Assembly: GCF_002214365.1 (NCBI RefSeq)
Contig: NZ_CP014854.1
Span: forward strand, 1 to 64,000
Direction: 5' to 3'
DNA length: 64,000 bases
Origin: Thermococcus celer Vu 13 = JCM 8558
Lineage (GTDB): Archaea; Methanobacteriota_B; Thermococci; Thermococcales; Thermococcaceae
Shown: positions 1 through 64,000 of the stretch, piece after piece
Position numbering within the stretch: position 1 is the first letter of the stretch
Layout of the letters: each line of letters opens with the position of its first letter
Notes under the pieces: model-generated
Databases searched by the model: none
What the model saw: the letters and a program-made list of their open reading frames with translations, nothing else
Told to the model about the DNA's origin: nothing
Translations under genes and position numbers: made by a program

Positions 1-18
1 TTTGAAATCCGGAGACGG

Positions 19-650
19 TCAGGATAACTGGGGCATCACCTCCTGAAGCCATTCAGCAACATCACCAGGTGGTCGACCAAACCGAGAATGAATTCTGATA
101 AAATTATACCAGAAAGCAAACAGAAAAACAAACCTGTGAACCTTCCTCCAGTCCCTACCCCTGAAATTATTCCAGAAACGCTTTGTTCTCTCCTTAAGGG
201 TCCTGAACCAGCGCTCAATACTATTCCTCGGATCAAAAATCACGTGAACAAAATTCAGTCTCAAAGACTTAAAGGCAGACTTGTACCAATGCCCACCATC
301 AACCAGCTTCGCAGGATTTCAAAACAACCAGGATAAAATTCCTGGCAATCCACCAGTTTCTGATTGTTGTAATCCAGACTGCTAAAACTTCCCTGCTTTC
401 AACATCAATCGCAGCCCTTCGCTTTTCCTTGATTTTTATTAGGGTCTCGTCAACTGTGATGAGCCTGCTTCTGCGGTGGTTGAATAACACTCTTCAGCCT
501 GCTCACCGCCTCGTGACTCATTGTCTGGAATACTCATGAACTTTTTTTCTGAGGGAGATTCCGGGGTAGTGCAGGATTGCGGCAGGTTTGATGTCTTTCT
601 TGTTTCGCTTGAAGCGTTTAACCTCCTTATAGCCAACGCCATCCCCATGA
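19..650 (-). mobile_element. Decayed IS6-type transposase (copy 1)
   Basis: Remnant of a DDE transposase of the kind found in Thermococcales IS6-like elements. Three pieces in different minus-strand frames can be lined up. About 490-650 gives the N-terminal part with basic residues (RFKRNKKDIKPA...). About 300-480 gives the catalytic part with a DET motif and AAIDVESREVLAVW. 19-260 gives the C-terminal part with NSIERWFRTLKERTKRF and HSRFGRPP. Frameshifts and stops separate the pieces, so no functional enzyme can be made. A shorter homologous remnant lies at 9256..9505. The pair brackets the copper ATPase fragment and the peptide-modification genes, which suggests the region was assembled by IS activity (inference). 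The family assignment rests on recognised motifs only. Confidence 0.8.
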
Positions 651-878
651 TCAGAACTAATCCTCAATTAATACTTCACTGTTATCTTGACAGTCTCTTG
701 CTCAAAAGAAATAGAAAAGAGTTCATGAAGGAGCAAATCATGTATGATCTATCTAAAGTCAATTAACTGTGAAATTCTCCTAAGATCTGGGACCTGACAT
801 TCTCTTTCCAACAGTTGTCGAGATGAACATTCCTAGGATGCTAGCCAACGAAGACAAAGCATACATATACTCACTCAG

Positions 879-2045
879 AACCCCATACTCATTGCAATAA
901 CCGCTGGAAGTGCAACTCTCGGCACTTGGCTGTACTTAGGAAAGCCATTCGTTTTTGCCTTAGAGAGGATGGTAACTGTGATGGTAATTACATGTCCTCA
1001 CGCTTTAGGATTAGCAGTTCCTTTAGTGGTTTCAGTATCAACATCAATATCAGCGAGAAAGAGAATACTAATTAGGAATAGAGAAGCCTTTGAGAGGGCA
1101 AAAGATGTTCAGGTAGTTGTTTTTGACAAGACGGGAACTTTGACCGAAGGAAAGTTTGAGGTAACGGATATAATTCCATTGGATGAGCTTAGTGAGGAAA
1201 GAATCTTGAAATACGCGGCAGCGTTAGAAAGTTATTCGGAGCATCCAATCGCTCAAGGAATAGTGGAGAAGGTTAAGGAGAAGAAGATTGAGCTTTACGA
1301 TGTTAAGGACTTCAAAGCAATTCCCGGAAAAGGTGCTCAAGGCGTTATCAACGGCAGAGAAGTGCTTATTGTAAGTCCACAGTTCTTGAAGGAAAAGGGA
1401 CTCTGGAAAGAGGATGAGCGCGTTAACAATGTCTTGGAGCAAGGAAAGACGGTGGTGTTCTTAGTCATCGGTGGAAAGCTCGTCGGTGCTTTAGCTTTAG
1501 CCGATAAGATAAGGCCAGAATCAAGGGAAGCTGTAAAAAGACTTCACGAGATGGGGGTAAAGGCATACATGCTCACAGGAGACAACGCTAAAGTTGCAAA
1601 GTGGGTTGCTGAGGAGCTTGGTTTAGATGGCTTCTTCGCCGAGGTGCTACCCCATCAGAAGTCTGAAAAAGTGCAAGAGTTACAGAATAAGGGATTAATT
1701 GTTGCGATGGTCGGCGATGGAATAAACGACGCTCCAGCCCTGATACAGGCGGACGTTGGAATAGCCATCGGGGCGGGAACCGATGTTGCCATAGAAAGTG
1801 CTGACATAATTTTAGTCAAAAACGATCCAAGAGATGTCATAACGGGGATACACCTTGCGAGAGCTACATACAGGAAGATGGTGCAGAACCTGGCATGGGC
1901 AACGGGCTACAACACCTTCGCCATCCCGCTGGCGGCAGGTATTCTCTACAGGTATGGTATACTATTGAGTCCAGCAGCCGGTGCTTTGCTGATGAGTCTG
2001 AGCACGGTGATAGTTGCCATCAACGCGAGGTTTTTGAAGGCCTGA
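879..2045 (+). pseudogene. 5'-truncated CopB-type heavy-metal P-type ATPase
   Basis: C-terminal half of a P1B-type metal-transporting ATPase. The frame is clearly coding from about 879 (NPILIAITAGS...GTWLYLG), runs through the transmembrane metal-binding motif CPH, then the phosphorylation motif DKTGTLTE, the TGDN motif and GDGINDAP, and ends with two membrane segments. CPH rather than CPC is typical of the CopB subgroup, which exports copper ions and possibly silver. The N-terminal metal-binding region, the first membrane helices and most of the actuator domain are missing. The first in-frame ATG (969) lies inside the CPH helix, so it is not a natural start. IS6-type debris lies just upstream and is the likely cause of the truncation. 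Base composition is more AT-rich than in the core genome to the right. Confidence 0.85.
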
Positions 2046-2107
2046 TCTTTTTAATTCATGCCTTAATTTTTATCCGTTTTCTAAAGTTAGTTTGGTGCCT
2101 CTAAAAG

Positions 2108-3286
2108 CTACATTTCTTGAGAAAGAATAGATGAGAGATAAGTTTTCCAGGCTTTCAGAGGTATTAACCCCAAAGCCAGCAATAGAGAGCATATTATCCA
2201 TTTTACGTGGAGTTCCCCCAAGGACAAAAACAACGGGAGGATCACAATACCTACGGCAGAGTTTACCAGAGAAATCATAGATATTGCAGATGCCCGTATT
2301 TCTGATGGGACTATTGAGTTTCGGATATAACCCATGAAGACATAGTATAAACCAATAAGAACCTCAAGCACGTATAAAAGTGCCAGCACTATTATGTATG
2401 AGTCAATGTTCCACTTTAATACCAACGCTATGGCGATTGTAATGGCTGTTCCAAATATCAGGAAAAAACTCACTCCCCTGAGAGGCATCGAAACCTTTCT
2501 CGCAATGTAACTACCAAGGGACATGGAGAGCATCAAAGAAAAGTATACTGGACCCAGTATACTCTTAGGTGCTCCTAAGTTCTTTAGTGTTACAGGCCAC
2601 ACCACAAAGAATACTGAAAGCATTGAGGATACCAGCAGACTTAAAAACACAAGCATTGAAAAATCGGGGTTTTGGAAGAGTTTTAAGTTTTTCCTCAAAA
2701 GTGTCCTGCCTTCAGAATACCCTCTATTGTCTGGAAGGGAAAACAGTACTGCCGGGGAAAACACTCCCAAGAGACCAGATATAAACAAAGGATATTTTAG
2801 TCCTGCATATTTGACAAGGATGCCCGACAGTATTGAGGCAATAACACCTGCAATATTTTTTAATGTCCCCATGTCAGAAAATAGCCGCTTTACATCTTTT
2901 TTCCCAAATTCATCCACTGCCCATGCTTCCAAAGATCCGGAAATAAACGCCATTCCAGCCCCTCCGAGGAATGCTGAAAGTAGTACAATGTAAATCGGAA
3001 GTCTCTCAAATATTGTCAGCAATATCATACTCATCCCAACCAAAAACGTGCCCAGCATTGTAGATTTGAGTCTTCCGACTTTATCAGCAAATATTCCAGA
3101 TGGGTATTCAAACAGCAGGTTGGAGAGTCTATTTAATGAATATGAAAGGCCAATCCATGATAATGCGATATGGGCATTAAGATACAATACAAAATAAGGT
3201 CCCGGAAGATATATGGAAGCGGACAATGCAAAATAAAATAAGAGGAATATCAACCGTTCATTTGAAGCTTTTCTATGTGGGGACAT
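2108..3286 (-). CDS. MFS transporter, last gene of the peptide-modification cluster
   Basis: A 392-residue protein with about twelve predicted hydrophobic segments and the major facilitator signature between helices 2 and 3 (YPSGIFADKVGRLKS). It probably exports a small molecule or peptide, but the substrate cannot be read from the sequence. The chosen start (MSPHRKASNE) lies inside the last codons of the upstream radical SAM gene, a 37-bp overlap that implies translational coupling. A longer version with 22 extra residues is possible but would lie further inside the radical SAM frame. The position directly behind a radical SAM/SPASM enzyme and its candidate peptide suggests it exports or gives immunity to the modified product (inference). 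Confidence 0.8.
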   Translation of the reverse strand: MSPHRKASNERLIFLLFYFALSASIYLPGPYFVLYLNAHIALSWIGLSYSLNRLSNLLFEYPSGIFADKVGRLKSTMLGTFLVGMSMILLTIFERLPIYIVLLSAFLGGAGMAFISGSLEAWAVDEFGKKDVKRLFSDMGTLKNIAGVIASILSGILVKYAGLKYPLFISGLLGVFSPAVLFSLPDNRGYSEGRTLLRKNLKLFQNPDFSMLVFLSLLVSSMLSVFFVVWPVTLKNLGAPKSILGPVYFSLMLSMSLGSYIARKVSMPLRGVSFFLIFGTAITIAIALVLKWNIDSYIIVLALLYVLEVLIGLYYVFMGYIRNSIVPSEIRASAISMISLVNSAVGIVILPLFLSLGELHVKWIICSLLLALGLIPLKAWKTYLSSILSQEM

Positions 3287-4545
3287 AATGGATCCTCTCT
3301 TTCTATTGTACCGTAGAATGCATAGGAGTTGTAAGCGCATCCCCCTTTGCATATGTTAAAAAATTTGCATTTTGAACACTGCGTAGTTTCTAGAGACCCT
3401 ATTCTACTACTCCTGAACATGTTTAGCACATTTGAGTTAATCCAAATGTCATAAAAGTCTTGTTTAATAAGATTTCCTGATATGAACTCTTTATGTCCTA
3501 GAAACAGGGAACATGGATACACATTTCCAAAATTATCTATATGAAGTATTGTTCTCCCTGCAGCACAAACCCCCGCTAGATTTAATTCTCTCAGTGTACT
3601 AAACGAATCCGGATGTTTTTCCCAGGTAAATGTATATCCAAAGTCATCTAGCATTACTTTAAATGTGTCTGTGGAGTATTTATCTACAAGACGCTCTAGT
3701 TTGTGTTGTATCTCCTGAATCTCATGTTTGTCAAGGCTATATTTCTCAAAAACCTTTGAAGCCCTACCTGCAGGGGTAAATACCATAAAGTGTACTCCAT
3801 CTGCCCCCAGATCCCTGCTAAACTTTATTATTTCCTCTAACCTATCCTTGTTGTGTCTATGTATTACAGTTCCAATTATAAATGGAATTGTAGTTTTGTT
3901 AATCTTGTTAATGAACTTCACCGTTCGTTCCCACGCTCCATCAGTTCCCCTGAATTCATCATGAATTTCACTTTCTACATCATCAAGACTTATAAAGAGA
4001 CCACCAACATCCTTGACTTTGTCTTTGGATAGAAAATTAATCACATCTTTCCGGAATATAGTCCCATTAGTCAATATAGTGAAATTAAGTTTAGTTGAAG
4101 CATAAATATATTTAATTATTTTGTCTAGATACGGATGAAGAAAAGGTTCCCCTCCAGTAATAGCCAAATGGGTGACTCCTGATAGATCCAATTTTGATAC
4201 TATTCTCACAAGATCCATGAAGCTAATATGTTCCCCTTGATGTAGTGCACTCGCATAACAGTGCTGGCACGATAAGTTACAAACATTAGTTATGTCAACT
4301 GAGACATCATACGGAGCAGATAGACTAAAAATAGGCGTTTTATGTGGTGCCAGTGTTCTAATATTGATACTATCTCCTGAATTGGGGAGAACTTCAAAGA
4401 TTTCTTCCACCATGCTGTATGGATCCTCAAGAAATCCTGAAACTACATCCTCCACTGGAGATACTATCCTAACTTGAGCTCCTTCCCTTAAATGGACGTA
4501 TGCTCCGAATGGTTCTTCTCTAACAGTTATATTATATACCGCCAT
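3250..4545 (-). CDS. Radical SAM/SPASM peptide-modifying enzyme 1
   Basis: A 431-residue radical SAM enzyme. The [4Fe-4S] cluster that cleaves S-adenosylmethionine is bound by CNLSCQHC (Cys89, 93, 96), and GGEPF (131-135) is the SAM-binding motif. The C-terminal third is a full SPASM domain with seven cysteines (327, 345, 390, 393, 399, 403, 421) to hold two auxiliary clusters, the layout seen in enzymes that cross-link ribosomal peptides. Residues 1-80 form a separate N-terminal domain with some resemblance to PqqD-like peptide recognition domains, which is a guess. Upstream, after 65 bp, is a 26-codon peptide gene. Downstream the MFS gene overlaps its end. The family also contains non-peptide enzymes such as heme-synthesis proteins, but the tiny neighbour gene and exporters favour a RiPP role. 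Confidence 0.85.
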   Translation of the reverse strand: MAVYNITVREEPFGAYVHLREGAQVRIVSPVEDVVSGFLEDPYSMVEEIFEVLPNSGDSINIRTLAPHKTPIFSLSAPYDVSVDITNVCNLSCQHCYASALHQGEHISFMDLVRIVSKLDLSGVTHLAITGGEPFLHPYLDKIIKYIYASTKLNFTILTNGTIFRKDVINFLSKDKVKDVGGLFISLDDVESEIHDEFRGTDGAWERTVKFINKINKTTIPFIIGTVIHRHNKDRLEEIIKFSRDLGADGVHFMVFTPAGRASKVFEKYSLDKHEIQEIQHKLERLVDKYSTDTFKVMLDDFGYTFTWEKHPDSFSTLRELNLAGVCAAGRTILHIDNFGNVYPCSLFLGHKEFISGNLIKQDFYDIWINSNVLNMFRSSRIGSLETTQCSKCKFFNICKGGCAYNSYAFYGTIEREDPLCPHIEKLQMNG

Positions 4546-4610
4546 CTTAACACCTCCATTTCACCAATACTCTCCCAATAACCAAAAAATAAAATACCAA
4601 AAATAAAAAA

Positions 4611-4691
4611 TCAAAGCCCAACGGAGTCATGGCTGTTCCAGTGGTAGCATCCCGCATTCGAAAGTTTTCTTATCTTTAGTTTTTTCTTCAT
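4611..4691 (-). CDS. Candidate RiPP precursor peptide 1 (26 residues)
   Basis: An ATG with a GAGGT ribosome binding site 7 nt upstream opens a 26-codon frame that ends in TGA, 65 bp before the radical SAM/SPASM gene. The first ten residues are basic (MKKKLKIRKL), like a leader. The rest is S11-N-A-G-C15-Y-H-W-N-S-H-D22 followed by SVGL. The single Cys, Tyr, Trp, two His, Asn and Asp packed into eight residues are typical targets for radical SAM cross-links. A TATA box and a 35-nt element also found upstream of the second peptide gene precede it. No homologue is known to me, and assignment as a substrate is inference from size, position, translation signals and shared promoter. Confidence 0.7.
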   Translation of the reverse strand: MKKKLKIRKLSNAGCYHWNSHDSVGL

Positions 4692-4738
4692 TATATATAC
4701 CTCAAATAGAGTTTTTGCATATTTGAATAAGAAATTAG

Positions 4739-4784
4739 AATATTTAAGGTTTTCTTAAACTTATAGTTAGTAACTCAAAGTTAA
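4739..4784 (-). promoter_or_regulatory. Shared promoter element of peptide gene 1
   Basis: On the minus strand a 35-nt block (4784 to 4750) containing TAACTATAAGTTTA and ending in GAAAA is followed after 3 nt by the TATA-like octamer TAAATATT (4746-4739). The same block, 30 of 35 identical, with the same 3-nt gap and the same octamer, lies upstream of the second peptide gene at 9192..9237. TAACT occurs twice in the block, 14 nt apart. With transcription starting about 25 nt beyond the TATA box, the leader would be about 25 nt long. The element probably binds a common activator or repressor of both peptide genes. Confidence 0.7.
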
Positions 4785-4915
4785 GAAATTTCTAAAAAAG
4801 TAATCCTACAAGAGCTTTATTTTAAGAATTTAAATGATGTAAAATTATACAATTTTGAATAGTCATAGTTGGTAAGGATGCCTACAAAATAGCCGAGGGG
4901 ACAATTGGGATGGTA

Positions 4916-5080
4916 TCAAGTTAGTCCGTGCATCAGTTGTGAAGAGTCCCCTATATCAAAAACCAGATAACCCTCCTCGCGCAGCGCTTCCTTTTCCTCG
5001 AGGTGCTTTGCAATCAGGCCGTAGCGTTTTCCATTTCCGCCAGGGATAACGGTGGTCTCGTAGCATTCATAAACGATCAA
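4916..5080 (-). pseudogene. Unidentified 54-codon ORF or gene fragment
   Basis: Inside the AT-rich gap 4692-5201 a short stretch has much higher GC and reads as protein on the minus strand: TTG start, then IVYECYETTVIPGGNGKRYG and a charged helix-like stretch (LEEKEALREE). No clear ribosome binding site is seen. The composition resembles the core genome rather than the island, so this may be a fragment of a lost gene. On the plus strand just beside it (about 4861-4924) another protein-like scrap, IVGKDAYKIAEGTIG, ends in TAG. I do not recognise either. The rest of the gap is AT-rich with the promoter of peptide gene 1 and the inverted repeat at 5088..5120. Confidence 0.35.
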
Positions 5081-5087
5081 TGAATTT

Positions 5088-5120
5088 TAATACCGTGATA
5101 TTAAATATCTCACGTTATTA
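5088..5120. repeat. Imperfect 33-bp inverted repeat
   Basis: Arms TAATA-CGTGA and TCACG-TATTA flank an AT-rich centre with three mismatched pairs. It lies downstream of the ABC permease operon (ends at 5202) and upstream of the 54-codon ORF. It could be an operator, a weak transcription end, or the scar of an insertion. No function is shown. Confidence 0.4.
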
Positions 5121-5201
5121 AATTAAGCTCTTCTGCGAGGGATGCTGGTAGGTCAGGATGGAAGATTTTGATAATTGGATTTTTTAACCGATCCAAGCCC
5201 A

Positions 5202-6014
5202 TCAAAATCCCTGTATTCCTTTCCGTCTCATTCTAACCTCAAGTACTCTGTAGCTTAGAATCCCCATTCCAAAGTATCCAAGGGACATCATAAGGAGAAG
5301 CATCAGCTCGGCATCAAAACCGAGGATCGTTCTGGAACCCAAAATCACCCCCCTGAGCAGATCAATCCCCCACGTGAATGGAAACGCATAGGAGAGGATC
5401 AACAGCGGCGCCGGGAGTACGGTTACGGGAAAGTAAAGACCGCCCAGGAGCGGGGCTGCGTTTCCGAGTAGCGAGACTATTTCATCGCCTTCCCTGATCA
5501 CCAACGTCAAACCAAAAATTAAAAATGCAAAACCAAAAGAGGCTATCATTGAAATTAAAAATATAGATACTGCCAGAATACAAGTTTCTATGCTCAGGTG
5601 AAAGATATTTATTACCAACGCCACTATAATTAACGGCAAAGAATTTATTGTTGTTAAACTTATCGCCAAGAAGGACCAGCCGAGAATGTACTCCCACGGT
5701 CTAATCGGGGTAAGAAGGAGCTCTTCTAATTGTCCAATCCTCATGTGTTCTCTGAGTACGAAAATTGAAGCCCACACCGCTTCGATGTAGTTCCAGTAAG
5801 CGATTCCAAGGATGTAGTATTCAAAGAATTTTTTAGTTCCAACAATATGGGAAAAATCTAGAAAACCAATTTTATTCCCATACCACACGGCAATAGTAAC
5901 AGGAAGAATCCCCAGAACCGGCATTAACACGTTGCCATACCAGTCTATTCTATAACGTTTTGCAGTTAATAGAGATGCTTTTGCGAGATATAGAAACCTC
6001 ACCAAGCTTCCCAT
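5202..6014 (-). CDS. ABC-2 type transporter permease (second)
   Basis: A 270-residue membrane protein with about six hydrophobic segments and the conserved ABC-2 pattern after the third segment (EELLLTPIRPWEYILGWSFL). It starts inside the end of the preceding permease gene (16-bp overlap). Two different permeases plus one ATPase give a heterodimeric exporter, the arrangement used for export of peptides, antibiotics or polysaccharide precursors. Located behind a radical SAM/SPASM gene and its candidate peptide, it is the probable exporter or immunity pump of that product. Export direction and substrate are inferred from context. Confidence 0.85.
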   Translation of the reverse strand: MGSLVRFLYLAKASLLTAKRYRIDWYGNVLMPVLGILPVTIAVWYGNKIGFLDFSHIVGTKKFFEYYILGIAYWNYIEAVWASIFVLREHMRIGQLEELLLTPIRPWEYILGWSFLAISLTTINSLPLIIVALVINIFHLSIETCILAVSIFLISMIASFGFAFLIFGLTLVIREGDEIVSLLGNAAPLLGGLYFPVTVLPAPLLILSYAFPFTWGIDLLRGVILGSRTILGFDAELMLLLMMSLGYFGMGILSYRVLEVRMRRKGIQGF

Positions 6015-6766
6015 CCTCCCATACTCCTTAAATTATTTTCAGCCCTTTTGAGCAGTACTGTTCCTATAGAAAAGTACAGGAACGTTATGATTGTCAGGAT
6101 AGCTAAATCGGGGAGAACTTCAAAAAAAGTTCTTCCTAGCAGAATTTCTCTGCCGATTTTTATTGTATATGTTAGGGGAAGAATATAAGCTACAGTTCTC
6201 ATTAGTCTAGGATAAGCATTAATGTTAGCAGTGACACCAGAGGCTATCCCTAGGATTTCTTGAGTTATAAAGTTTATACCCGCGATCCTCCGGAATTGCA
6301 GCACCAAAGCCCCCCAGAGGATGGAAAACGCAAAGGTATACAGCCCTGACAGTATGTAAACGGCGAACATCTGAGGGGAGATAGCCTGCGATATTCCTAA
6401 AGCCCAGAATATTAGCATGGTAACGCCCGTTATGTACACACATTCCACAAGAATCCACATCCCCTTTCCAATCAGGAACTCCAGCAGTGAGATTGGAGTT
6501 AAAGCGATGCTTATCAGAGTCCCCTCTTCCCTCTCATCTTCGAACGCCTCCTGAACTCCAAAGAAGTACTGGTTGAGCCAGTACCACATGAGTGAGCCAA
6601 CCAAAACGGCTTCCCCAAAGTCGGGGGAGAACATTTTGGCCGTCAGAACCCAGGGAGCCAACATAAAGAATGGCGTTAGGGCAAAGTTAATCCACACCAC
6701 CCGATATCGAAGCTGGATTCTGCACTCTTTTTTAGCAATTGTGAGGATTCCACCCGCGTTAACCAT
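5999..6766 (-). CDS. ABC-2 type transporter permease (first)
   Basis: A 255-residue membrane protein with about six hydrophobic segments. The soluble helix after segment two (EDEREEGTLISIALTPISL) is the usual ABC-2 coupling region. The chosen ATG at 6766 has GGAGG seven nucleotides upstream and lies inside the final codons of the ATPase gene. It overlaps the second permease at its end. The three genes are therefore one tightly coupled operon: ATPase, permease, permease. Confidence 0.85.
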   Translation of the reverse strand: MVNAGGILTIAKKECRIQLRYRVVWINFALTPFFMLAPWVLTAKMFSPDFGEAVLVGSLMWYWLNQYFFGVQEAFEDEREEGTLISIALTPISLLEFLIGKGMWILVECVYITGVTMLIFWALGISQAISPQMFAVYILSGLYTFAFSILWGALVLQFRRIAGINFITQEILGIASGVTANINAYPRLMRTVAYILPLTYTIKIGREILLGRTFFEVLPDLAILTIITFLYFSIGTVLLKRAENNLRSMGGWEAW

Positions 6767-7598
6767 CAAGGATCCTCCTTAGGATGGAGTACAGGTCGTC
6801 CCTCTCAATTTGAACGTTCTCGGCTCCACTCTCTGTGAGCTCCATCAGTGTTTCATTGAGCTCCTCCCGGGATACTATTCTTTCGACCTCTTTTCCGTTA
6901 ATCGTTGCTTTGATTTTTATACTCTCATCCAATTTGAACTTCGAAAGTTTATCGTCAAGAACAATCCTCCCATCTTTCATAACTATCAGCCTAGCTTTTG
7001 GGGGTAGATCATGAAGGGCATGGCTAATTAAAACAATTGTTATCCCATTTTGATTTAATTCCTCAAGGAACTCTATAATCTTTAAATAGGACTTGGGATC
7101 AAGACCGTTAAGTATTTCATCAAGAAACAAGATTTTGGGGTTATGAATTGTGGCTTTAGCTAAAAGCAATTTCCGTCGCATGCCACTTGAATATTCCTCT
7201 ACAAGCTTATCTTTTACATGTACTAGATTAAGTTTCTCTAAGATTTCTAAGGCCTTTCTTTTCCCTTTTTTGACCCCATAAAGTCCGGCAAATATCTCTA
7301 AATTTTCTAGGCCTGTAAGCTTCCAATATAGGGTCCTTTCATTTGCTAACGCAACACCAATATACTTAGAAAGTTTTTTCCAGTCTTTAGATACATCAAA
7401 CCCTAAAACCCTAACTTTGCCTTCATCTGGGATTAACAGACCTGTCATTACTTTGAGAAGTGTTGTCTTACCCGAACCGTTTTCTCCGGCTATTACCACG
7501 AACTCGCCCTCGCGGATTCTGAGGTTTATGTCCCTTAGCACCCGGACATCTCCAAAAGACTTGGAGACGCCAATGATTTGGATTACTTCATTATTCAT
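6759..7598 (-). CDS. ABC transporter ATP-binding protein
   Basis: A 279-residue ATPase with Walker A GENGSGKT (38-45), a variant signature YSSGM (136-140), Walker B ILFLDE (156-161) and a switch histidine in ISHALHDL. It powers the two permeases that follow. The last 80 residues form a small C-terminal extension with acidic and basic patches, found in many ABC-2 exporters of the drug or bacteriocin type. GGTGA precedes the ATG by six nucleotides. The gene starts 79 bp after the second radical SAM gene and may be read from the same transcript, although this gap is AT-rich enough to contain a weak promoter. Confidence 0.9.
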   Translation of the reverse strand: MNNEVIQIIGVSKSFGDVRVLRDINLRIREGEFVVIAGENGSGKTTLLKVMTGLLIPDEGKVRVLGFDVSKDWKKLSKYIGVALANERTLYWKLTGLENLEIFAGLYGVKKGKRKALEILEKLNLVHVKDKLVEEYSSGMRRKLLLAKATIHNPKILFLDEILNGLDPKSYLKIIEFLEELNQNGITIVLISHALHDLPPKARLIVMKDGRIVLDDKLSKFKLDESIKIKATINGKEVERIVSREELNETLMELTESGAENVQIERDDLYSILRRILDG

Positions 7599-7677
7599 AG
7601 TAAGTCACCATACGTTGATAATTTCCTGTCCTTTTTGAAGTAATTGTAATTTTTATAGTTTTGTTATACCGTGGGGA

Positions 7678-8964
7678 CTACTTTTCTAAGGGTACCCAAA
7701 TATCGGGTTCTATTTCATCCACCTCTAATAACATCTCTGCAAATTTTGGTAGTGTTTTTTGGTGAAATATAGCCCAGCAGTCCTTCTTTTTACCCTCAAT
7801 CCACGCATTGTATACACATCCTCCCCCACACACCGGGAAATACTGACAGCTCCAGCAATAATTATCGCCCTTCCCTCCTTCAATAAACTGGGCATATTTT
7901 ACTAAAAATAACTCTGGGTTATGAAATACCTCTTCTTTTGATGCTACTTTGAAGTTATCCAATCCAATGGCTGATGTACACTTATAAATGGAACCATCTG
8001 GACCCACAAGTAGTTCGTTGTCTTTATTGTAGGTGCACACTGATTCCGAAAGGAAAGAGATTATGGGCACTTTCCTGTTTATAGCTTCCCTAATTGCATA
8101 AAGGAACATCGTTGCATATTGTTCGGGGTCTGGGATGTTACTTATCGTATGGGTACACGGGGAGGAGGGATGACTCTCCATCCCCACATTGAAAACAATT
8201 CGTCTGTCTTTAATGTGATCTCCAAATTTGTTTAATAGAATGTCTAGCATTTCCCCATAGTATTTCCAGTTTTGAGCATCTATGACGCTATGTATAATAA
8301 TACGTATATCTGTGTGTTCTAGCAATAATCTGATGTTTTCCATTATTTTGTTAAATGTTCCATTGCCCGTAGGAAAAATTCTGCGTTTGTCGTGAATCCT
8401 TGGGGGGCCATCTAATGTTATTTGTACGTATTCAAATGGATACTCCGTGATGATCTCTAAAGTTCTCTCAGGATCCTTGAATACTCCGTTTGTTATTGCA
8501 GAATAATGTCCAACAGGAATACTAAGATTTTTGCTCATAGATAACATTTCCTCTACATAGCTAGGATCGTAGAACGGCTCGCCACCAAATAGCAGCACAT
8601 CTATATATTCTTTTCTGAAAATTCTACGGAGTTGGTCCCATATTTGGACTCTCTCTTCTGGAGATAATGATAATTGTGGATTCAGCTTTCGAGTATCTTG
8701 TTGCATGCAATAAGTGCAAGATAAATTACAGTTAAGCGTCCATGCATCTATTATTATCAGTCTGTCCTCTGAGGGGTACTTTAGCTTATTATGGACATAT
8801 CTGCTCAATGCCTCCTCTCCGTCAACCAAAATGAAGGAGGCCTTTAGTTTTTGTGAAATGCTTTCGTTATCAGCATTATCAGACACAACCTCAATGGATC
8901 TGGTCAATATGTTGAATAAAATAGTCTGACCATTAGGAAGAGTTTTACGAACTACATACTTCAT
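7678..8964 (-). CDS. Radical SAM/SPASM peptide-modifying enzyme 2
   Basis: A 428-residue radical SAM enzyme with cluster motif CNLSCTYC (Cys79, 83, 86), GGEPF (127-131) and a SPASM domain with seven cysteines (310, 329, 370, 373, 379, 383, 396). The spacing CX2CX5CX3C is the same as in the enzyme at 3250..4545, but the two proteins are otherwise only distantly alike and have unrelated N-termini, so they are not a recent duplication. The start was placed at MKYVVRK because GGAGG lies nine nucleotides upstream. A 31-codon Cys-rich peptide gene ends 79 bp upstream. Enzymes of this type make thioether, ether or carbon-carbon cross-links in ribosomal peptides, and the exact chemistry cannot be told here. 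Confidence 0.87.
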   Translation of the reverse strand: MKYVVRKTLPNGQTILFNILTRSIEVVSDNADNESISQKLKASFILVDGEEALSRYVHNKLKYPSEDRLIIIDAWTLNCNLSCTYCMQQDTRKLNPQLSLSPEERVQIWDQLRRIFRKEYIDVLLFGGEPFYDPSYVEEMLSMSKNLSIPVGHYSAITNGVFKDPERTLEIITEYPFEYVQITLDGPPRIHDKRRIFPTGNGTFNKIMENIRLLLEHTDIRIIIHSVIDAQNWKYYGEMLDILLNKFGDHIKDRRIVFNVGMESHPSSPCTHTISNIPDPEQYATMFLYAIREAINRKVPIISFLSESVCTYNKDNELLVGPDGSIYKCTSAIGLDNFKVASKEEVFHNPELFLVKYAQFIEGGKGDNYCWSCQYFPVCGGGCVYNAWIEGKKKDCWAIFHQKTLPKFAEMLLEVDEIEPDIWVPLEK

Positions 8965-9043
8965 TGATGATCCCTCCTTTTCCATGAGTCTATGTCTCCA
9001 GAGTAGGATTTGGTATTAAAATAAAAATTAAAAAGACAATTAG

Positions 9044-9139
9044 CTAAAACAATAAGTTTTTGCATCTCTGGCTACGGTTGCAACATCCTCCTGCGGGGGT
9101 AGGACCAGATATTAGTCTTGACAGAATTGTCTTCACCAT
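9044..9139 (-). CDS. Candidate RiPP precursor peptide 2 (31 residues, Cys-rich)
   Basis: An ATG with a strong ribosome binding site (AGGAGGG, 7 nt spacing) opens a 31-codon frame ending in TAG, 79 bp before radical SAM/SPASM enzyme 2. Residues 1-10 (MVKTILSRLI) look like a short basic leader. Then come S11-G-P-T-P-A-G-G, a Cys pair at 19-20, N-R-S-Q-R, Cys26, and KNLLF at the end. The Cys pair and third Cys are candidate donors for thioether cross-links, as in sactipeptides. A TATA box and a 35-nt element shared with peptide gene 1 lie upstream. Both peptides carry Ala-Gly(-Gly)-Cys after a basic R..L-S segment. The substrate role is inference. The small size explains why gene callers would miss it. 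Confidence 0.75.
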   Translation of the reverse strand: MVKTILSRLISGPTPAGGCCNRSQRCKNLLF

Positions 9140-9191
9140 TGGTACTCCCTCCTAGCTTAAATATCATGCATAATTTAATAGGTTGCTATAT

Positions 9192-9237
9192 AATATTTAT
9201 TCTTTTCGTAAACTTATAGTTAATAATTTGAAGTTAA
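9192..9237 (-). promoter_or_regulatory. Shared promoter element of peptide gene 2
   Basis: The minus strand carries the same 35-nt block (9237 to 9203, with TAACTATAAGTTTA) and, after exactly 3 nt, the octamer TAAATATT (9199-9192) as at 4739..4784. Sequence on either side of the block and beyond the TATA box does not match, so the similarity is confined to the promoter. The predicted transcript start near 9170 gives a leader of about 30 nt with the ribosome binding site in it. Confidence 0.7.
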
Positions 9238-9238
9238 T

Positions 9239-9269
9239 AAGGAGAGAACAAACGCTTTGTTCTCTCCTT
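9239..9269. repeat. Perfect 14-bp inverted repeat with 3-nt loop
   Basis: Arms AAGGAGAGAACAAA and TTTGTTCTCTCCTT surround CGC. The right arm belongs to the IS6 transposase remnant (the same string occurs in copy 1 near 182-195). The left arm appears to be an inverted duplicate of it, and it abuts the regulatory block of peptide gene 2. It may act as a transcription barrier or be an IS-related scar. Confidence 0.6.
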
Positions 9270-9505
9270 AACAGTCCTGAACCAGCGCTCCGCCCCCAAA
9301 AGTCACGTGAACAAAATCCAGTCCCAGGGACTTAAAGGCAGACTTGTACCACTTTGCTCCATCAACCAGAAAACCGGTTGTCCCTCGCAGGATTTCAAAA
9401 CAACCAGAATGAAATCCACCAGTTTCTGGTTGTTGTAATCCAGACTGCGCCTTCAACATCAATCGCAGCCCAGAGGTATCTCTGCTTTCCGTTGATTTTT
9501 ATTAA
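9256..9505 (-). mobile_element. Decayed IS6-type transposase (copy 2)
   Basis: A short remnant clearly homologous at DNA level to the left-hand copy at 19..650: matching stretches include the sequence around GTCCTGAACCAGCGCTC, the LDFVHV and WYKSAF coding regions and the AIDVE region. Deletions and frameshifts have removed most of the gene, including both ends. It lies immediately beside the promoter block of peptide gene 2 and marks the right edge of the peptide-modification cluster. Confidence 0.75.
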
Positions 9506-10179
9506 ATTCCTGCAATTGCTGTAGGAGGCACTACACTTATTCTTATTGGAGTACCTGCTCTAATTGCTCTGGTGTTGATAATCGAGTACAGAGATGACAT
9601 TGAGGACAAGGTTAAAAATGAATACGATAAAATTAAAAACACAAAATATAGCATTGAGATCAGAGAAGCCATCAACACTTTTAGAAAGAGATCTTTCAAA
9701 ACTACTGGAAGAATGGCTCTCAGTGCAAGCACCATTGAAGTGCTCCTCCGAAACTCTACAATACCCTCCCTTGAGCCAGCGATAAGTACTCTGAAAAAGG
9801 AAACTTTGTTCATTTCATTGATCACATGCTGCCTGCAATAGCCGGGGAACTTGTAGCCGTGCAGGTTATAAGGGAGAAGTATGGCAGGCAAATTCGTGAA
9901 ATTAGCAAAAATGGGAAAGCAGGCCCAGATTTTAGAATTAGACTACCAAAAGAGACAAAAATAGTCCCGTGGGAAGCCAAAGGTAGGTGGTGGAGGAGCC
10001 CGAACGGGCAGCTTAAGAGGGGCTACTGCCAGATACAAAAATATACCGACGAGAAAAGAGGCTATGTTTCGGTTCTAGTAATACTGGAAAAATTGAAAGA
10101 GGTACTCAACGGTGATCCAAGTATCATCTTCATAGGATGGTACGACAAAGCGGGACTGGTGGACTGCAAAAAGTACTGA
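9506..10179 (+). pseudogene. Frameshifted membrane-anchored PD-(D/E)XK nuclease-like gene
   Basis: Coding character continues along the plus strand but moves through three frames. 9506-9780 in one frame starts with a hydrophobic segment (LILIGVPALIALVLII) and a charged helix. 9594-9785 in a second frame contains LLERDLSKLLEEWL. From 9775 a third frame runs to the stop (DKYSEKGNFVHF...LPAIAGELVAVQVI). The last part has GPDF, then WEAKG fifteen residues later, matching the PD...ExK pattern of restriction-type nucleases. If it is expressed at all, only the last 117 residues from the ATG at 9826 could be made. The gene is followed within 10 bp by two ORFs of unknown function in the same direction, so the three may once have formed one operon. 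Assignment to the nuclease fold is by motif only. Confidence 0.5.
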
Positions 10180-10189
10180 GGTGGTCTTA

Positions 10190-10450
10190 ATGGAGAACTT
10201 CAAACTGCTTGCGGATAACCTTCTGAAAGCTGCAATCGAACTCTTCACAAAGATCAAAAATGGCAATCCCTATGAAAAAGAAGACCTTGAAGATCTGGAG
10301 CATTTCATCAACACCGCTGCCCTTTACTATTTTTCCACTGGAGAATATGAAAAGGTTCTGGAGTGTGGCAGGCTCTATCATGAGGTTGAGGTATACTTAA
10401 AAGAGCTGGACGAGGGTATTCCTGCCTCTTTAAAGAAACTTCTTGCGTAG
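10190..10450 (+). CDS. Helical protein, part 1 of a gene interrupted by TAG
   Basis: 86 codons from an ATG preceded by GAGGTGG. The product is mostly alpha-helical with an acidic middle (YEKEDLEDLEHF) and ends in LKKLLA before TAG at 10448-10450. The frame continues open after this stop (EGFKRAKYLEEVSILI...) for a further 363 codons without another stop. It is therefore either the first part of one protein of about 450 residues broken by a nonsense mutation, or a genuine small protein. I do not recognise the family. Confidence 0.5.
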   Translation: MENFKLLADNLLKAAIELFTKIKNGNPYEKEDLEDLEHFINTAALYYFSTGEYEKVLECGRLYHEVEVYLKELDEGIPASLKKLLA

Positions 10451-10474
10451 GAGGGATTCAAGCGCGCAAAATAT

Positions 10475-11539
10475 TTGGAAGAGGTATCCATTCTCATCCT
10501 CGCTGGAAAGCCCATTCCGTGGAAGCTCATGAAGCACTTCCAGAAGGTCGTCGGAACTGCCGAGTCCAAAGACACCGAGTTCAGAGCCTTCCTCCTTGCC
10601 GCGAGGAGAGTTCTAGACTACCAGTTCGGATTTGGAAGGATAAACTGCAGACTTGAGACCCTTATCAATCCCCATCTTCTCGAATTTGGACTTGTAGGAG
10701 AGGTTAAAGGTTTTCAGGTGGTGAAAGGCAGAAACTGCTATGTTGGAAAATTCAAAGGAGTTCTTGACATTCGAGGAATGGACAGGGTAACATGGTCTAA
10801 TCATGTCGAACTGTGGCTGAAAACCGAAAAAAGCAGATTCAACATAAGCTATGACCCAGAGACCAAAATCGGACTCTTTACCGGAAAGGGGGATATTAAA
10901 GAACTCAAGAAAAGGATACTCCCTCCAGAAGACGAAAAAGTGGAAGAATTTTTAAAGCTGCTTCCACGTAGAGTTACTTTCCCACCCTACTTCGTTGGGA
11001 CCTTGAACCTCTCCAAGGGGGTAATAGAAGGTGCGTTTCACAAAGCAAAGCTCGAAGTGGAGTCGTGGCAGGGAGATGTTCTTGGGGCTAAAGTCTCCCT
11101 GAAAGCGGTTGGTGAGCACGACCCCAAGGTTGAAGTAAAAGTTGAAGGGCTTAAAGACTACCCTCACGTGAGGGGGGTTGTCGGTCACATCAGGAACAGC
11201 CTTATCCATCCCACGGAGAGCAGGCTCGTAGAAAGGGATGAGTATGCGTTGATTACCAACCTTCGCAACATTGAGAACGATAAAATTGTGCTCCTCTCCC
11301 GGCATCCCAGCTCTGTGGGTGGCTATTACCTTGGAAAGCTCAAAGAGGGTAGGTATACCATCCAGGGAGAACATAGGATAGAAATAACCGTATATAACGA
11401 AGGAGACTGGTCTGAATTTTTCATTGAATGGGTACAAAAAGTCGACCATCTAAGGAGGGGACTCGAGCACCTTGAAGAGTTAGAGAAGGGAGGGAGAAAG
11501 GGAACAACAGTATTCAGACTGACATTCTCATTGTCTTAA
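10475..11539 (+). CDS. Unknown protein, part 2 of a gene interrupted by TAG
   Basis: 354 residues if translation starts at TTG 10475, the only start codon near the preceding stop. The GGAGGG at 10450-10455 is 19 nt away, too far for normal initiation, which supports the view that this is the continuation of the gene at 10190. The N-terminal third is helical; the rest looks like mixed beta-strand domains (repeated patterns such as KVSLKAVGEHDPKVEVKVEGLKD would be consistent) and includes RHPSSVGGYYLGKL. No catalytic motif, signal peptide or membrane segment is visible. Its neighbour upstream is a broken nuclease-like gene. I do not recognise the family. Candidates such as a defence or mobile-element protein are speculation. 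Confidence 0.55.
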   Translation: MEEVSILILAGKPIPWKLMKHFQKVVGTAESKDTEFRAFLLAARRVLDYQFGFGRINCRLETLINPHLLEFGLVGEVKGFQVVKGRNCYVGKFKGVLDIRGMDRVTWSNHVELWLKTEKSRFNISYDPETKIGLFTGKGDIKELKKRILPPEDEKVEEFLKLLPRRVTFPPYFVGTLNLSKGVIEGAFHKAKLEVESWQGDVLGAKVSLKAVGEHDPKVEVKVEGLKDYPHVRGVVGHIRNSLIHPTESRLVERDEYALITNLRNIENDKIVLLSRHPSSVGGYYLGKLKEGRYTIQGEHRIEITVYNEGDWSEFFIEWVQKVDHLRRGLEHLEELEKGGRKGTTVFRLTFSLS

Positions 11540-11737
11540 ATTGTCGTCATTGCCCGGGTTTGTGAGTACATCACTTCTGCTTCTCTTACTTTTGATACAG
11601 TGAAAACCCCTCATTCATCCTGACAGCATGATCTTATTCCGGCGAAAAGGTTTTTAAGACTGAAATCATCCAGTAAATAATGGTTCCAGTCTTCATTTTC
11701 CCCCTCTCTTTTCTGAAGTATCATCAGGCACTTAAAC

Positions 11738-11875
11738 CTAACGCCTACTACTTATCCTGACGGTATCCTTGAAGTAACCTCCGACATTCTTTGCCCACGT
11801 TTTCTCACCTTCCGGTTCGCAACTAAGCTTTATAATGTTTTCCATCTTATAAAGGTAAACATCCTTTATCGTCAT
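11738..11875 (-). pseudogene. 45-codon ORF, probable gene remnant
   Basis: A protein-like frame MTIKDVYLYKMENIIKLSCE... ending in RISSRR and TAG. The same frame is open for several codons before the ATG and there is no ribosome binding site, so this is likely the 3' end of a lost gene. The rest of the 380-bp gap 11540-11919 holds nothing clear, apart from an AT-rich promoter-like string near 11651-11660. This gap is the border between the AT-rich island and the GC-rich core. Confidence 0.3.
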
Positions 11876-11919
11876 GTAGAAGTAGCTGAACCTAGAAGCA
11901 CGGGAGTACCGGGTATAAC

Positions 11920-12549
11920 TCAGCGCTCAACCTCAACCGCAATCCTGAAGTTCAAAAGCAAATACAGCAACAAAATCAAAGCCAGAACGTTGATGGCCGT
12001 TGAAACCCTCCGCGGGAGCTCCGGAAACTCTTGGGTGGACCTCATGGTGGTGCCCTCGTCCACGAGCAGGGCATCTTCCGGCATCCCGGGGAGCAACGTA
12101 AGAATGAGCAGGTCTCCCGCCATACCAGAGGTGTTGAAGAGGAAGACGAGGCCCCACCAGGGGCTGTGGAGGGCGAATGCGAGGATGTACGCAACAACGG
12201 AGAGCAAAACCGGCTCGATGATAACGTAAACCCACTCCACCTTTCGTAACGGGGTTCTCACGGCAACGTAGGGGGCCAGGTTTATCTTCCCGAACACGGA
12301 GAGCCCGAACTCAACCTTCCCGCCGAGGAGCCTCGCAACACCCGCGTGGAGTCCCTCGTGAACCGCGACGACAAAAATCAACGGGGCAATCAGGTAGCGC
12401 AAAAGATCGGAGGAAGAGGTAAAGGTAATCTCAAGACCCAGCGGCTTCAGGATTAAGGCGGACAGCATAAACAGGAGGAAGGCAAGGGAGACTATCTCCC
12501 ATTCGTACCTCTCCAGGGTGAAGGGGTGAGGGAACTCCTCGGGGTTCAC
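11920..12549 (-). CDS. Putative membrane zincin protease (DUF3267 family)
   Basis: A 209-residue integral membrane protein with four or five hydrophobic segments. HEGLH (residues 64-68), within the second segment, is the HExxH zinc motif of the DUF3267/site-2-protease-like group. Such proteins are predicted intramembrane metalloproteases, and no substrate is known. Its start codon overlaps the last base of the geranylgeranyl diphosphate synthase gene, so it is co-translated with a lipid-synthesis enzyme. The C-terminal region before the last hydrophobic segment has an acidic stretch (EDALLVDEGTT). Function in lipid metabolism is not shown. Confidence 0.75.
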   Translation of the reverse strand: MNPEEFPHPFTLERYEWEIVSLAFLLFMLSALILKPLGLEITFTSSSDLLRYLIAPLIFVVAVHEGLHAGVARLLGGKVEFGLSVFGKINLAPYVAVRTPLRKVEWVYVIIEPVLLSVVAYILAFALHSPWWGLVFLFNTSGMAGDLLILTLLPGMPEDALLVDEGTTMRSTQEFPELPRRVSTAINVLALILLLYLLLNFRIAVEVER

Positions 12550-13580
12550 TAATAATCCCTCTCCACGAGGAACTCTGCGAGGAGCTCGAGATCCCTCCTG
12601 GCCTCGCTCTTCGGGAGAACCTTCAGCGCTTCGTTGGCCTCCCTGACGAGTTTTCTGGCGTACTCCGCCGCGTAGTCGATGCTGCCGTACTTCCTGAGGA
12701 GCTCGATGGCCCCCGCAACATCCTCCTTGACCCTCTCGTCGTGTATCAGCGCGTCGCCCCGAGCGTCGCCCGCGTACTTGCCGAATACCCTCATGAACTC
12801 GGCCCTGTCCTCATCGTTCGCGTGCTGGAAGAAGTGGCTCACTATGAGCGTCTTCTTGCCCTTCCTTACGTCGCTCCCCACGGGCTTGCCGAGTTTCTCC
12901 TCGTCGGCTATGAGGTCGAGGACGTCGTCCCACACCTGGAAGGCTATCCCGACGTTCCTGCCCCACTTCGAGAGGGCCCGGATGTACTCCTCGTTCTCGG
13001 TCCCCACTATGGCACCTATCGTCGCGGAGCCGTCGAAGAGCGCCCCCGTTTTGCCGCTTATCATCCGGAGGTACTCGGCAACGGTGACCTCCTCCCTCGT
13101 CTCGAACTCGATGTCGAGTGCCTGACCCTCGCAAAGCTCGTTGGAAGTGCGGACGAGAACGTCCAGGATCCTCGCCTTCTTCTCGGGACCGACCTCGGCC
13201 CTGGCAACGGCCTCGAAGGCCTTGGAGAAGAGCAGGTCGCCGGCGAGGATGGCCATGTTCACGCCCCAGACCTTGTGGACGGTCGGTCTTCCCCTCCTTA
13301 GCTCGTCCATGTCCATTATGTCGTCGTGAACCAGCGAGTAGTTGTGGATGAACTCGACCGCCGCCGCCGGGTAGAGCGCCTTAGCCGGGTCCCCGCCCAC
13401 CGCCTCGGCCGCACGGAGAACCACGAAGGGGCGAACCCTCTTTCCGCCGGCGAGCGGGTAGTGCCTGGCCGCTTCGTAGAGTTCCCTCGGCTCCTTCTCG
13501 GGGATGAGCTCGAGTATCTTCCCGTCAACGTCCTTCGCCATCTCCTTAACCCTTGCGAACAGTTCATCGTACTTTCCCAT
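12549..13580 (-). CDS. idsA: Geranylgeranyl diphosphate synthase
   Basis: Adds isopentenyl diphosphate stepwise to allylic diphosphates to make the C20 (perhaps also C15/C25) chain of archaeal ether lipids. The 343-residue protein has the first aspartate-rich motif DDIMD (86-90), the second DDVLD (218-222), the basic substrate-binding GGKRVRP (45-51) and the conserved GDLLFSKAF. It follows RNase J on the same strand after about 70 bp and is near IDI-2, isopentenyl phosphate kinase and mevalonate kinase, so the block supplies the whole route from mevalonate to GGPP apart from a few enzymes. Chain length of the product cannot be settled from sequence alone. Confidence 0.95.
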   Translation of the reverse strand: MGKYDELFARVKEMAKDVDGKILELIPEKEPRELYEAARHYPLAGGKRVRPFVVLRAAEAVGGDPAKALYPAAAVEFIHNYSLVHDDIMDMDELRRGRPTVHKVWGVNMAILAGDLLFSKAFEAVARAEVGPEKKARILDVLVRTSNELCEGQALDIEFETREEVTVAEYLRMISGKTGALFDGSATIGAIVGTENEEYIRALSKWGRNVGIAFQVWDDVLDLIADEEKLGKPVGSDVRKGKKTLIVSHFFQHANDEDRAEFMRVFGKYAGDARGDALIHDERVKEDVAGAIELLRKYGSIDYAAEYARKLVREANEALKVLPKSEARRDLELLAEFLVERDY

Positions 13581-13647
13581 TCTATCACCCCGTGAGCGAT
13601 GAAGGTAATTCAGAAGGAGAAGAGGGCAACCCTTTATCAGTTTTGCC

Positions 13648-14970
13648 CTAACCTATCTCGACGGTGTAGCCGTTCCTCGACACGAAGACGTCCCTACCTA
13701 TGAGGTAGCCCTCCTCCTCGGCGAGCTCGGCGTAGTGGGTGAGCATCCTGAACTCTCCGTGGGCCGGGACGATGTTCTCCGGGTTCAGCATCCTCACGAG
13801 GTAGCGGTGGTCCTCCCTGCTGGCGTGTCCCGAGACGTGGAGGTCCTTTATCATCCTCACGCCCTTCATCCTGAGCTTGGTCTCGAGAACGTAGCGCTGG
13901 GCCCTGTTGAGCGGGTTGGGTATCGTCCCCGCGGAGAAGACGACCGTGTCGCGCTTGCCGATGTCGTAGAGCTCGCCGTTGGCCATCCTGGTCAGGACCG
14001 CCCCGGGCTCGCCCTGATGGCCCGTGACTATGAGCAGGTAGTTCTCCCTCGCCCCGGAGACCTCCTTGAGAACCTTCCTGACGGCGTTGGGACTCCTCAC
14101 CGCCCTCGCGCCCTTCATCTTTATGAGGCCGAGCTGTTTGGCTATCCCGGTGTACTTGGCGAGGGAGCGGCCCACCAGAACGGCCTGTCTGCCCATTTTG
14201 TTGGCTATCCGGATGAGCTCCTGAAGGCGGGCTATGTGGCTGGCGAAGGTCGTCGCTATCAGACCGTCCTCGTCCATCCCCTCGTAGAGGAAGAAGTCCT
14301 CGAGGAGCATCTGGGCGACGGCCTCACTCGGCGTCTTCGTCGGCTCCGCGACCCTCGTGGATTCGGGTATGAGGACCTTCACGCCCTCCTGCCCGAGCTC
14401 CTTCAACCTTTTGTAGTCGGGCCTCTCGCCGAGGGGGTTGTTGTTGTCGAACTTGAAGTCGCCGGTGTGAACCACGGCCCCCTCCGGCGTGTGGACGACC
14501 ACCATGGCCGCCTGGGGAATCGAATGGGTGCTTCTAACGAACTCTATCGCCAGGTTCTCACTCACCTGGACTATCTCGCCGTAATCCGTCTCGTACATCG
14601 GGTTCTTGACCTCGAAGTACTGCTCGCTCTTGACCTCGCCCTTGGCCAGCTTTATCGTGTAGGGCGTGCCGTATATCGGGACGTCCGGGTAGTGGGGCGC
14701 CAGCTTGGCGACGGCCCCGATGTGGTCGAGGTGGCCGTGGGTGAAGGTGATGGCGACAACCTTCTTGTTCCTTATGGAAGAATCGTCGGGAATCGCGCCG
14801 AGCCTTTGAAGTTCCTTCGTGGGAAACTGCTGAATGTTGACGTCCTCGTGGATGAGAACGCGGTCGAGCCTTATTCCCATGTCGATTATAACGACCTCTC
14901 CGTTGTATTCCACCGCGGTCATGTTCTTGCCGACTTCCTCGTAACCGCTAACCGTATGGATCTTTATCAT
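13648..14970 (-). CDS. Archaeal ribonuclease J
   Basis: A 440-residue metallo-beta-lactamase/beta-CASP ribonuclease, a 5'-3' exonuclease acting on RNA 5' ends. The zinc motif HGHLDH is at 78-83, a later histidine lies in VVHTGDFKFD, and the C-terminal motif is HVSGHASREDH. The length matches archaeal RNase J proteins, which lack the bacterial C-terminal domain. The gene lies within the mevalonate-pathway block, an arrangement typical of Thermococcales, with no known functional link to lipids. The short C-terminal region NGYTVEIG ends the protein normally. Confidence 0.93.
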   Translation of the reverse strand: MIKIHTVSGYEEVGKNMTAVEYNGEVVIIDMGIRLDRVLIHEDVNIQQFPTKELQRLGAIPDDSSIRNKKVVAITFTHGHLDHIGAVAKLAPHYPDVPIYGTPYTIKLAKGEVKSEQYFEVKNPMYETDYGEIVQVSENLAIEFVRSTHSIPQAAMVVVHTPEGAVVHTGDFKFDNNNPLGERPDYKRLKELGQEGVKVLIPESTRVAEPTKTPSEAVAQMLLEDFFLYEGMDEDGLIATTFASHIARLQELIRIANKMGRQAVLVGRSLAKYTGIAKQLGLIKMKGARAVRSPNAVRKVLKEVSGARENYLLIVTGHQGEPGAVLTRMANGELYDIGKRDTVVFSAGTIPNPLNRAQRYVLETKLRMKGVRMIKDLHVSGHASREDHRYLVRMLNPENIVPAHGEFRMLTHYAELAEEEGYLIGRDVFVSRNGYTVEIG

Positions 14971-14998
14971 GCATATTCCTCCTTACGCCCCCAGGCCT

Positions 14999-15193
14999 CT
15001 AAGAGGCGTGGGGCTGCGTTGGTCTTAGTTGTCGCGAGGGTTTAAAAAGGTGTGCATTTCGGGTTTCCTGCTGAGATACCATATTATCGGAATGCCCAGT
15101 TCCCACCGCAACGGCCATCGTGAACGGATTCCACGTAACCGCGAGACCCTCAATGAGACTCAAAAGAAGTCCTGACCACTTCTCTTTCTTCAC
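14999..15193 (-). CDS. Small hypothetical ORF
   Basis: A 64-codon frame from a GTG start with GGTGG about 7 nt upstream. Residues 6-33 are rather hydrophobic (LLLSLIEGLAVTW, then TMAVAVG), and the tail is polar and unlike a normal protein (RQLRPTQPHAS). It fills the gap between RNase J and IDI-2. The product could be a small membrane protein, a decayed gene, or nothing. I do not recognise it. Confidence 0.25.
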   Translation of the reverse strand: MKKEKWSGLLLSLIEGLAVTWNPFTMAVAVGTGHSDNMVSQQETRNAHLFKPSRQLRPTQPHAS

Positions 15194-15257
15194 CCATCAC
15201 CACCTAAAAGAAACTACGAGTAGAAATTAAAAATGTTGTGTAGAGGTGTAGATGAGG

Positions 15258-16376
15258 CTATCTGCGCCTGAGATAGGTCGATAGCCCAATCCTTCCCTCC
15301 AGCCACTCCCGCGTGAAGCCCGTTATCACGAGCGGGACCTTCCTGAGCTCCCCGACGTCCCTCGCCCCGACGAGGAACATGGCATTGCGGATCTCCTCGA
15401 TGTAGCGCCTCAGGATCCTTATCACCCCATCGACGTCGCCCTTCACCGCAGGTCTGAGTAGTGGCAGGGCGACGCCCGCGAAGGTGGCACCCATGGCCAG
15501 GGCCTTCGCCATCGTTATCCCGTCGCGCATTCCGCCCGTGGCTATTATCGGAAGGTCCGTGGCGTAGCGAACCTCGGCGACGCTTATCGCGGTTTTTATC
15601 CCCCAGTCCCAGAACCTCAGGGCGAGGTCTCTCCCCATCTCGTCCTTTGCCCGGTAGTACTCCACGCCGCTCCAGCTCGTCCCCCCGAGGCCTCCGACGT
15701 CTATCGCGTCGATGCCTATACTCTCGAGCCTCACCGCGACCTCCATCGAGACACCGGCCCCGGTTTCCTTGGCTATTATCGGGTAAGGAAACTCCGCCTT
15801 GAGCTCGGCGAGGGCGTTGAGAACGCCCCTGTACTGTGTGTCGCCCTCGGGCTGGACGCTCTCCTGAAGCGGGTTCATGTGTATGGCTAACGCATCGGCT
15901 TGAATCGTCTCGACGGCCTTCAAAGCCTCTTCAATCCCGTAGCGCTCCGGAATCGTTTCCGAGAACTGCGGCGCCCCGAGGTTCCCGACGAGGAATACAT
16001 CGGGGGCGACGTCCCTGACGTAGTAGCTCTCCCAGGTCTCGGGCTTTCGTATCATGGCGCGCTGACTGCCGACGCCCATGGGTATGTTGAGCTCCTGCGC
16101 GGCCTTAGCTAAAGTCTTGTTTATCCTCCCGGCCAGCTGAGAACCCTTCGTCCCGCCGGTCATCCCGGCTATGAAGATTGGGTAGTCAAACCTCCTGCCG
16201 AGGAACTCGACGCTCAAATCAACCTCGTCCTTGTCGATCTCCGGCAGGCTCGTGTGGACGAAGTGAACGTCCTCGAAACCGTTGCTCACGTGGGCCTGAA
16301 CGTTTCGCCTGAGGCAGTGCTCGATGTGCTCGAACTTCCTGATGACCGTGAGTTCTTCCCTATCGAACTCCCCCAT
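15258..16376 (-). CDS. fni: Isopentenyl-diphosphate isomerase, type 2
   Basis: FMN- and NAD(P)H-dependent enzyme that interconverts isopentenyl and dimethylallyl diphosphate. The product has 372 residues from the ATG at 16376, which has GGTGG upstream; two earlier GTG codons are less likely. FMN-binding features include FIAGMTGG near residue 70, GVGSQRAM near 100, AKETGAGVS and VGGLGGTSW. The position upstream of RNase J and GGPP synthase and downstream of isopentenyl phosphate kinase fits its step in the pathway. The final part [10 protein letters not shown] is a basic tail. Confidence 0.95.
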
Positions 16377-16431
16377 TCGCACCACCGGGAAAAGAAGGGC
16401 GGGAAGGTTAATAGGTTTTTGGAAGGGCCTC

Positions 16432-17220
16432 TCAAACTATCCTCGTGCCGAAGCCGTCCCCCCTTATCGCCCCGCTCAACCTCCCCCTAACCTTGCCGTT
16501 CACGAACCAGACCTCCGAGTGCTCCGCTATCTTCTCCGCCTCTCTAAGCTTATTGCAGATGCCGCCCGTGACGTCGGTTCCCGCGGCGGTGCAGTTAAGC
16601 CTCTCGAGGAGCGCGGGTATCCCCTCCCTCGGAAGGTTCTGGATGAGTTTCCCCTCGCCGGGCCTTCCGTCGTAGATCCCGTCGACGTCCATCAGGAAGA
16701 TGACCTTATCCGGCTCGAGCATCCTGGCGAGGTAGGTTATTATCTGGTCCCCCGAGAGGATGTCGATGCCCTTCGAGAGGTCTATCGACACGTCGCCGAA
16801 GAGAACCGGGATGAACTTCAGCTCCAGGAGCCTCTTCAAAACCTCGAGGTCCCCGTAAGCCACTTCCCCGTTCTCGGTGATGAAGACCGAAGAGGTCGAG
16901 ACGGAGAAGGCCGGCAGACCCTTGCGGACGAACGCGTCTATAAAACGGGCGTTGGCCCTCAGCATGGCCTCATGGGTCAGCGTGAAGCCCATCCTCCTGA
17001 AGTCCGCGGTAGCCGGATCCTCAGGAAGGCCCTCCCGTATTCCGTACCTCTTCGCCTCCGGGTGCCCGAAGCTCCCGCCCCCGTGGACGACTATGAAGTC
17101 CTCGCCCGGGTAAAAGCTGGCCAGCTCCCTCGCTATGCTCCGAACGACCTCGCCCTTGAAGTTCTCCGGCTCACCCCTCTTATCGCTGAAGACGCTCCCC
17201 CCGACCTTAACGATTATCAT
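16432..17220 (-). CDS. Isopentenyl phosphate kinase
   Basis: Phosphorylates isopentenyl phosphate to isopentenyl diphosphate, the last kinase step of the archaeal mevalonate route. The 262-residue amino-acid-kinase-fold protein starts MIIVKVGGS and has HGGGSFGH (46-53), whose last histidine is the hallmark of this enzyme, and GTDVTGGI near residue 210 for nucleotide binding. The ATG at 17220 overlaps the mevalonate kinase stop by 4 bp (ATGA), which fixes the start. It sits between mevalonate kinase and IDI-2 on the same strand. Confidence 0.93.
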
Positions 17221-18218
17221 GGGAGGACCTCCTCGATCCTGAGCCCCTCGCGGCTTATCTTCGTTATCATCGGCGTTCCGCCCGCTATGGTTATCGCCGT
17301 CGCGACCTCGCTCTGCTTCTCCGGGGCCAGGGCGTACATGCAACCCCCGCCGCCTGCTCCCGTTATCTTGGCCCCAAGAGCGCCGGCGGTCCGGGCGGCG
17401 TACACCAGCTCGCTGAGCTTCTTCGTCGAGACCCCGAGGGCGTCAAGGAGACCGTGGTTGATGTTCATTAGCCGGCCGAGTTTCTGGAAGCGCACCCCAT
17501 CCTCGATATCCGAGAGGAGAACGTCCCTGGCCTTCTCAACTATCTTGCCCATGGCCGTGAGTATGGGCTCGACTATCTCCGGCATCTCCTCGTAGGTTCT
17601 CCTGACCATGGCAACGAGCTCCTTAGTTGAGCCGCTCGAACCGGTGTAGCCGACGACTACGGGCAGTTCCATGAAGGGAAGACGCTCGAATCTCCCGCCC
17701 TCGTAGTGGATGAAGCCGCCGATGGCAGAGACAGTGGGATCGATACCGCTCGACGCCCCCTGGACGAGGAGCTCGACCCTGTGACCGAGCCTTCCGATCT
17801 CCTCGTTCGAGAGCTCGAGGCCCAGGAGCTTTGAAACGGCACCTATGGTGGCGACCGCGACGGCCGCGGAGCTCCCGAGACCGGCACCGACGGGAATCTG
17901 AGAGGTTATCGAGACCGTTACGCCCCTGCTCCTATCCGCCTCGTCCCTGACGAGCTCTATCGCCTGACGGACGTAGCTGAGGACTTCGGCCGCCTTCCCG
18001 TAGTCGCTCTCGAAATATATCTCGTCCTCGGAGAACGAGACGGTCAAACCGGGCGTTTTTATGTCCCTCGCTTCGATTTTAATCGCGCCGTTATCGTTGA
18101 ACCTGGCCTGGACGTAGGTTCTGAGGTCTATCGCCGCGGCTATCGCGGGCTTTCCATAGACGACGCTGTGCTCGCCGAAGAGGATGATTTTAGCGGGCGC
18201 GGAAGCCAGAACCCTCAT
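17217..18218 (-). CDS. mvk: Mevalonate kinase
   Basis: GHMP-family kinase that converts mevalonate to 5-phosphomevalonate. The 333-residue protein opens with [14 protein letters not shown] (substrate and ATP region), has the phosphate loop [13 protein letters not shown] around residues 108-122, and ends with the GHMP C-terminal motif [14 protein letters not shown]. Length and motifs match the archaeal enzymes. It is the first gene of an operon with isopentenyl phosphate kinase. The adjacent nucleotidyltransferase gene upstream lies 79 bp away. Confidence 0.95.
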
Positions 18219-18297
18219 CCTCGACCCTCCAGGAAGTTTTTAACTGATTTTTGATTTTCAGGTAAAATCCCAACGTTAAAAAACATCGGCTCGACCC

Positions 18298-18714
18298 TCA
18301 TTCTATCGCCTCCAGCCCAAGGTAGTCGTAATGGTAACGCTTGAAGTCCTCCCACTCCTTGATGGTTTCGTAGGCGAGGTCGTAGAGGAAGGTCTCGTCC
18401 CTGCAGAACAGAACGAGGCCCTTCAGGCACTCCTTCCTGACGAAGAAGGGCAACAGGCTGAAGATCTGCACGTCGTAGTTGTCCGGAAGCTCCCCGAGGA
18501 CCCTCATCCTGAATTCGAAGGCCTCCCTCCTCGTGCCCTTGTAGTAAACGCAGAGATCAACGTCGCTGTCCTTCCGGGCCTCCCCCCTCGCGTGGGAGCC
18601 GAAGAGAATGACGAACCTAACCCGGTCCCCGCCCAGCTCGAGCATCTTCCTCAGGGCATCGTTTAGCTCCATGTTTGAAAGATAGGGAGAGGCATTTATG
18701 GCCTTTTCGTTCAT
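18298..18714 (-). CDS. MNT-type nucleotidyltransferase domain protein
   Basis: A 138-residue protein of the small nucleotidyltransferase family, with [18 protein letters not shown] (the GSxxRG...DxD metal and nucleotide signature). Members act as antitoxins (AMP-transferases of the MNT/HEPN systems) or as stand-alone enzymes. No HEPN partner gene is adjacent, although the C-terminal half (helical, ending [12 protein letters not shown]) might carry a remnant interaction domain. The chosen ATG overlaps the stop of the upstream MEMO-like gene as ATGA; an internal Met at 18672 is a weaker alternative. Confidence 0.75.
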
Positions 18715-19592
18715 CGCCTGAAGACGATGCTCGCGTAGCCGACCACCGCGTCGGTCGAACGGCTCACCTCGTAACTTGTCGTGTAGTGGAGCAGTTCCGC
18801 CTCAACGGCCCCCGCCAGACGCGAGTAAACAATAGCCGCCCCGACCCCACCGGGCCCGCACATCGTGTGGTTCATCTCCCTCAGCTCGCGGAACATCCCC
18901 ACAACGTCGAAGTCGAGGATCCTCCGTATCACTCTGAAGTCCCACTCCTTTATCCTGTGCGGGAGCTCCTCGGCCCTGGCACTGAAGGGCACGTAGCCGT
19001 ACATCGGCCCGTAGTGCATGAAGTCCGTGCTCGCCATCACCACGACGTCCCTGTCGAGCTCCTTAGCGGCTTCGAAGATGGCCTTCCCGAGGTCTTCGGC
19101 GACTTCCTCGTCCTGGATTCCGAGGGTTATCGGGACTATCCTGACGTCCCTACCGGCCCTCTCCGCCAGGTGCTGGATGAAGGGCACCTGAACCTCCACC
19201 GAGTGCTCGTACCTGTGGGCCAGGTCGTCGAGGTCCGCGATGCCGGAGAGCTTGGCTATGGCCCTGGCCATCTCAGAGTCAACTTCAACGTCGCCCAGGG
19301 GCGTGCGCCACTTTCCGGCTGGATAGACAGCTATCGGCGAGCCCAGCCCCGTGTGGTTGGGTCCGAGGATAACGAACGTCTCGGGAAGGCCGTCCTCGAA
19401 GATGGCTTTGTAGGTTCTTGAGGCCGTGTAACCCGAGAAGACGTAGCCGGCGTGTGGGGCCACGCCCGCGGTTATCCTCCTCTCGCTTCCCTCCTCACCG
19501 AGGTCGCCGAAGAACCGCTCCAGCAGCCCGATGAGCTCATCTCCAGAGGGATAAAAGCTACCCGCGACGGCAGGATACCTTACCTCAGGCAT
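18711..19592 (-). CDS. MEMO1/AmmeMemoRadiSam protein B family protein
   Basis: A 293-residue protein of the MEMO family, which has the extradiol-dioxygenase LigB fold. Conserved elements are AGSFYPSG near the N-terminus, [22 protein letters not shown], and STDFMHYGP. Human MEMO1 has been reported to bind iron or copper. In archaea the protein often occurs with AMMECR1 and a radical SAM enzyme, neither of which is adjacent here. The archaeal function is unknown. It forms an operon with the nucleotidyltransferase gene by a 4-bp overlap. Confidence 0.9.
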
Positions 19593-19626
19593 TCCCTCAC
19601 CTCCGCCTCTCTTTGGTGTTCAGACC

Positions 19627-20703
19627 TTAAATACCTTCCACACCCTTCAGCCCGGAACCCGTGAGCGGGAGAAGAACGCTCGAGCCCGAGCGTATGAAAC
19701 TCCTCTTCCGGAGCTCCCACAGGGCCGCGAGAACCGTTGCCGAGGTTGGCTCCACAGGGAAGCCCCGTTCCCAGAGCCACCTCAACGCCCGCTCTATCCC
19801 GGGGTCGCCGACGCTTACGCAGGTTCCGCCGGTTTCGTCCAGAACGGCCTCCATCTCTTCAAGCCTCGGCGGTTCGGTTATCGCTATCCCCTCCGCGAGG
19901 TGGCTTTTCCGGGTGGAGCGCTCGCAGAGGCTCTCGTAGCCTTCGGCCTGAACCGCCACAAAGGTCGGGAGCTCGTCTATCTCGCCCATGCTCCTCAGCT
20001 CCGAGAACCCCTTCCAGAGGCCGAGGAAGAGGGTCCCGCTCCCCGCTGGAGAGATGACGTAATCGGGAACGCCGGCCTGTTCGTAGGCCTCAAGAGCTGC
20101 AACCTTTGTCCCCTCGAGGAAATAGGGGTTGAGCCAGTGGGATACGTAGGCTATCCCTTTTTCTTTGGAGAAGCTCACGGCCTCCCGGTGGACGGCCATC
20201 CTGTCGCCTTCGACGACGTGAAGCTCAGCGCCAAGTCTTCTCAGAAGGGCGAGCTTTCCCGGGCTCGTGTGCTCTGGAACGAAGAGGTGGGCCCTTATCC
20301 CCTCCATCCTCGAAAAGGCGGCCAGACTTATCGCTGCGTTGCCGGAGCTGTCGAGGACAACCTCGGTGATGCTTTCTCCCTTCAGTTTGGCCACGGTTAC
20401 GTAAGTTCCTCGATCCTTGAAGGAACCGGTCGGCTGGAGATATTCGAGTTTGAAGAGCGCGGTAACGCCGTTAACCTTCAGCCGGGAAACCGGTGTTATC
20501 GAAGGAACCAGCCGCGGGAGATGCTCTTCCGAAACGGGAATGAACGCAAGGTATCTCCTCATGTCGGGATAATTACGCAGGCCCCCTGAGAAGTCCGCCG
20601 GAAGTTCACGCGCTACCGTTAACGTGCCCCCGCATTCGCAGGTTAGCCTGAAATCCTCGGGATACTTCCTTCCGCATCTGGAGCACACCAGCACCGGAAC
20701 CAC
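19627..20703 (-). CDS. Threonine synthase-like PLP enzyme
   Basis: A pyridoxal-phosphate enzyme of the threonine synthase/tryptophan synthase beta fold, 358 residues from the likely GTG start at 20703 (VPVLVCSRCG). A zinc-ribbon-like N-terminus has CSRC and CEC. The PLP lysine lies in GSFKDRG, the cofactor-binding loop is SSGNAA, and GSGTLFLG binds the phosphate. The frame is open much further upstream but that would cross the divergent uridine phosphorylase promoter and start region, so the longer version is rejected. Threonine synthase paralogues are common in Thermococcales and the precise substrate is uncertain. No clear ribosome binding site is visible, so the mRNA may be leaderless. Confidence 0.8.
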   Translation of the reverse strand: MVPVLVCSRCGRKYPEDFRLTCECGGTLTVARELPADFSGGLRNYPDMRRYLAFIPVSEEHLPRLVPSITPVSRLKVNGVTALFKLEYLQPTGSFKDRGTYVTVAKLKGESITEVVLDSSGNAAISLAAFSRMEGIRAHLFVPEHTSPGKLALLRRLGAELHVVEGDRMAVHREAVSFSKEKGIAYVSHWLNPYFLEGTKVAALEAYEQAGVPDYVISPAGSGTLFLGLWKGFSELRSMGEIDELPTFVAVQAEGYESLCERSTRKSHLAEGIAITEPPRLEEMEAVLDETGGTCVSVGDPGIERALRWLWERGFPVEPTSATVLAALWELRKRSFIRSGSSVLLPLTGSGLKGVEGI

Positions 20704-20763
20704 CCAAGACTTTTTAGGAGAGGCGTTGATATCTATGGCACAGAGGATAAAAAGGTGGTCGTC

Positions 20764-21600
20764 ATGGGAGAGAAGTTCGTTTCGGCCGAGAGGCCCCAGA
20801 CCGAGGAGGGCTACCAGTACCACATCGCCTGCAGGCCGGGGGACGTCGCGAGGTACGTCCTGCTCCCCGGGGATCCGGAGAGGGTTCCGAAGATAAGCGC
20901 CCTCTGGGACGAGGCGAGGGAGATAGCCTTCCACAGGGAGTACAGAACGCACACCGGGAAGTACAGGGGGGTTCCGATAAGCGTCACCTCGACTGGGATA
21001 GGTGGTCCCTCGACCGCCATAGCGGTGGAGGAGCTGGCGGCGATAGGCGCGGACACCTTCATCAGGGTAGGCTCGACCGGCGCGATACAGCCGGGGATGG
21101 AGATAGGGGACCTCATAATAGCAAAGGCGGCGGTCAGGCTCGAGGGAACCTCAAAGCAGTACGTCCGCGTTGAGTACCCGGCCGTTGCAGACCTCGAGGT
21201 CACGCTCGCATTAATCGAGGCCGCGGAGACGCTGGGAATGCGCTACCACCTCGGCATAACGGCCTCGACGGACAGCTTTTACCTCGGTCAGGGGAGACCG
21301 GGATTAAACGGCTACTTCCCGAGCTTCGCGAGGAGCATAATGGACGACCTGAGGCAGGCCAACGTCACGAACTTCGAGATGGAGGCGGCGACCCTCTACA
21401 CACTGGCGAACATCTACGGCCTGCGGGCGGGGTGCGTCTGCGCGGTCTTCGCCAACCGCGTTACCGACGAGTTCGGAAAGGCTGGGGAGAAGGAGGCGGC
21501 CCAGGTCGCCAGTGAGGCCGTGAAGATACTCGCGGAGTGGGACGAGGAAAAGGAGAAGGCTGGAAAGAAAGTCTGGTTCCCTGGGCTGAGGAAGCTCTAA
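20764..21600 (+). CDS. udp: Uridine phosphorylase
   Basis: Splits uridine to uracil and ribose-1-phosphate, feeding the archaeal nucleoside degradation pathway. The 278-residue product of the nucleoside phosphorylase I family has LPGDPERV (phosphate), GIGGPSTAIAVEEL, RVGSTGAIQP and NFEMEAATLY (ribose-binding Glu-Met-Glu). The ATG at 20764 has GGTGG 6 nt upstream; a GTG 9 bp earlier is less likely. It is divergent from the threonine synthase-like gene with only 60 bp between. Uracil phosphoribosyltransferase, which would use the product, is at 62530..63198. Confidence 0.92.
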   Translation: MGEKFVSAERPQTEEGYQYHIACRPGDVARYVLLPGDPERVPKISALWDEAREIAFHREYRTHTGKYRGVPISVTSTGIGGPSTAIAVEELAAIGADTFIRVGSTGAIQPGMEIGDLIIAKAAVRLEGTSKQYVRVEYPAVADLEVTLALIEAAETLGMRYHLGITASTDSFYLGQGRPGLNGYFPSFARSIMDDLRQANVTNFEMEAATLYTLANIYGLRAGCVCAVFANRVTDEFGKAGEKEAAQVASEAVKILAEWDEEKEKAGKKVWFPGLRKL

Positions 21601-21642
21601 CGCCCCTTTAATTTTGTCCCTTGCCCAACCGATACCCGCCCT

Positions 21643-22258
21643 AAACAAACTTTTCGCCAGCGAGCTTCTATAAAAAGCTTGACAACAGCCTTTTGGGAAA
21701 AGGCTGGCGAAAAAAGGGTCCCTTCTCATAAAAGGCTGGGATGAGAGCGTGCACTCTAAAAGTTGGAGAATCAAAGAGGGATTAGCATTAAGACCAATCC
21801 CTGAACAGGTTTCACTTTTTATTCTGGCGTTCTCCGAACGCCTTGTGAGAGTGAAACACTACAAAATCAGTTTGAGCGTTAATCCACGCTAAAACACCGA
21901 ACTTTAAAACCGCACGCCAGTTTTCCGTCAACGCTTTCCCAAAGGGTTGTAATCAGCCTTTTGGGAAAAGGCTGGCGAAAAAATGGTGATTCCTTTTAAC
22001 TGCCCTCTCGTGAGTGTTTGCACCCTCAAACGGCCATTGAACTCCGAATTAAGATTAAAAGGCCAAATTCAAGGGGTTTAGGATTCTCCCGCGCTCCGAA
22101 GGAGCGCCATCCAAAAGCAAACCCCACTATAAAAGCTTTTAAGAAGGGTGAATTCAAAACCCAAGAGCAGTCTTTATCTTTAGCAAACACCCTTAAACTG
22201 CTCCTTGAAAAAAGAATCACGACCTTTCCGTCAACGCTTTCGCAAGAAAGGGTTGCTA
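21643..22258 (-). repeat. tRNA-linked modular repeat, copy 1
   Basis: About 616 bp that abut the 3' end of the tRNA-Val gene. Read away from the tRNA it has module B (22030-22130, hairpin GCGCTCCTTCGGAGCGC), then a 7-bp stem GCCTTTT/AAAAGGC, module C (GTGCGGTTTTAAAGTTCGG..., hairpin at 21826-21842), then a second AGCCTTTTCCCAAAAGGCT hairpin near 21687-21706. All frames contain stops, so no protein is expected. Homologous copies lie at 52645..53339 and 61893..62512. This copy has GGCGTTC/GAACGCC at 21826-21842 where the others have GGCGCCC/GGGCGCC, two compensatory pair changes. Confidence 0.85.
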
Positions 22259-22336
22259 TGGTGGGCCCGCGGGGATTCGAACCCCGGACCTCCACCTTGT
22301 CAGGGTGGCGTCATAACCAGTCTAGACCACGGGCCC
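22259..22336 (-). tRNA. tRNA-Val (GAC)
   Basis: A cloverleaf on the minus strand: acceptor GGGCCCG/CGGGCCC, anticodon stem CCACC/GGTGG with loop CTGACAA (anticodon GAC), TPC arm CGGGG-TTCGAAT-CCCCG, discriminator A and encoded CCA (22261-22259). It lies 10 bp behind tRNA-Ala and is probably on the same transcript. Copy 1 of the modular repeat starts immediately after its CCA. Confidence 0.96.
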
Positions 22337-22346
22337 AACCCAGGGA

Positions 22347-22424
<78 letters not shown>

Positions 22425-22459
22425 ACTCCCAAAGACGCCGTAATCACCTATCGGAGTGG

Positions 22460-22470
22460 GTTTATAAATC
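22460..22470 (-). promoter_or_regulatory. TATA box of the tRNA-Ala/tRNA-Val transcript
   Basis: GATTTATAAAC on the minus strand, about 40 bp before the tRNA-Ala 5' end, the usual archaeal distance for a short-leader tRNA transcript. Confidence 0.7.
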
Positions 22471-22547
22471 TTGCGGTCAGCCGTTCCGTTTAGACTTCTA
22501 TCGAAAAGTTAATATTGTGGTTTTACCTTCCCTCTTCGGGTGAGCCC

Positions 22548-23941
22548 ATGAACCCACTCACCGAGGCCATGAGAATTAAAGACGAGATAGTATCCTGGAG
22601 AAGGGACTTCCACATGCACCCCGAGCTCGGCTACGAGGAGGAGAGAACCTCAAGGATAGTGGAGAAACACCTCCGCGGGTGGGGGTACAGGATAAAACGC
22701 GTCGGAACGGGAATAATCGCGGACATTGGCGAAGGAGAGAAGACGATAGCGTTGAGGGCGGACATGGACGCTCTACCCGTTCAGGAGGAGAACGACGTTC
22801 CGTACAGGTCGCGCGTTCCCGGGAAGATGCACGCCTGCGGCCACGACGCACACACCGCCATGCTCCTCGGAGCCGCGAAGATAATCTCGGAGCACGTAGA
22901 TGAGTTCAATGGGAGGGTGAGGCTCGTCTTCCAGCCGGCCGAGGAGGGGGGCAACGGGGCCGTGAAGATGATAGAAGGAGGGGCGTTAGATGGCGTTGAC
23001 GCTATCTTTGGCCTCCACGTCTGGCATGACCTCCCCAGCGGTGTAATCGGAATAAGGGAGGGGCCGTTTCTGGCGGGGGCTGGTTTCTTTGAGGTCCGGG
23101 TAATAGGAAAAGGTGGCCACGGTGCCTCACCACACCAGACGGTTGATCCGATCCCGGTAGCGGCGGAGGCGGTACTCGCACTCCAGACGATAGTCAGCAG
23201 GAACGTGCCCCCCATCGATACCGGGGTGGTCAGCGTTACCTCGATACACGCCGGAACGGCCTTCAACGTGATCCCCGAGGAGGTCGAGATGAAGGGGACC
23301 ATACGGTTCTTCAAGGATGAGATAGGTGAGCTGATCCGGAAGCGCATGGAGGAGATATTCGAAGGCGTCTCAAGGGCTCATGGCGCTTCCCACGAGCTGT
23401 CCATAAAAGAACTCGTCCCGCCGACCGTTAACGATGGGGGGATGGCCCGCTTTGCCAGAAAAGTGGCCGAAAAGTACGGTTTGAGATACGGCGATGTCGA
23501 GCCGACCATGGGCGCCGAGGACTTCTCCTTCTACCTCCAGAAGGTTCCGGGAGCGTTCCTGGCCCTTGGAATCTACAACGAAGAGAGGGGGATAATATAC
23601 CCGTTCTGGTTAGCCGTAACTTTTGTAAATATTGTTACGGTTAACCTTCCCTCCTCAGGCTTCATTGGAGGGCTTTCGGGGGGAACGGAAACTCCCCACA
23701 TCTTCGCCACAACCCCCTCCCCAGTCCCCATTCGGGCTTAAAACCCCACATATCGGGGACATCAATAGTTAAACACGGAGCTATTTAAAGTTTTTTGAAA
23801 AAACAAAAATATTCAAATGTTGTGATAGCTACTATTTAGAGAACAGCCCACCACCATCCGCGCTTCGACGTTGACGAGGAAGTGCTCCACCTCGGCACGG
23901 CGATGGAGGTTGCCTTAGCCCTCGAGTTCCTGAGAGGTTAA
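22548..23941 (+). pseudogene. M20 amidohydrolase split by an insertion
   Basis: A peptidase M20D (N-acyl-amino-acid amidohydrolase or carboxypeptidase) with metal ligands in ACGHDAHTAML and PAEEGGNGA, a dimerisation domain, and MGAEDFSFYL. Normal sequence runs to GIIYP at 23603, then 245 bp of unrelated DNA intervene. The expected ending, HHHPRFDVDEE followed by LHLGTAMEVALALEFL, resumes at 23849 in another frame and stops at 23941. The removed part carries the last conserved His metal ligand, so the product (which would run on to a stop at 23741 with an unrelated tail) should be inactive. The start ATG at 22548 has GGGTGA upstream. The rest of the gene is undamaged, so the event looks recent. 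Confidence 0.88.
23604..23848. mobile_element. 245-bp non-coding insertion, possible miniature transposon
   Basis: Insertion inside the amidohydrolase gene, bounded exactly by comparison with the interrupted protein. It begins GTTCTGGTTA and ends TTTAGAGAAC followed by AGCC, so GTTCT/AGAAC form a very short terminal inverted repeat, with a possible CC target duplication. Near the left end is a long inverted repeat, GGTTAGCCGTAAC (23608-23620) and GTTACGGTTAACC (23634-23646), 12 of 13 paired. No ORF of note lies within. It resembles a MITE or an IS-derived solo end. The parent element is not in this window. Confidence 0.7.
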
Positions 23942-23986
23942 GTCCTTTCCTTTGTTTCGGGGCCTCCTTTTTATCCCATCTCAGCG

Positions 23987-24697
23987 TTACTCCATGTAAC
24001 CGAACTCCCTCAGCACGTGGAGGATCCCCTCGGCCCCACCCGCGCCGTATGTCTTCTCCGTCACGTAGTCGGCCTCCCCCTTCAGGCTCTCCGGGGCCTG
24101 ACCGACCGCGACGCGGTAACCGACGACGCGGAAGGCGTCGAGATCGTTCTCGCCGTCCCCGACGTGGGCAACTTCCCTCGGCTTTATCCCGAGCACCTCG
24201 CAGGCCTTCTCTATTCCCGTCCCCTTGTTTATCCATGGTTTCTTGACGTGTATCGCGAAGCCGGAGTCAACGGCGATTAGATTAAGCCCGAGCTCCTTGA
24301 TCAGTTCCCTTACCGCCTCGACCGGGACCGTCCTGAGAATAACGAGCCCCGCCTTTCTCTCCGGCATCGAGAAACTCAGGATGGCCCCGGGATAGCGCTT
24401 CTTCACCTCGCTCCACAGGATCCACTCCTCGTCCATCGTCGTGAGGTAGACCCTCTTCCTCAGCCTGCCGTCCTTGATGGATAACGCCCCGCCGTCCTCC
24501 GCCACCACCGGCCCGCTGGTCCCTATCATTATCGCCATCGCCTCGGCGAAGGGAACGGAATTGCCGGTGACGAGCATAACGGGAACGCCGAGGCTTTCAG
24601 CGAGCCTTATCGCCCTCATGGCCTCCTCGTGGAGTCGCCTATCCGGGTAGGTTATGGTACCGTCTATGTCCAGGGATATCGCCTTCACCCGCCCCAT
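23987..24697 (-). CDS. Phosphoglycolate phosphatase, archaeal type
   Basis: HAD-superfamily phosphatase of the Cof/TA0175 group that hydrolyses 2-phosphoglycolate. Motif I is SLDIDGTIT near the start, motif II is LVTGNS, the conserved lysine precedes GTGIEKACE, and motif III is [12 protein letters not shown]. The start was placed at MGRVKAIS, which has GGTGG 7 nt upstream; a GTG three codons earlier is possible. The 236-residue length is usual. It sits alone between the broken amidohydrolase and truD. Confidence 0.88.
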
Positions 24698-24775
24698 CTT
24701 TACCACCGTTGAAGTTCAATAACATTCAGCGCTCACATAAATGGTTTTGGCGTTTAACCTTAATCCCCGGCGGGC

Positions 24776-26023
24776 TCAGTGGTCCTTGGTTATCTCCCTG
24801 AGAACGCTCGTCGCGTAGACTCCCTTCGGAAGGAAGAACCTGAAGCACATGCCCGTCCCGGGAACGTAGCCGTAGGTCATGCCGAGGGGCCTGATGAGCA
24901 ACTCCCTCCTCCCGCCGGGTTCTCTCATGGGCTTCGGGAGTTTTTTGAAGGCTTCCGGGTTAATCCCTTCCTCCTCCAGAATCCCGCGCTCGAGCTCTCC
25001 CGGAAGACCCGCCGCCCTCCGCATGGCGAAGCCGAAGAGGGGCCCCGAGACCATCGCCCGGTTCTTCCTTATCTTTCCGTTGACGAAATTTACGTTGGTC
25101 TCAGTTACGCGGTAGGTCCTGTCGCGGTATGGAATTCCCCCCTTGACCCCAACCACGATGTCCCCCACCAGGGCCTCGTTCAGCGGTAGCTCCTCGATGC
25201 GCCTCGAGAGGTAGAGGTTGAAGAGGTAGCTCTGGTAGGCGTGGATGAAGATGCGCATTATCGGGAGCGGAAGGCTCAGGAAGGCCTTCTTCCAGCTTCC
25301 CGTCTCCTTGTAGCGGTGAAGGAGCGTCCTCTCGTAGCGCAGGAAGTTCGGGAACTCCTCGAGGGCCCTCTCCACATCCCCACTCTCCCAGAAGTTCCTC
25401 CTCGCCTCGTCGCCCTCCATCCCACCACCATGGGCCCCGAGGAAGAGCCTCGCCGCGCCCTCAAAGTCCCCCCTGAGTAACAGCTTTCCGATGAGGTGGT
25501 TCGTAACGCGCCTCTCACCGAAGCGCTGGTAGCCGAAGTAGTTGGGAAAACCGCCCTTCTCCCTGAGTTCGCGGATTATCTCCCTCGTCAGCCCAAAGGC
25601 GCTCTCATCGACGTCCCGCACGATTATCCTGAACCGGTTTCCAAGGAGGTGGCCGAGCTTTATGAAGCGGCCGTAGGAGACGAACCTCAGCTCGATGTCC
25701 CTTATCCTGACGTTCTCAACCCTTTCCTTTGCCTCGGCCGGCACGCTCACGTACTGGTGGGTCACCGCGTGCCTGTCCTTCGTCCCGGCGAAGCCTACAT
25801 CGCGGTAACTTATCCCGGCTCGCTTCGCTATCTCCTTGACGGCGCTCATCGTGTCCCAGTTGCGTTTTTTCAGGAGGAAGATGGCGTTTTTCCTCCCCTC
25901 GAATATCGCCGGTAAAGGCTCCTCGATGACGACGAAGTCCTCCGGTTGGGCTTTGATTCGCCCGCCGATGCCGGGCCCCTTGCTCAGATACCTAAACCGG
26001 GAGAAGAACTCGCGGTGGTCCAT
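24776..26023 (-). CDS. truD: tRNA pseudouridine synthase D
   Basis: Makes pseudouridine at position 13 (and in archaea perhaps others) of tRNA. The 415-residue protein has the catalytic motif GTKDRHA (80-86) with nucleophile Asp83, the NRF motif in [11 protein letters not shown], and NYFGYQRFG, all characteristic of TruD. The middle insertion domain (about 160-330) is the normal TRUD domain. It begins only 3 bp after the stop of peptidyl-tRNA hydrolase, forming a two-gene tRNA-quality operon. Confidence 0.95.
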
Positions 26024-26026
26024 GGC

Positions 26027-26383
26027 TCACACCAGTTTTAAATGTCCGGTAACCCTGTCAACCAGCTCTTCCGGGGCCGGCCCGATGGCCAGGACGGTTA
26101 TCGTACCCGGGGGTATCTCGGTTAGTCCGGCGTCCCTGATGAGCGCCGTCGGGATGTCGAGCTTCTCGGCCTGAGCCTTCAGCTCGAATAGGCTTTTCTC
26201 GTTCTCCGCCTTGACGACGACCTTCTTCTGCCCCTCGTGGAACCAGGCCTTGAACCACTCGGGTTTCTCCTTCTGGGCCTTGAGGGCGGCGGTTACGGCA
26301 CCGTGGGCCACCTGAACAGCGAACTTGCCCCTGCTGAGTTTCAGATCCTTCCTCGCCACGATGACCTGCTTGTACCGGAACAT
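26027..26383 (-). CDS. pth2: Peptidyl-tRNA hydrolase, Pth2 type
   Basis: Releases peptides from peptidyl-tRNAs that drop off ribosomes. The 118-residue archaeal/eukaryotic Pth2 fold is recognised from YKQVIVARKDLKLSRGK at the start, VQVAHGAV (active-site region with His), IRDAGLTEIPPGTITVLAIGP and the C-terminal VTGHLKLV. It is the first gene of the operon with truD. Confidence 0.95.
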   Translation of the reverse strand: MFRYKQVIVARKDLKLSRGKFAVQVAHGAVTAALKAQKEKPEWFKAWFHEGQKKVVVKAENEKSLFELKAQAEKLDIPTALIRDAGLTEIPPGTITVLAIGPAPEELVDRVTGHLKLV

Positions 26384-26462
26384 GGTCCATCCCGGATAGG
26401 ATGGGAACGGGAGCTTATAAACTTAAGGAGGGTAATGGAAGAGAAGAAAAGGGGCAAAACCT

Positions 26463-28523
26463 TCAGAGCTCTAATTCTTCCTCGCCTTTGGGTTTCTCCT
26501 CCTCTTCCTCGGTCTTCTTGGGCAGTCCTCCGGGGCGCCTGCTCTTCTTCCTTTCGAGCTTCTTCCTGAGCTTCTCAGCCTCGTCCCAGTACCTGTAGGT
26601 GGCGCCCGCGAGCACGATGGTCAGGATGATGAAGAGGACCGCGAGCGGCTTCCACGGGTTACCCTTCTTGGCCGGGATGTAGTACTCGGTTACGTTCTTA
26701 AGTTCCTCCGCCAGGGGCCTCGGGTCGCTCATGTTGGCCAGGGTCTCGTTGACGTACGCTGGGAGCTCCTTAGCGGTCGGCCAGACCTTGACCTTCTCGA
26801 CTTTAACTATAACCTTAGGCGGGATGCTGTTGATGGTAATGAGGTTGCCGAGTTCGATCCTGTGTTCGTTTCCGAGGGGGTCGAGGTAGACGAGCGTTGC
26901 TCCCACGTTGGTGAGGTTCTCCTTCAGCACCTTCAGGTCCGCCTGAACGGTTCTGGTCTCTCCAGCTTTGATGGTTCCCAGCTTGATCGAAGAGGGGCCG
27001 TCGAGACCGGAGGGCAGGTTGAGGAGGAGGGTGGCGTTCGTCACGAACTCGTAGTTGGGGTTGCCCTTCCCTGCGGAGAGCGTGAACCTGGCTTTGACGG
27101 TATCGCCGGCTTTTGCGTCCACGTAGTTACCCCATGTGCCATTGTAGGCCTGGGCGGTAACCTCTATTCCCGGTATGCTGTAGACCCTGATTCCCTTTAG
27201 AACCGGGGAGTACACGGTTCTCTTCTCCCCCGTCTCGAGGCTCTGGTCGTCGTAGAAGGTAACGACGGCCTTGCCTATATCGAACTCACCAACCTTTGTC
27301 GGTTTGAGGACGTAGATTAGGGCGGGCATGCTCGTGAAGGCGGGGAAACTCTTGAGCGTCCAAGTCTTGGTCATGCTCACGAGCTCGAAGTCGTTTGGTA
27401 TGGGCGCCGCAACGCTGACGTCGTAGGCGTCCCCCCTGCCGAGGTTCCGGACGTTTATGGTGACCACGAGGTTGTCACCGAGGAGTATCTCCTTTGGAAC
27501 GGCGTCTATATCAGCGACGACGTTGGCCCGCCTGAGTATCGGGGTAACCTTAGCGCCAACCGGTCCGTAAACCCTGACGATGGCCCTCTTGTAGTCGGGC
27601 TCGACGTTCTGGACCGAGAGCTTGAGGGGAGCGTTGGGAACGTTCTTAGGTTCGTCGCCGGCCTCGAGGAGCATAGCGCCGAGGCTGGTGCCGCCTTTAA
27701 GGACCTCCACCTTAACGACGTTGGGGATGGTCGAAACGAGCCTGACGTAATAGGTTGTGTTGTCAGCGGTCACCGGGAGTTTCTCGTTGACGTAGAGCAG
27801 GTCGTTGTAGAGGAGAACCGTCTCGACCTGGACGGACTGGTTGGTCTCCCCGCTCTTCCTTACGATTTTGAAGTCCGTGGAAGCCACTCTGGGGACGTAA
27901 ACGTTCACGGTTGCCCCGTTGTTGACGGTGTTCGTGACCTCTATCGAGAGATAGTTGGAGTAAGAGTGGTCATTATCGAGCTTGTAACCCACGCTCCCGG
28001 CGGAGCCTTTGTCTATGGTCAGGGTGTAGGACTCGCCGTAGGGCATCGTGACCTTGAATGATGCCGTATTCCCTGAAACGGAGGTCAGCTTTATCTTAAT
28101 CCCCGGGAAGCCCTCGGGGAGGGTTATCTCGTCCCCCACGAGCATGTTCTTGTCGGAGAGGATCCTCTGAAGCGGAGACTTGAGCTCCAGCAGGACGGAC
28201 TTGGTATCGTACCTTACCCACACCAGACTCACGTTGAGGTACACGTTCGCGCTCGACGGGTAAAGGAGGTACCCTCCCTGGCTTAGGACGTACCTTAACG
28301 GACCCTGAGGACCGTTAACCTCGATGTAGATCTTGCTCCAGTTGGTGTTAACGTCCGCAAACTGAACCTCAAAGGGGCCCAGAACTGCCTTATCGCCAAG
28401 ACCGAGGGAAACGGTCGATACGCTGGCGGACTCCGGTACGCTGGCGGATTTCACTAAACGCACCCCGGGTGCCAGGGAGAAAATCATAAGGCCCAGCAGG
28501 ATTAGAGCGGTTACCTTTTTCAT
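26463..28523 (-). CDS. Secreted, membrane-anchored protein with CARDB-like domains
   Basis: A 686-residue surface protein. Residues 1-27 are a signal peptide (MKKVTALILLGLMIFSLAPG). The extracellular part is beta-rich and includes at least two CARDB/DUF11-like modules (around 335-420, with VVTINVRNLGRGDAYDVSV, and around 455-560, with ITLSAGKGNP-like spacing). A transmembrane helix lies near 625-645 (LAVLFIILTIVLAGA), followed by a highly charged cytoplasmic tail with alternating KK/RR and EEEEE runs. Family members in Thermococcales (COG1361-like) are thought to act in the S-layer or in cell-surface assembly. No ligand or enzymatic motif is seen. Confidence 0.8.
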   Translation of the reverse strand: MKKVTALILLGLMIFSLAPGVRLVKSASVPESASVSTVSLGLGDKAVLGPFEVQFADVNTNWSKIYIEVNGPQGPLRYVLSQGGYLLYPSSANVYLNVSLVWVRYDTKSVLLELKSPLQRILSDKNMLVGDEITLPEGFPGIKIKLTSVSGNTASFKVTMPYGESYTLTIDKGSAGSVGYKLDNDHSYSNYLSIEVTNTVNNGATVNVYVPRVASTDFKIVRKSGETNQSVQVETVLLYNDLLYVNEKLPVTADNTTYYVRLVSTIPNVVKVEVLKGGTSLGAMLLEAGDEPKNVPNAPLKLSVQNVEPDYKRAIVRVYGPVGAKVTPILRRANVVADIDAVPKEILLGDNLVVTINVRNLGRGDAYDVSVAAPIPNDFELVSMTKTWTLKSFPAFTSMPALIYVLKPTKVGEFDIGKAVVTFYDDQSLETGEKRTVYSPVLKGIRVYSIPGIEVTAQAYNGTWGNYVDAKAGDTVKARFTLSAGKGNPNYEFVTNATLLLNLPSGLDGPSSIKLGTIKAGETRTVQADLKVLKENLTNVGATLVYLDPLGNEHRIELGNLITINSIPPKVIVKVEKVKVWPTAKELPAYVNETLANMSDPRPLAEELKNVTEYYIPAKKGNPWKPLAVLFIILTIVLAGATYRYWDEAEKLRKKLERKKSRRPGGLPKKTEEEEEKPKGEEELEL

Positions 28524-28581
28524 GCCTTCAGCCTCCGATGGATGTTAACTAATCATCAAAAGGAAAGGGGATATAAAGATG

Positions 28582-29898
28582 TTACGGTGTTAGCCTTCTC
28601 CTATCCCTCGGGAACAGAATGACCTCACGGATGTTGTTGAGGTCGAGCATCTGTTTTATCAGCCTCTCCGCGCCGAGACCGAAGCCGCCGTGCGGGGGCA
28701 TTCCGTAGCGGAAGGCCCTGAGGTAGAACTCGAAGCTATCCGGGTTGAGCCCCTTCTCCCTGATCTGCTCGACGAGGACGTCCACCCTGTGCTCCCTCTG
28801 GCCGCCGGAGGTTATCTCCACACCGCGGTACTCGAGGTCGAAGGCACGGCTTATCTCGGGGTTGTCGTCGTACTTCATTATGTAGAACGGCTTCGCCTCG
28901 CTGGGGTACCGGTAGAGGAAGTAGAGGGGCGCGTTCTCGTTCTCCATCATGTACTCCCCGAGGAGCTTCTCGCCCTCCGTGTCTATATCCTCGCCCCACT
29001 CTATGGTTTTGCCAAGGTCGGAGAGTATCTCAAGGGCCCTATCGTAACTCAGCCTCGGGAAGGGAAGCTTCGGCTCCTCGAGCTCGAAACCGAGGGTCTC
29101 AAGCTCTTTCCCGTTGTTCTCGCGAACGTGGTCGATTGCGTGGGCGACGAGTCTCTCGAGGAGGTTCATGACCTCCTCCTCGTTCTCTATGAAGGCCATC
29201 TCGGCGTCGATGCTCCAGGCCTCGTTGAGGTGCCTCGTGGTGTTGTGCTCTTCGGCGCGGAAGATGGGCGCTATCTCGTAGACCCTGTCGAGGCCCGTGG
29301 CCATCATTATCTGCTTGTAGAGCTGGGGGGACTGGGCAAGGAAGGCATCCCTCTCGAAGTACCTCATCGGGAAGAGCTCGGTTCCCCCTTCGGTGGCCGT
29401 GGCGATTATCTTGGGTGTGTGGACCTCTATGAAACCCTCGCCGTAGAAGAAGTCCCTCACAGCTTTGAAAACGCTGGAGCGTATCTTGAAGATCGCCATG
29501 ACCTCGGGCCTTCTGACGTCCATGAACCTGTTGTCGAGCCTCGTGTCGAGCTCGGCCTTCACCTTCCCCGTCGGATCGAGGGGGAGGGGAGATTCCGCTT
29601 TACTAAGCACCTCGAGCTTCTCGGGAAGGACCTCGAAGCCCAGCTTCGCCTTTGGAGTGAAGTTCACAACGCCCTCGACGGCCACGACGTCCTCGGCCTT
29701 CAGCTTGGGTATGAGCTTGAAGATCTCCGGAGTAACCTTCTTCTTGGGGGCGGTGATCTGGACTATCCCCTCTCTATCCCGTATCCAGAGGAACTTTATT
29801 CCACCGAGGTCCTTGATCTCCCATACCCATCCGGCGACCTTGACCCTCTGGCCGTTCAACTCCTGCGTAATCTGGCTGGAGTAGTGCGTCCTGTACAT
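28582..29898 (-). CDS. aspS: Aspartyl-tRNA synthetase
   Basis: Class II synthetase that charges tRNA-Asp. The 438-residue archaeal-type protein has an N-terminal OB anticodon-binding domain (about 15-105), motif 2 [14 protein letters not shown], and motif 3 [10 protein letters not shown] near the end. The bacterial GAD insertion is absent, as usual for archaea. The ATG at 29898 has GGTGGGGG upstream; an earlier GTG is rejected. Whether it is discriminating for Asp over Asn cannot be judged from inspection. Confidence 0.96.
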
Positions 29899-29931
29899 AA
29901 CCCCCACCCGGAACGGTCACTAAAGGAAAAA

Positions 29932-30444
29932 TCAGATGAAGTTTATCTTTACCTCCGAGCCAACTATCTGGGAGAGTATGCTCTCGAGCACGTCTTCCTT
30001 CGCGGGAAGCTTCTTCCTGTCCCTTCTCAGCACGAGAACCTTGTAGTAGGTGCCCCCTCCCGGCTTGTAGACGACGTTGACCCCGAAGACGCTTGCTGGA
30101 TATAAGAGATCGGTGGCGAGCTTCTTAACGTCCTCGGTTCCTTTAACCTCTGCGGCCTCTATAACGCGTATCCTCTTCCCAAGTTCCCTTGTTAAGGCCT
30201 TTATGTTCTTGCCGCCCTTTCCAATGGTTATCGGGACGTCGCCTTCCCCGACCATGATTACTATTAGATCCCCGGCCTCAACCGCCTTCTTGAACTCCAT
30301 ATCAGCGTCATCGATGAGCCGGTAAAGGAGTCTCGCGACCTTAACGTCCAGCTCGGATATGATCCCTTCCTGAAGTTTTTTCTCGTCGGCCGGACAGAGA
30401 ATACCGTCGGTCTTCAAACACACCTCACAGATCGGCGCCTTCAT
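29932..30444 (-). CDS. NusA-like KH-domain protein
   Basis: A 170-residue protein with a Cys motif near the N-terminus (CEVC...C), then a KH domain with the nucleic-acid-binding loop IGKGGKNI, and a C-terminal part with YYKVLVLRRDRKKLP. It resembles archaeal NusA-related RNA-binding proteins, which lack the S1 domain. The start ATG at 30444 follows GGAGGTGAGG. It ends 33 bp before aspS and is probably co-transcribed. The precise role in transcription or translation is unknown. Confidence 0.8.
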   Translation of the reverse strand: MKAPICEVCLKTDGILCPADEKKLQEGIISELDVKVARLLYRLIDDADMEFKKAVEAGDLIVIMVGEGDVPITIGKGGKNIKALTRELGKRIRVIEAAEVKGTEDVKKLATDLLYPASVFGVNVVYKPGGGTYYKVLVLRRDRKKLPAKEDVLESILSQIVGSEVKINFI

Positions 30445-30540
30445 CTCCTCACCTCCGTCCAAAGAATGAACCTAAGGGGCTAACCCTAAATTCTGGAGGT
30501 CATTTAAAAACCTTATTATGGGAGAAAAGGCGGGAAAAGT

Positions 30541-31161
30541 TCAGATCTCGCCCTCCATCTCCCGCCTTATGCGCTCGATGAAAGCAACGGTGAAGGCGTG
30601 CCTCCCCTCCGCTATACGCCGGGCCGTTTCGGTGTACATCAAATCCTTGAGCCTCAGTATCTTCTCCTCGAAGTGCCTCAGCGAGGCCTCGACGTCCCTC
30701 CCGTGCTCGCCCGAGTACATGAAGACCCTCGCCACCCCTATCGCGCCGATGGCGTCGAGCTTGTCGGCGTCACTCAAGATCTTCGCCTCGAGGGTTCTCG
30801 GCTCGGGTCCACGGGAGAAGCGATGGGCCTCTATGGCGTGAGCGACGGCCGCTATCCTCTCCTCGGGGTAACCCAGACTTTTGAGATAGCTCCTCGCTAT
30901 CCTCGCCCCCTCAACGGCGTGGTCATCGACCTTCCCGGCGCTCTCCAGCGGTCTGGCAACGTCGTGGAGGAGCGCGGCGAGGGCCAGAACCTCGAGGTCA
31001 GCCCCTTCCTCCTTCCCCATGTGCATGCAGAGGTTGAAGACGCGCTCGACGTGGCTGAAGCCGTGGGCTCCTTCCCTATCGAAGAAGTGCCTCGCGTACT
31101 CGCGGGTTCTCTCTATGAGCCTGCGGCTCCCCTCGTCCGTTATGAACTCCTCGAGCCTCAT
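30541..31161 (-). CDS. HD-domain phosphohydrolase
   Basis: A 206-residue metal-dependent phosphohydrolase. The conserved HD signature is seen as FSHVERV, LLHDVARP and later SDADKLDAIGAIGVAR, the pattern of the YedJ/COG1418-like group. Substrates in this group are nucleotides or phosphodiesters and cannot be named. It starts 4 bp after the end of the DUF4392 gene, so it is the last gene of an operon that also has a HAD phosphatase and an FtsZ-like protein. Confidence 0.85.
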   Translation of the reverse strand: MRLEEFITDEGSRRLIERTREYARHFFDREGAHGFSHVERVFNLCMHMGKEEGADLEVLALAALLHDVARPLESAGKVDDHAVEGARIARSYLKSLGYPEERIAAVAHAIEAHRFSRGPEPRTLEAKILSDADKLDAIGAIGVARVFMYSGEHGRDVEASLRHFEEKILRLKDLMYTETARRIAEGRHAFTVAFIERIRREMEGEI

Positions 31162-31165
31162 CCCA

Positions 31166-31975
31166 TCACCTTAGCCTTTCATCCACCAGGGCGTTTAAAA
31201 GCTCGACGATTCTCTCGTGAACCTCGAGGCTTATTCCATCGACCGTTGGCGTCTGCGTTTTGGTGACACCATCTATGAGTCCGAGGCTCGATACCGTCTC
31301 GACCACAGCCCGCTCATCCCAGCGGGAAAGAAGGTTCTTACCGAACTCCAGAGAGGCCTGGGCGATGAGCCCGTAGGCCCCCCAGTTGGAGACGGCGGAG
31401 AGGATCAGCCCGTCGGTTTCAACGGTGCTCGCTATCCTCTCCCCGTGGGGAACGTGCTTCTCAACGAGGTCGCGGATCTTTCCCATTCCGGCCTCGTTTC
31501 CCCCGTCTCCTATCCCTATCGTGGGTACCCCGAGTTTCTTTGCCTCCAGGATTATCCGATCAAACGTTTTCCTCGTTATCTCAAGCCCGCTCATGGAGTA
31601 GTAGCTTCCATCCTTCGCCCTCCCGGGGGTTTCCACCGCTACGACGAGGGAGTAGTTCTCGACCGCTGGATCGTCCACAAAGCCAGGACGAAACGGTTCG
31701 AGGGCCTTCCTGACCTCGGGGTAGGTTAGTATCTCCGCCCGTCCACCGAGGGCTTCCACGGCCTTAACTATCGCAAGCGCCCCCGGCGGACCGTCGGTCT
31801 CAGCCTTCATCGCTGGAGGAATCGGGAAGCCCGTTACGACCAAAGTCCTTCCATAATTATTCAAAAATATCTTCGCAGAATTATGTAAAAAATTGGGACT
31901 CTCCCGGCGGTAGTCGAGGTAAACCCGGAGGACCCCCCTGTTGCCGACGTCGGTGTTGATTAGATGGGCTATCAC
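31166..31975 (-). CDS. DUF4392 protein, D-glutamate cyclase-like
   Basis: A 269-residue protein of the DUF4392 family, related to the C-terminal part of mammalian D-glutamate cyclase. Motifs include VVTGFPIPP, ETDGPPGALAI, IGIGDGGNEAGMG and SNWGAYGL. The enzyme probably acts on an amino acid or related small acid. GTG at 31975 was chosen as start because it overlaps the stop of the preceding 60-residue ORF as GTGA; the longer frame upstream is out of step with that gene. Its N-terminus is then MIAHLINTDVGNRG. Confidence 0.8.
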   Translation of the reverse strand: MIAHLINTDVGNRGVLRVYLDYRRESPNFLHNSAKIFLNNYGRTLVVTGFPIPPAMKAETDGPPGALAIVKAVEALGGRAEILTYPEVRKALEPFRPGFVDDPAVENYSLVVAVETPGRAKDGSYYSMSGLEITRKTFDRIILEAKKLGVPTIGIGDGGNEAGMGKIRDLVEKHVPHGERIASTVETDGLILSAVSNWGAYGLIAQASLEFGKNLLSRWDERAVVETVSSLGLIDGVTKTQTPTVDGISLEVHERIVELLNALVDERLR

Positions 31976-32154
31976 TCCCGTTCGACCTCGTAGGCGATTA
32001 TCCTGACCCTCTTGCCCTTTATCGCCTCCTTGAGCTTCCACCACAGCTCCGTCGGTTCCTCGCTCCTGTGGGTCAGCTCGTGGCCGTTCTGGAGCTTGAC
32101 CTTTTTCTCCCTGTAACCAACGAACACGCCTTCCAGGTCGAATATCTCCTTCAT
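31972..32154 (-). CDS. Small conserved protein, 60 residues
   Basis: A short basic protein (MKEIFDLEGVFVGYREKKVK...), ending in AYEVERE. Its start overlaps the stop of the HAD phosphatase gene (ATGA), and its end overlaps the start of the DUF4392 gene (GTGA). The tight coupling makes it a real gene. A beta-rich small fold is likely from alternating hydrophobic residues. No family recognised. Confidence 0.7.
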   Translation of the reverse strand: MKEIFDLEGVFVGYREKKVKLQNGHELTHRSEEPTELWWKLKEAIKGKRVRIIAYEVERE

Positions 32155-32795
32155 TCCCATCCCCCCAGTATCTTTCTAAGCTCGTGAAGGCTCCTTACCT
32201 CGTAATCGGCCATGTTGTATCCGTTCTCACCATCCCGGTTTATCCACACGGCGGTCATCCCGAGGTTTTTGGCGCCGTAAACGTCCTGACTGAGGGAATC
32301 TCCAACCATAATTGCCTCCGACGGCTCGGCGCCAAGCTTTTCGAGGGCGTAGAGGAATATTTTTGGTTCGGGCTTTATTGCGTTAACGTCATCACGGGTG
32401 ACGACAACGTCAAAGTAATCCAGCAGTCCGACGAGTCTGAGTTTCAGCCGCTGGTACTCCGGCCCGCTCGTCACGACGCCGAGCCCGTATCCGGCGTTTC
32501 TAAGCCACTCCAGGGTCGGGATCGTGTCGGGGTAGACGTGAAGCTTGTGCGGGTAACTCCTCAAAAGCTCCTCGTACCTGAGGTCGAGCTCAAAGAGCTT
32601 GAAGAAGAAGTTCCAGTCGTGCCAGTCGTAGGTGTCCCTCCTCCCGAAGATCTCGCTTAGAAACCGCTCCCTGGCCTCTTCTCTGGTGATCCCGAACTTC
32701 CTGGAGAGCTTCTCGTAAACCCTGGGGAGAAATAGCTGGATGAGAGGCATCTCCGTCAGTATCGTCCCGTCTATGTCGAAGAGAACCGCCTTCAT
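32151..32795 (-). CDS. HAD-superfamily hydrolase
   Basis: A 214-residue HAD phosphatase of subfamily IA: motif I LFDIDGTIL, motif II VTSGPEYQ, motif III with Lys in KPEPKIF and Asp in MVGDSLSQDVYGAKN. The helical cap of about 70 residues suits small phosphorylated substrates such as sugar or nucleotide phosphates. It lies directly downstream of the FtsZ-like gene with 1 bp between stop and start. Confidence 0.85.
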   Translation of the reverse strand: MKAVLFDIDGTILTEMPLIQLFLPRVYEKLSRKFGITREEARERFLSEIFGRRDTYDWHDWNFFFKLFELDLRYEELLRSYPHKLHVYPDTIPTLEWLRNAGYGLGVVTSGPEYQRLKLRLVGLLDYFDVVVTRDDVNAIKPEPKIFLYALEKLGAEPSEAIMVGDSLSQDVYGAKNLGMTAVWINRDGENGYNMADYEVRSLHELRKILGGWE

Positions 32796-32796
32796 T

Positions 32797-33552
32797 TTAC
32801 CACCCCTTGACCAGGAGCGCCAGTATCTCGACCTCTCTGGTTAGGTTCTCGTCCATAACCACGCCCCAGATGATGTCCTTCTCGGCCAGTATATCCTGAA
32901 ATCTCTTGAGGATCCCGTGGGCGTCCTTCAGCGGGAAGTCCTTTCCAACGAGGATCCCCACGAGCCCCCTGTCCCAGATGCCCCAGTGCCACCCGAAGTC
33001 GACCTTCCGAAGGGTGCGGAGGATCCCGACGTTGCCGCCGCGTATCATGTTGAAGAGGTCCGCGTAGTCTATGTTGACGAGCATCTGGGTCTCGAGGTAG
33101 TAGTGGAGCCGGGAGAACATGTCGGCGATGCTCCTTGAGGCCTCTTCAAACGCGGCTGACAGCGAGGCCTTCTCATCCGTGAGAAAGTCCCAGAGGGAAT
33201 CGTAGAAGACCGTTTCAAAATCCTTAGCCCAGGGGGGCTTCTTCCCAACGGCGAGTTCCTTTCCGGGGGTTAGAACGTACGCGAGTTTTATTGTGTCACC
33301 CGGGGCACTATCGATTATTATCTCCCTGAGCTCGTGGTTCACCTCCTTGTCCTCGAAGATTAGCCAGAGGAACGTGTTCTCGGGGAGGCGGGAGAAGAAT
33401 CTCCTGAGCCGCTCCTCGTACCTATCGGAGTTGGGAAGAAGGTAGTAGGCGGGGTTAACGGTTACCTTGACCACTCCATCGGCGGTTATCCCGTTGACTA
33501 TCCTTGCCCCCGCGTTTCCGATTCCAACGAAAAGATGGGCAAAAGACCGCAT
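32797..33552 (-). CDS. Divergent FtsZ/tubulin-superfamily-like protein
   Basis: A 251-residue protein whose two ends resemble FtsZ. GIGNAG (10-15) corresponds to the FtsZ T1 loop GVGGAG. VNIDYADLFNMIRGGNVGILR matches the T7 region NxDFADV of FtsZ, and the C-terminus LVGILVGKDFPLKDAHGIL...IIWGVVMDENLTREVEILALL matches the final FtsZ helix and strands. The tubulin signature GGGTGTG (T4 loop) is absent and the GTPase half is shortened, so GTP hydrolysis is doubtful. It may be a regulator or an inactive relative. The neighbouring HAD, DUF4392 and HD genes give no clue. This is a recognition by eye and needs a profile search. Confidence 0.6.
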   Translation of the reverse strand: MRSFAHLFVGIGNAGARIVNGITADGVVKVTVNPAYYLLPNSDRYEERLRRFFSRLPENTFLWLIFEDKEVNHELREIIIDSAPGDTIKLAYVLTPGKELAVGKKPPWAKDFETVFYDSLWDFLTDEKASLSAAFEEASRSIADMFSRLHYYLETQMLVNIDYADLFNMIRGGNVGILRTLRKVDFGWHWGIWDRGLVGILVGKDFPLKDAHGILKRFQDILAEKDIIWGVVMDENLTREVEILALLVKGW

Positions 33553-33560
33553 GACGACCC

Positions 33561-34781
33561 CTACTCAAGGGTCGCATGCTTCCTCTTCATATCCTTTTCG
33601 GTCTTCTGGAAGGTTGCCATCAGGAGGGCTATGACGCCATCGAGGAAGACCATCGTGGAGTCCTCGAAGAGGGTTCCCATCGGGGCCGTCCATTTGTACT
33701 TGGTGAGCATCTGCCTCGCTATGTAATCGGCTGGAACGTCCGTCTTGGCCCTCCCCGGTATCTCGACGACGACATCGGCGAGTTTTCCGAGGGTTGAGTT
33801 CGCGTAGGACGTTATCGCCACGACCTTTCCGCCCTGTTCCTTGGCTATCTTAGCGGCGTCGATGATGGTGTTGGTCTCACCGGAACCGCTGATGGCCACG
33901 AGCAGGTCCCCGGGCTCGAAGGCGGGCGTTATGGTCTCGCCGACCACGTAAACGTTGAAGTCGAGGTGCATGAGGCGCATCGCAAAGGCCTTGCCGACGA
34001 GACCGCTCCTCCCGGCACCGTAGATGAATATCTTGTTGGCCCCTATCATGGCATCAACGAAGCCGCGAACGTGCTCTATCCTGAGTTCCTGCGCGACGTT
34101 GTTTACATGCTCGGTTATGTCCACCATGGCCTTCCTTATCGTCATCATGTACTCTCCCCAGAAGAGGTCTATTATCTTCCTGGTTACTTCCTCCGGATCC
34201 TTGGCCTTTGTTATCGCTCCACCCACTATCACAATCGTCGCCCCGAGCTCTATGACCTTCGGGATGGTCTCGAGGTTGAGTCCGCCCGCAACCGCAACGG
34301 GAACGTTGACGGAGTTGACGACCTTTCCGAGGTCTTCGAGCGGACTCTTGCCCTGAACCTGCTCGTCTATGCCCGTGTGAACGAGGATGTAGTGAACACC
34401 CATCTTCTCGAGCTCCTTGGCCCGCTTGACCTTGTCCTTAACGCCGATTAGATCGACCATAACCCTGATTCCATACCTCCTGGCCACCTCAACGGCGTCC
34501 TTTATCGTCTTGTCGTCCGCGACGCCGAGGATGGAAACGACGTCCGCACCGTGCCTCGCGGCCATCTCGACCTCGAGGGCGCCGGTGTCCATGGTTTTCA
34601 GATCCGCGACGATCTTCCTGTCCGGAAAGCGTCTCTTGAGGAGCTCAACCGCGCGCATGCCCTCCTTCTTGATGAGGGGTGTTCCAACCTCCAGCCAGTG
34701 GGCGCCACCGCGGGCCGCCTTCTCCGCGATAGAAATGGCGGTTTCGATGTCCGTAAGATCAAGGGCAACCTGAAGTATCAT
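33561..34781 (-). CDS. Bifunctional 3-hexulose-6-phosphate synthase/6-phospho-3-hexuloisomerase
   Basis: Two enzymes fused. Residues 1-210 are hexulose-phosphate synthase (TIM barrel of the OMP decarboxylase group; VADLKTMDTG, HTGIDEQVQG). Residues 215-406 are phosphohexuloisomerase, a SIS domain (YGAGRSGLVGKAFAMRL, ISGSGETNTI). In Thermococcales the pair runs in reverse to make ribulose 5-phosphate from fructose 6-phosphate, because the oxidative pentose phosphate route is missing. The fusion is a hallmark of this order. It begins the operon that continues with the FtsZ-like and HAD genes. Confidence 0.95.
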   Translation of the reverse strand: MILQVALDLTDIETAISIAEKAARGGAHWLEVGTPLIKKEGMRAVELLKRRFPDRKIVADLKTMDTGALEVEMAARHGADVVSILGVADDKTIKDAVEVARRYGIRVMVDLIGVKDKVKRAKELEKMGVHYILVHTGIDEQVQGKSPLEDLGKVVNSVNVPVAVAGGLNLETIPKVIELGATIVIVGGAITKAKDPEEVTRKIIDLFWGEYMMTIRKAMVDITEHVNNVAQELRIEHVRGFVDAMIGANKIFIYGAGRSGLVGKAFAMRLMHLDFNVYVVGETITPAFEPGDLLVAISGSGETNTIIDAAKIAKEQGGKVVAITSYANSTLGKLADVVVEIPGRAKTDVPADYIARQMLTKYKWTAPMGTLFEDSTMVFLDGVIALLMATFQKTEKDMKRKHATLE

Positions 34782-34934
34782 TCCCTCGCCTCCAGGGAGT
34801 TTTCGTTTTAACCTTACGGGGCTACTTTTTAAACTTTGGCATCAGAATTTGACAGAATTGTGTCCAAGGACCAACGTCGGGAACTCCCACCAACGTTTAA
34901 AAGGTGGGGAGGTGATTTTCGGTGGGTGGAATCG

Positions 34935-35660
34935 ATGGTAACGTTCATCCCCTTCGGCGAGAAGCCCAACAGGGAGGGTGTTCTCTACGTTCTGAAGCTC
35001 CTCAAGAGGAACAAGCTCATCGACGATTACATGATAGTGGAGTCGAGCCGGGTTGAACTGCTGGCCGACCGTGTACCGATGGATAGCGCGTACATAATCG
35101 GCGAGCACCTCGCCACCTACGGCATAATAGAAAAGCTCCGTCCGCAGTCCCTTATCAGCGTTGACGCCCACACCGACCTCATGCACGACTACCTCGACCA
35201 CGGCTCGTGGTTGGCATACTCCCTCGAGGAGCGCAAGGTAAATAGAGCGGCCGTTCTCGCGCCGGTTCTAATGATACCGACCACCGAGAGGACCCAGCTT
35301 TGGACGCGGAGGGTCAAGGTATTCCCCGCGTTGCTCAGAAGCAGAAGGATCAGAGGGAAATGGAGGGCCTACAGAAACCTTCAAACCAGCTCCCTTGAGG
35401 AGATAATCGCGGAAACGAAGAGGTACCTGGGGGAGGAGATCTACCTGACAGTTGACCTCGACGTCCTCCGCCCGGAGTACAGGATAGCCCGCTTCCAGCA
35501 CGGCGAGTTAACGCTTGGAGAACTCCTCGATCTGCTCGAGGCGATAAAGGAGAACTTCAGGATAATCGCCTTCGACATAGCCGAGGTCTCCGATAGGATC
35601 CGTCGCTCGAGACTTGGAAAGAAGGCCTTCCTGGAGGTATTTCAACTTTTAGCTGGGTGA
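34935..35660 (+). CDS. Arginase/ureohydrolase-like protein
   Basis: A 241-residue protein with the manganese-ligand pattern of the arginase fold: SVDAHTDLMHD and LTVDLDVL. The histidine between D and D and the second DxD are in place, but other ligands of true arginases and agmatinases are less clear, and the middle is divergent with many basic residues (RRVKVFPALLRSRRIRGK). The start was put at MVTFIPFGEK (GGTGG upstream); an extended form from 34836 is possible, but a TATA-like TTTTTAAACT lies near 34825-34834. It shares an operon with a zinc-ribbon protein and a small HTH protein. Confidence 0.65.
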   Translation: MVTFIPFGEKPNREGVLYVLKLLKRNKLIDDYMIVESSRVELLADRVPMDSAYIIGEHLATYGIIEKLRPQSLISVDAHTDLMHDYLDHGSWLAYSLEERKVNRAAVLAPVLMIPTTERTQLWTRRVKVFPALLRSRRIRGKWRAYRNLQTSSLEEIIAETKRYLGEEIYLTVDLDVLRPEYRIARFQHGELTLGELLDLLEAIKENFRIIAFDIAEVSDRIRRSRLGKKAFLEVFQLLAG

Positions 35661-35665
35661 TCCGA

Positions 35666-35989
35666 ATGAACGGCCCGACGGACGAGGAGATAAGGAACGT
35701 CATAATGCCCCTCATGCTCTCCGGGGCGAAGATGCTCGACAGGCACTGCCCCAAGTGTGGCTCGCCGCTCTTCGAGAAGGACGGCAGGGTCTTCTGCCCG
35801 GTCTGCGAATATCGAGAAAAGCGGAGAAAAGCGGAGACGAAGGGCGTCGAGGAGAGATTAAGGGAGAAGCTGAACGAACTGGCCAACTCCCTTCCGGACG
35901 ATATAGGGGGGCTTGAGAAACATTTAAGGGTGATGGAGAAGATAATAGAGGTGTTGGAACGCTATAAAAAACTGGAGGGAGGGGAATGA
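35666..35989 (+). CDS. Zinc-ribbon protein of the Sjogren/scleroderma autoantigen 1 family
   Basis: A 107-residue protein with one zinc ribbon, CPKC-GSPLFEKDGRVF-CPVC, preceded by MPLMLSGAKMLDRH, the family signature, and followed by a charged coiled-coil-like helix. Function is unknown in archaea. The ATG follows GGGTGAT. The stop overlaps the next ATG (ATGA). Confidence 0.85.
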   Translation: MNGPTDEEIRNVIMPLMLSGAKMLDRHCPKCGSPLFEKDGRVFCPVCEYREKRRKAETKGVEERLREKLNELANSLPDDIGGLEKHLRVMEKIIEVLERYKKLEGGE

Positions 35990-36198
35990 AGAACGTCCGG
36001 GTTTTAAAAGCGCTGGAGGATGGCCCCAAGACCATAAAAGAAATCGCTGAGGCCACGAAGCTTTCGGAGGCGGAGGTAAGGAGGTACCTCCTCCGTTTCG
36101 CGGAAGGGGGTAAGGTGGAGAGCTATCAGAAGGAAGGAAAGATTTTCTGGAAGATAAAGGAGCCCAGCGAGGCCGAGGAGGAGTTCAAGTACGTTTGA
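35986..36198 (+). CDS. Small winged-helix regulator
   Basis: 70 residues that form one winged helix-turn-helix domain (LKALEDGPKTIKEIAEATKL-SEAEVRRYLLRF then a wing). Proteins of this size in archaea act as transcription factors. Translationally coupled to the zinc-ribbon gene by a 4-bp overlap. No effector domain is present. Confidence 0.7.
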   Translation: MKNVRVLKALEDGPKTIKEIAEATKLSEAEVRRYLLRFAEGGKVESYQKEGKIFWKIKEPSEAEEEFKYV

Positions 36199-36280
36199 AC
36201 TTTCTTTTCTCGTCCTCTGAGAACCATCGGATGACTGAAAAAGCAAGTAGATAATAACAGGATAGAAAAGAGAAAGGAGT

Positions 36281-37075
36281 TCAGGCCTTCTTGGCCTTCT
36301 CCCAGTACTCGTTGAACTTGCCTTCGAAGAGGGCCTTAACGCGGAAGTCCTTGATCCATATCTGGGTCTCGTAGTTGAAGTACCTCGCCGCCATGTCCTC
36401 GAGGGCGAAGAAGACCTCATCGTCGCAGATGAGCATCGGGAGCTCAAGCTTGTCGATTATCCTGAGCTCGAGCTTGCCCTGTTTGTAGTAGTCCAGTATC
36501 TTAGAGGAGCTGAGCCTGTGGTAGACGTTCTCGGTGACGATTATCTTCGCCTTGGCCCCGTTGTCGATGGCCTTTATGAGGTCGTTTTCGAGGTTGATGG
36601 CGATGTAACCGTCGTCGGCGAGTAGTATCTGGTCCTTGACGCCCTCGAACATCTCCTTGGTCTTGAGGGTGGCGTTCCTTATTCCCCTGACGACCCAGAC
36701 CCTCTCGACGCCGTATTTCGGAATCTCGGTCTCGATGAGCGGGCTCATTAGCTCGAGGAGTTCCTCCTTGGCCTTCTTCTTGGCCTCGAGTTCCTCCTTG
36801 ACGCGCTCCTGCCACTCCTCGATGAACTTCTCGAGGATGTTCTCCGGGTGCACCGGCCTGTACTTGTTGACCTTGCCGGGCTGGCTTATGGCGAAGCCCT
36901 TCTTCTCAAGGCTCCGGAGGACGTCGTAGGTCCTCGGGGCCGGAACCTCGGAGACGCTGGCGAGCTCGGCGGGCGTCAGGACTCCAAAGCCAACCAGTGC
37001 CACGTACGCCCTTGCCTCGTAGAGGTTCAACTCAAAGTGCTCCTGAAGGAGCTCAACCATCCTGTCCTTAACCAT
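36281..37075 (-). CDS. trmBL2: TrmBL2, abundant chromatin protein of the TrmB family
   Basis: A 264-residue TrmB-family protein. The N-terminal winged helix (AELASVSEVPAPRTYDVLRSLEKKGF) is followed by a coiled coil (KEELEAKKKAKEELLELM) and a phospholipase-D-like C-terminal domain. In Thermococcales the homologue next to reverse gyrase is TrmBL2, which coats DNA and represses genes non-specifically, rather than sugar-responsive TrmB; the adjacency here fits that. The ATG at 37075 has GGTGG 6 nt upstream. A TATA-like string at 37121-37130 (AAATTTATAT, minus strand) gives a short leader. Confidence 0.9.
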   Translation of the reverse strand: MVKDRMVELLQEHFELNLYEARAYVALVGFGVLTPAELASVSEVPAPRTYDVLRSLEKKGFAISQPGKVNKYRPVHPENILEKFIEEWQERVKEELEAKKKAKEELLELMSPLIETEIPKYGVERVWVVRGIRNATLKTKEMFEGVKDQILLADDGYIAINLENDLIKAIDNGAKAKIIVTENVYHRLSSSKILDYYKQGKLELRIIDKLELPMLICDDEVFFALEDMAARYFNYETQIWIKDFRVKALFEGKFNEYWEKAKKA

Positions 37076-37455
37076 GTTTACCACCACCGTATTTTCTATT
37101 TCTGTTTGGGGCTTCATCCCATATAAATTTTTTCCATAGGTGCTTAGTGTGCGGGGTTATGCCCCTTTGATTATCCGGGCATGACTCTGCCAAATATTAC
37201 CCGGATTGCATAGACATACAAAGGGGTTACTACTGAATAGATTTTAAAATTTTTGGTTTTACTGGGGAGCAAAATTTATGGGGGCCGTCGGGCCCTCAGA
37301 CGGACAGGACATGATAAATTATGGGAACATCATGTAATCTTTTTCTGGATCTTTCCCCCTATTGTGTACCATAAACCGAACAAAATGACATAATTTAAAA
37401 CCAATACCATCCACTTCCCGAAGAGATAAAAACCTCGACGGGAAATGGAAAGAAT
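37076..37455. other. Intergenic region between reverse gyrase and trmBL2
   Basis: 380 bp without a gene. The trmBL2 promoter lies at its left end (TATA at 37121-37130 on the minus strand). The remaining AT-rich sequence contains GC-rich blocks such as GGGGGCCGTCGGGCCC near 37279-37294, which could fold into a hairpin (terminator or other structure). No ORF of significance and no tRNA. Confidence 0.6.
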
Positions 37456-40400
37456 TCACCCCAGGTATTCCCTTATCTCCCCGTAGAGCCTTCCCAGAAC
37501 CTCCTGGTAATCGGCCTTCCCGTCCTCGATGAGGTCCATGGTCTCCTCGAGCTCCCTCGTCTTCTCCTCGCTGACGAGGTCTTTATATTTGCTTATGAGG
37601 TAGTGGTAGACCTTGATGCCCTGCTCTGTCGGTACGAGCTTCTTCCGTCCGCGGGTCTCGATGACGTAGTACCGCCTCACGAGCGTCTCGACTATCTTCG
37701 CGTAGGTCGAGGGCCTTCCTATCCCCCGCTCCTTCATCAGGGCTATGACATCTCCCTGACTGTAGAGCGGGACCTTGGGCGCCTTCCACCTCTTGGACTC
37801 GACGACCTTCAACCTCGCTCCGGGTTCGAGCCTCGGTAGTTGCCTGAAGGGCGGGGAGCGGAGCTTCGTCCACCCGTCCTCAAGAACCTCAACGTACCCC
37901 TCGAGTTCAACCTTCCCGACTCCCGCGTTGATGAGGGCCTTCTCCATGAGGAGCTTCGCCGCCTTCATCTGGCCCGTCATGAAGCGGCGGAATATCATGT
38001 CGTAGAGGCGGTAGTGGTTCCTGGTGAGGTTCTTGGGGAGCTGGATAACGCCGTCACGGATCAACTGCATCAGTCTCCCGGTATCTATCGGCCGCGTTGG
38101 CCTTATGGCCTCGTGGGTTCCCTCCTCCCCCCAGTGGCGCGGTTTGAAGTACTCCTCGCCGAGTTCCCCGGTGATGTACTCCTTGGCTACCTCTATTCCG
38201 GTGTTGCTGACGTGCGTGCTGTCGGTGCGGTGATACGTGCAGTTATGGGACACGGCGCCGTTTGCTATGAAGTTCCCGGTTGTGGTTGTGAAATCGTAGA
38301 GCTTGCCGGTGTAACGAGTTTCCCTCACCTCGGAGACCTCAACCCAGGTTACGTTGGCCTCAACGAGTGAGCGCAGATATTCCTTGATCTCTCCGTCTTC
38401 CGCGTAACTTAGAACCCTCACGAGTTTATCCCGGGGAACATTTCCGGGCTTTTTCAACCAGTTCCAGACGTCTATGCCCTCCTCCCTAAGTATTTTGACC
38501 TTGACCCCTTCGGGGAATCCAAGGTTTTTGATAACGTTCCCGACGGGTATGAGGTCTGACTCCATGGACTTCCTCGTTCCCCTGTATGCGGAGTAAGCTT
38601 CCTCAAACTGCTTCCGTCTTATTCTTAGGTGGGGGTATATCTTTTCCTTAAAGGCTCCAAGACTGCGGTTGCTTATCGTGAGATCCCAGCCACCTCTTCT
38701 CCCGTTCTCTCTCAGGTAGTTGAGGATACCTATACGATACAGGTAAACGCTTAGTCTTTTGAGAACGTCCCCTCGCTTTGAGGTGAGAATCACCCTGAGG
38801 TCAACGCCTCTTTTATCGTGTAGCAGGGAGAACGTTCCGTCCGTATCGAAGTAGCCTGCCATCATGGCGTTCATCATGTTCTCGGGGATCGTGAAGATAA
38901 TCGGATGGAGTTCACCGGAACGGGCCCCGAGACGCCTGAAAACTTCCGCCAAAATTGAGTTTGAAAAGCCCACCTGGTTCGTAGTCTCGAAGACGTGAAG
39001 GAAAGGAAACGTTTGCTCGAGGCTCTCCTTCACCCCTTTGAGGGGAGTCTGAGAAATGAGGACCTTGCTTCCCCTCAGTGTTCCGTCCCCCAGGACAAGT
39101 CCAAAGATGTACCAGAAGTTCTCATCAAGTTTAAAGTTTGGAATCCTCTTGCTTCCGGTCCTCTGGCGGTAGAGAGAGCGGACGTGGGGCTCGTATCCAT
39201 TGACTCCCCACTCAAGGAGTTTCTTCAGAGGGACGACGCGGTTACGGAGGTATTTATATTTGGTGCTGGTTTTTATCCTCTCCCTGATGAGGGGGGCGAT
39301 TTTTGAATCGAAGTATTCTTTCTCGAGCTCAACCATAACGTCGGTGATTTTCAGTTCAACGAGCATCCGAAGGAGGGTGTACTCCTCCTTTCCGGGATGC
39401 CCCGTATTGTACGCGAAGGCAACGTAGTCACCGGGTTTTATGTTCTTCGCGGAAACCCATCCGAGTTTTCCGTCCCTGATAACGAGGAGCCCATGGTCGG
39501 GAGTCGCCTTTATTTCGTGACCGTTCTTGAGCTTCAGGATCTTCAAAGGTCCATTCCAGTTGATTTCCCAGAATTCCGTCGCTTCGGCGTTTTTAACCTT
39601 TAGCCCGTTGATCCCCAGGAGATTCCCTTCCCCGCCTTTAACTGCAGTCTCAATGCTCATTATCCTTCCATCGGCCATGCTAACTACCGTATCGGGCGTA
39701 ACGCAGAGACCTGCCTCGAACAGGTCCTGAGCCAGCCTCATCGTCTCCGGCGCCGAGAGCTTCAGGAAGGTCGAGGCGTCCTTCAGCATCTCGTCGGTGG
39801 TGTATGGGGGCATTGGATTGAGCTCTCGCTCCTCAAGCCGAACATCCTCCACCGTCACGTACTCGGGGAGCTCGACGTTCTTGCCGTCCTTTCCGAGTTC
39901 AACCGTCAACTGGAGGCCGTTCTCAAGGGTCAGGCCGAGGAAGTAGACCTCGCTCTCCGTGAACTCTTTATACCTCTCGATTATCCAGCCCAGGACGGGC
40001 GTCTGGACCCTCCCGGCGGAGAGGTTGTGGTTCTCGAAGACCCTCTGGAGTTCCTGGCTCAGCTCGAAGCCTATCCACCTGTCCTCTATGCGCCTCACTA
40101 TCTGGGCGTTGACGCGGCCCTCGTTTACCTCTCTCGCCTCCTCGATGGCCTTCAGTATCGCGGGCCTCGTGACCTCGTGGAACTCTATACGCTTGATGTT
40201 GGGCGCGTAGGGGCCGAGCACGTTCCTTATGTCCCAAGCTATCTTCTCCCCCTCGGTATCAGGGTCGGTAGCTATGAGTATCTCGTCGACCTCCTGCGCG
40301 AGCTCCCGCATCGCTTTAACGTTCTCGAGGGCGTCGCGGACGTTCCTGCTTCCACACCGCGGGCACACCCCCTTCTCCTCCCAGTCGACGAACTGATGCC

Positions 40401-42585
40401 CGCAGTCCCGACAGCGCTTGATGGTGTCGTAGACGGGAACGAACCTCATAACCCCGTCTCTCTCCTCTGTCAGGACGCCGTGGTAGCCCTCGTTCGTCAC
40501 GAGGTCGAACATGTGCCCGCCACTGGCGAGGATCGTCAGCATCACCTTCCCTATGCTCACCTCGTAGGCGACCAAATCCCCTATCCTCGTCTTGCTGGGC
40601 CGGCCGAAGAAGTTGGCTATCGTCCGGGCCTTGTTCGGACTCTCTACTATCATGAGGGCGGACTTCACGAGGTCCTTTACCTTCGAGCTTATCTTGCCCT
40701 CCATGACGAGCCTGACCTTCTCCCTGTCCTCGTCTATCTCCCTGAGAACCCCGTCGAGGTCGAGCTCCTCGAAGGGAAGCATCTTGAACTCCGTGAAGCG
40801 CCAGCGCATCTGCCGCACGAGGCCGTTGAAGACCTTCTCGTTGTCCACTATGAGGACGCTCAGCCCCTTGGTGATTCCACCGGCGAAGAGCCTGCTCGTC
40901 CTCCCCGTGGCCTGGATGTAGGTCCTCACATCCGGAATCTCTATGTACCACTTTCCACCCTCTTCCTTCACGCTGACGAAGGGGTCCTCGGCGAGTTTCC
41001 TGAGAACCTCCTCGTCCTTGAGCGCACTCCTGAGGAAATCGACGAGCTCGCGGAAAACGTCGAGGACGTGGTTGTGGAAAGCGTTCTCCATCGGGAGACC
41101 CTCCGCGAGGGCCTCCTCGATCTTTAAAAGCTCGAACTGCGGGATGTTGCGGATGAGGCGCCTCAACCTCGCGTGGAGCCTCTCGGCTTTCTTCCTGTCC
41201 TCGTCGCCCAGGAAGTCCATTATCTCGCTCAGTAACCCGAGGGAGCGGTATATCGTCGGTCTCTCCAGATCCATGCCGAAGCGGAACTTCGGAACCCCCG
41301 TGAAGACCGCGTAGCGTATGAGATGAGGTAGATCAAGCCCCCTGACGAGGGAGCCGTAGTAGGTGGCGGAACCTATGAGGTAGTCGGCCTCACCGTTCTC
41401 GAACCGCTCTATCGCCTTTTTGTTCTTCGAGCTGACGAGCTCTATCCTAAAGCCCCTCTCGCGGAGATAGGCGGCCAGCTCCTCGGCGTAGCTCAACCCC
41501 TGATCCACGGGCGTGAAGATTATCCCGCCCTTTCCGAGCCTCGCGAGGAGCTCCTCTACGTGCTCTTTTATGCCCTTATCCGGCTTTAGGTAGGTATCAA
41601 CGACGTTCCTGAGGGCCGAGCGGCCGCTCCCGACCTCGAAGCCGAGGAGTTCGCGGTAGAGCTTTATCCTGTCGCCCCTCGCGGAACCGGTCGCCGAGGC
41701 GATTATCATGATGCCTATATCGTTCCTGGCCTTGAACTCATCTATCTCCCGCTGGAGCTTCGATATCTCCGCGTTCAGCTCCCTGAGTTTCTCCTCCCCA
41801 TCCTTGGCGCGGCCGTTCAGGTATCTGCTCATCTCCCTTTTCAGGCGGATTATCTCCCAGGCCTTCGCTATTACCTCATCGTCGAAGCCGAGGAGGTGGA
41901 GGGAGCGGTCTATGTTCTTGCTGGCCTTCAGGAAGGCGTCTACGTCGTCGACGAAGATGAAGTCGAAGTGCCTCCCGTCGAGAACCTCGTCGTACTTCCT
42001 CGCGAGCCACTGGGCGCTGGTGACGAGTACGTCGTAGTCCCCGTTCTGGATCTTCGCCAGCATCTCCTCCTTCTCCCTCTTGCGGAGGTTGCCGTGGTAG
42101 TAGGCGAGGTTGACCTCGACGCCCGCCCTCTCAACTATCGCCTCGATTTTCTTAACCGTCTGGATGACGAGCGGCGTCGTGGGGACGACTATGTAGCTCT
42201 TCTTCCCCCTCGTGGCGTGCCAGACGGCCATGACGGCCCCGAAGGTGCTCTTGCCCATTCCGGTGGGGGCTATGATGGAAAAGCTCCTCCCCTTGAGTAG
42301 ACGCTTCACCCACGTCCGCTGGGCGCTCCAGAAGGTGAAGCCCGTGGCCTTCCTGAAGAAGTCCTCGACCTCCCTCAATCCTTTCTCGAGGGAGTGTATC
42401 CTCTCCCACTCCTTGAGGGTGCCTTTAAGTTGGAGGGCGTTCCTAACGCCCGTGACGAGGTCAAAATAGGAATCAGCGTGAACGGGTTCATCGAGGCAAT
42501 CGTCGCACGGGTTCTTGAGGTAGAGCCTCTCGTCGGAGATCCTGCCGAAGCAGTTCGGGCACATCTCGCGGTAAATCGCCTTCAT
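37456..42585 (-). CDS. rgy: Reverse gyrase precursor with intein
   Basis: Introduces positive supercoils in DNA, the marker enzyme of hyperthermophiles. The precursor has 1709 codons. N-terminal zinc finger CPNC...CDDC (9-30), helicase-like domain with Walker [12 protein letters not shown] and VDDVDAF, second zinc finger [20 protein letters not shown], and a type IA topoisomerase domain. A 488-residue intein (38242..39705) begins at residue 961. After splicing a 1221-residue enzyme is left with the catalytic tyrosine two residues after the splice junction (CTYHRTDS). The start ATG follows GGTGGGAAG. It lies just ahead of trmBL2 on the same strand, as in related species. Confidence 0.96.
38242..39705 (-). 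mobile_element. Mini-intein with LAGLIDADG homing endonuclease in reverse gyrase
   Basis: 488 codons. Cys1 starts the intein ([10 protein letters not shown]), and it ends with VSHN; the first extein residue after it is Cys, so both nucleophiles for protein splicing are present. The DOD endonuclease core has two LAGLIDADG-type motifs, [12 protein letters not shown] and [13 protein letters not shown], with both acidic residues intact, so the homing enzyme may be active. The insertion point is in the active-site motif TYHRTDS of the topoisomerase, which makes splicing essential for function. The intein is uninterrupted. Confidence 0.95.
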
Positions 42586-42624
42586 CTTCCCACCCTCTGG
42601 GTTTCCATCTGGGGTTGAAGGGAT

Positions 42625-43167
42625 TTATAAGGGTTTTTGGAGGGTCGCCTCGAGCTCCCTCAGCTCGTCCTCGAGCCTCGCCGAGAGCTCGTAGTCGCTG
42701 AAGACGTGTCTGTACTCCTCGAGGACCTCCTCAAGGACGTGGAGGGCCTCCATCCTGCCCGTCTTTTCCACGAGCTTCAGGGCCCTTCTGAACAGCCTGG
42801 CGACCTCGCTTCCGCTCTCGTCCGTACTGAGGGAGAACCTCAGCTCCTTTAACGTAACGTCGAGCGCCAGATCGGGCACTTCAGCCAGAAACTCCATGGC
42901 GACCGACTCGGGGAAGAGCTCCGCGTGCCTGTCGAAGCTCTCGAAGTAGAACCCCTTCTCGTATGCCGTCCTCACGGCGGCCACATGCTTGCAGTCTCCA
43001 CCGAGCGGGCAGGTACAGCTGTTCTCACCTGTTGAGAGGTCGAGCTCGACGTAGTACGGATACGTGCCCAGAACCTTGGAGAAGAGCCTGTTTCCATGTT
43101 TGACTACCCAGAGAACCTTTCCCGCCCTGTAATAGCGCTCCCCCTTTTTGAGGGTCTTCTCGTCCAT
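42625..43167 (-). CDS. SWIM zinc-finger protein
   Basis: A 180-residue protein with a SWIM motif, CTCPLGGDCKHVAAV (CxC...CxH), in residues 50-66. SWIM domains bind DNA or protein, often with recombination or helicase enzymes. The rest is helical and acidic (LEEVLEEYRHVF, ELRELEATLQ). It lies 39 bp upstream of reverse gyrase on the same strand, so the two may be co-expressed (inference). The start was put at MDEKTLKKGERYYRAG; a GTG three codons earlier is possible. Confidence 0.75.
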   Translation of the reverse strand: MDEKTLKKGERYYRAGKVLWVVKHGNRLFSKVLGTYPYYVELDLSTGENSCTCPLGGDCKHVAAVRTAYEKGFYFESFDRHAELFPESVAMEFLAEVPDLALDVTLKELRFSLSTDESGSEVARLFRRALKLVEKTGRMEALHVLEEVLEEYRHVFSDYELSARLEDELRELEATLQKPL

Positions 43168-43270
43168 GGCGCTCACGCTGGGGCTTTGGGCAGCTTCGAT
43201 TTAAGCCTTTCGTAAGCCCCTTAACCGCAACCGTTTTATTCCCCGATGAGCACTATACCTGGTGGTGACC

Positions 43271-43504
43271 ATGGACGTTTTTGAGCTCGCGAGGCGCTAT
43301 CACGATGAGCTTGGCGTGGAGGAGCCGAGCATGGCCACTATGGCGGCGGAGTTCTTCGACGACCTCGGGCTTAAGATGGCGGAGTTCCTCAAGGGAGAGG
43401 GCTACGCGGTGATAAGCACGAAGTTCGTGGACTACGACAAGAGCCTCGTCCTCGACGTGACAAAAGGGGAGAAGAGGTTCGAGATAACGCTCCGCAAGAG
43501 CTAA
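43271..43504 (+). CDS. Small conserved hypothetical protein
   Basis: 77 residues (MDVFELARRYHDELG...), starting after GGTGGTGACC. It has an alpha/beta arrangement with strands at GYAVISTKFVDY and LVLDVTKG. Related short proteins are known to me only as hypothetical Thermococcales proteins. It ends 4 bp into the end of the convergent DUF4139 gene. Confidence 0.55.
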   Translation: MDVFELARRYHDELGVEEPSMATMAAEFFDDLGLKMAEFLKGEGYAVISTKFVDYDKSLVLDVTKGEKRFEITLRKS

Positions 43505-44811
43505 TAGCGGTTCTCGTAGTCGAAGACTATCTCCTTCTTTTCTCCCGGGTTGACCGTGACCCTGAACTCGACGTACCCCTGGGTCTCGTCGATGGGTTCG
43601 ACGCTCGAGCTCAGGATCCTCCCCAACTTGTGGTGTCTGACGATGACCGTCCTGCTCTCGTTTCCGAGGTTCTCGATGGTTACTTTGATCTTGTAGTAGG
43701 CGTAATGGTCGCCGTGTTTCTCCTGGAGAACGGTGGTGCTTCCCTGGAGGTCGTAGTCCCTGCCGATGCCTATCCTCAGCGTATCACCCTTGGGGGTGTG
43801 GTCTATAACCCGCTCACCGATGAGGAGCGCCCCGTCGTCCGTTTTCCTGTAAACCTCGACGATTCCTGCCGGAAGAACCTTCTCGGTCTTAAAGGATATC
43901 GACTCGTAGACGGGCCCCTCTCCGCCGTATGGCCAGCTCTCGTAGAGGTACTCCCTCTTGAAGGGCGCCTCGAAGTTTATGTACGGGTACATCATCGTGC
44001 TCGCCGGGTTGATGTCCGCTATTCCAAGCTTGTAGAGGTAGAACGCCTCCACCTTCTCCGGCCCACCAGCGTTGACGCTCTCGGCTCCCTTCTCCGCGAT
44101 GCTGTAGAGAACCCTCGGCTGGGGCAGATTCTGGTACAGCTGGACGTCGCCCGCGACCAGGAGAACCTTCGCGTCCCTGAACTCCTGGGCCGTGGGGTTG
44201 TTGAGGACTATGTAGCCGTAGAGGGTCGCGTTGTCGCCGACGTAGAGCTTGTACCTGCTTTCCCAGCTCATGTTCGCGACGCGGTAGGTTACGCTCACGT
44301 TGTACTTCCCGGCCTTCCCGGCCTGGAGAACAGCGTAAACGCTCGCCTTTCCCTCGAGGTTCTTGGCCTTGAAGTAGGCCACCTCGCCCGGGTTGATGAG
44401 GTAGTAGCCGTCCCCCTCTATCGCGATGTTCCCGTTCTTGAAGCCGAGGAACCTGCCCATCACCGTTTCGCCGCTCCTCAGCTTGACCTCGACCTCGCTT
44501 CCGATGTTCGAGGAGTAAACGTCTCCCCCCTGGCCCCTGCTGAAGACCCCGAGGACCTCAACTCCGGGGTCGAGCGGCCTGAGGGTAACCTCGGCGATGT
44601 TGAGCCCTGCGAGCTCGTTGAGGGGAACGTCGTTCATGCCCTCCTTGAGCTCAAAGCTCATGACCCTCTCAACGACCCCTATCTTGGCGGAGTTGTAGAG
44701 GACCACCGTTGTTTCGCTCCGCGAGGCCTCACCCGTATGGAAGGAAAAAACCGCCAGAATCACTATCAAGACTCCCGCGATACCCGCGAGGATTTTCTTC
44801 TTCACAGCCAT
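43501..44811 (-). CDS. Secreted DUF4139-type protein
   Basis: A 436-residue protein with an uncleaved or cleaved N-terminal hydrophobic segment (ILAGIAGVLIVILAVFSF), followed by a beta-rich extracellular part. The central region carries the DUF4139 pattern (SVTYRVANMSWESRYKLYVGDNATLYGYIVLNNPTAQEFRDAKVLLVAGDV), and the C-terminus YVEFRVTVNPGEKKEIVFDYE is an Ig-like strand set. DUF4139 proteins are associated with mucoidy or the cell envelope in bacteria; the archaeal role is unknown. The start ATG at 44811 has GGTG upstream. Confidence 0.75.
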   Translation of the reverse strand: MAVKKKILAGIAGVLIVILAVFSFHTGEASRSETTVVLYNSAKIGVVERVMSFELKEGMNDVPLNELAGLNIAEVTLRPLDPGVEVLGVFSRGQGGDVYSSNIGSEVEVKLRSGETVMGRFLGFKNGNIAIEGDGYYLINPGEVAYFKAKNLEGKASVYAVLQAGKAGKYNVSVTYRVANMSWESRYKLYVGDNATLYGYIVLNNPTAQEFRDAKVLLVAGDVQLYQNLPQPRVLYSIAEKGAESVNAGGPEKVEAFYLYKLGIADINPASTMMYPYINFEAPFKREYLYESWPYGGEGPVYESISFKTEKVLPAGIVEVYRKTDDGALLIGERVIDHTPKGDTLRIGIGRDYDLQGSTTVLQEKHGDHYAYYKIKVTIENLGNESRTVIVRHHKLGRILSSSVEPIDETQGYVEFRVTVNPGEKKEIVFDYENRY

Positions 44812-44960
44812 CACCGCTGATACTTTGGTTCTCAAGGTATTTATACCCAGGACATCGCTTCAAGTCCGTTGGAAGCGAAAGGAGAACAGAGGTTTGCAAA
44901 TGGAAACCCTTTTAACCACCCGGGCCGATTGAGAATCGTCAGGCTGATGGGGTGATTGGT

Positions 44961-45659
44961 ATGGACAGGATTGAGAAGGCTAAGGAGATCATCGAGAAGG
45001 CCAAGGCCGAGAACAGGCCGCTGGTCGAGCCCGAAGCCAAGGAGATACTCAAGCTCTACGGCGTCCCGGTTCCGGAGTTCAAGGTCGCGACCAACGAGGA
45101 GGAGGCCGTGAAGTTCGCCCGGGAGATAGGCTACCCGGTCGTCATGAAGATAGTCTCCCCGCAGATAATCCACAAGAGCGACGCCGGCGGTGTCAAGGTC
45201 AACATCAAGAGCGACGAGGAGGCGAGGGAAGCCTTCAGGACCATTATGGAGAATGCCAGAAACTACAAGCCCGACGCGGACCTCTGGGGCGTCATAGTCT
45301 ACAGGATGCTCCCGCTCGGCAAGGAGGTCATAGTCGGTATGATACGCGACCCGCAGTTCGGTCCGGCCATCATGTTCGGCCTCGGTGGAATCTTCGTCGA
45401 GATACTCAAGGACGTCTCCTTCAGGGTCGCCCCGATAACGAGGGAGGAAGCCCTCGACATGATAAAGGAGATAAAGGCTTATCCGATTTTAGCGGGGGCG
45501 CGCGGCGAGAAGCCCGTTGACATCGAGGCCCTGGCGGACATCATCGTCAAGGTCGGTGAGCTGGCCCTCGAGCTTCCGGAGATAAAGGAGCTCGACATCA
45601 ACCCGATCTTCGCCTACGAGGACTCCGCGGTCGCCGTCGACGCGAGGATGCTCCTCTGA
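44961..45659 (+). CDS. acdB: Acetyl-CoA synthetase (ADP-forming), beta subunit
   Basis: ATP-grasp subunit that makes ATP from ADP as acyl-CoA is turned into acid, a main energy step of peptide and sugar fermentation in Thermococcales. The 232-residue protein has ATP-grasp features: VVMKIVSPQIIHKSDAGGVKVN, EVIVGMIRDPQFGPAIMFGLGG and ELDINPIF. The alpha subunit is encoded elsewhere, as is usual in this order. The ATG follows GGGGTGAT; which acd paralogue it is cannot be settled here. Confidence 0.9.
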   Translation: MDRIEKAKEIIEKAKAENRPLVEPEAKEILKLYGVPVPEFKVATNEEEAVKFAREIGYPVVMKIVSPQIIHKSDAGGVKVNIKSDEEAREAFRTIMENARNYKPDADLWGVIVYRMLPLGKEVIVGMIRDPQFGPAIMFGLGGIFVEILKDVSFRVAPITREEALDMIKEIKAYPILAGARGEKPVDIEALADIIVKVGELALELPEIKELDINPIFAYEDSAVAVDARMLL

Positions 45660-45791
45660 GGGCTTGTTCTTTTCTCTTCCATGTTTCCTTGCCGTAGTTG
45701 CATTCGGGGCGGTTTATAGGGGCCATGTATAACGGCGGTTATATACTAACCATCGTTACAGGGCATGCGGACTTAATTGTCCTCTGAGAAG

Positions 45792-45884
45792 ATGACAGTG
45801 CCCGATAAGTCCATCCTTCCACGTGAGCCCGAGGGAATAGACGTCCCTGACTGGAATGACTTCCTGGAACTCCCGACGGGGTGA
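45792..45884 (+). CDS. Small ORF before the prepilin-peptidase-like gene
   Basis: 30 codons, MTVPDKSILPREPEGIDVPD followed by WNDFLELPTG. The ribosome binding site is weak (TGAGAAG directly before the ATG). Acidic and proline-rich, with no hydrophobic segment, so not a prepilin. It ends 34 bp before the prepilin-peptidase-like gene. It might be the 5' remnant of a longer gene. The flanking sequence 45660-45791 has no other features apart from a TTATATA string at 45737-45743. Confidence 0.3.
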   Translation: MTVPDKSILPREPEGIDVPDWNDFLELPTG

Positions 45885-45918
45885 GTTACCCCGTTGAATT
45901 TCCATTTAAGGTAACATA

Positions 45919-46373
45919 ATGATATTTCTGGGACTCATCTGGGCGATATCCGATCTCAGGTCCTACAAGATCAATCTCTTAACCGTGGTGTTCATGGGTC
46001 TGCCCCTGCTCAACGTCACCCTGAGAAGTATGGACTCCCCCGCCGCGGAGTGGGGGCTGCTGACGGGTTTCTTCCTCGGTTTCTACGACTGGGCGATAAC
46101 AAAACGATGGGCCTTCGGCGATTTTCTCATGATGACGGTTTACGGTGGCGCCCTTGGGCCGGTGGCGGTGCTGACGATATACCTGGCCTCGTGGGGACTG
46201 ATGCGGACGAGGATGTACATCAGCAACAAGGGCCAGCCGGCCCGTACTTCTTCGCGATCTTCATTCTGCTGTTCCCGTTGTGGGACGCGCTACTCCACTG
46301 GTCGGGCACGGATCCACGCGGAATCGAAGAGATGGCGCACGAAGTCCTCCGGTACCTGTTCACGATGCTGTGA
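45919..46373 (+). pseudogene. Frameshifted prepilin-peptidase-like (A24) membrane protein
   Basis: Residues from 45919 resemble a small aspartic prepilin peptidase: SDLRSYKINLL (first Asp) and FGDFLMM (second, GxGD-like) in separate membrane segments. Near 46235-46242 the coding frame jumps, after NKGQP, to GPYFFAIFILLFPLWDALLHW...EMAHEVLRYLFTML. One missing G in the GG of CCGGCCC explains the shift. The first frame alone would run on to 46578 with an unrelated tail. It may be a broken gene or a sequencing error. It lies against the end of the convergent HPr-kinase-like gene. Confidence 0.6.
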
Positions 46374-46415
46374 TTTCTTTCCATTCCCGGCACATGGCTA
46401 CACGTTGGCGAAGTT

Positions 46416-47339
46416 CTACTCAAGAAGTATCCCGAAGGCGCGCTCGAATATCTCCCTGTGGCCACCGAAGGCCTCGAACATCCTCTCTGAATATGCAGAT
46501 GAGGCCACGTGGAGGAATTCCCGCAGGTTTTCCTGTATCTCGTCGGTCATCGGAACGTGGAGGGGCATGGGCTCGTAGTAGTCGAGGCCCTTCATAAGGG
46601 CCGTGGAGAAGTACCAGAGGGTTTTCCTGACCTTCCTCCCCTTGATCGTCGAGAAACTCGCGCCCGAGCAACGGAAGGCGGCGTGGAGCACCACCATCTT
46701 GTCTATCTCGACTCCCTTCCTGAGGAGCGCCCTACGTTCTGAATCGTCCGACAGGTCTTTTATCCTGTAACCGCTCCTCGTCTGGGTGTCGTGGGGGATC
46801 CTGATGTGGTGGATCTCCTCGACCTTCGGGTCGTAGACGAGAACGTTCGTCCCGCCAACGACGACGAGCCTCCCGTCGCGAACCTCTATCACCGTGTTCT
46901 CCGTGCTGAGCACCGTTAGTCCTCTGGCGAGGGCAAGCGCCGACATCGTGCTCTTTCCGGTGTGGGGGTAACCCACGAAGAGTACGGCAGTTCCATCGGG
47001 TTTCACAACAGAAACGGAGTCCGTCAGGAATATCCTGCCCCTCTTCATCGCGGCCCTGGCGGCGGCCTGGAGGAGGAAGAACACCGGTGCCTCGTTGCCG
47101 TAGGCTGAAGGAACTCCCGCCTCGAGCTTGTACCTGTCAACTCCGGAAACGTCGTAGATGGCACCAAAGACCCTGAATCTGTCACCCCTGAACCTCTCTA
47201 TCGCGATATCCGGGTCTCCCGAGCCCTCGAGGACGTCCGGCAGGTACCTCCTCGCGAAGAGACCCATAAAAGCCTCCTCGAAACCATCGTCCAGCTCACC
47301 GGTAAAAAGGACCTCCACCCCTCCCACGTTGAGCGCCAT
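46416..47339 (-). CDS. HPr-kinase-like P-loop protein
   Basis: A 307-residue protein with the PEP carboxykinase-like P-loop GYPHTGKST (123-131) and IFLTDSVSVV just before it. The arrangement resembles HPr kinase and related small kinases rather than metabolic PEP carboxykinase. Archaea of this order lack the PTS, so the phosphate acceptor must be something other than HPr. The start ATG follows GGTGAGGAG; the upstream extension is rejected. Neighbours are pdo (upstream, same strand) and a prepilin-peptidase-like remnant (downstream, convergent). Confidence 0.65.
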   Translation of the reverse strand: MALNVGGVEVLFTGELDDGFEEAFMGLFARRYLPDVLEGSGDPDIAIERFRGDRFRVFGAIYDVSGVDRYKLEAGVPSAYGNEAPVFFLLQAAARAAMKRGRIFLTDSVSVVKPDGTAVLFVGYPHTGKSTMSALALARGLTVLSTENTVIEVRDGRLVVVGGTNVLVYDPKVEEIHHIRIPHDTQTRSGYRIKDLSDDSERRALLRKGVEIDKMVVLHAAFRCSGASFSTIKGRKVRKTLWYFSTALMKGLDYYEPMPLHVPMTDEIQENLREFLHVASSAYSERMFEAFGGHREIFERAFGILLE

Positions 47340-47489
47340 CTCCTCACCCACGGGGGGCTGAACTTGGTGACTTATAACCTTTCCGCGAACCCAAAACCGC
47401 ACGCCCGAACCATCGGGAAGAGGTCAATACCGGGGTGCCAAAACAGACATCGAAGGTATTAAAACGGGAAACGAGGGAAAGGGGAACCC

Positions 47490-48170
47490 TCACTCGAGGG
47501 CCGCGAGGAGCTTCTCCATGAACATCTTCTCGGGGTAGGCTCCCTCGAACTGCACCCTGTCCTCGCCGTCCACCTGTATGACGATCTTTGGCACGGCCAT
47601 GACGCTGTACCTGTCGGCCCACTCCGGGTATTCGATGGCCTCGACCATGTCGCCGAGTATCCTGCCCTTGCCGGCGTTGGTGTTCTCGATAGCGAACTTG
47701 TGGGCCATCCTGACGGCGAGCGGGCAGTAGGGGCAGGTGGGGGTCACGAAGACGAGTATCCTGACGTCCCTGTCGATCTTGGCGAGCTCCTCCTTGCTCT
47801 CCGGCATGAGGTCGGTCCGGGCGTTGCTGACGTCGACTATGTCCTCGAGGAAGGCCCCGAACTCGTGTCCGGCGGGGAGGCCGAAGAACCTGACGCCCAT
47901 GTCCTTTCCGTCCTGGGTTATGGTGACGGCCGGGGCGTTGTCTATCCTGTACCTTTCCGCTATCTTCCTGCCCTCCTCGGTGTCGAAGTCGTGGAACTCG
48001 TAGGTGAGCTTGTCGCTGAGCTCGCTGAGCTCCTTCATGAGTTGCTTGAGCTGGTCGCAGTACTGGCAGTGATCCTTTCCCGTGAACCCGATGATCTTGA
48101 CGGGGTTCGTCAGCTTGGAGAAGAACTCCTCCTTTATGACCTTCTTATCGGAGTCGCTAATCAGTCCCAT
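47490..48170 (-). CDS. pdo: Protein disulfide oxidoreductase (glutaredoxin-like)
   Basis: A 226-residue protein with two thioredoxin folds, each with a CxxC: CQYC at 35-38 and CPYC at 146-149, as in the Pyrococcus enzyme. It catalyses disulfide formation, reduction and exchange in the cytoplasm of hyperthermophiles, and in this order receives electrons from NADPH to reduce SurR-type partners. The ATG at 48170 lies 6 nt after GGAGGTGTG. It is divergent from surR with a shared 132-bp promoter region that has SurR-site-like palindromes, so SurR control is likely. Confidence 0.93.
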   Translation of the reverse strand: MGLISDSDKKVIKEEFFSKLTNPVKIIGFTGKDHCQYCDQLKQLMKELSELSDKLTYEFHDFDTEEGRKIAERYRIDNAPAVTITQDGKDMGVRFFGLPAGHEFGAFLEDIVDVSNARTDLMPESKEELAKIDRDVRILVFVTPTCPYCPLAVRMAHKFAIENTNAGKGRILGDMVEAIEYPEWADRYSVMAVPKIVIQVDGEDRVQFEGAYPEKMFMEKLLAALE

Positions 48171-48221
48171 CATGCACACCTCCACATAAGGTTTATAACG
48201 ATTGGATTGCAATGTCTTCTT

Positions 48222-48245
48222 GGAGTTTAAACTCCAGTTTGCAAC
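48222..48245. promoter_or_regulatory. SurR binding sites between pdo and surR
   Basis: A perfect 14-bp palindrome GGAGTTTAAACTCC (48222-48235) is followed by GTTTGCAAC (48237-48245), which fits the published SurR motif GTTnnnAAC exactly. The TATA-like TATATAAG near 48263-48270 for surR lies downstream. The pair is placed to control both divergent genes. Confidence 0.75.
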
Positions 48246-48302
48246 CTAAGGTTAAATGTTCACTATATAAGCTTTACGTCACAGATTTGGGTGGTGTAGG
48301 CC

Positions 48303-49034
48303 ATGGATGAACCCGACATTTTCTACATCCTCGGGAACAGAGTGAGGCGCGACCTGCTGAGCCACCTCACCTGCACCGAGTGCTACTTCAGCTTCCTCAG
48401 CAGCAAGGTTAGCGTGTCCTCAACGGCCGTGGCGAAGCACCTTAAAATCATGGAGCGCGAGGGCATACTGAAGTCCTACGAGAGGGAGGGACCCTTCATC
48501 GGCCCCGCGAGGAAGTACTATAACATAGCCATCTCGAATACCTACGTCGCAACGGTAACGCCGAACATCTTCTGGTACAGGGGGCTCGATATCGGCGAGG
48601 GCCCCTCCGAAAAGCTTGAACGCGTGGAAATCGACCTGACACGGATACCGGTAGATGGCGGGAGTCTCCTCCAGATGGTGAATTCTTTCCTGGAGCTGAC
48701 GTCAGAGCTCGAGAAGATACTCGGGGCTCTTCAGGCGGTTGAAAGCCGGCGCGACAGGCTCATGAAAAGGATCAAGGAGCGCTACCTCGCGGAAATAGGC
48801 GACATGACCCAGCTGGCGATACTGCACTACCTCCTTCTCTACGGCGAGGCCACGATCGACGAGCTGAGCGACAGGCTTAACCTCAAGGAGAGGGAGGTTC
48901 TCGTGAAGGCCCAGGAGCTGGACAGGTTCGTACCGTTAACGATAAAAGAGGGGTTAATTAAAATCGACGGAGAAAAACTGAAACAAAAGCTTGGCGGTGT
49001 CAAATATGGCGGAGAAGATAAGGGTCGTGGTTAA
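48303..49034 (+). CDS. surR: Sulfur-responsive regulator SurR
   Basis: An ArsR-like regulator that senses sulfur. In the reduced state it activates hydrogenase genes and represses sulfur-reduction genes; with elemental sulfur its CxxC is oxidised and it lets go of DNA. The redox pair CTEC is at residues 24-27, inside an N-terminal winged helix (SSTAVAKHLKIMEREGIL). A coiled coil and a second helix-turn-helix-like part follow, 243 residues in all. It is divergent from pdo. The TATATAA promoter and GTTnnnAAC sites lie upstream. Its 3' end overlaps the ferredoxin gene. Confidence 0.93.
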   Translation: MDEPDIFYILGNRVRRDLLSHLTCTECYFSFLSSKVSVSSTAVAKHLKIMEREGILKSYEREGPFIGPARKYYNIAISNTYVATVTPNIFWYRGLDIGEGPSEKLERVEIDLTRIPVDGGSLLQMVNSFLELTSELEKILGALQAVESRRDRLMKRIKERYLAEIGDMTQLAILHYLLLYGEATIDELSDRLNLKEREVLVKAQELDRFVPLTIKEGLIKIDGEKLKQKLGGVKYGGEDKGRG

Positions 49035-49209
49035 CGAAGATAAGTGCTACCTCTGCGGCGGCTGCGCGGGCGTCTGCCCAACGCTCGCCATCGAGGTCCA
49101 CTCAAGCGGATGGGAGTTCTTCCAGGATAAATGCATAGGCTGCAGGATATGCATCAACGCCTGTCCGGTCGGAGCGCTCAGCGCCAAGCCGCTGGAGGTG
49201 AAAGAATGA
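49006..49209 (+). CDS. Ferredoxin with two 4Fe-4S clusters
   Basis: A 67-residue electron carrier with two cluster motifs, [12 protein letters not shown] and [12 protein letters not shown]. The start ATG ([10 protein letters not shown]) lies 29 bp inside the end of surR, with GGTG upstream. The next ATG, for geranylgeranyl reductase, overlaps its stop, so this ferredoxin probably supplies electrons to that enzyme (inference from gene order). Confidence 0.9.
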
Positions 49210-50396
49210 ACGAGATGAAATACGACGTCGTTGTCGTCGGCGCCGGAATCGCCGGCCCCATAGTTGCGAGGAACGTTGCCAGAGCCGGTTTCTCGGTTCT
49301 GCTCATCGATAAAAAGCCCGCCATAGGCGCACCGAAGCAGTGCGCCGAGGGGATAAGCATCAAGGTCTTCGACAAGTACGACATCCCCTACGACAGACGC
49401 TACATCAACCGCGAGATCTACGGGGCGAAGCTCTACTCGCCGAGCGGCCACGAGCTCGAGCTCCGCTATAAAGAGGTCAGCGGGGTCATCCTCGAGAGGA
49501 AGGTCTTCGACAAGATGCTCGCCTACTACGCCGCGAAGGCCGGTGCCGACGTCCTCGCCAGAACCGAGGCGACGGACGTCATAAGGAGGGACGGAAGGAT
49601 AGCCGGGATCAGGGCCAAGCACGAGGACGAGCCCGTCGAGATACGCGCGGATATCATAGTCGCGGCCGACGGTGTGGAGAGCACCATCGCGAGGAAGGCC
49701 GGCATAAACACCTACGCCCCGCCGCACGAGTTCGACTCCTCCTACGAGTACGAGATGCTCATCGAGGGCTACGACCCGGATCTAATCCACCTCTGGTTCG
49801 GCAACGAGATAGCGCCGAGGGGCTACGTCTGGGTCTTCCCGAAGGACGAGGACAGGGCCAACGTCGGGATAGGCATAAACTCCGACAACCCTGAAACTGC
49901 TAAGTACTACCTCGACAAGTGGTTGAGGGACAACAACATCCCCGCCAGGAAGCTCCTCGAGGTAAACGTCGGCGTCGTTCCGGTCGGCGGTTTCGTCAGG
50001 GAGCTGGCGAAGGACAACGTTGTAGTGGTCGGCGACGCCGCGAGACAGGTCAACCCGATGCACGGTGGTGGTATGGCCGAGGCCATGGAAGCGGGAACCA
50101 TAGCGAGCAAGTGGATAGTTAGGGCCCTCGAGGAGGAGAACCTCTCCCTGCTCCAGAACTACACGAAGGAGTGGTGGGAGACGGACGGAAAGCGGCTCGA
50201 GAAGGTTCTCAAGGTCAGGAAGGTAACTGAAAAGCTCACGGACGAGGACCTCGACCTCTTCATCCAGGTTCTCAGTGGCGCCGACGCCGAGAAGATAGCG
50301 GGCGGCGACTACGTGGAGGTCATCAAGGCCCTCCTGAAGCACCCGAAGGTCATACTGAGCCCCAGGAGGATAAAGCTCCTGAAACAGCTGATTTGA
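49206..50396 (+). CDS. Geranylgeranyl reductase (archaeal lipid saturase)
   Basis: FAD enzyme that saturates the double bonds in isoprenoid chains of archaeal membrane lipids. The 396-residue protein has the FAD-binding [11 protein letters not shown] at the N-terminus, a [10 protein letters not shown] segment, and [15 protein letters not shown] in the middle, which binds FAD phosphates. The start overlaps the ferredoxin stop (ATGA), an arrangement seen in related Thermococcales. With idsA, mvk, ipk and fni on the same window it completes much of the lipid chain pathway. Confidence 0.93.
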
Positions 50397-52592
50397 TCAT
50401 CCCATTCCTTTTCTGCCCTTTTTGCCGTTCCCGTCCTTCTTCCAGTCCCTGCAGTTCATGTCCACGCATACCTCGTACTCCCTTCCCCTCTCGCGTATCC
50501 TGACCACCGGCGCACCGCCACAGCATGTCTTATCCGTCGGGATTATCTCGCCGCGCTGGAGGAGGGGGTAGGTGACGTCGCACTTCGGCCAGTTGGAGCA
50601 CCCGACGAAGCGCTTGCCCGTTTTTCTGTTGTAGCGCACCACGAGGTCGCCGCCGCACTTGGGGCACTTGCCGAGGACGAGGGGTTTTCTGCGTTTCTCC
50701 CCGTCGTTTTTCCCATCGACGGCCCCCCTAACCGCGTTCTCCTCCTCTTCGCTCAGCTCCTTCACCGCTCCGGCTTTTTTAGCCGAAGATCTTGATGTGG
50801 TCACGCCGGTTCCGGTGGTCTCGAGGAGCATCCGGCCTATATCGAGCTCCTTCTCCTTGAAGACCCTCAGGATTCTGATAAGCCCCTCCTTGCTCTCCTC
50901 GATGACCTCATCCCTCTTGGCCTTCCCGGCCATTATGTCCTCCATCTTCTCCTCGAAGGCCCTCGTCAGCTCGACGCTGACTATGTCCGGAACGTTCTTC
51001 TCGAGAGCTTCCACGACGCGCATTCCGAGGGGGGTGACCTTTATCTTCCGCTTTCCCTCGATGTAGCCCCTGCTGTAGAGGGTTTCAAGTATCTGGGCGC
51101 GCGTGGCCTTGGTGCCTATCCCGAGGTCTTCCATCTTTTTTATGACCGCGGCGGGCGAATAGCGAGCGGGCGGCTTCGTTTTCTTCTTCTCGCGCTTTAT
51201 CCCGAGAACCTTCACCGGCTCTCCTTCCTTAAAAGCCGGCAGGAGAACCTCGTCGAACTTGACGTACTTCCCGTAGACCTTCAGCCAGCCCTCCTTGACC
51301 GTTCTCGCCCCGCTCAGAATGAAACGGTGAGAGTTGGAGTTGATGATGAGCTTCATCGTCTCCCTGACGGCGGGGTCCATGAAGAGTGCTAAGAAACGCC
51401 TGACCACGAGGTCGTAGAGGTTGGCCTCGTCCTTAGTGAGCTCTCCTGCCTTGGGGAGTTCTCCAGTTGGATAGATGGCCGGATGGGCCGGGTCGTCCTT
51501 CTTACCCTCGACCGGCTTGAGCCTTTCCCTGCCAAGGAGCTCGTGGGCGAAGGGCTTGTACTCCTGCAACTTGGCGAGATTCTGGAGTATGGAGCGGAAG
51601 TTCAGGTTCCTGGGGAGCTTCTGCGACGAGGTGCGGGGATAGGAGCAGTAACCCTTCTCGTAGAGCTTCTGGGCTATCTCCAGCGTCTTCTTCGGGCTGT
51701 AGCCGAAGGCGGAGTAGGCCTCCCTCTGCAGGGTTCCGAGGTCAAAGGGCACGGGTGGGTTCCTCTTCTGCTGTTTTATCTCGATTTTCTCCACGAAAGC
51801 TGGGCCCTTCTTCGCCTCCTTGACGATGCGCCTGGCCTCTTCCTCGTCGAGTATCCGCTCCCTCTCGTAGTTGGCGGTGTACTTCTCCCCGTTCTTCTCG
51901 ATGAGCATCCTTATGACCCAGTACGGGGTGGGCTTGAAGTTCTGGATCTCCCGCTCCCGGTCCACGAGGAACTTCAACGTTGGCCCCTGAACCCTTCCCG
52001 TCGAGAGAACCATCCACTTCCCGCTGGCGCGCTTTATGGCAGATGTCAGGGCCCTCGAGAGGTTGACGCCCCAGTACCAGTCCAGAACGTGGCGCGCTAT
52101 CCCCGCGTCCGCCATCCCGAAGTTTATCGTCGGCTCGATGTTGTACCAGGCCTTTAGCAGGTCCTTCCTGGTTAAAGCGGAGAACTTCATGCGCTTCGCC
52201 CTCGCCGGGTCAACGCCGCAGGCGTACTTCAGGACGGTGTATCCTATGACCTCGCCCTCGGTGTCGTAGTCGCATGCAACAACGAACTCGTCGGCCCGCT
52301 TTGCGAGGGTGGCTAAGGCTTTTATGTAGTCCTTGGCGTAGGCCTTCCCCTTCTCTGCGACGTAAACCGGCACCCATTCTATATCGAAGATGGGGTAGCC
52401 GTAGGTCTTGACCTTCGGGGCGAGGGAGAAGAGATGGCCAACGGCGGGAGCGACGATTATCCTCTTCCCATCGCGGGTGAACTCGTAGTAGGGGACCTTT
52501 CCGATGGTCTTCCTCACGGGTTTACCCTCGGCCAGGGCGTAGGCTATCTTCCTCGCGACGTTGGGCTTCTCGGCGATGATGAGCGTGACCAT
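50397..52592 (-). CDS. topA: DNA topoisomerase I (type IA)
   Basis: A 731-residue topoisomerase relaxing negative supercoils. The TOPRIM domain begins [14 protein letters not shown] with DYDTEGE for Mg2+. The catalytic tyrosine lies in [14 protein letters not shown]-terminal zinc ribbons are [29 protein letters not shown] and CCGGAP...CVDMNC. The length matches archaeal topoisomerase IA, which has more than one zinc ribbon. The start ATG at 52592 has CGGTGTC upstream. The gene is convergent with the reductase gene (1 bp between stops). Confidence 0.94.
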
Positions 52593-52644
52593 GACGACAC
52601 CGGAAGCGATTGGAAGAGAGGTATAAAAATCCTTTCGTGAGTTG

Positions 52645-53339
52645 CCCAACAAGCTTTGCTCCGCAAAGTTTGATCGAAAGTTTGCGGCTCCTCATCAGGG
52701 GATTGTTATTGGGGGTCTCAACGGGGAACCCTAAAGGACAGACCTTAAAAAGGGTTTATTCCCCCGATGCCCGAAGGGTGCCTTTCAGCCTTTTGGGAAA
52801 AGGCTGGCGAAAAGGGTGTTTTCTTTTGAAAATTCAAAGAATGATAAGCGTGCGCTTTAAAATTGGGGATAAGATAGTGGATTACCCTTAAAACAAGATA
52901 TTAAGCAGGTTTCACGGTTATTCTGGCGCCCTTCGGGCGCCTTGTGGACAGGAAACCCTGCAAAATGGACAAGTTGAGTGTTAATCCACGCTAAAACACC
53001 GAACTTTAAAACCGCACGCCAGTTTTCCGTCAACGCTTTTCAAAAGGGTTGTGATCAGCCTTTTGGGAAAAGGCTGGCGAAAAATGGTGATTCCTTTTGA
53101 CTGCCCTCTCGTGAGTGTTTGCACCCTCAAACGGCCACTGAACTCCGAATTCAAGATTAAAAGGCCAAATTCAGGGGGTTTAGGATTCTCCCGCACTCCG
53201 AAGGAGCGCTATCCAAAAGCAAACCCCCCACCACTAACACGTTAACTGTGAATTCCAGATTGAAACAGCGCTTGCGAAGCAAGGGCTGAAGGATGTTCGA
53301 ACGATAGTGAGAAGGGCGCTTGCGGAGCAAAGGGCTGAA
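52645..53339 (-). repeat. tRNA-linked modular repeat, copy 2
   Basis: About 695 bp. It abuts the 3' end of tRNA-Arg(GCG). Read away from the tRNA it starts with module A (two near-identical CTTGCGAAGCAAG-type hairpins at 53270-53337), then module B (hairpin GCGCTCC-TTCG-GGAGTGC, one G-U pair), the CTTTTCCCAAAAGG hairpin at 53056-53075, module C (hairpin GGCGCCC/GGGCGCC at 52925-52941), then the same hairpin again near 52788-52807. Module order matches copy 1. It has no coding frame of note. Confidence 0.85.
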
Positions 53340-53417
53340 TGGCGCCCCGGCGGGGATTCGAACCCCGGACCTCGAGGTCCGCAGCCTCGCGCCCTATCCA
53401 GACTAGGCCACCGGGGC
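53340..53417 (-). tRNA. tRNA-Arg (GCG)
   Basis: A cloverleaf on the minus strand: acceptor GCCCCGG/CCGGGGC, anticodon stem CGAGG/CCTCG with loop CTGCGGA (anticodon GCG), TPC arm CGGGG-TTCGAAT-CCCCG, discriminator G and encoded CCA (53342-53340). Copy 2 of the repeat starts right after CCA. Confidence 0.96.
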
Positions 53418-53444
53418 ACACCCGCTAACCCTTACCGGGGAGCG

Positions 53445-53455
53445 TTTATAAATTT
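53445..53455 (-). promoter_or_regulatory. TATA box of tRNA-Arg(GCG)
   Basis: AAATTTATAAA on the minus strand about 30-40 bp before the tRNA 5' end. A second TATA box on the plus strand at 53477-53488 serves the divergent tRNA-Gly. Confidence 0.65.
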
Positions 53456-53476
53456 AACCGTCCCCGCTCACCGAAA

Positions 53477-53488
53477 GATTTATAAATT
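53477..53488 (+). promoter_or_regulatory. TATA box of tRNA-Gly
   Basis: GATTTATAAATT on the plus strand about 35-40 bp before the tRNA-Gly 5' end. Confidence 0.65.
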
Positions 53489-53519
53489 GGGCTTGGGTGA
53501 GTATTCTACGGGCTCAACT

Positions 53520-53597
53520 GCGGTGGTAGTCTAGCCTGGTCTAGGACAGCGGCCTGCCACGCCGCTGGCCCGGGTTCAAATCCCGGCCACCGCACCA
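53520..53597 (+). tRNA. tRNA-Gly (GCC)
   Basis: A cloverleaf: acceptor GCGGTGG/CCACCGC, anticodon stem GCGGC/GCCGC with loop CTGCCAC (anticodon GCC), TPC arm CCGGG-TTCAAAT-CCCGG, discriminator A and encoded CCA. No repeat follows this tRNA, unlike the Val and Arg genes. Confidence 0.96.
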
Positions 53598-53679
53598 CAA
53601 CCGTTTCTGGGAGCTCTTGGGTGGGAGTTCGGGTTTCGTTCTGAATCAAACCTCCAAAGATCGTAAAAGAGAAGGGACG

Positions 53680-55019
53680 TCAGGTTCTGAACTTCGCCAG
53701 GGCGTCCTCCGCCGCCATGAGTATCGGGTAGGCCACGGGTGATGCCGTTAGGAGCGGGTGCGTTGCTATCTGAAGCGTGTAGAGCTCGCTCGCAGTGAGG
53801 CGCCGCTGTATGGCCAGGGCGAGAACGTTTATCATCTCGCCCACGCTCTTTCCGCCCGCGATCTGAGCTCCGAGTATCGCCCCCTGTCGCGGGAGAATAC
53901 GAGCTTGACCGTTACCATCGAGGTATCCGGGAAAATCGCGGGGTGTCTGTCGGGGCTCTTTCCGTAGCCGGTTATCACCTCGAAGCCCTCCTTTCTGGCG
54001 TTCTCCTCCGTCAATCCGGCCGCAGCGAGTGTGAGCCCCGCGACGTGGGTAGCGTAAACGCCAATAGTCCTCCTGTTCTCCCTGACTATGTGGATCCTGA
54101 AGAGGTTTGCACCGGCGATCCTGGCCTCGAAGGTGGCCGTTGAGGCGAGCATCAGTGGATAGGGCCTGCCCGTGAAGAAATCCCTGTGCTCAACGCAGTC
54201 GCCGACGGCGAAGATGTCGGGGTGAGAGGTCCTCATGTACTCGTCCGTCCAGATACCGTAGCGCGTGACCCTGAGACCGGCCTTGACGGCGAGCTCTACG
54301 TTCGGCCTGTAACCGATGGAGAATATCACGACATCGGCCGGTAGTTTCCTACCATCGACGAGTCTGACCCCTTCAACGCTTTTCTCACCGAGAAGTCTCT
54401 CGACGTGGCCGTAAACCACTTTGATGCCGTTCTCCCTGAGCCTCTCCTCAACCATCGCGCTGAACTCCGGGTCAAAGGAAGTCCTGAGGAGCCTGCTCCT
54501 TACGACCAGGGTGACGTTCTTCCCGAGTTTCCTTATCTCGTCCCCAACCTCGAGGGAGATGAAGCCGCCACCGACTATGACGACGTTTTCGGCCTCTTCC
54601 AGCCGCTCTCTGAACTCCTTCAGATAGTCGTAGTCCTTTGAAACGGTGTACACGCCGTCGAGCTCCGACCCGGGGATCTCGGGGAAAACGGCCCGCGAAC
54701 CCGTCGCTATGACGAGTTTTTCCCATTCGATCTCCTTTCCACCGCGGGTCTTCACGAGCTTGGCCCTGGGGTCTATTTGAACCACCTCGTCCACGAGAAC
54801 CTCTATTCCCGCGGGCTTGAGGAAGGCATCGATGGGTATGAGGTCATCGTCAACGCTCCTGAAGGTTCCAAAGACGTAGGGAATACCGCAGGAGACCACC
54901 CCGGCCTCTTCCTTCTTGATAACGAGAACGCTCTTGTCGGGGTAGAACCGCCTCGCCGAGAGGGCCGCGGTCATTCCCCCGGCGCTTGCCCCTATAACCA
55001 CAACATCGTACTTCACCAT
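53680..55019 (-). pseudogene. Frameshifted CoA-disulfide reductase/NADH oxidase-like gene
   Basis: An FAD enzyme of the CoA disulfide reductase/NAD(P)H sulfur oxidoreductase family. FAD-binding GASAGGMTAAL and the redox Cys44 in VVSCGIPYVFG are present, and VIVGGGFISLE binds NAD(P)H. The frame breaks near 53879-53890 in a run of five G: the next frame reads AILGAQIAGGKSVGEMINV and ends in LMAAEDALAKFRT at 53680, which is the expected dimer domain. A single missing G restores it. The unshifted frame stops at 53832 with an odd tail (GRYSELRSRAERAWAR). It is either inactive or a sequencing error. The gene may have a role in S0 reduction. Confidence 0.82.
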
Positions 55020-55125
55020 TTTCAAAGTCACCATTGATGAGTTGGCCTAAGGGTTTTAAACGGTTTCGTTATCAAACAGATTGTGATGTAAGCAATAATC
55101 GTAACGGAAGAAGGGATAGAAGACG

Positions 55126-55929
55126 TCACTCCCCCGTGGCACCCTTCAGCGCGTCCTTGCAGGGGCAGTGCCTCTCTTTGGGGATGTGCTTGATGGACTC
55201 CATCAGAAGGTACTTTATCTCCTCACCCTTCTTCTCCATCAGCTCGACGACATCCCTGTGGGTGAGCTTCTCCTTGCTTATCCCCGCGGCGAAGTTGGTG
55301 ACTATCGCGACGCTGGCGTAGCACATCTCGAGCTCCCTCGCGAGGGCCGCCTCCGGGCACTGGGTCATCCCCACGACGTCCGCGCCGAGGATCTTCAGCG
55401 CCCTTATCTCCGCCCTCGTCTCGAAGCGCGGCCCCTCCATGCAGGCGTAGGTGCCCGTCGGATGATAACTGAAGCCAAGCTCCCTGGCGGACGTTATCAG
55501 GGCCTTCCTCAGCTCGGGACAGTAGGGGTCGGTGAAGTCGACGTGGGCCACGAACTTTCTCTCGTGGGGGCTCTCCTCGCCGTCGTAGAAGGTGTAGTGC
55601 CTCGTCTTGGTGAAGTCGAGGAGCTGGTCGAGGATGACGAAATCGCCGGGTTTCATCGCCTCGTTGAGCGAACCGACGGCCGAGGTTGCGAGTATCCTCT
55701 CGACGCCGAGCTCGTGGAGGGCCCAGACGTTGGCACGGTAGTTGATCCTATGCGGCGGGACGCTGTGCCCCTCTCCGTGCCTCGCCAGGAAAGCTATCTC
55801 CTCGCCGTTGTACTCGCCCATCTTCACCCTGACCTTTCCGTAGGGCGTGCTCACGAACTCTTCCCTGACGTTCTCCAGAAGCTTCGGGTCGTAAACTCCA
55901 GAACCTCCAATGATGGCTATCCGCGGCAT
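55126..55929 (-). CDS. S-methyl-5'-thioadenosine phosphorylase
   Basis: A 267-residue nucleoside phosphorylase II protein: IIGGSGVYDP, ARHGEGHSVPPHRINYRANVWAL, TSAVGSLNEAM and MEGPRFETRAEI are the family's phosphate- and nucleoside-binding segments. It cleaves methylthioadenosine from polyamine synthesis to adenine and sugar phosphate, and in this group may also take adenosine or inosine. The C-terminus has two close cysteines, CPC, as in the Pyrococcus/Sulfolobus enzymes where disulfides give heat stability. Confidence 0.92.
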   Translation of the reverse strand: MPRIAIIGGSGVYDPKLLENVREEFVSTPYGKVRVKMGEYNGEEIAFLARHGEGHSVPPHRINYRANVWALHELGVERILATSAVGSLNEAMKPGDFVILDQLLDFTKTRHYTFYDGEESPHERKFVAHVDFTDPYCPELRKALITSARELGFSYHPTGTYACMEGPRFETRAEIRALKILGADVVGMTQCPEAALARELEMCYASVAIVTNFAAGISKEKLTHRDVVELMEKKGEEIKYLLMESIKHIPKERHCPCKDALKGATGE

Positions 55930-55970
55930 GCTATCACCTGAAAAGAAGAGACGGAGGAAGGCTTAAAACG

Positions 55971-57272
55971 TTAGTGCTTCTCCCAGAGATTCCTCTGGAG
56001 CTCCGCCCTCTCCTCGATGTCCTCGCTGACCTCTCCTCCGGCCTGCAGCTCCAGTATCTTCGTTAGTATCTCACTCAGCAACCACGAGCCCCACTTCGGA
56101 TCCTTAACCTCGAGGGCCGCGTCTATCGCCCCGTCGATGTCTCCGGACTTCAGCTTGGAGACGGCTATGCTTCCGAAGGCCAGGGAGCGGAGGTAGTTAC
56201 CGCGAACGAGTTCGGCAGATCTGAGTGCCTCATCGAACTCGCCAAGCTTCGAGAGGTACGTAACCACCTTAACCCTGACCGCATCTTCGCGGGTGCGATC
56301 TCCGATGGTTTTAACGAGGTGCAGATACCTGGGGTGGGGCCCCGTCGAGAGAAGCTGATCCATCACGAGACCGGCCACTCTTTCGAACTCCTCGCCTTTC
56401 AGGTAACCGAGGAGAGCCGAGAGGACGTCTTCTTTATCGATAGAGGTCTTAACGATACCCTCCAGTACGGGCAACCTCTCGTCGGGGTGCACCCGTTCGA
56501 GGATCTCCATAACGAAGTCCAGTTCGCCCTGGTTGCCGAGACCTATCAACAGCGACCTCAGAACGTCGACCCCCGTCTCCGAGGACATTCCAAGTGCGAT
56601 ATCCACGAACTTCTCGTACGTGCCCTTCGGCACGTTGGATCTCTTGAGGTGAACCGCAACCTCCTTCATGGCCTCCCCGAGCCAGTACTCGCTCTTAAGC
56701 TCCGACAGAACGCTGAGGGCGCTTCCGAACTCCTCACGTTTTAGATGCTCCTTTATCACCTCAACGGCGGCTATGGAGTGCCAGGGTTCCCCATCTATCT
56801 GCCCTATCATGAGCTTCGCCTTTCTCATGTTGCCCCTTCTCAGGTAAACTCTGAGTATCTTTAACAACAGGTCGTTCCGCTTTACGGAGTCCTCGATGTC
56901 CGTGGCGTAGAAGAGGGCGTCGTCGGGCATGTCCAGTGCCAGAAGTTTGGTGACCAGCTCTACCAGGAGCTCATCCTTAAGGGGCTCCGGGAAGGTGACG
57001 ATGGACTCATAGGCCTGCTGAAAAACCTTCTGGGATGCCTTACCATCCACCTTGCTCAGGTACGTCCCTATCTCCAGGAGTGCCCTGATCAGAAGGACGG
57101 GGTTTTCAATCGACGCGGCGGCGTTGAGGGCGTATTTAAAAGCGGTTTTGTACTCTGGTTTTTTCGCCCGGTACATGTAATAGCCGATCTTGGCGTAGGT
57201 GACTGCCCGGATGTGTCTGTCCCGTATGCCAGCGGCCAACCGAAGGGCTTCACTATAGATGTCAGGGGGCAT
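55971..57272 (-). CDS. Alpha-helical repeat (TPR-like) protein
   Basis: A 433-residue all-helical protein made of repeated helix pairs of about 34 residues (for example YAKIGYYMYRAKKPEYKTAFKYALNAA, LIRALLEIGTYLSK, and LAFGSIAVSKLKSGDIDGAIDAAL). No signal peptide or membrane segment, so it is cytoplasmic and probably a scaffold for protein contacts. Partners are unknown. An upstream TATA-like ATATTTAAT near 57302-57310 is the likely promoter. Confidence 0.7.
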   Translation of the reverse strand: MPPDIYSEALRLAAGIRDRHIRAVTYAKIGYYMYRAKKPEYKTAFKYALNAAASIENPVLLIRALLEIGTYLSKVDGKASQKVFQQAYESIVTFPEPLKDELLVELVTKLLALDMPDDALFYATDIEDSVKRNDLLLKILRVYLRRGNMRKAKLMIGQIDGEPWHSIAAVEVIKEHLKREEFGSALSVLSELKSEYWLGEAMKEVAVHLKRSNVPKGTYEKFVDIALGMSSETGVDVLRSLLIGLGNQGELDFVMEILERVHPDERLPVLEGIVKTSIDKEDVLSALLGYLKGEEFERVAGLVMDQLLSTGPHPRYLHLVKTIGDRTREDAVRVKVVTYLSKLGEFDEALRSAELVRGNYLRSLAFGSIAVSKLKSGDIDGAIDAALEVKDPKWGSWLLSEILTKILELQAGGEVSEDIEERAELQRNLWEKH

Positions 57273-57373
57273 CGTTTACACCCAAAAGATTTATGATCCG
57301 GATATATTTAATCATTTCCTATTTTCCAGGGGGGCAAAAACGGCACACAAGGAGTTAGTCAAAAAACGAAAGT

Positions 57374-57583
57374 TCAGCCGAGTTCGTCGTAAACTACCCC
57401 AACGATCTCCCCATCGTCGAGCGAGACGAAGCTCACCTTGGTTTTTTTACCGCTCTTGGGGTCAAGAACAACAAAATCCGGCTTGGACAGGTACTTACTG
57501 GCGGGCATTCTCCAGACATCGCCGTAATGGGACCTGAGTTCCTTCAAAAATTTCTCCGCATCACGCCTGATAACGGTTGCCAT
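57374..57583 (-). CDS. Small hypothetical protein
   Basis: 69 residues from the ATG (MATVIRRDAEKFLKELRSHY...), which follows GGTGATACC. It is beta-rich in its C-terminal half (KKTKVSFVSLDDGEIVGVVYDELG). The ORF continues further upstream, but that part (MPFLSFLSGL...) has no ribosome binding site and includes promoter-like AT-rich DNA. Not recognised. Confidence 0.6.
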   Translation of the reverse strand: MATVIRRDAEKFLKELRSHYGDVWRMPASKYLSKPDFVVLDPKSGKKTKVSFVSLDDGEIVGVVYDELG

Positions 57584-57738
57584 CGGTATCACCACTATTA
57601 TATACCACATCATGATATAAAAAGCTTTCCTATAGACATTCGTTAAAAATAATATCGACAACTGTCGATTCCGGGAAGACACCAGGCCTCGGAAGAATAA
57701 ACCTGACAAAAAGGACAGAAAGGGCAAAAATCGATAAA

Positions 57739-57849
57739 TCAGGACCTGAGCATCTCGACGTACTCGAGCTCCTCAGGAATGGGCCTCCTCCTCGCCCTCT
57801 CCATCTCGCGCTGGCGTAGGTAAGCGTAAAGCTCAGCCATCCAGATCAT
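57739..57849 (-). CDS. 36-residue microprotein
   Basis: MIWMAELYAYLRQREMERAR followed by RRPIPEELEYVEMLRS, ending in TGA. GGGGGTGAGAGAG before the ATG is a strong ribosome binding site. It is mostly helical with an RRR turn and an acidic end. Its size, start signal and codon quality suggest a real gene. No family known to me. Confidence 0.5.
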   Translation of the reverse strand: MIWMAELYAYLRQREMERARRRPIPEELEYVEMLRS

Positions 57850-58079
57850 CTCTCTCACCCCCTTTTAGACTCCCTCGATTTACAGTAACCTTTTTCGAGT
57901 TTAAAAAGGTTGTCAGACCTCTAAATTACTTTAATGGACCTTCAAGAGCAACAGTATCTTAAAAAAGCAACGTGGAGCGACTTCTGCGTTTAATGTACAA
58001 ATATGAACTACCAAAGGGGTTTTGAGAGGTTTGATTATTTTAAATGAATACATTTTAGGGGCCCCTTTTGACCCAACCG

Positions 58080-58088
58080 TTTATAAAC
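58080..58088 (+). promoter_or_regulatory. TATA box of the srp54 operon
   Basis: TTTATAAAC about 32 bp before the srp54 ATG, so the leader is very short; GGTGGGAG (58110-58117) lies just ahead of the ATG. The rest of 57850-58079 is AT-rich without a gene. Confidence 0.7.
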
Positions 58089-58119
58089 TTTGGGGACTTC
58101 ATCCTTACGGTGGGAGAAA

Positions 58120-59466
58120 ATGGCCCTGGAAAAGCTCGGGAAGGCACTCAACAGCGCCCTCAAGAAGCTCGCCCGTTCGAGCACCGTTGATGAGGCCACC
58201 ATCAAGGAGGTCGTGCGAGACATCCAGAGGGCCCTCATTCAGGCGGACGTCAACGTCAGGCTCGTCCTTCAGCTGACCAAAACGATAGAGAAGCGAGCGC
58301 TGGAGGAGAAGGCCCCGGCTGGGGCATCGAAGAAAGAACACATAATCCAGATAGTTTATGAAGAACTCACGAAGTTCCTCGGGAAGGAGGCCAGACCCCT
58401 CGAGATAAGGGAGAAGCCGACCGTTCTTCTGACCGTTGGTATCCAGGGCTCTGGTAAGACCACGAGCGTGGCCAAGCTGGCGAGACACCTCCAGAAGCGC
58501 GGTTATAAGGTCGGCCTCGTCTGTTCTGACACCTGGCGTCCGGGCGCTTACTACCAGCTCAAACAGCTCGTCGAGCCCTTCGGGATAGAGGTCTTCGGCG
58601 ATCCCAACGAAAAGGACGCCGTGAGGCTCGCCCGGGAGGGCGTTGAGTACTTCAAGAATAAAGGTGTGGACGTCATAATAGTGGATTCCGCGGGAAGGCA
58701 CAAGGACGAGAGCGGTCTAATAGAGGAGATGAAGCAGATAAGCGAGGCGATAAAGCCCCACGAGGTCATTCTCGTCATCGACGGAACCATCGGACAGCAG
58801 GCCTACAACCAGGCCCTGGCGTTTAAGGAGGCAACCCCCATAGGCTCGATAATAGTCACTAAGCTCGACGGTTCCGCAAAGGGCGGTGGCGCCCTCTCCG
58901 CGGTCGCCGCAACGGGGGCGCCCATAAAGTTCATCGGTGTGGGCGAGAGGATAGACGACCTCGAACCCTTCGACCCCAAACGCTTCGTCTCCAGACTGCT
59001 CGGAATGGGTGACATCGAGGGACTGCTCCAGAAGCTCGAGGAGCTCCAGAAGGAGCGGGAGTTCAAGGAGGAAGACGTCGAGAAGTTCCTCAAGGGCAAG
59101 TTCAACCTGAAGGACATGTACGCCCAGCTCGAGGCCATGGGGAAGATGGGGCCGCTGAAACAGATACTGCAGATGATCCCGGGGCTCGGCTATTCCCTTC
59201 CCGAGGACGCGGTTAAAGTCGGGGAGGAGAAGTTAAATAGGTACAGGGTCATAATGGACTCCATGACCGAGGAAGAACTCGAACATCCCGAGATAATCAA
59301 CTACTCGAGGATAAAACGGATAGCGAGGGGTTCCGGAACCAGCGTGAAAGAGGTCAGGGAACTGCTCAACCAGTACAATCAGATGAAGAAGATGTTCAAG
59401 GGCATGGACAAGAGAAAGCTCTCCAAGATGGCAAAGAAATTTAACTTCGGGGGGTTGGGGATATGA
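58120..59466 (+). CDS. srp54: Signal recognition particle protein SRP54
   Basis: GTPase that binds signal peptides with 7S RNA and delivers ribosomes to the membrane. The 448-residue protein has an N helical bundle, G domain with GIQGSGKTT (107-115) and [10 protein letters not shown], and the methionine-rich M domain (residues about 320-440, ending [20 protein letters not shown]). Longer start candidates upstream are rejected since a TATA box lies there. Followed by a Lrp-type domain gene overlapping its stop. Confidence 0.95.
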
Positions 59467-59702
59467 TGGAGGCCTTCGTGCTGGTCGTTGTTAAACCCGG
59501 GAACGAGGAAAAGGTCTACAACATCCTCGCCGGGGAAGAGCGAATAAAGGAGATATACCGGGTTTACGGGGAGTACGACATCATACTCCGGGTGGAGGTC
59601 GAGAACATCCACGAGCTCGACAGGTTCCACGACGAGGTTCTGAGGAAGATCCGGGAGATAGAGATGACGGAAACGCTGATAGCCAGCTCCTATCGGGGGT
59701 GA
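59463..59702 (+). CDS. Stand-alone Lrp/AsnC ligand-binding domain (RAM) protein
   Basis: 79 residues that match only the ligand-binding part of Lrp/AsnC regulators ([37 protein letters not shown]), without the helix-turn-helix. Such single-domain proteins can mix with Lrp proteins to tune them or have their own role. Its start overlaps the srp54 stop (ATGA). Effector likely an amino acid, not known. Confidence 0.85.
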
Positions 59703-59706
59703 ATCT

Positions 59707-60207
59707 TTGGAGAAGAGGTGGGTGGCAACCATCCACCTTGACACCCTCGAGGTCGAGTACGACCCCTCTTTTAAATTTAAGTGCGTTGAGAACTGTGGAA
59801 GGTGCTGTCGGGAGCTTGAGATACCTCTAAGAGACGAGGACGTAGTTGCCATGGAGGAACTCGGCTATAGCGCGTGGGAGTTCGTGGACTACGAGAAGAT
59901 GTTCTACAGGGGCGACAGGTTCCTCGGTTATGCCATTAAAAAGCGTCCCTTCGACGACGCATGCGTTTTTCTCGACCCCGAGACGAGGAGATGCAGGATA
60001 TACGAGAGAAGGCCCCTGGCGTGCAGGCTGTATCCCTTCGTCTTTGTAAAGCGCGGGAACCTGATGGAGGTGTACGTCAAGGTGGACTCCTTCTGCCCGG
60101 GTATCGACCATCCGGGCGGGGAGCCCGTTACCGGGGAGTTTCTACTCCGCGAGTACGGGGATATCGTAGAGGACTACCGCAGGAAAGTTGTGAACGATTC
60201 GAAGTAA
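59707..60207 (+). CDS. YkgJ-type cysteine-cluster protein
   Basis: A 166-residue protein with the YkgJ cysteine pattern, CVENCGRCCRELEIPL, then CVFLDPETRRCRIYERRPLACRLYPF, and a final CPG. These cysteines bind zinc or an iron-sulfur cluster. The start is TTG at 59707 with GGGGGTGA upstream; no ATG is close. Function unknown; third gene of the srp54 operon. Confidence 0.8.
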   Translation: MEKRWVATIHLDTLEVEYDPSFKFKCVENCGRCCRELEIPLRDEDVVAMEELGYSAWEFVDYEKMFYRGDRFLGYAIKKRPFDDACVFLDPETRRCRIYERRPLACRLYPFVFVKRGNLMEVYVKVDSFCPGIDHPGGEPVTGEFLLREYGDIVEDYRRKVVNDSK

Positions 60208-60261
60208 CCGAAACGTATTTAAACATTTTTTTGTTAATTCTTGGCCACCGGAGGTGAGAGG

Positions 60262-60978
60262 ATGAGCCAGCTAAAGTCGGTGCAGGAAAAGCTCAGACTG
60301 GTCAGGGTGCTCAGACTGCTCAAGAAGACCTACACCTACGAAGAGCTCTCCAAGATAACCGGCCTGCCCATCACCGTGCTCAACAGGTACGTGAGGGGAA
60401 AGGTCCTCCCAAGCGCCGATAGAACCCAAAAACTACTCGAACTGCTCCTCCCATACATCAACGTTGAGGAGGAGGTCAGGAAGAGGGTAAAGTTCGACGA
60501 GCGCGGTTTCTTCGACAACATGCCCGTGCTCAGCGATACTGCATTAATGAGCCTAATCGCGGAGGACGTCGCGGCCAGGTACATGGAGGAGAACGTGGAC
60601 AAGGTCCTCACCGCGGCGACGGATGGAATAGCCCTCGGCGTCCACATAGCCAAAGAGCTGAACGTCGACCTCGTATACGCCAAGAAGAAGAAGGAAGTCG
60701 GTGTTGAGAAGTTCTACGAGGTCAGCTACGTCCCAAGCGCCTCTGGAAGCGTTACGACACTTTACCTTCCCCAGTGGGCTCTCAGAAAGGGTGAAAACGT
60801 TCTCATAGTTGACGATGTGATAAGGAGCGGCGAAACGCAGAGGGCCCTCCTTGAGATGTGCGGGCAGGCCGGGGCGAAGCCCGTGGGGATGTTCTTCCTG
60901 ATAAGCGTCGGCGACGTCATCGACCGCCTCAAGGAGGAGTACAGCATCCCGGTGGAGAGCCTCATAAGGCTGGAGTGA
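60262..60978 (+). CDS. gfcR: GfcR-type transcription factor with phosphoribosyltransferase fold
   Basis: A 238-residue protein: residues 1-75 are a helix-turn-helix (YEELSKITGLPITVLNRYVRGKVLP), residues 80-238 a type I PRTase domain with VLIVDDVIRSGETQRALL. In haloarchaea the homologue GfcR controls glycolysis; here the target genes are unknown. The ATG at 60262 follows GGAGGTGAGAGG. It overlaps nothing and precedes a hypothetical gene by 4 bp. Confidence 0.85.
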   Translation: MSQLKSVQEKLRLVRVLRLLKKTYTYEELSKITGLPITVLNRYVRGKVLPSADRTQKLLELLLPYINVEEEVRKRVKFDERGFFDNMPVLSDTALMSLIAEDVAARYMEENVDKVLTAATDGIALGVHIAKELNVDLVYAKKKKEVGVEKFYEVSYVPSASGSVTTLYLPQWALRKGENVLIVDDVIRSGETQRALLEMCGQAGAKPVGMFFLISVGDVIDRLKEEYSIPVESLIRLE

Positions 60979-60982
60979 TATC

Positions 60983-61309
60983 ATGAAGGTCTTCATATAC
61001 AACGTGGACGGCCTGACGGTACCGGTGGAGGTCGAACCCGGCCTCCCCTTCAAATTCGTCTGCAGCGAGGAGGAATGCGGCAGGGAAGTTGTGGTGGAGG
61101 GAATCGTCAGGCCCGCGAGCGAGGAGGAGTTCACCCGGATCCTCGAGGATACCGTGGCGGAGAACCCCGACTTCGAAAAGATACGCGAGATAACCGCCAG
61201 GACGCTCATCTTTGAAGGGAAGGTCAACGGGAAAGAGGTAAAGCTCCCCGCCGAGAGTTTCAATGACTTCGCCAAGCGCTTCCTGGACGGGGTTTTAGTC
61301 CTCCGTTAA
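60983..61309 (+). CDS. Conserved hypothetical protein
   Basis: 108 residues beginning MKVFIYNVDGLTVPVEVEPG. Two cysteines (CSEEECG) in the first third might bind metal or form a disulfide. The remainder is alpha/beta. It sits 4 bp after gfcR, so is likely in one operon with it. The 3' end overlaps the convergent Lrp gene by 15 bp. I do not recognise the family. Confidence 0.65.
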   Translation: MKVFIYNVDGLTVPVEVEPGLPFKFVCSEEECGREVVVEGIVRPASEEEFTRILEDTVAENPDFEKIREITARTLIFEGKVNGKEVKLPAESFNDFAKRFLDGVLVLR

Positions 61310-61747
61310 CTTGAGCCGGGGGTCCTCTTTCACCACCTGCATGGCCACGCTCGTGTTCGTTTTCTCCACCCCGTCGAGGGATAAAAGCCACTTAACGAAC
61401 CGGTTCATGTCCGCCCTGTCTTTGAACTTCGCAACCACGACGATATCGAACTCTCCGGTTATGTCGTAAACGATTAGGACCCTATCGTTGCGGGCTATCT
61501 CCCTCTCTATTTCGACTATTTTCCTCCCCTGCGCCTTGACCCCGATAACCGCCGTGAGGCCGAATCCAAGCTTCTCGTAGTCGACGAGCGGCGCGAATCC
61601 TTTGATTATGCCCTCTTCCTCCATCCTCTTGATGCGGTTGTAAACCGTTCCAACGGCCACCTTGAGCTCGCGTGCTATCTCGCGGTAGGAGAGTCGAGCG
61701 TTCTGCTGGAGCAGCGAGAGTATTCTGAGGTCGAGCTCATCCACCAT
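61295..61747 (-). CDS. Lrp/AsnC family transcriptional regulator
   Basis: A 150-residue regulator with the full layout: N-terminal helix-turn-helix (LSYREIARELKVAVGTVYNRIKRMEEEGI) and the ligand-binding domain (LTAVIGVKAQGRKIVEIE, VYDITGEFDIVVVAKF). Resembles Pyrococcus LrpA-type proteins, autoregulators that respond to amino acids. The start ATG at 61747 has GGTGAC upstream. Divergent from tRNA-Arg(CCT), whose promoter is 30 bp away. Confidence 0.9.
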   Translation of the reverse strand: MVDELDLRILSLLQQNARLSYREIARELKVAVGTVYNRIKRMEEEGIIKGFAPLVDYEKLGFGLTAVIGVKAQGRKIVEIEREIARNDRVLIVYDITGEFDIVVVAKFKDRADMNRFVKWLLSLDGVEKTNTSVAMQVVKEDPRLKLTED

Positions 61748-61776
61748 CTCTGTCACCGAGGAGACTACACCGCAAA

Positions 61777-61787
61777 CTTTAAATACC
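61777..61787 (+). promoter_or_regulatory. TATA box of tRNA-Arg(CCT)
   Basis: CTTTAAATACC about 30-38 bp ahead of the tRNA 5' end. Confidence 0.55.
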
Positions 61788-61814
61788 CTTTCCCTGGAGG
61801 GGATAGCGGGTAGA

Positions 61815-61892
61815 GGACCGGTAGCCTAGCCAGGACAGGGCGGCGGCCTCCTAAGCCGCAGGTCCGGGGTTCGAATCCCCGCCGGTCCGCCA
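61815..61892 (+). tRNA. tRNA-Arg (CCT)
   Basis: A cloverleaf: acceptor GGACCGG/CCGGTCC, anticodon stem GCGGC/GCCGC with loop CTCCTAA (anticodon CCT), TPC arm CGGGG-TTCGAAT-CCCCG, discriminator G and encoded CCA. Copy 3 of the modular repeat starts immediately after CCA. Confidence 0.96.
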
Positions 61893-62512
61893 TACAGCCC
61901 TTGCTTCGCAAGCGCCCTTCTCACTATCGTTCGAACATCCTGGCGGATGGCGGAAATTTGCGTGCGGTTTTAAAGTTCGGTGTTTTAGCGTGGATTAACG
62001 CTCAAACTGGCGGTTTTTGGATGGTTTCACTCTCACAAGGCGCCCTTCGGGCGCCAGAATAAAAAGTGAAACCTGTTAGGGATTGGTCTTAATGCTAATC
62101 CCTCTTTAATTCTCCAAATTTAGAGCGCACGCTCTAATCTCGTTCTTTTATGAGAAAGGGCTTCTTTTGGTCAAGCTTTTTCTAAAAGCTTGAAAAAGTT
62201 TGATCAAAAGGTTGTGATTCTCTTTTTTAGGGTGGTTGTGATGTGTTTGCATTGTAAAGAAGTTTTTGAGTTTGGAATTCACAGTTAACGTGTTATTGAG
62301 AGGGGGTTTGCTTTTAAATAGCGCTCCTTCGGAGCGTGGGAGATTGCAAACCCCCTGAATTTGGCCTTTTAATCTTGAATTTGGAGTTCAATGACCGTTT
62401 GAGGGTGCAAACACTCACGAGAGGGCAGTTAAAAGGAATCACGATTCTTCGCCAGCCTTTTCCCAAAAGGCTGTTGGCCAAGCTTTTAAGAAAAGCTTGT
62501 TCCAGGGGCAAA
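61893..62512 (+). repeat. tRNA-linked modular repeat, copy 3 (permuted modules)
   Basis: About 620 bp starting at the 3' end of tRNA-Arg(CCT). Read away from the tRNA it has module A (hairpin GCTTGCTTCGCAAGC near 61901-61915, then CTATCGTTCGAACATCC), then module C (GTGCGGTTTTAAAGTTCGG; hairpin GGCGCCC/GGGCGCC at 62039-62055), then module B (hairpin around GCTCCTTCGGAGC at 62324-62336), and the AGCCTTTTCCCAAAAGGCT hairpin at 62454-62472. Compared with copies 1 and 2, modules B and C have changed places. Confidence 0.85.
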
Positions 62513-62529
62513 AAAGATAAAAAAGAGCG

Positions 62530-63198
62530 TTACAGCTTGATGGGCGCCCCGAAGGCCCTGTCGCCCGCGTCCCCGAGGCCGGGCAGAATGTAGCCGTGGT
62601 CGTTCAGCTCCCTGTCTATCGCGGCCACGAACATCTCGACCTCTGGATGGGTCTCCTTTATCCTGTCTATTCCCTCGGGCGCCGCGAGGACGCCAACCAC
62701 AACGTAGCGCTTGGCCCTTCCGTACTTCTTCACCTCGTCGAGAACCTTGACGAGAGTCGAGCCCGTCGCTATCATCGGGTCCGCCACGATTACCGTGTCC
62801 TCAGGCTTTATCCGGGGCACCTTAACGTACTTCATCTCTATCTCGAACTTTGGAGCCTTCCCGCGGGATGCGGAGACGATGCCGACGCGGGCGTGGTCGA
62901 GAACCTTGATGAGACCCTCCATCAGCGGTATCGCCGCGCGTAGAACGGTTATTATGACGACGTTTCGCCTGTCCTTGATCCTCGTCCCGGTGGTTTCCTC
63001 GAGCGGCGTCTTTACCGGGATTTTCTCGACCTCCATCGTTTTGGTGAGCTCGTAGGCCATGTACCTGCCGAGCTTGACGAGTCCCTTCCTGAAGGGTATA
63101 GGTCCCGTCCTCTCATCTCGGAGTTCCGTCAGAACCTCCATGATGAACGGGGAGTCTTCGAAGGAGTAGACACCCTCCCACCTCGTGTCCTCTATCAT
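62530..63198 (-). CDS. upp: Uracil phosphoribosyltransferase
   Basis: Salvage enzyme that joins uracil and PRPP to UMP. The 222-residue protein has the PRPP loop [22 protein letters not shown] and the uracil-binding [15 protein letters not shown] near the end. The start at [10 protein letters not shown] (63198) has GGTGAGGGC upstream; the longer frame from 63252 is rejected. Together with uridine phosphorylase (20764..21600) it salvages uridine. Confidence 0.94.
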
Positions 63199-63316
63199 TG
63201 CCCTCACCGAAGATGGGTCTGGACTGGGATTTATTAGCCTTCCGGCTGTCAAGTTATTGTATCCCTAAGTCATGTTTTTGATTTTTCCGCGATTATCCCG
63301 ACCATCGCCTGTGGGT

Positions 63317-64000
63317 TCAGTCCCTTTCCTCTATGATGCGGCTCATCCAGCTCCCTGTCAGGAACCAGGCGAGGGCAACGATAGCGCCGAGGACGTTGCT
63401 CAGACCCATGCCCAGCCACATCCCGGCGGTGTCCTTCGCGAGAACCCCGAGGCCGTAGCTGAGGGGAAGCCTCAGCCCCCAGAGGCGGAATATACCAAGG
63501 ACCATGCTCTTCTTGGTGTGTCCCGAGCTCTGGAAGACGTTGTTCACGGCGGAGAATATCCCGAAGAAGGGCAGGGAAGCCGAGAAGTACTTCACGACCT
63601 TCGCGCTCTCGGCTATTATGGCCGGATCGTTGATGAAGAACCTGAATATCTCAACCCGGAAGAGGATGAAGATCAGCGTCCCGATCCCGAGGATGGTGAA
63701 GTTTATGGCCATTGTTTTTTCGGCTATGGCCTTCGCCCGCCCGTAGAGCTTCGCCCCGACGGTCTGCCCAACCATCGTGCCCATGGCCATGCTTATGCCA
63801 TCGGAGAAGGCGAACATGAAGTTGGTGAGCCTGTTGGTTATCGAGTAGGTTGCGAAGGCCACGTCGGCATCGCCGAACCGACCGCCGAGGGTGAAGATTA
63901 TCCTTGTGAGTATGACGAAGCCAAGGGCCGTGCTTGATGAACCGACGCTCGAGGGTACCCCCACGCGGAAGATGCGCCCGTAGAACTTCCAGTCCGGCTT
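63317..64000 (-). CDS. MATE family efflux transporter (partial, cut by window end)
   Basis: C-terminal 227 codons of a multidrug/toxic compound extrusion transporter; the frame is open to position 64000, so the N-terminus lies outside the window. At least five hydrophobic segments are visible, with the MATE-typical SDGISMAMGTMVGQTVGAK and a later block FQSSGHTKKSMVLGIFRLWGLRLPLSYGL. It exports cationic or lipid-like compounds using Na+ or H+ gradients. The stop is at 63317, 64 bp after the longest upp frame. Confidence 0.88.
   Translation of the reverse strand, partial: KPDWKFYGRIFRVGVPSSVGSSSTALGFVILTRIIFTLGGRFGDADVAFATYSITNRLTNFMFAFSDGISMAMGTMVGQTVGAKLYGRAKAIAEKTMAINFTILGIGTLIFILFRVEIFRFFINDPAIIAESAKVVKYFSASLPFFGIFSAVNNVFQSSGHTKKSMVLGIFRLWGLRLPLSYGLGVLAKDTAGMWLGMGLSNVLGAIVALAWFLTGSWMSRIIEERD

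Follow-up and report, generated by a model that had tools for sequence, protein, structure and literature searches.

Do the two tiny peptide genes, two radical SAM/SPASM enzymes and two kinds of exporter near the start of this Thermococcus celer window (the whole stretch of DNA analysed, 64,000 nucleotides) form a single two-peptide RiPP system, or two systems that happen to lie side by side? An earlier note, made from the letters alone, described one biosynthetic cluster of seven minus-strand genes. Every feature that it named is present, but the count is eight. The locus is laid out as follows:

176–382, no strand assigned: degraded transposase-like remnant at the left border of the island, a direct copy of 9250–9448
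2108–3286, minus strand: predicted MFS exporter of module 1 (PF07690; 61% in G027), overlapping the 3' end of rSAM1
3250–4545, minus strand: rSAM1, radical SAM/SPASM peptide maturase (PF04055, PF13186; best NCBIfam NirJ2; 80% in G027)
4611–4691, minus strand: pep1, precursor peptide of module 1, MKKKLKIRKLSNAGCYHWNSHDSVGL, 26 aa (88% in G027, core unchanged)
5202–6014, minus strand: ABC-2 permease 2 of module 2 (PF01061)
5999–6766, minus strand: ABC-2 permease 1 of module 2 (PF12698, PF01061)
6759–7598, minus strand: DrrA-like ABC ATPase of module 2 (PF00005, TIGR01188)
7678–8964, minus strand: rSAM2, radical SAM/SPASM peptide maturase (PF04055; best NCBIfam CefB; 86% in G057)
9044–9139, minus strand: pep2, precursor peptide of module 2, MVKTILSRLISGPTPAGGCCNRSQRCKNLLF, 31 aa (ORF with ribosome binding site; G057 protein identical)
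9250–9448, no strand assigned: degraded transposase-like remnant at the right border of the island, a direct copy of 176–382

Module 1 thus comprises pep1, rSAM1 and the MFS gene, and module 2 comprises pep2, rSAM2 and the ABC genes. The most probable start of the MFS gene is 3286, not 3352. For rSAM2 the conserved start at 8964 was taken; the ATG at 8985 is not common to G057. The peptide-to-enzyme gaps measure 65 nt (pep1 to rSAM1) and 79 nt (pep2 to the conserved rSAM2 start), in agreement with the 65–79 bp given before. No leader peptidase gene was found in either module.

To judge the peptide genes, we compared them with their close intact relatives, which are few, one per module (G027 for module 1, G057 for module 2). 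Pep2 differs from its G057 copy in 10 codons, all at the third position and all synonymous (the synonymous share expected of random codon changes is 23–35%). Pep1 and its G027 copy differ by nine synonymous and three conservative changes in the leader, and the core NAGCYHWNSHDSVGL is unchanged. Because of this pattern of change, pep1 and pep2 are more than chance ORFs; judged by their codons, both are real genes under coding selection. The good ribosome binding site claimed for each peptide was found for pep2 (GGAGGGAGTACCA), but that of pep1 is modest here (GAGGT); the G027 copy has a perfect one (GGAGGTGA). Short ORFs directly upstream of the enzymes, with AT-rich spacers, might also be read as unmodified leader ORFs that regulate the enzyme genes as translation-coupled attenuators. 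We find this hardly credible, since conservation acts at the amino-acid level with only synonymous changes in pep2, pep2 is more conserved than rSAM2, and many related enzymes likewise follow small Cys-patterned peptides.

Searching other Thermococcales for the enzymes with short ORFs upstream, as had been suggested, recovered intact pairs in G027 (module 1) and G057 (module 2). The enzyme homologues therefore do not always lack the upstream ORF, and wherever the enzyme was intact the peptide frame was intact as well. Where the enzyme is broken, the peptide is broken too (G028), not found (G009, G088) or orphaned (G080). No convincing copy of pep1 or pep2 was detected away from its own enzyme locus in 94 genomes. 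These comparisons support the view that the peptide genes are tied to their enzymes and are gained and lost together with them. Some weak peptide look-alikes (E 0.02–1) were rejected: the surroundings of two of them (L127 and L128) hold no rSAM1 relative, and the rest were treated as chance matches.

The two modules occur separately in G027, G057, G080 and G009. In G080, the remains of module 2 adjoin the same P-type ATPase gene that adjoins module 2 here (in truncated form), with no module 1 between them. The reading as one system fails because the modules are apart in other Thermococcales and module 1 is missing from the equivalent site in G080. The independence of the two substrate-enzyme-exporter halves, which the earlier note had also proposed, fits these comparisons: the modules are separable and appear to be of the radical SAM/SPASM RiPP kind. 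One two-component bacteriocin, with jointly acting peptides and the nine-kilobase stretch as a single functional cluster, would account for modules that are adjacent, on the same strand and under a nearly identical promoter element. It is nevertheless very improbable in view of the relatives that carry each module without the other, the arrangement in G080, and the unrelated RiPP clusters that are preceded by the same promoter element. More probably, two independent cassettes came to adjoin each other. Each module has two intact copies among 94 genomes, a patchy distribution, and the locus is not isolated, as Thermococcales contain many radical-SAM RiPP-like clusters.

Both enzymes belong to the radical SAM superfamily (PF04055). 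The CxxxCxxC motif and seven C-terminal cysteines reported earlier are present in both and are all kept in each one's intact close homologue. PF13186 was matched by rSAM1; a Pfam SPASM match is absent in rSAM2, which has the Cys pattern only. No PqqD-like RiPP recognition element was matched at the N-terminus of either enzyme, and BLAST of the rSAM1 N-terminus against a PqqD-like N-terminus returned nothing; a relative at L123 has a sub-threshold match. Distant rSAM2 relatives follow Cys-patterned peptides, one of which is a recognised CefA; pep2 itself gave no CefA match. AlphaFold models built from the single sequences of rSAM1 and rSAM2 (mean pLDDT 39) were too poor to test the enzymes and were kept out of the fold searches. 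PADLOC viperin matches reflected generic radical SAM similarity. Scans of viral contigs with both enzyme pairs gave no relatives, and relatives in plasmid records were all <60% identical. Scans of genome contigs with the rSAM1 pair and the pep1 core pattern found nothing and missed the G027 copy too, so they are weak evidence of absence.

The most likely chemistry of rSAM2 is the formation of thioether links from the pep2 cysteines (GGCCNRSQRC), and rSAM1 may cross-link the invariant pep1 core through a Cys15 thioether or a Trp/His/Tyr cyclophane. The MFS protein would export the module 1 product, and the ABC-2 transporter of module 2 would serve both product export and protection of the producer. 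In G080 and G009, the ABC genes are intact though rSAM2 is lost, with dN/dS of 0.08–0.17, values that take in divergence from before the loss. Their survival after the loss of rSAM2 in these two genomes suggests a self-immunity function. Both products most likely act as antimicrobials.

We weighed two other roles for the products. In one, the modified peptides serve in signalling or bind metal, and the ABC transporter works in import or detoxification; metal could be bound by the Cys, His and Asp residues of the cores, and the P-type ATPase gene beside module 2 here and in G080 would fit. We consider this unlikely: transporters of the ABC-2 (DrrA-like) type typically act in export and immunity, and the ATPase gene, truncated here, was not observed next to the intact module in either G027 or G057. 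In the other, the peptides are precursors of a redox cofactor of the mycofactocin or PQQ type and are not secreted antimicrobials, with which the scores of rSAM1 near NirJ2, AhbD and MftC and control by a redox regulator (see below) would agree. Dedicated exporters, the patchy distribution, the lack of an oxidoreductase partner in the modules, the retention of ABC genes without the enzyme, and a subtilosin-like bacteriocin cluster with the same promoter element make it improbable. Among the module genes beside rSAM1 we found no separate PqqD/MftB chaperone or further cofactor genes.

How are two independent cassettes controlled? The promoters of pep1 and pep2 have in common an element that does not recur elsewhere in the 1.87-Mb genome (a 24/24 bp pattern; 52 nt at 81%). 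In both promoters it is consistent with the long SurR operator GTTn3AACn5GTT and lies upstream of TATA, the position of an activator site in descriptions of the long consensus (PMC12162507, PMC8595942). The relevant features are:

4758–4774, minus strand: putative SurR-type operator of pep1, GTTACTAACTATAAGTT, a perfect long site followed by the TATA-like TTAAATAT
4766–4782, plus strand: second long SurR-type site, GTTAGTAACTCAAAGTT, on the opposite strand and overlapping the first pep1 site
9211–9227, minus strand: putative SurR-type operator of pep2, ATTATTAACTATAAGTT, with one mismatch to GTTn3AACn5GTT, followed by the TATA-like ATAAATAT
48303–49034, plus strand: SurR, sulfur-responsive redox regulator (PF0095 structures 2qlz and 2quf, E=1e-86; CxxC kept)

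The operators are perfect long sites in the G027 copy of pep1 (GTTATCAACTTTTGGTT) and the G057 copy of pep2 (GTTCTTAACCATAAGTT), and the SurR gene has a long site in its own promoter. Of 10 radical-SAM RiPP families, which were found by enzyme homology, 7 have such a site upstream, vs. 3 of 68 control genes (p=5e-6); the other three families have no site. One of the matched groups (AACCAAAGGTTTAAGAGAA) lies before a conserved racemase-like gene; it was set aside as not RiPP-related. In T. piezophilus, SurR motifs of either kind were reported in ∼8% of promoters (PMC8595942). The element could instead belong to another regulator, as the shared stretch is longer, and its two copies more similar, than a SurR site would require, and the pep2 site here has ATT instead of the first GTT. 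We think this rather unlikely: the exact long consensus stands before pep1, its G027 copy, the pep2 of G057 and each of the three subtilosin-like peptides in Thermococcales, and genes for hydrogenase maturation and cobalt/nickel uptake are also found with this pattern. SurR is the likely common regulator of both modules. The earlier claim of one regulator gains a shared promoter element, but that regulator is probably the global SurR and not a cluster-specific one.

From an operator just upstream of TATA in both promoters, reduced SurR should activate transcription when elemental sulfur is absent; sulfur would oxidise SurR, which would then lose its grip on the promoters. We conclude that the locus probably holds two independent radical-SAM RiPP cassettes, presumably antimicrobial, that SurR switches on without sulfur. 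More tentatively, Thermococcales may make varied radical-SAM peptide antibiotics under this master switch between hydrogen and sulfur metabolism, on only without elemental sulfur, with pep1/rSAM1 as a new single-Cys RiPP class whose Tyr-His-Trp core bears an undescribed cross-link; we consider this combination less likely than not.

According to a 2025 survey, earlier work had validated no archaeal RiPPs by experiment other than two lanthipeptides from Haloarchaea; the survey treats the radical-SAM RiPPs of Archaea as predictions (PMC12144867). The present comparisons show coding selection on two precursor families and the separability of their modules, and they point to a testable control switch. 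A survey of antimicrobial peptides in archaea (Makarova et al., mBio 2019) may already include some of these loci. The findings suggest that Thermococcales link the making of modified peptides, probably antimicrobial ones, to their mode of respiration. If SurR control is true, antagonism among vent archaea would be linked to the chemistry of sulfur and hydrogen, and searches for the operator could reveal hidden RiPP clusters. Thermococcus genetic tools make this control directly testable; for T. barophilus a surR deletion is already available (PMC12162507). Peptides that function at such high temperatures would also be attractive as stable scaffolds.

Among known systems, module 2 most resembles the CefA/CefB, Clo7bot, geopeptide and PapB ranthipeptide types (NF038107, TIGR04334, TIGR04280, NF047865), in which a radical SAM/SPASM enzyme of the same clade lies behind a small Cys peptide with ABC genes nearby. 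However, rSAM2 scores far below all cut-offs (CefB 142 vs. 600 bits, Clo7bot 112 vs. 600, geopeptide 123 vs. 400), and pep2 is unlike ranthipeptide precursors: only 31 aa, with three cysteines as CC-N5-C, no Cys repeat and no acidic cross-link acceptor. The best-scoring families and structures of rSAM1 are NirJ/AhbD/MftC and AlbA/SkfB/SuiB-type maturases (SkfB 6efn, SuiB-type 5v1q, CteB-type 5wgg), but again every NCBIfam score is below cut-off (NirJ2 146 vs. 500 bits, MftC 142 vs. 265, AlbA 112 vs. 850, SkfB 97 vs. 300, PqqE 96 vs. 381). An MFS gene replaces the ABC genes, and pep1, with 26 aa, a single Cys and a Cys-Tyr-His-Trp core, matches no known precursor family. A sister cluster of the subtilosin A kind in the same genome (∼1151 kb) encodes a subtilosin-like peptide, unrelated in sequence to pep1 and pep2, together with an AlbA-like radical SAM enzyme and ABC genes, and has the same promoter site. 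The SurR target tables in two papers list energy-metabolism genes, among which we saw no RiPP cluster (PMC12162507, PMC8595942). The putative operators before both modules resemble those of the Thermococcales SurR regulon, with the long GTTn3AACn5GTT pattern upstream of TATA in the activator position (PMC12162507).

Two operon-like modules were found on the minus strand at 2108-9227:

9044-9139, minus strand, pep2, predicted RiPP precursor (module 2)
7678-8964, minus strand, rSAM2, radical SAM/SPASM enzyme (module 2)
6759-7598, minus strand, ABC ATPase (module 2)
5999-6766 and 5202-6014, minus strand, two ABC-2 permeases (module 2)
4611-4691, minus strand, pep1, predicted RiPP precursor (module 1)
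3250-4545, minus strand, rSAM1, radical SAM/SPASM enzyme (module 1)
2108-3286, minus strand, predicted MFS exporter (module 1)

The protein classes of both modules were confirmed by Pfam and NCBIfam. Both enzymes keep CxxxCxxC and seven more C-terminal cysteines, and both scored below every curated NCBIfam cut-off among the listed families (best for rSAM1, NirJ2, 146 bits vs. 500; best for rSAM2, CefB, 142 bits vs. 600). pep1 and pep2 gave no family match in either database. The ∼300 bp gap between the modules (4900-5200) holds ORF fragments (e.g., 4916-5080), which matched no Pfam family and may be what is left of a gene since lost.

Searching 94 Thermococcales genomes for further intact copies gave one of module 1, in G027 (rSAM1 80%, pep1 88%), and one of module 2, in G057 (rSAM2 86%, pep2 100%). 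The pep2 copies differ in ten codons, each by a synonymous third-position change. The pep1 copies differ by nine synonymous and three conservative changes; the latter all fall in the leader, and the core NAGCYHWNSHDSVGL is identical. The DNA flanking both frames is far less similar than the frames themselves. Outside its own enzyme locus, neither peptide gave a convincing match in the 94 genomes. In G028, rSAM1 carries a stop and a deletion, and pep1 is without start codon and Cys. Judged from these comparisons, pep1 and pep2 are real genes. The earlier note had read the anatomy of the locus (peptides, enzymes, exporters) well, and its two tiny peptide genes are borne out by codon-level conservation.

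Module 1 or its remains occurs without module 2 in G027 and G028, and module 2 or its remains without module 1 in G057, G080, and G009. In G080, the permease 2 gene stops ∼100 bp from the P-type ATPase gene found beyond module 1 in T. celer, so module 1 is absent at that site, by either insertion in T. celer or loss in G080. By this gene content, the modules are separable, among many such clusters in Thermococcales. The single two-peptide biosynthetic cluster proposed in the earlier note does not survive this separation and the missing module at the G080 site; the independent substrate-enzyme-exporter halves that it also suggested agree with it. The T. celer P-type ATPase gene (969-2045, plus strand) is truncated, with its N-terminal half missing; the same gene adjoins module 2 in G080. 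On each side of this region lies a degraded copy, in direct orientation, of a transposase-like sequence (176-382 and 9250-9448). We read these ORF fragments as transposase remnants, an identity for which Pfam gives no support.

The three ABC genes are fully open in both G080, where little of rSAM2 is left beyond the first 57 codons, and G009, where rSAM2 is wrecked. Their dN/dS against T. celer is 0.08-0.17, part of the divergence being older than the rSAM2 loss. Retention in these two genomes fits a role in self-immunity or resistance, which would point to an antimicrobial product. The MFS gene is broken together with rSAM1 in G028 and G088, and this joint decay fits a dedicated exporter of module 1.

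The pep1 and pep2 promoters share a 52-nt stretch (81% identical), whose 24-nt core occurs, at ≤3 mismatches, only at these two places in the 1.87 Mb genome. The core element matches the long SurR operator, GTTn3AACn5GTT (PMC12162507; PMC8595942). The site is perfect at pep1, G027 pep1, and G057 pep2, and has one mismatch at T. celer pep2. Each T. celer site sits just before a TATA-like sequence, and SurR is reported to activate from such a position (PMC12162507). Extended downstream, the operator pattern recovers hypF, hypA, hypD, and cbiM in the same genome, together with a hydrogenase-subunit-like gene (judged by eye) and a third radical SAM cluster. The SurR gene itself lies at 48303-49034 (match to the PF0095 structure 2qlz, E = 1e-86; CxxC kept), and its own promoter carries a long SurR-type site. 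The earlier note had placed both halves under one regulator; that idea gains a shared promoter element, and SurR is likely the master regulator of both modules.

A test set of RiPP clusters was chosen by enzyme homology, not by motif, and a site was counted when the long pattern occurred with ≤1 mismatch within 160 nt upstream of the start. Of the RiPP peptide genes, 12 of 23 had a site, and among the window's remaining ORFs, 3 of 68 did (p = 1e-6). The twelve sites begin 67-97 nt upstream of the peptide start codon. By family (our own grouping, positive if any member has a site), the count was 7/10 vs. the same 3/68 (p = 5e-6), and 5/8 with pep1 and pep2 left out (p = 1.5e-4). A motif-first scan of the 94 genomes led to many diverse radical SAM/peptide loci, with ∼75 matches vs. 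about a dozen for a reversed control pattern. At L173 (G080:C1:229458), a SurR-type site is followed by a 35-aa peptide (MEEFDVKSAITETLNDATLLTCCLQVWAFISTDSD) and a gene unlike radical SAM, possibly another RiPP type under the same regulator. Radical SAM clusters and free cysteine thiols on precursors would require reducing conditions free of reactive sulfur; reduced SurR would be active under those same conditions, which may explain sulfur control.

The third cluster, outside the window (G000:C1 ∼1151087-1154500; L217 4588-8020), resembles a subtilosin A RiPP cluster, here carried by a hyperthermophilic archaeon. Its 45-aa peptide matches subtilosin A (PDB 1pxq, E = 6.5e-12), the best family of its radical SAM enzyme is AlbA, and it also encodes a small membrane protein, an ABC ATPase, and an ABC permease behind a perfect long SurR-type site. 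Relatives occur in G021 and G024, and the perfect site is present at 3/3 subtilosin-like peptides found in Thermococcales. In other Thermococcales, Cys-rich precursors, one of them passing the CefA cut-off, adjoin CefB/Clo7bot-clade enzymes (L061 2567-2782, L063 5004-5165, L043 931-1155, L048 940-1161, and L052 966-1178). More unnamed small-peptide families precede radical SAM genes at L162, L167, L165, L171, L172, L174, L166, L177, L114, L115, and L116; the types include MGWLCYAACAAGCVGGCGAVCYITG..., peptides with an early Y[IV]PP, and others that contain Trp. Thermococcales seem to carry many RiPP-like clusters that are undescribed.

In the open-access collection searched, which is incomplete in coverage, no publication was found to describe radical SAM RiPPs from Thermococcales. 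Compared with the earlier note, the present analysis revises the architecture to two separable modules and adds SurR as the likely master regulator. With one Cys and an aromatic/His core, pep1 may carry one thioether or an aromatic cyclophane, as the known families would suggest. For pep2, Cys-derived thioethers are the best guess, since the peptides behind distant rSAM2 relatives are Cys-patterned and one of them is a recognized CefA.
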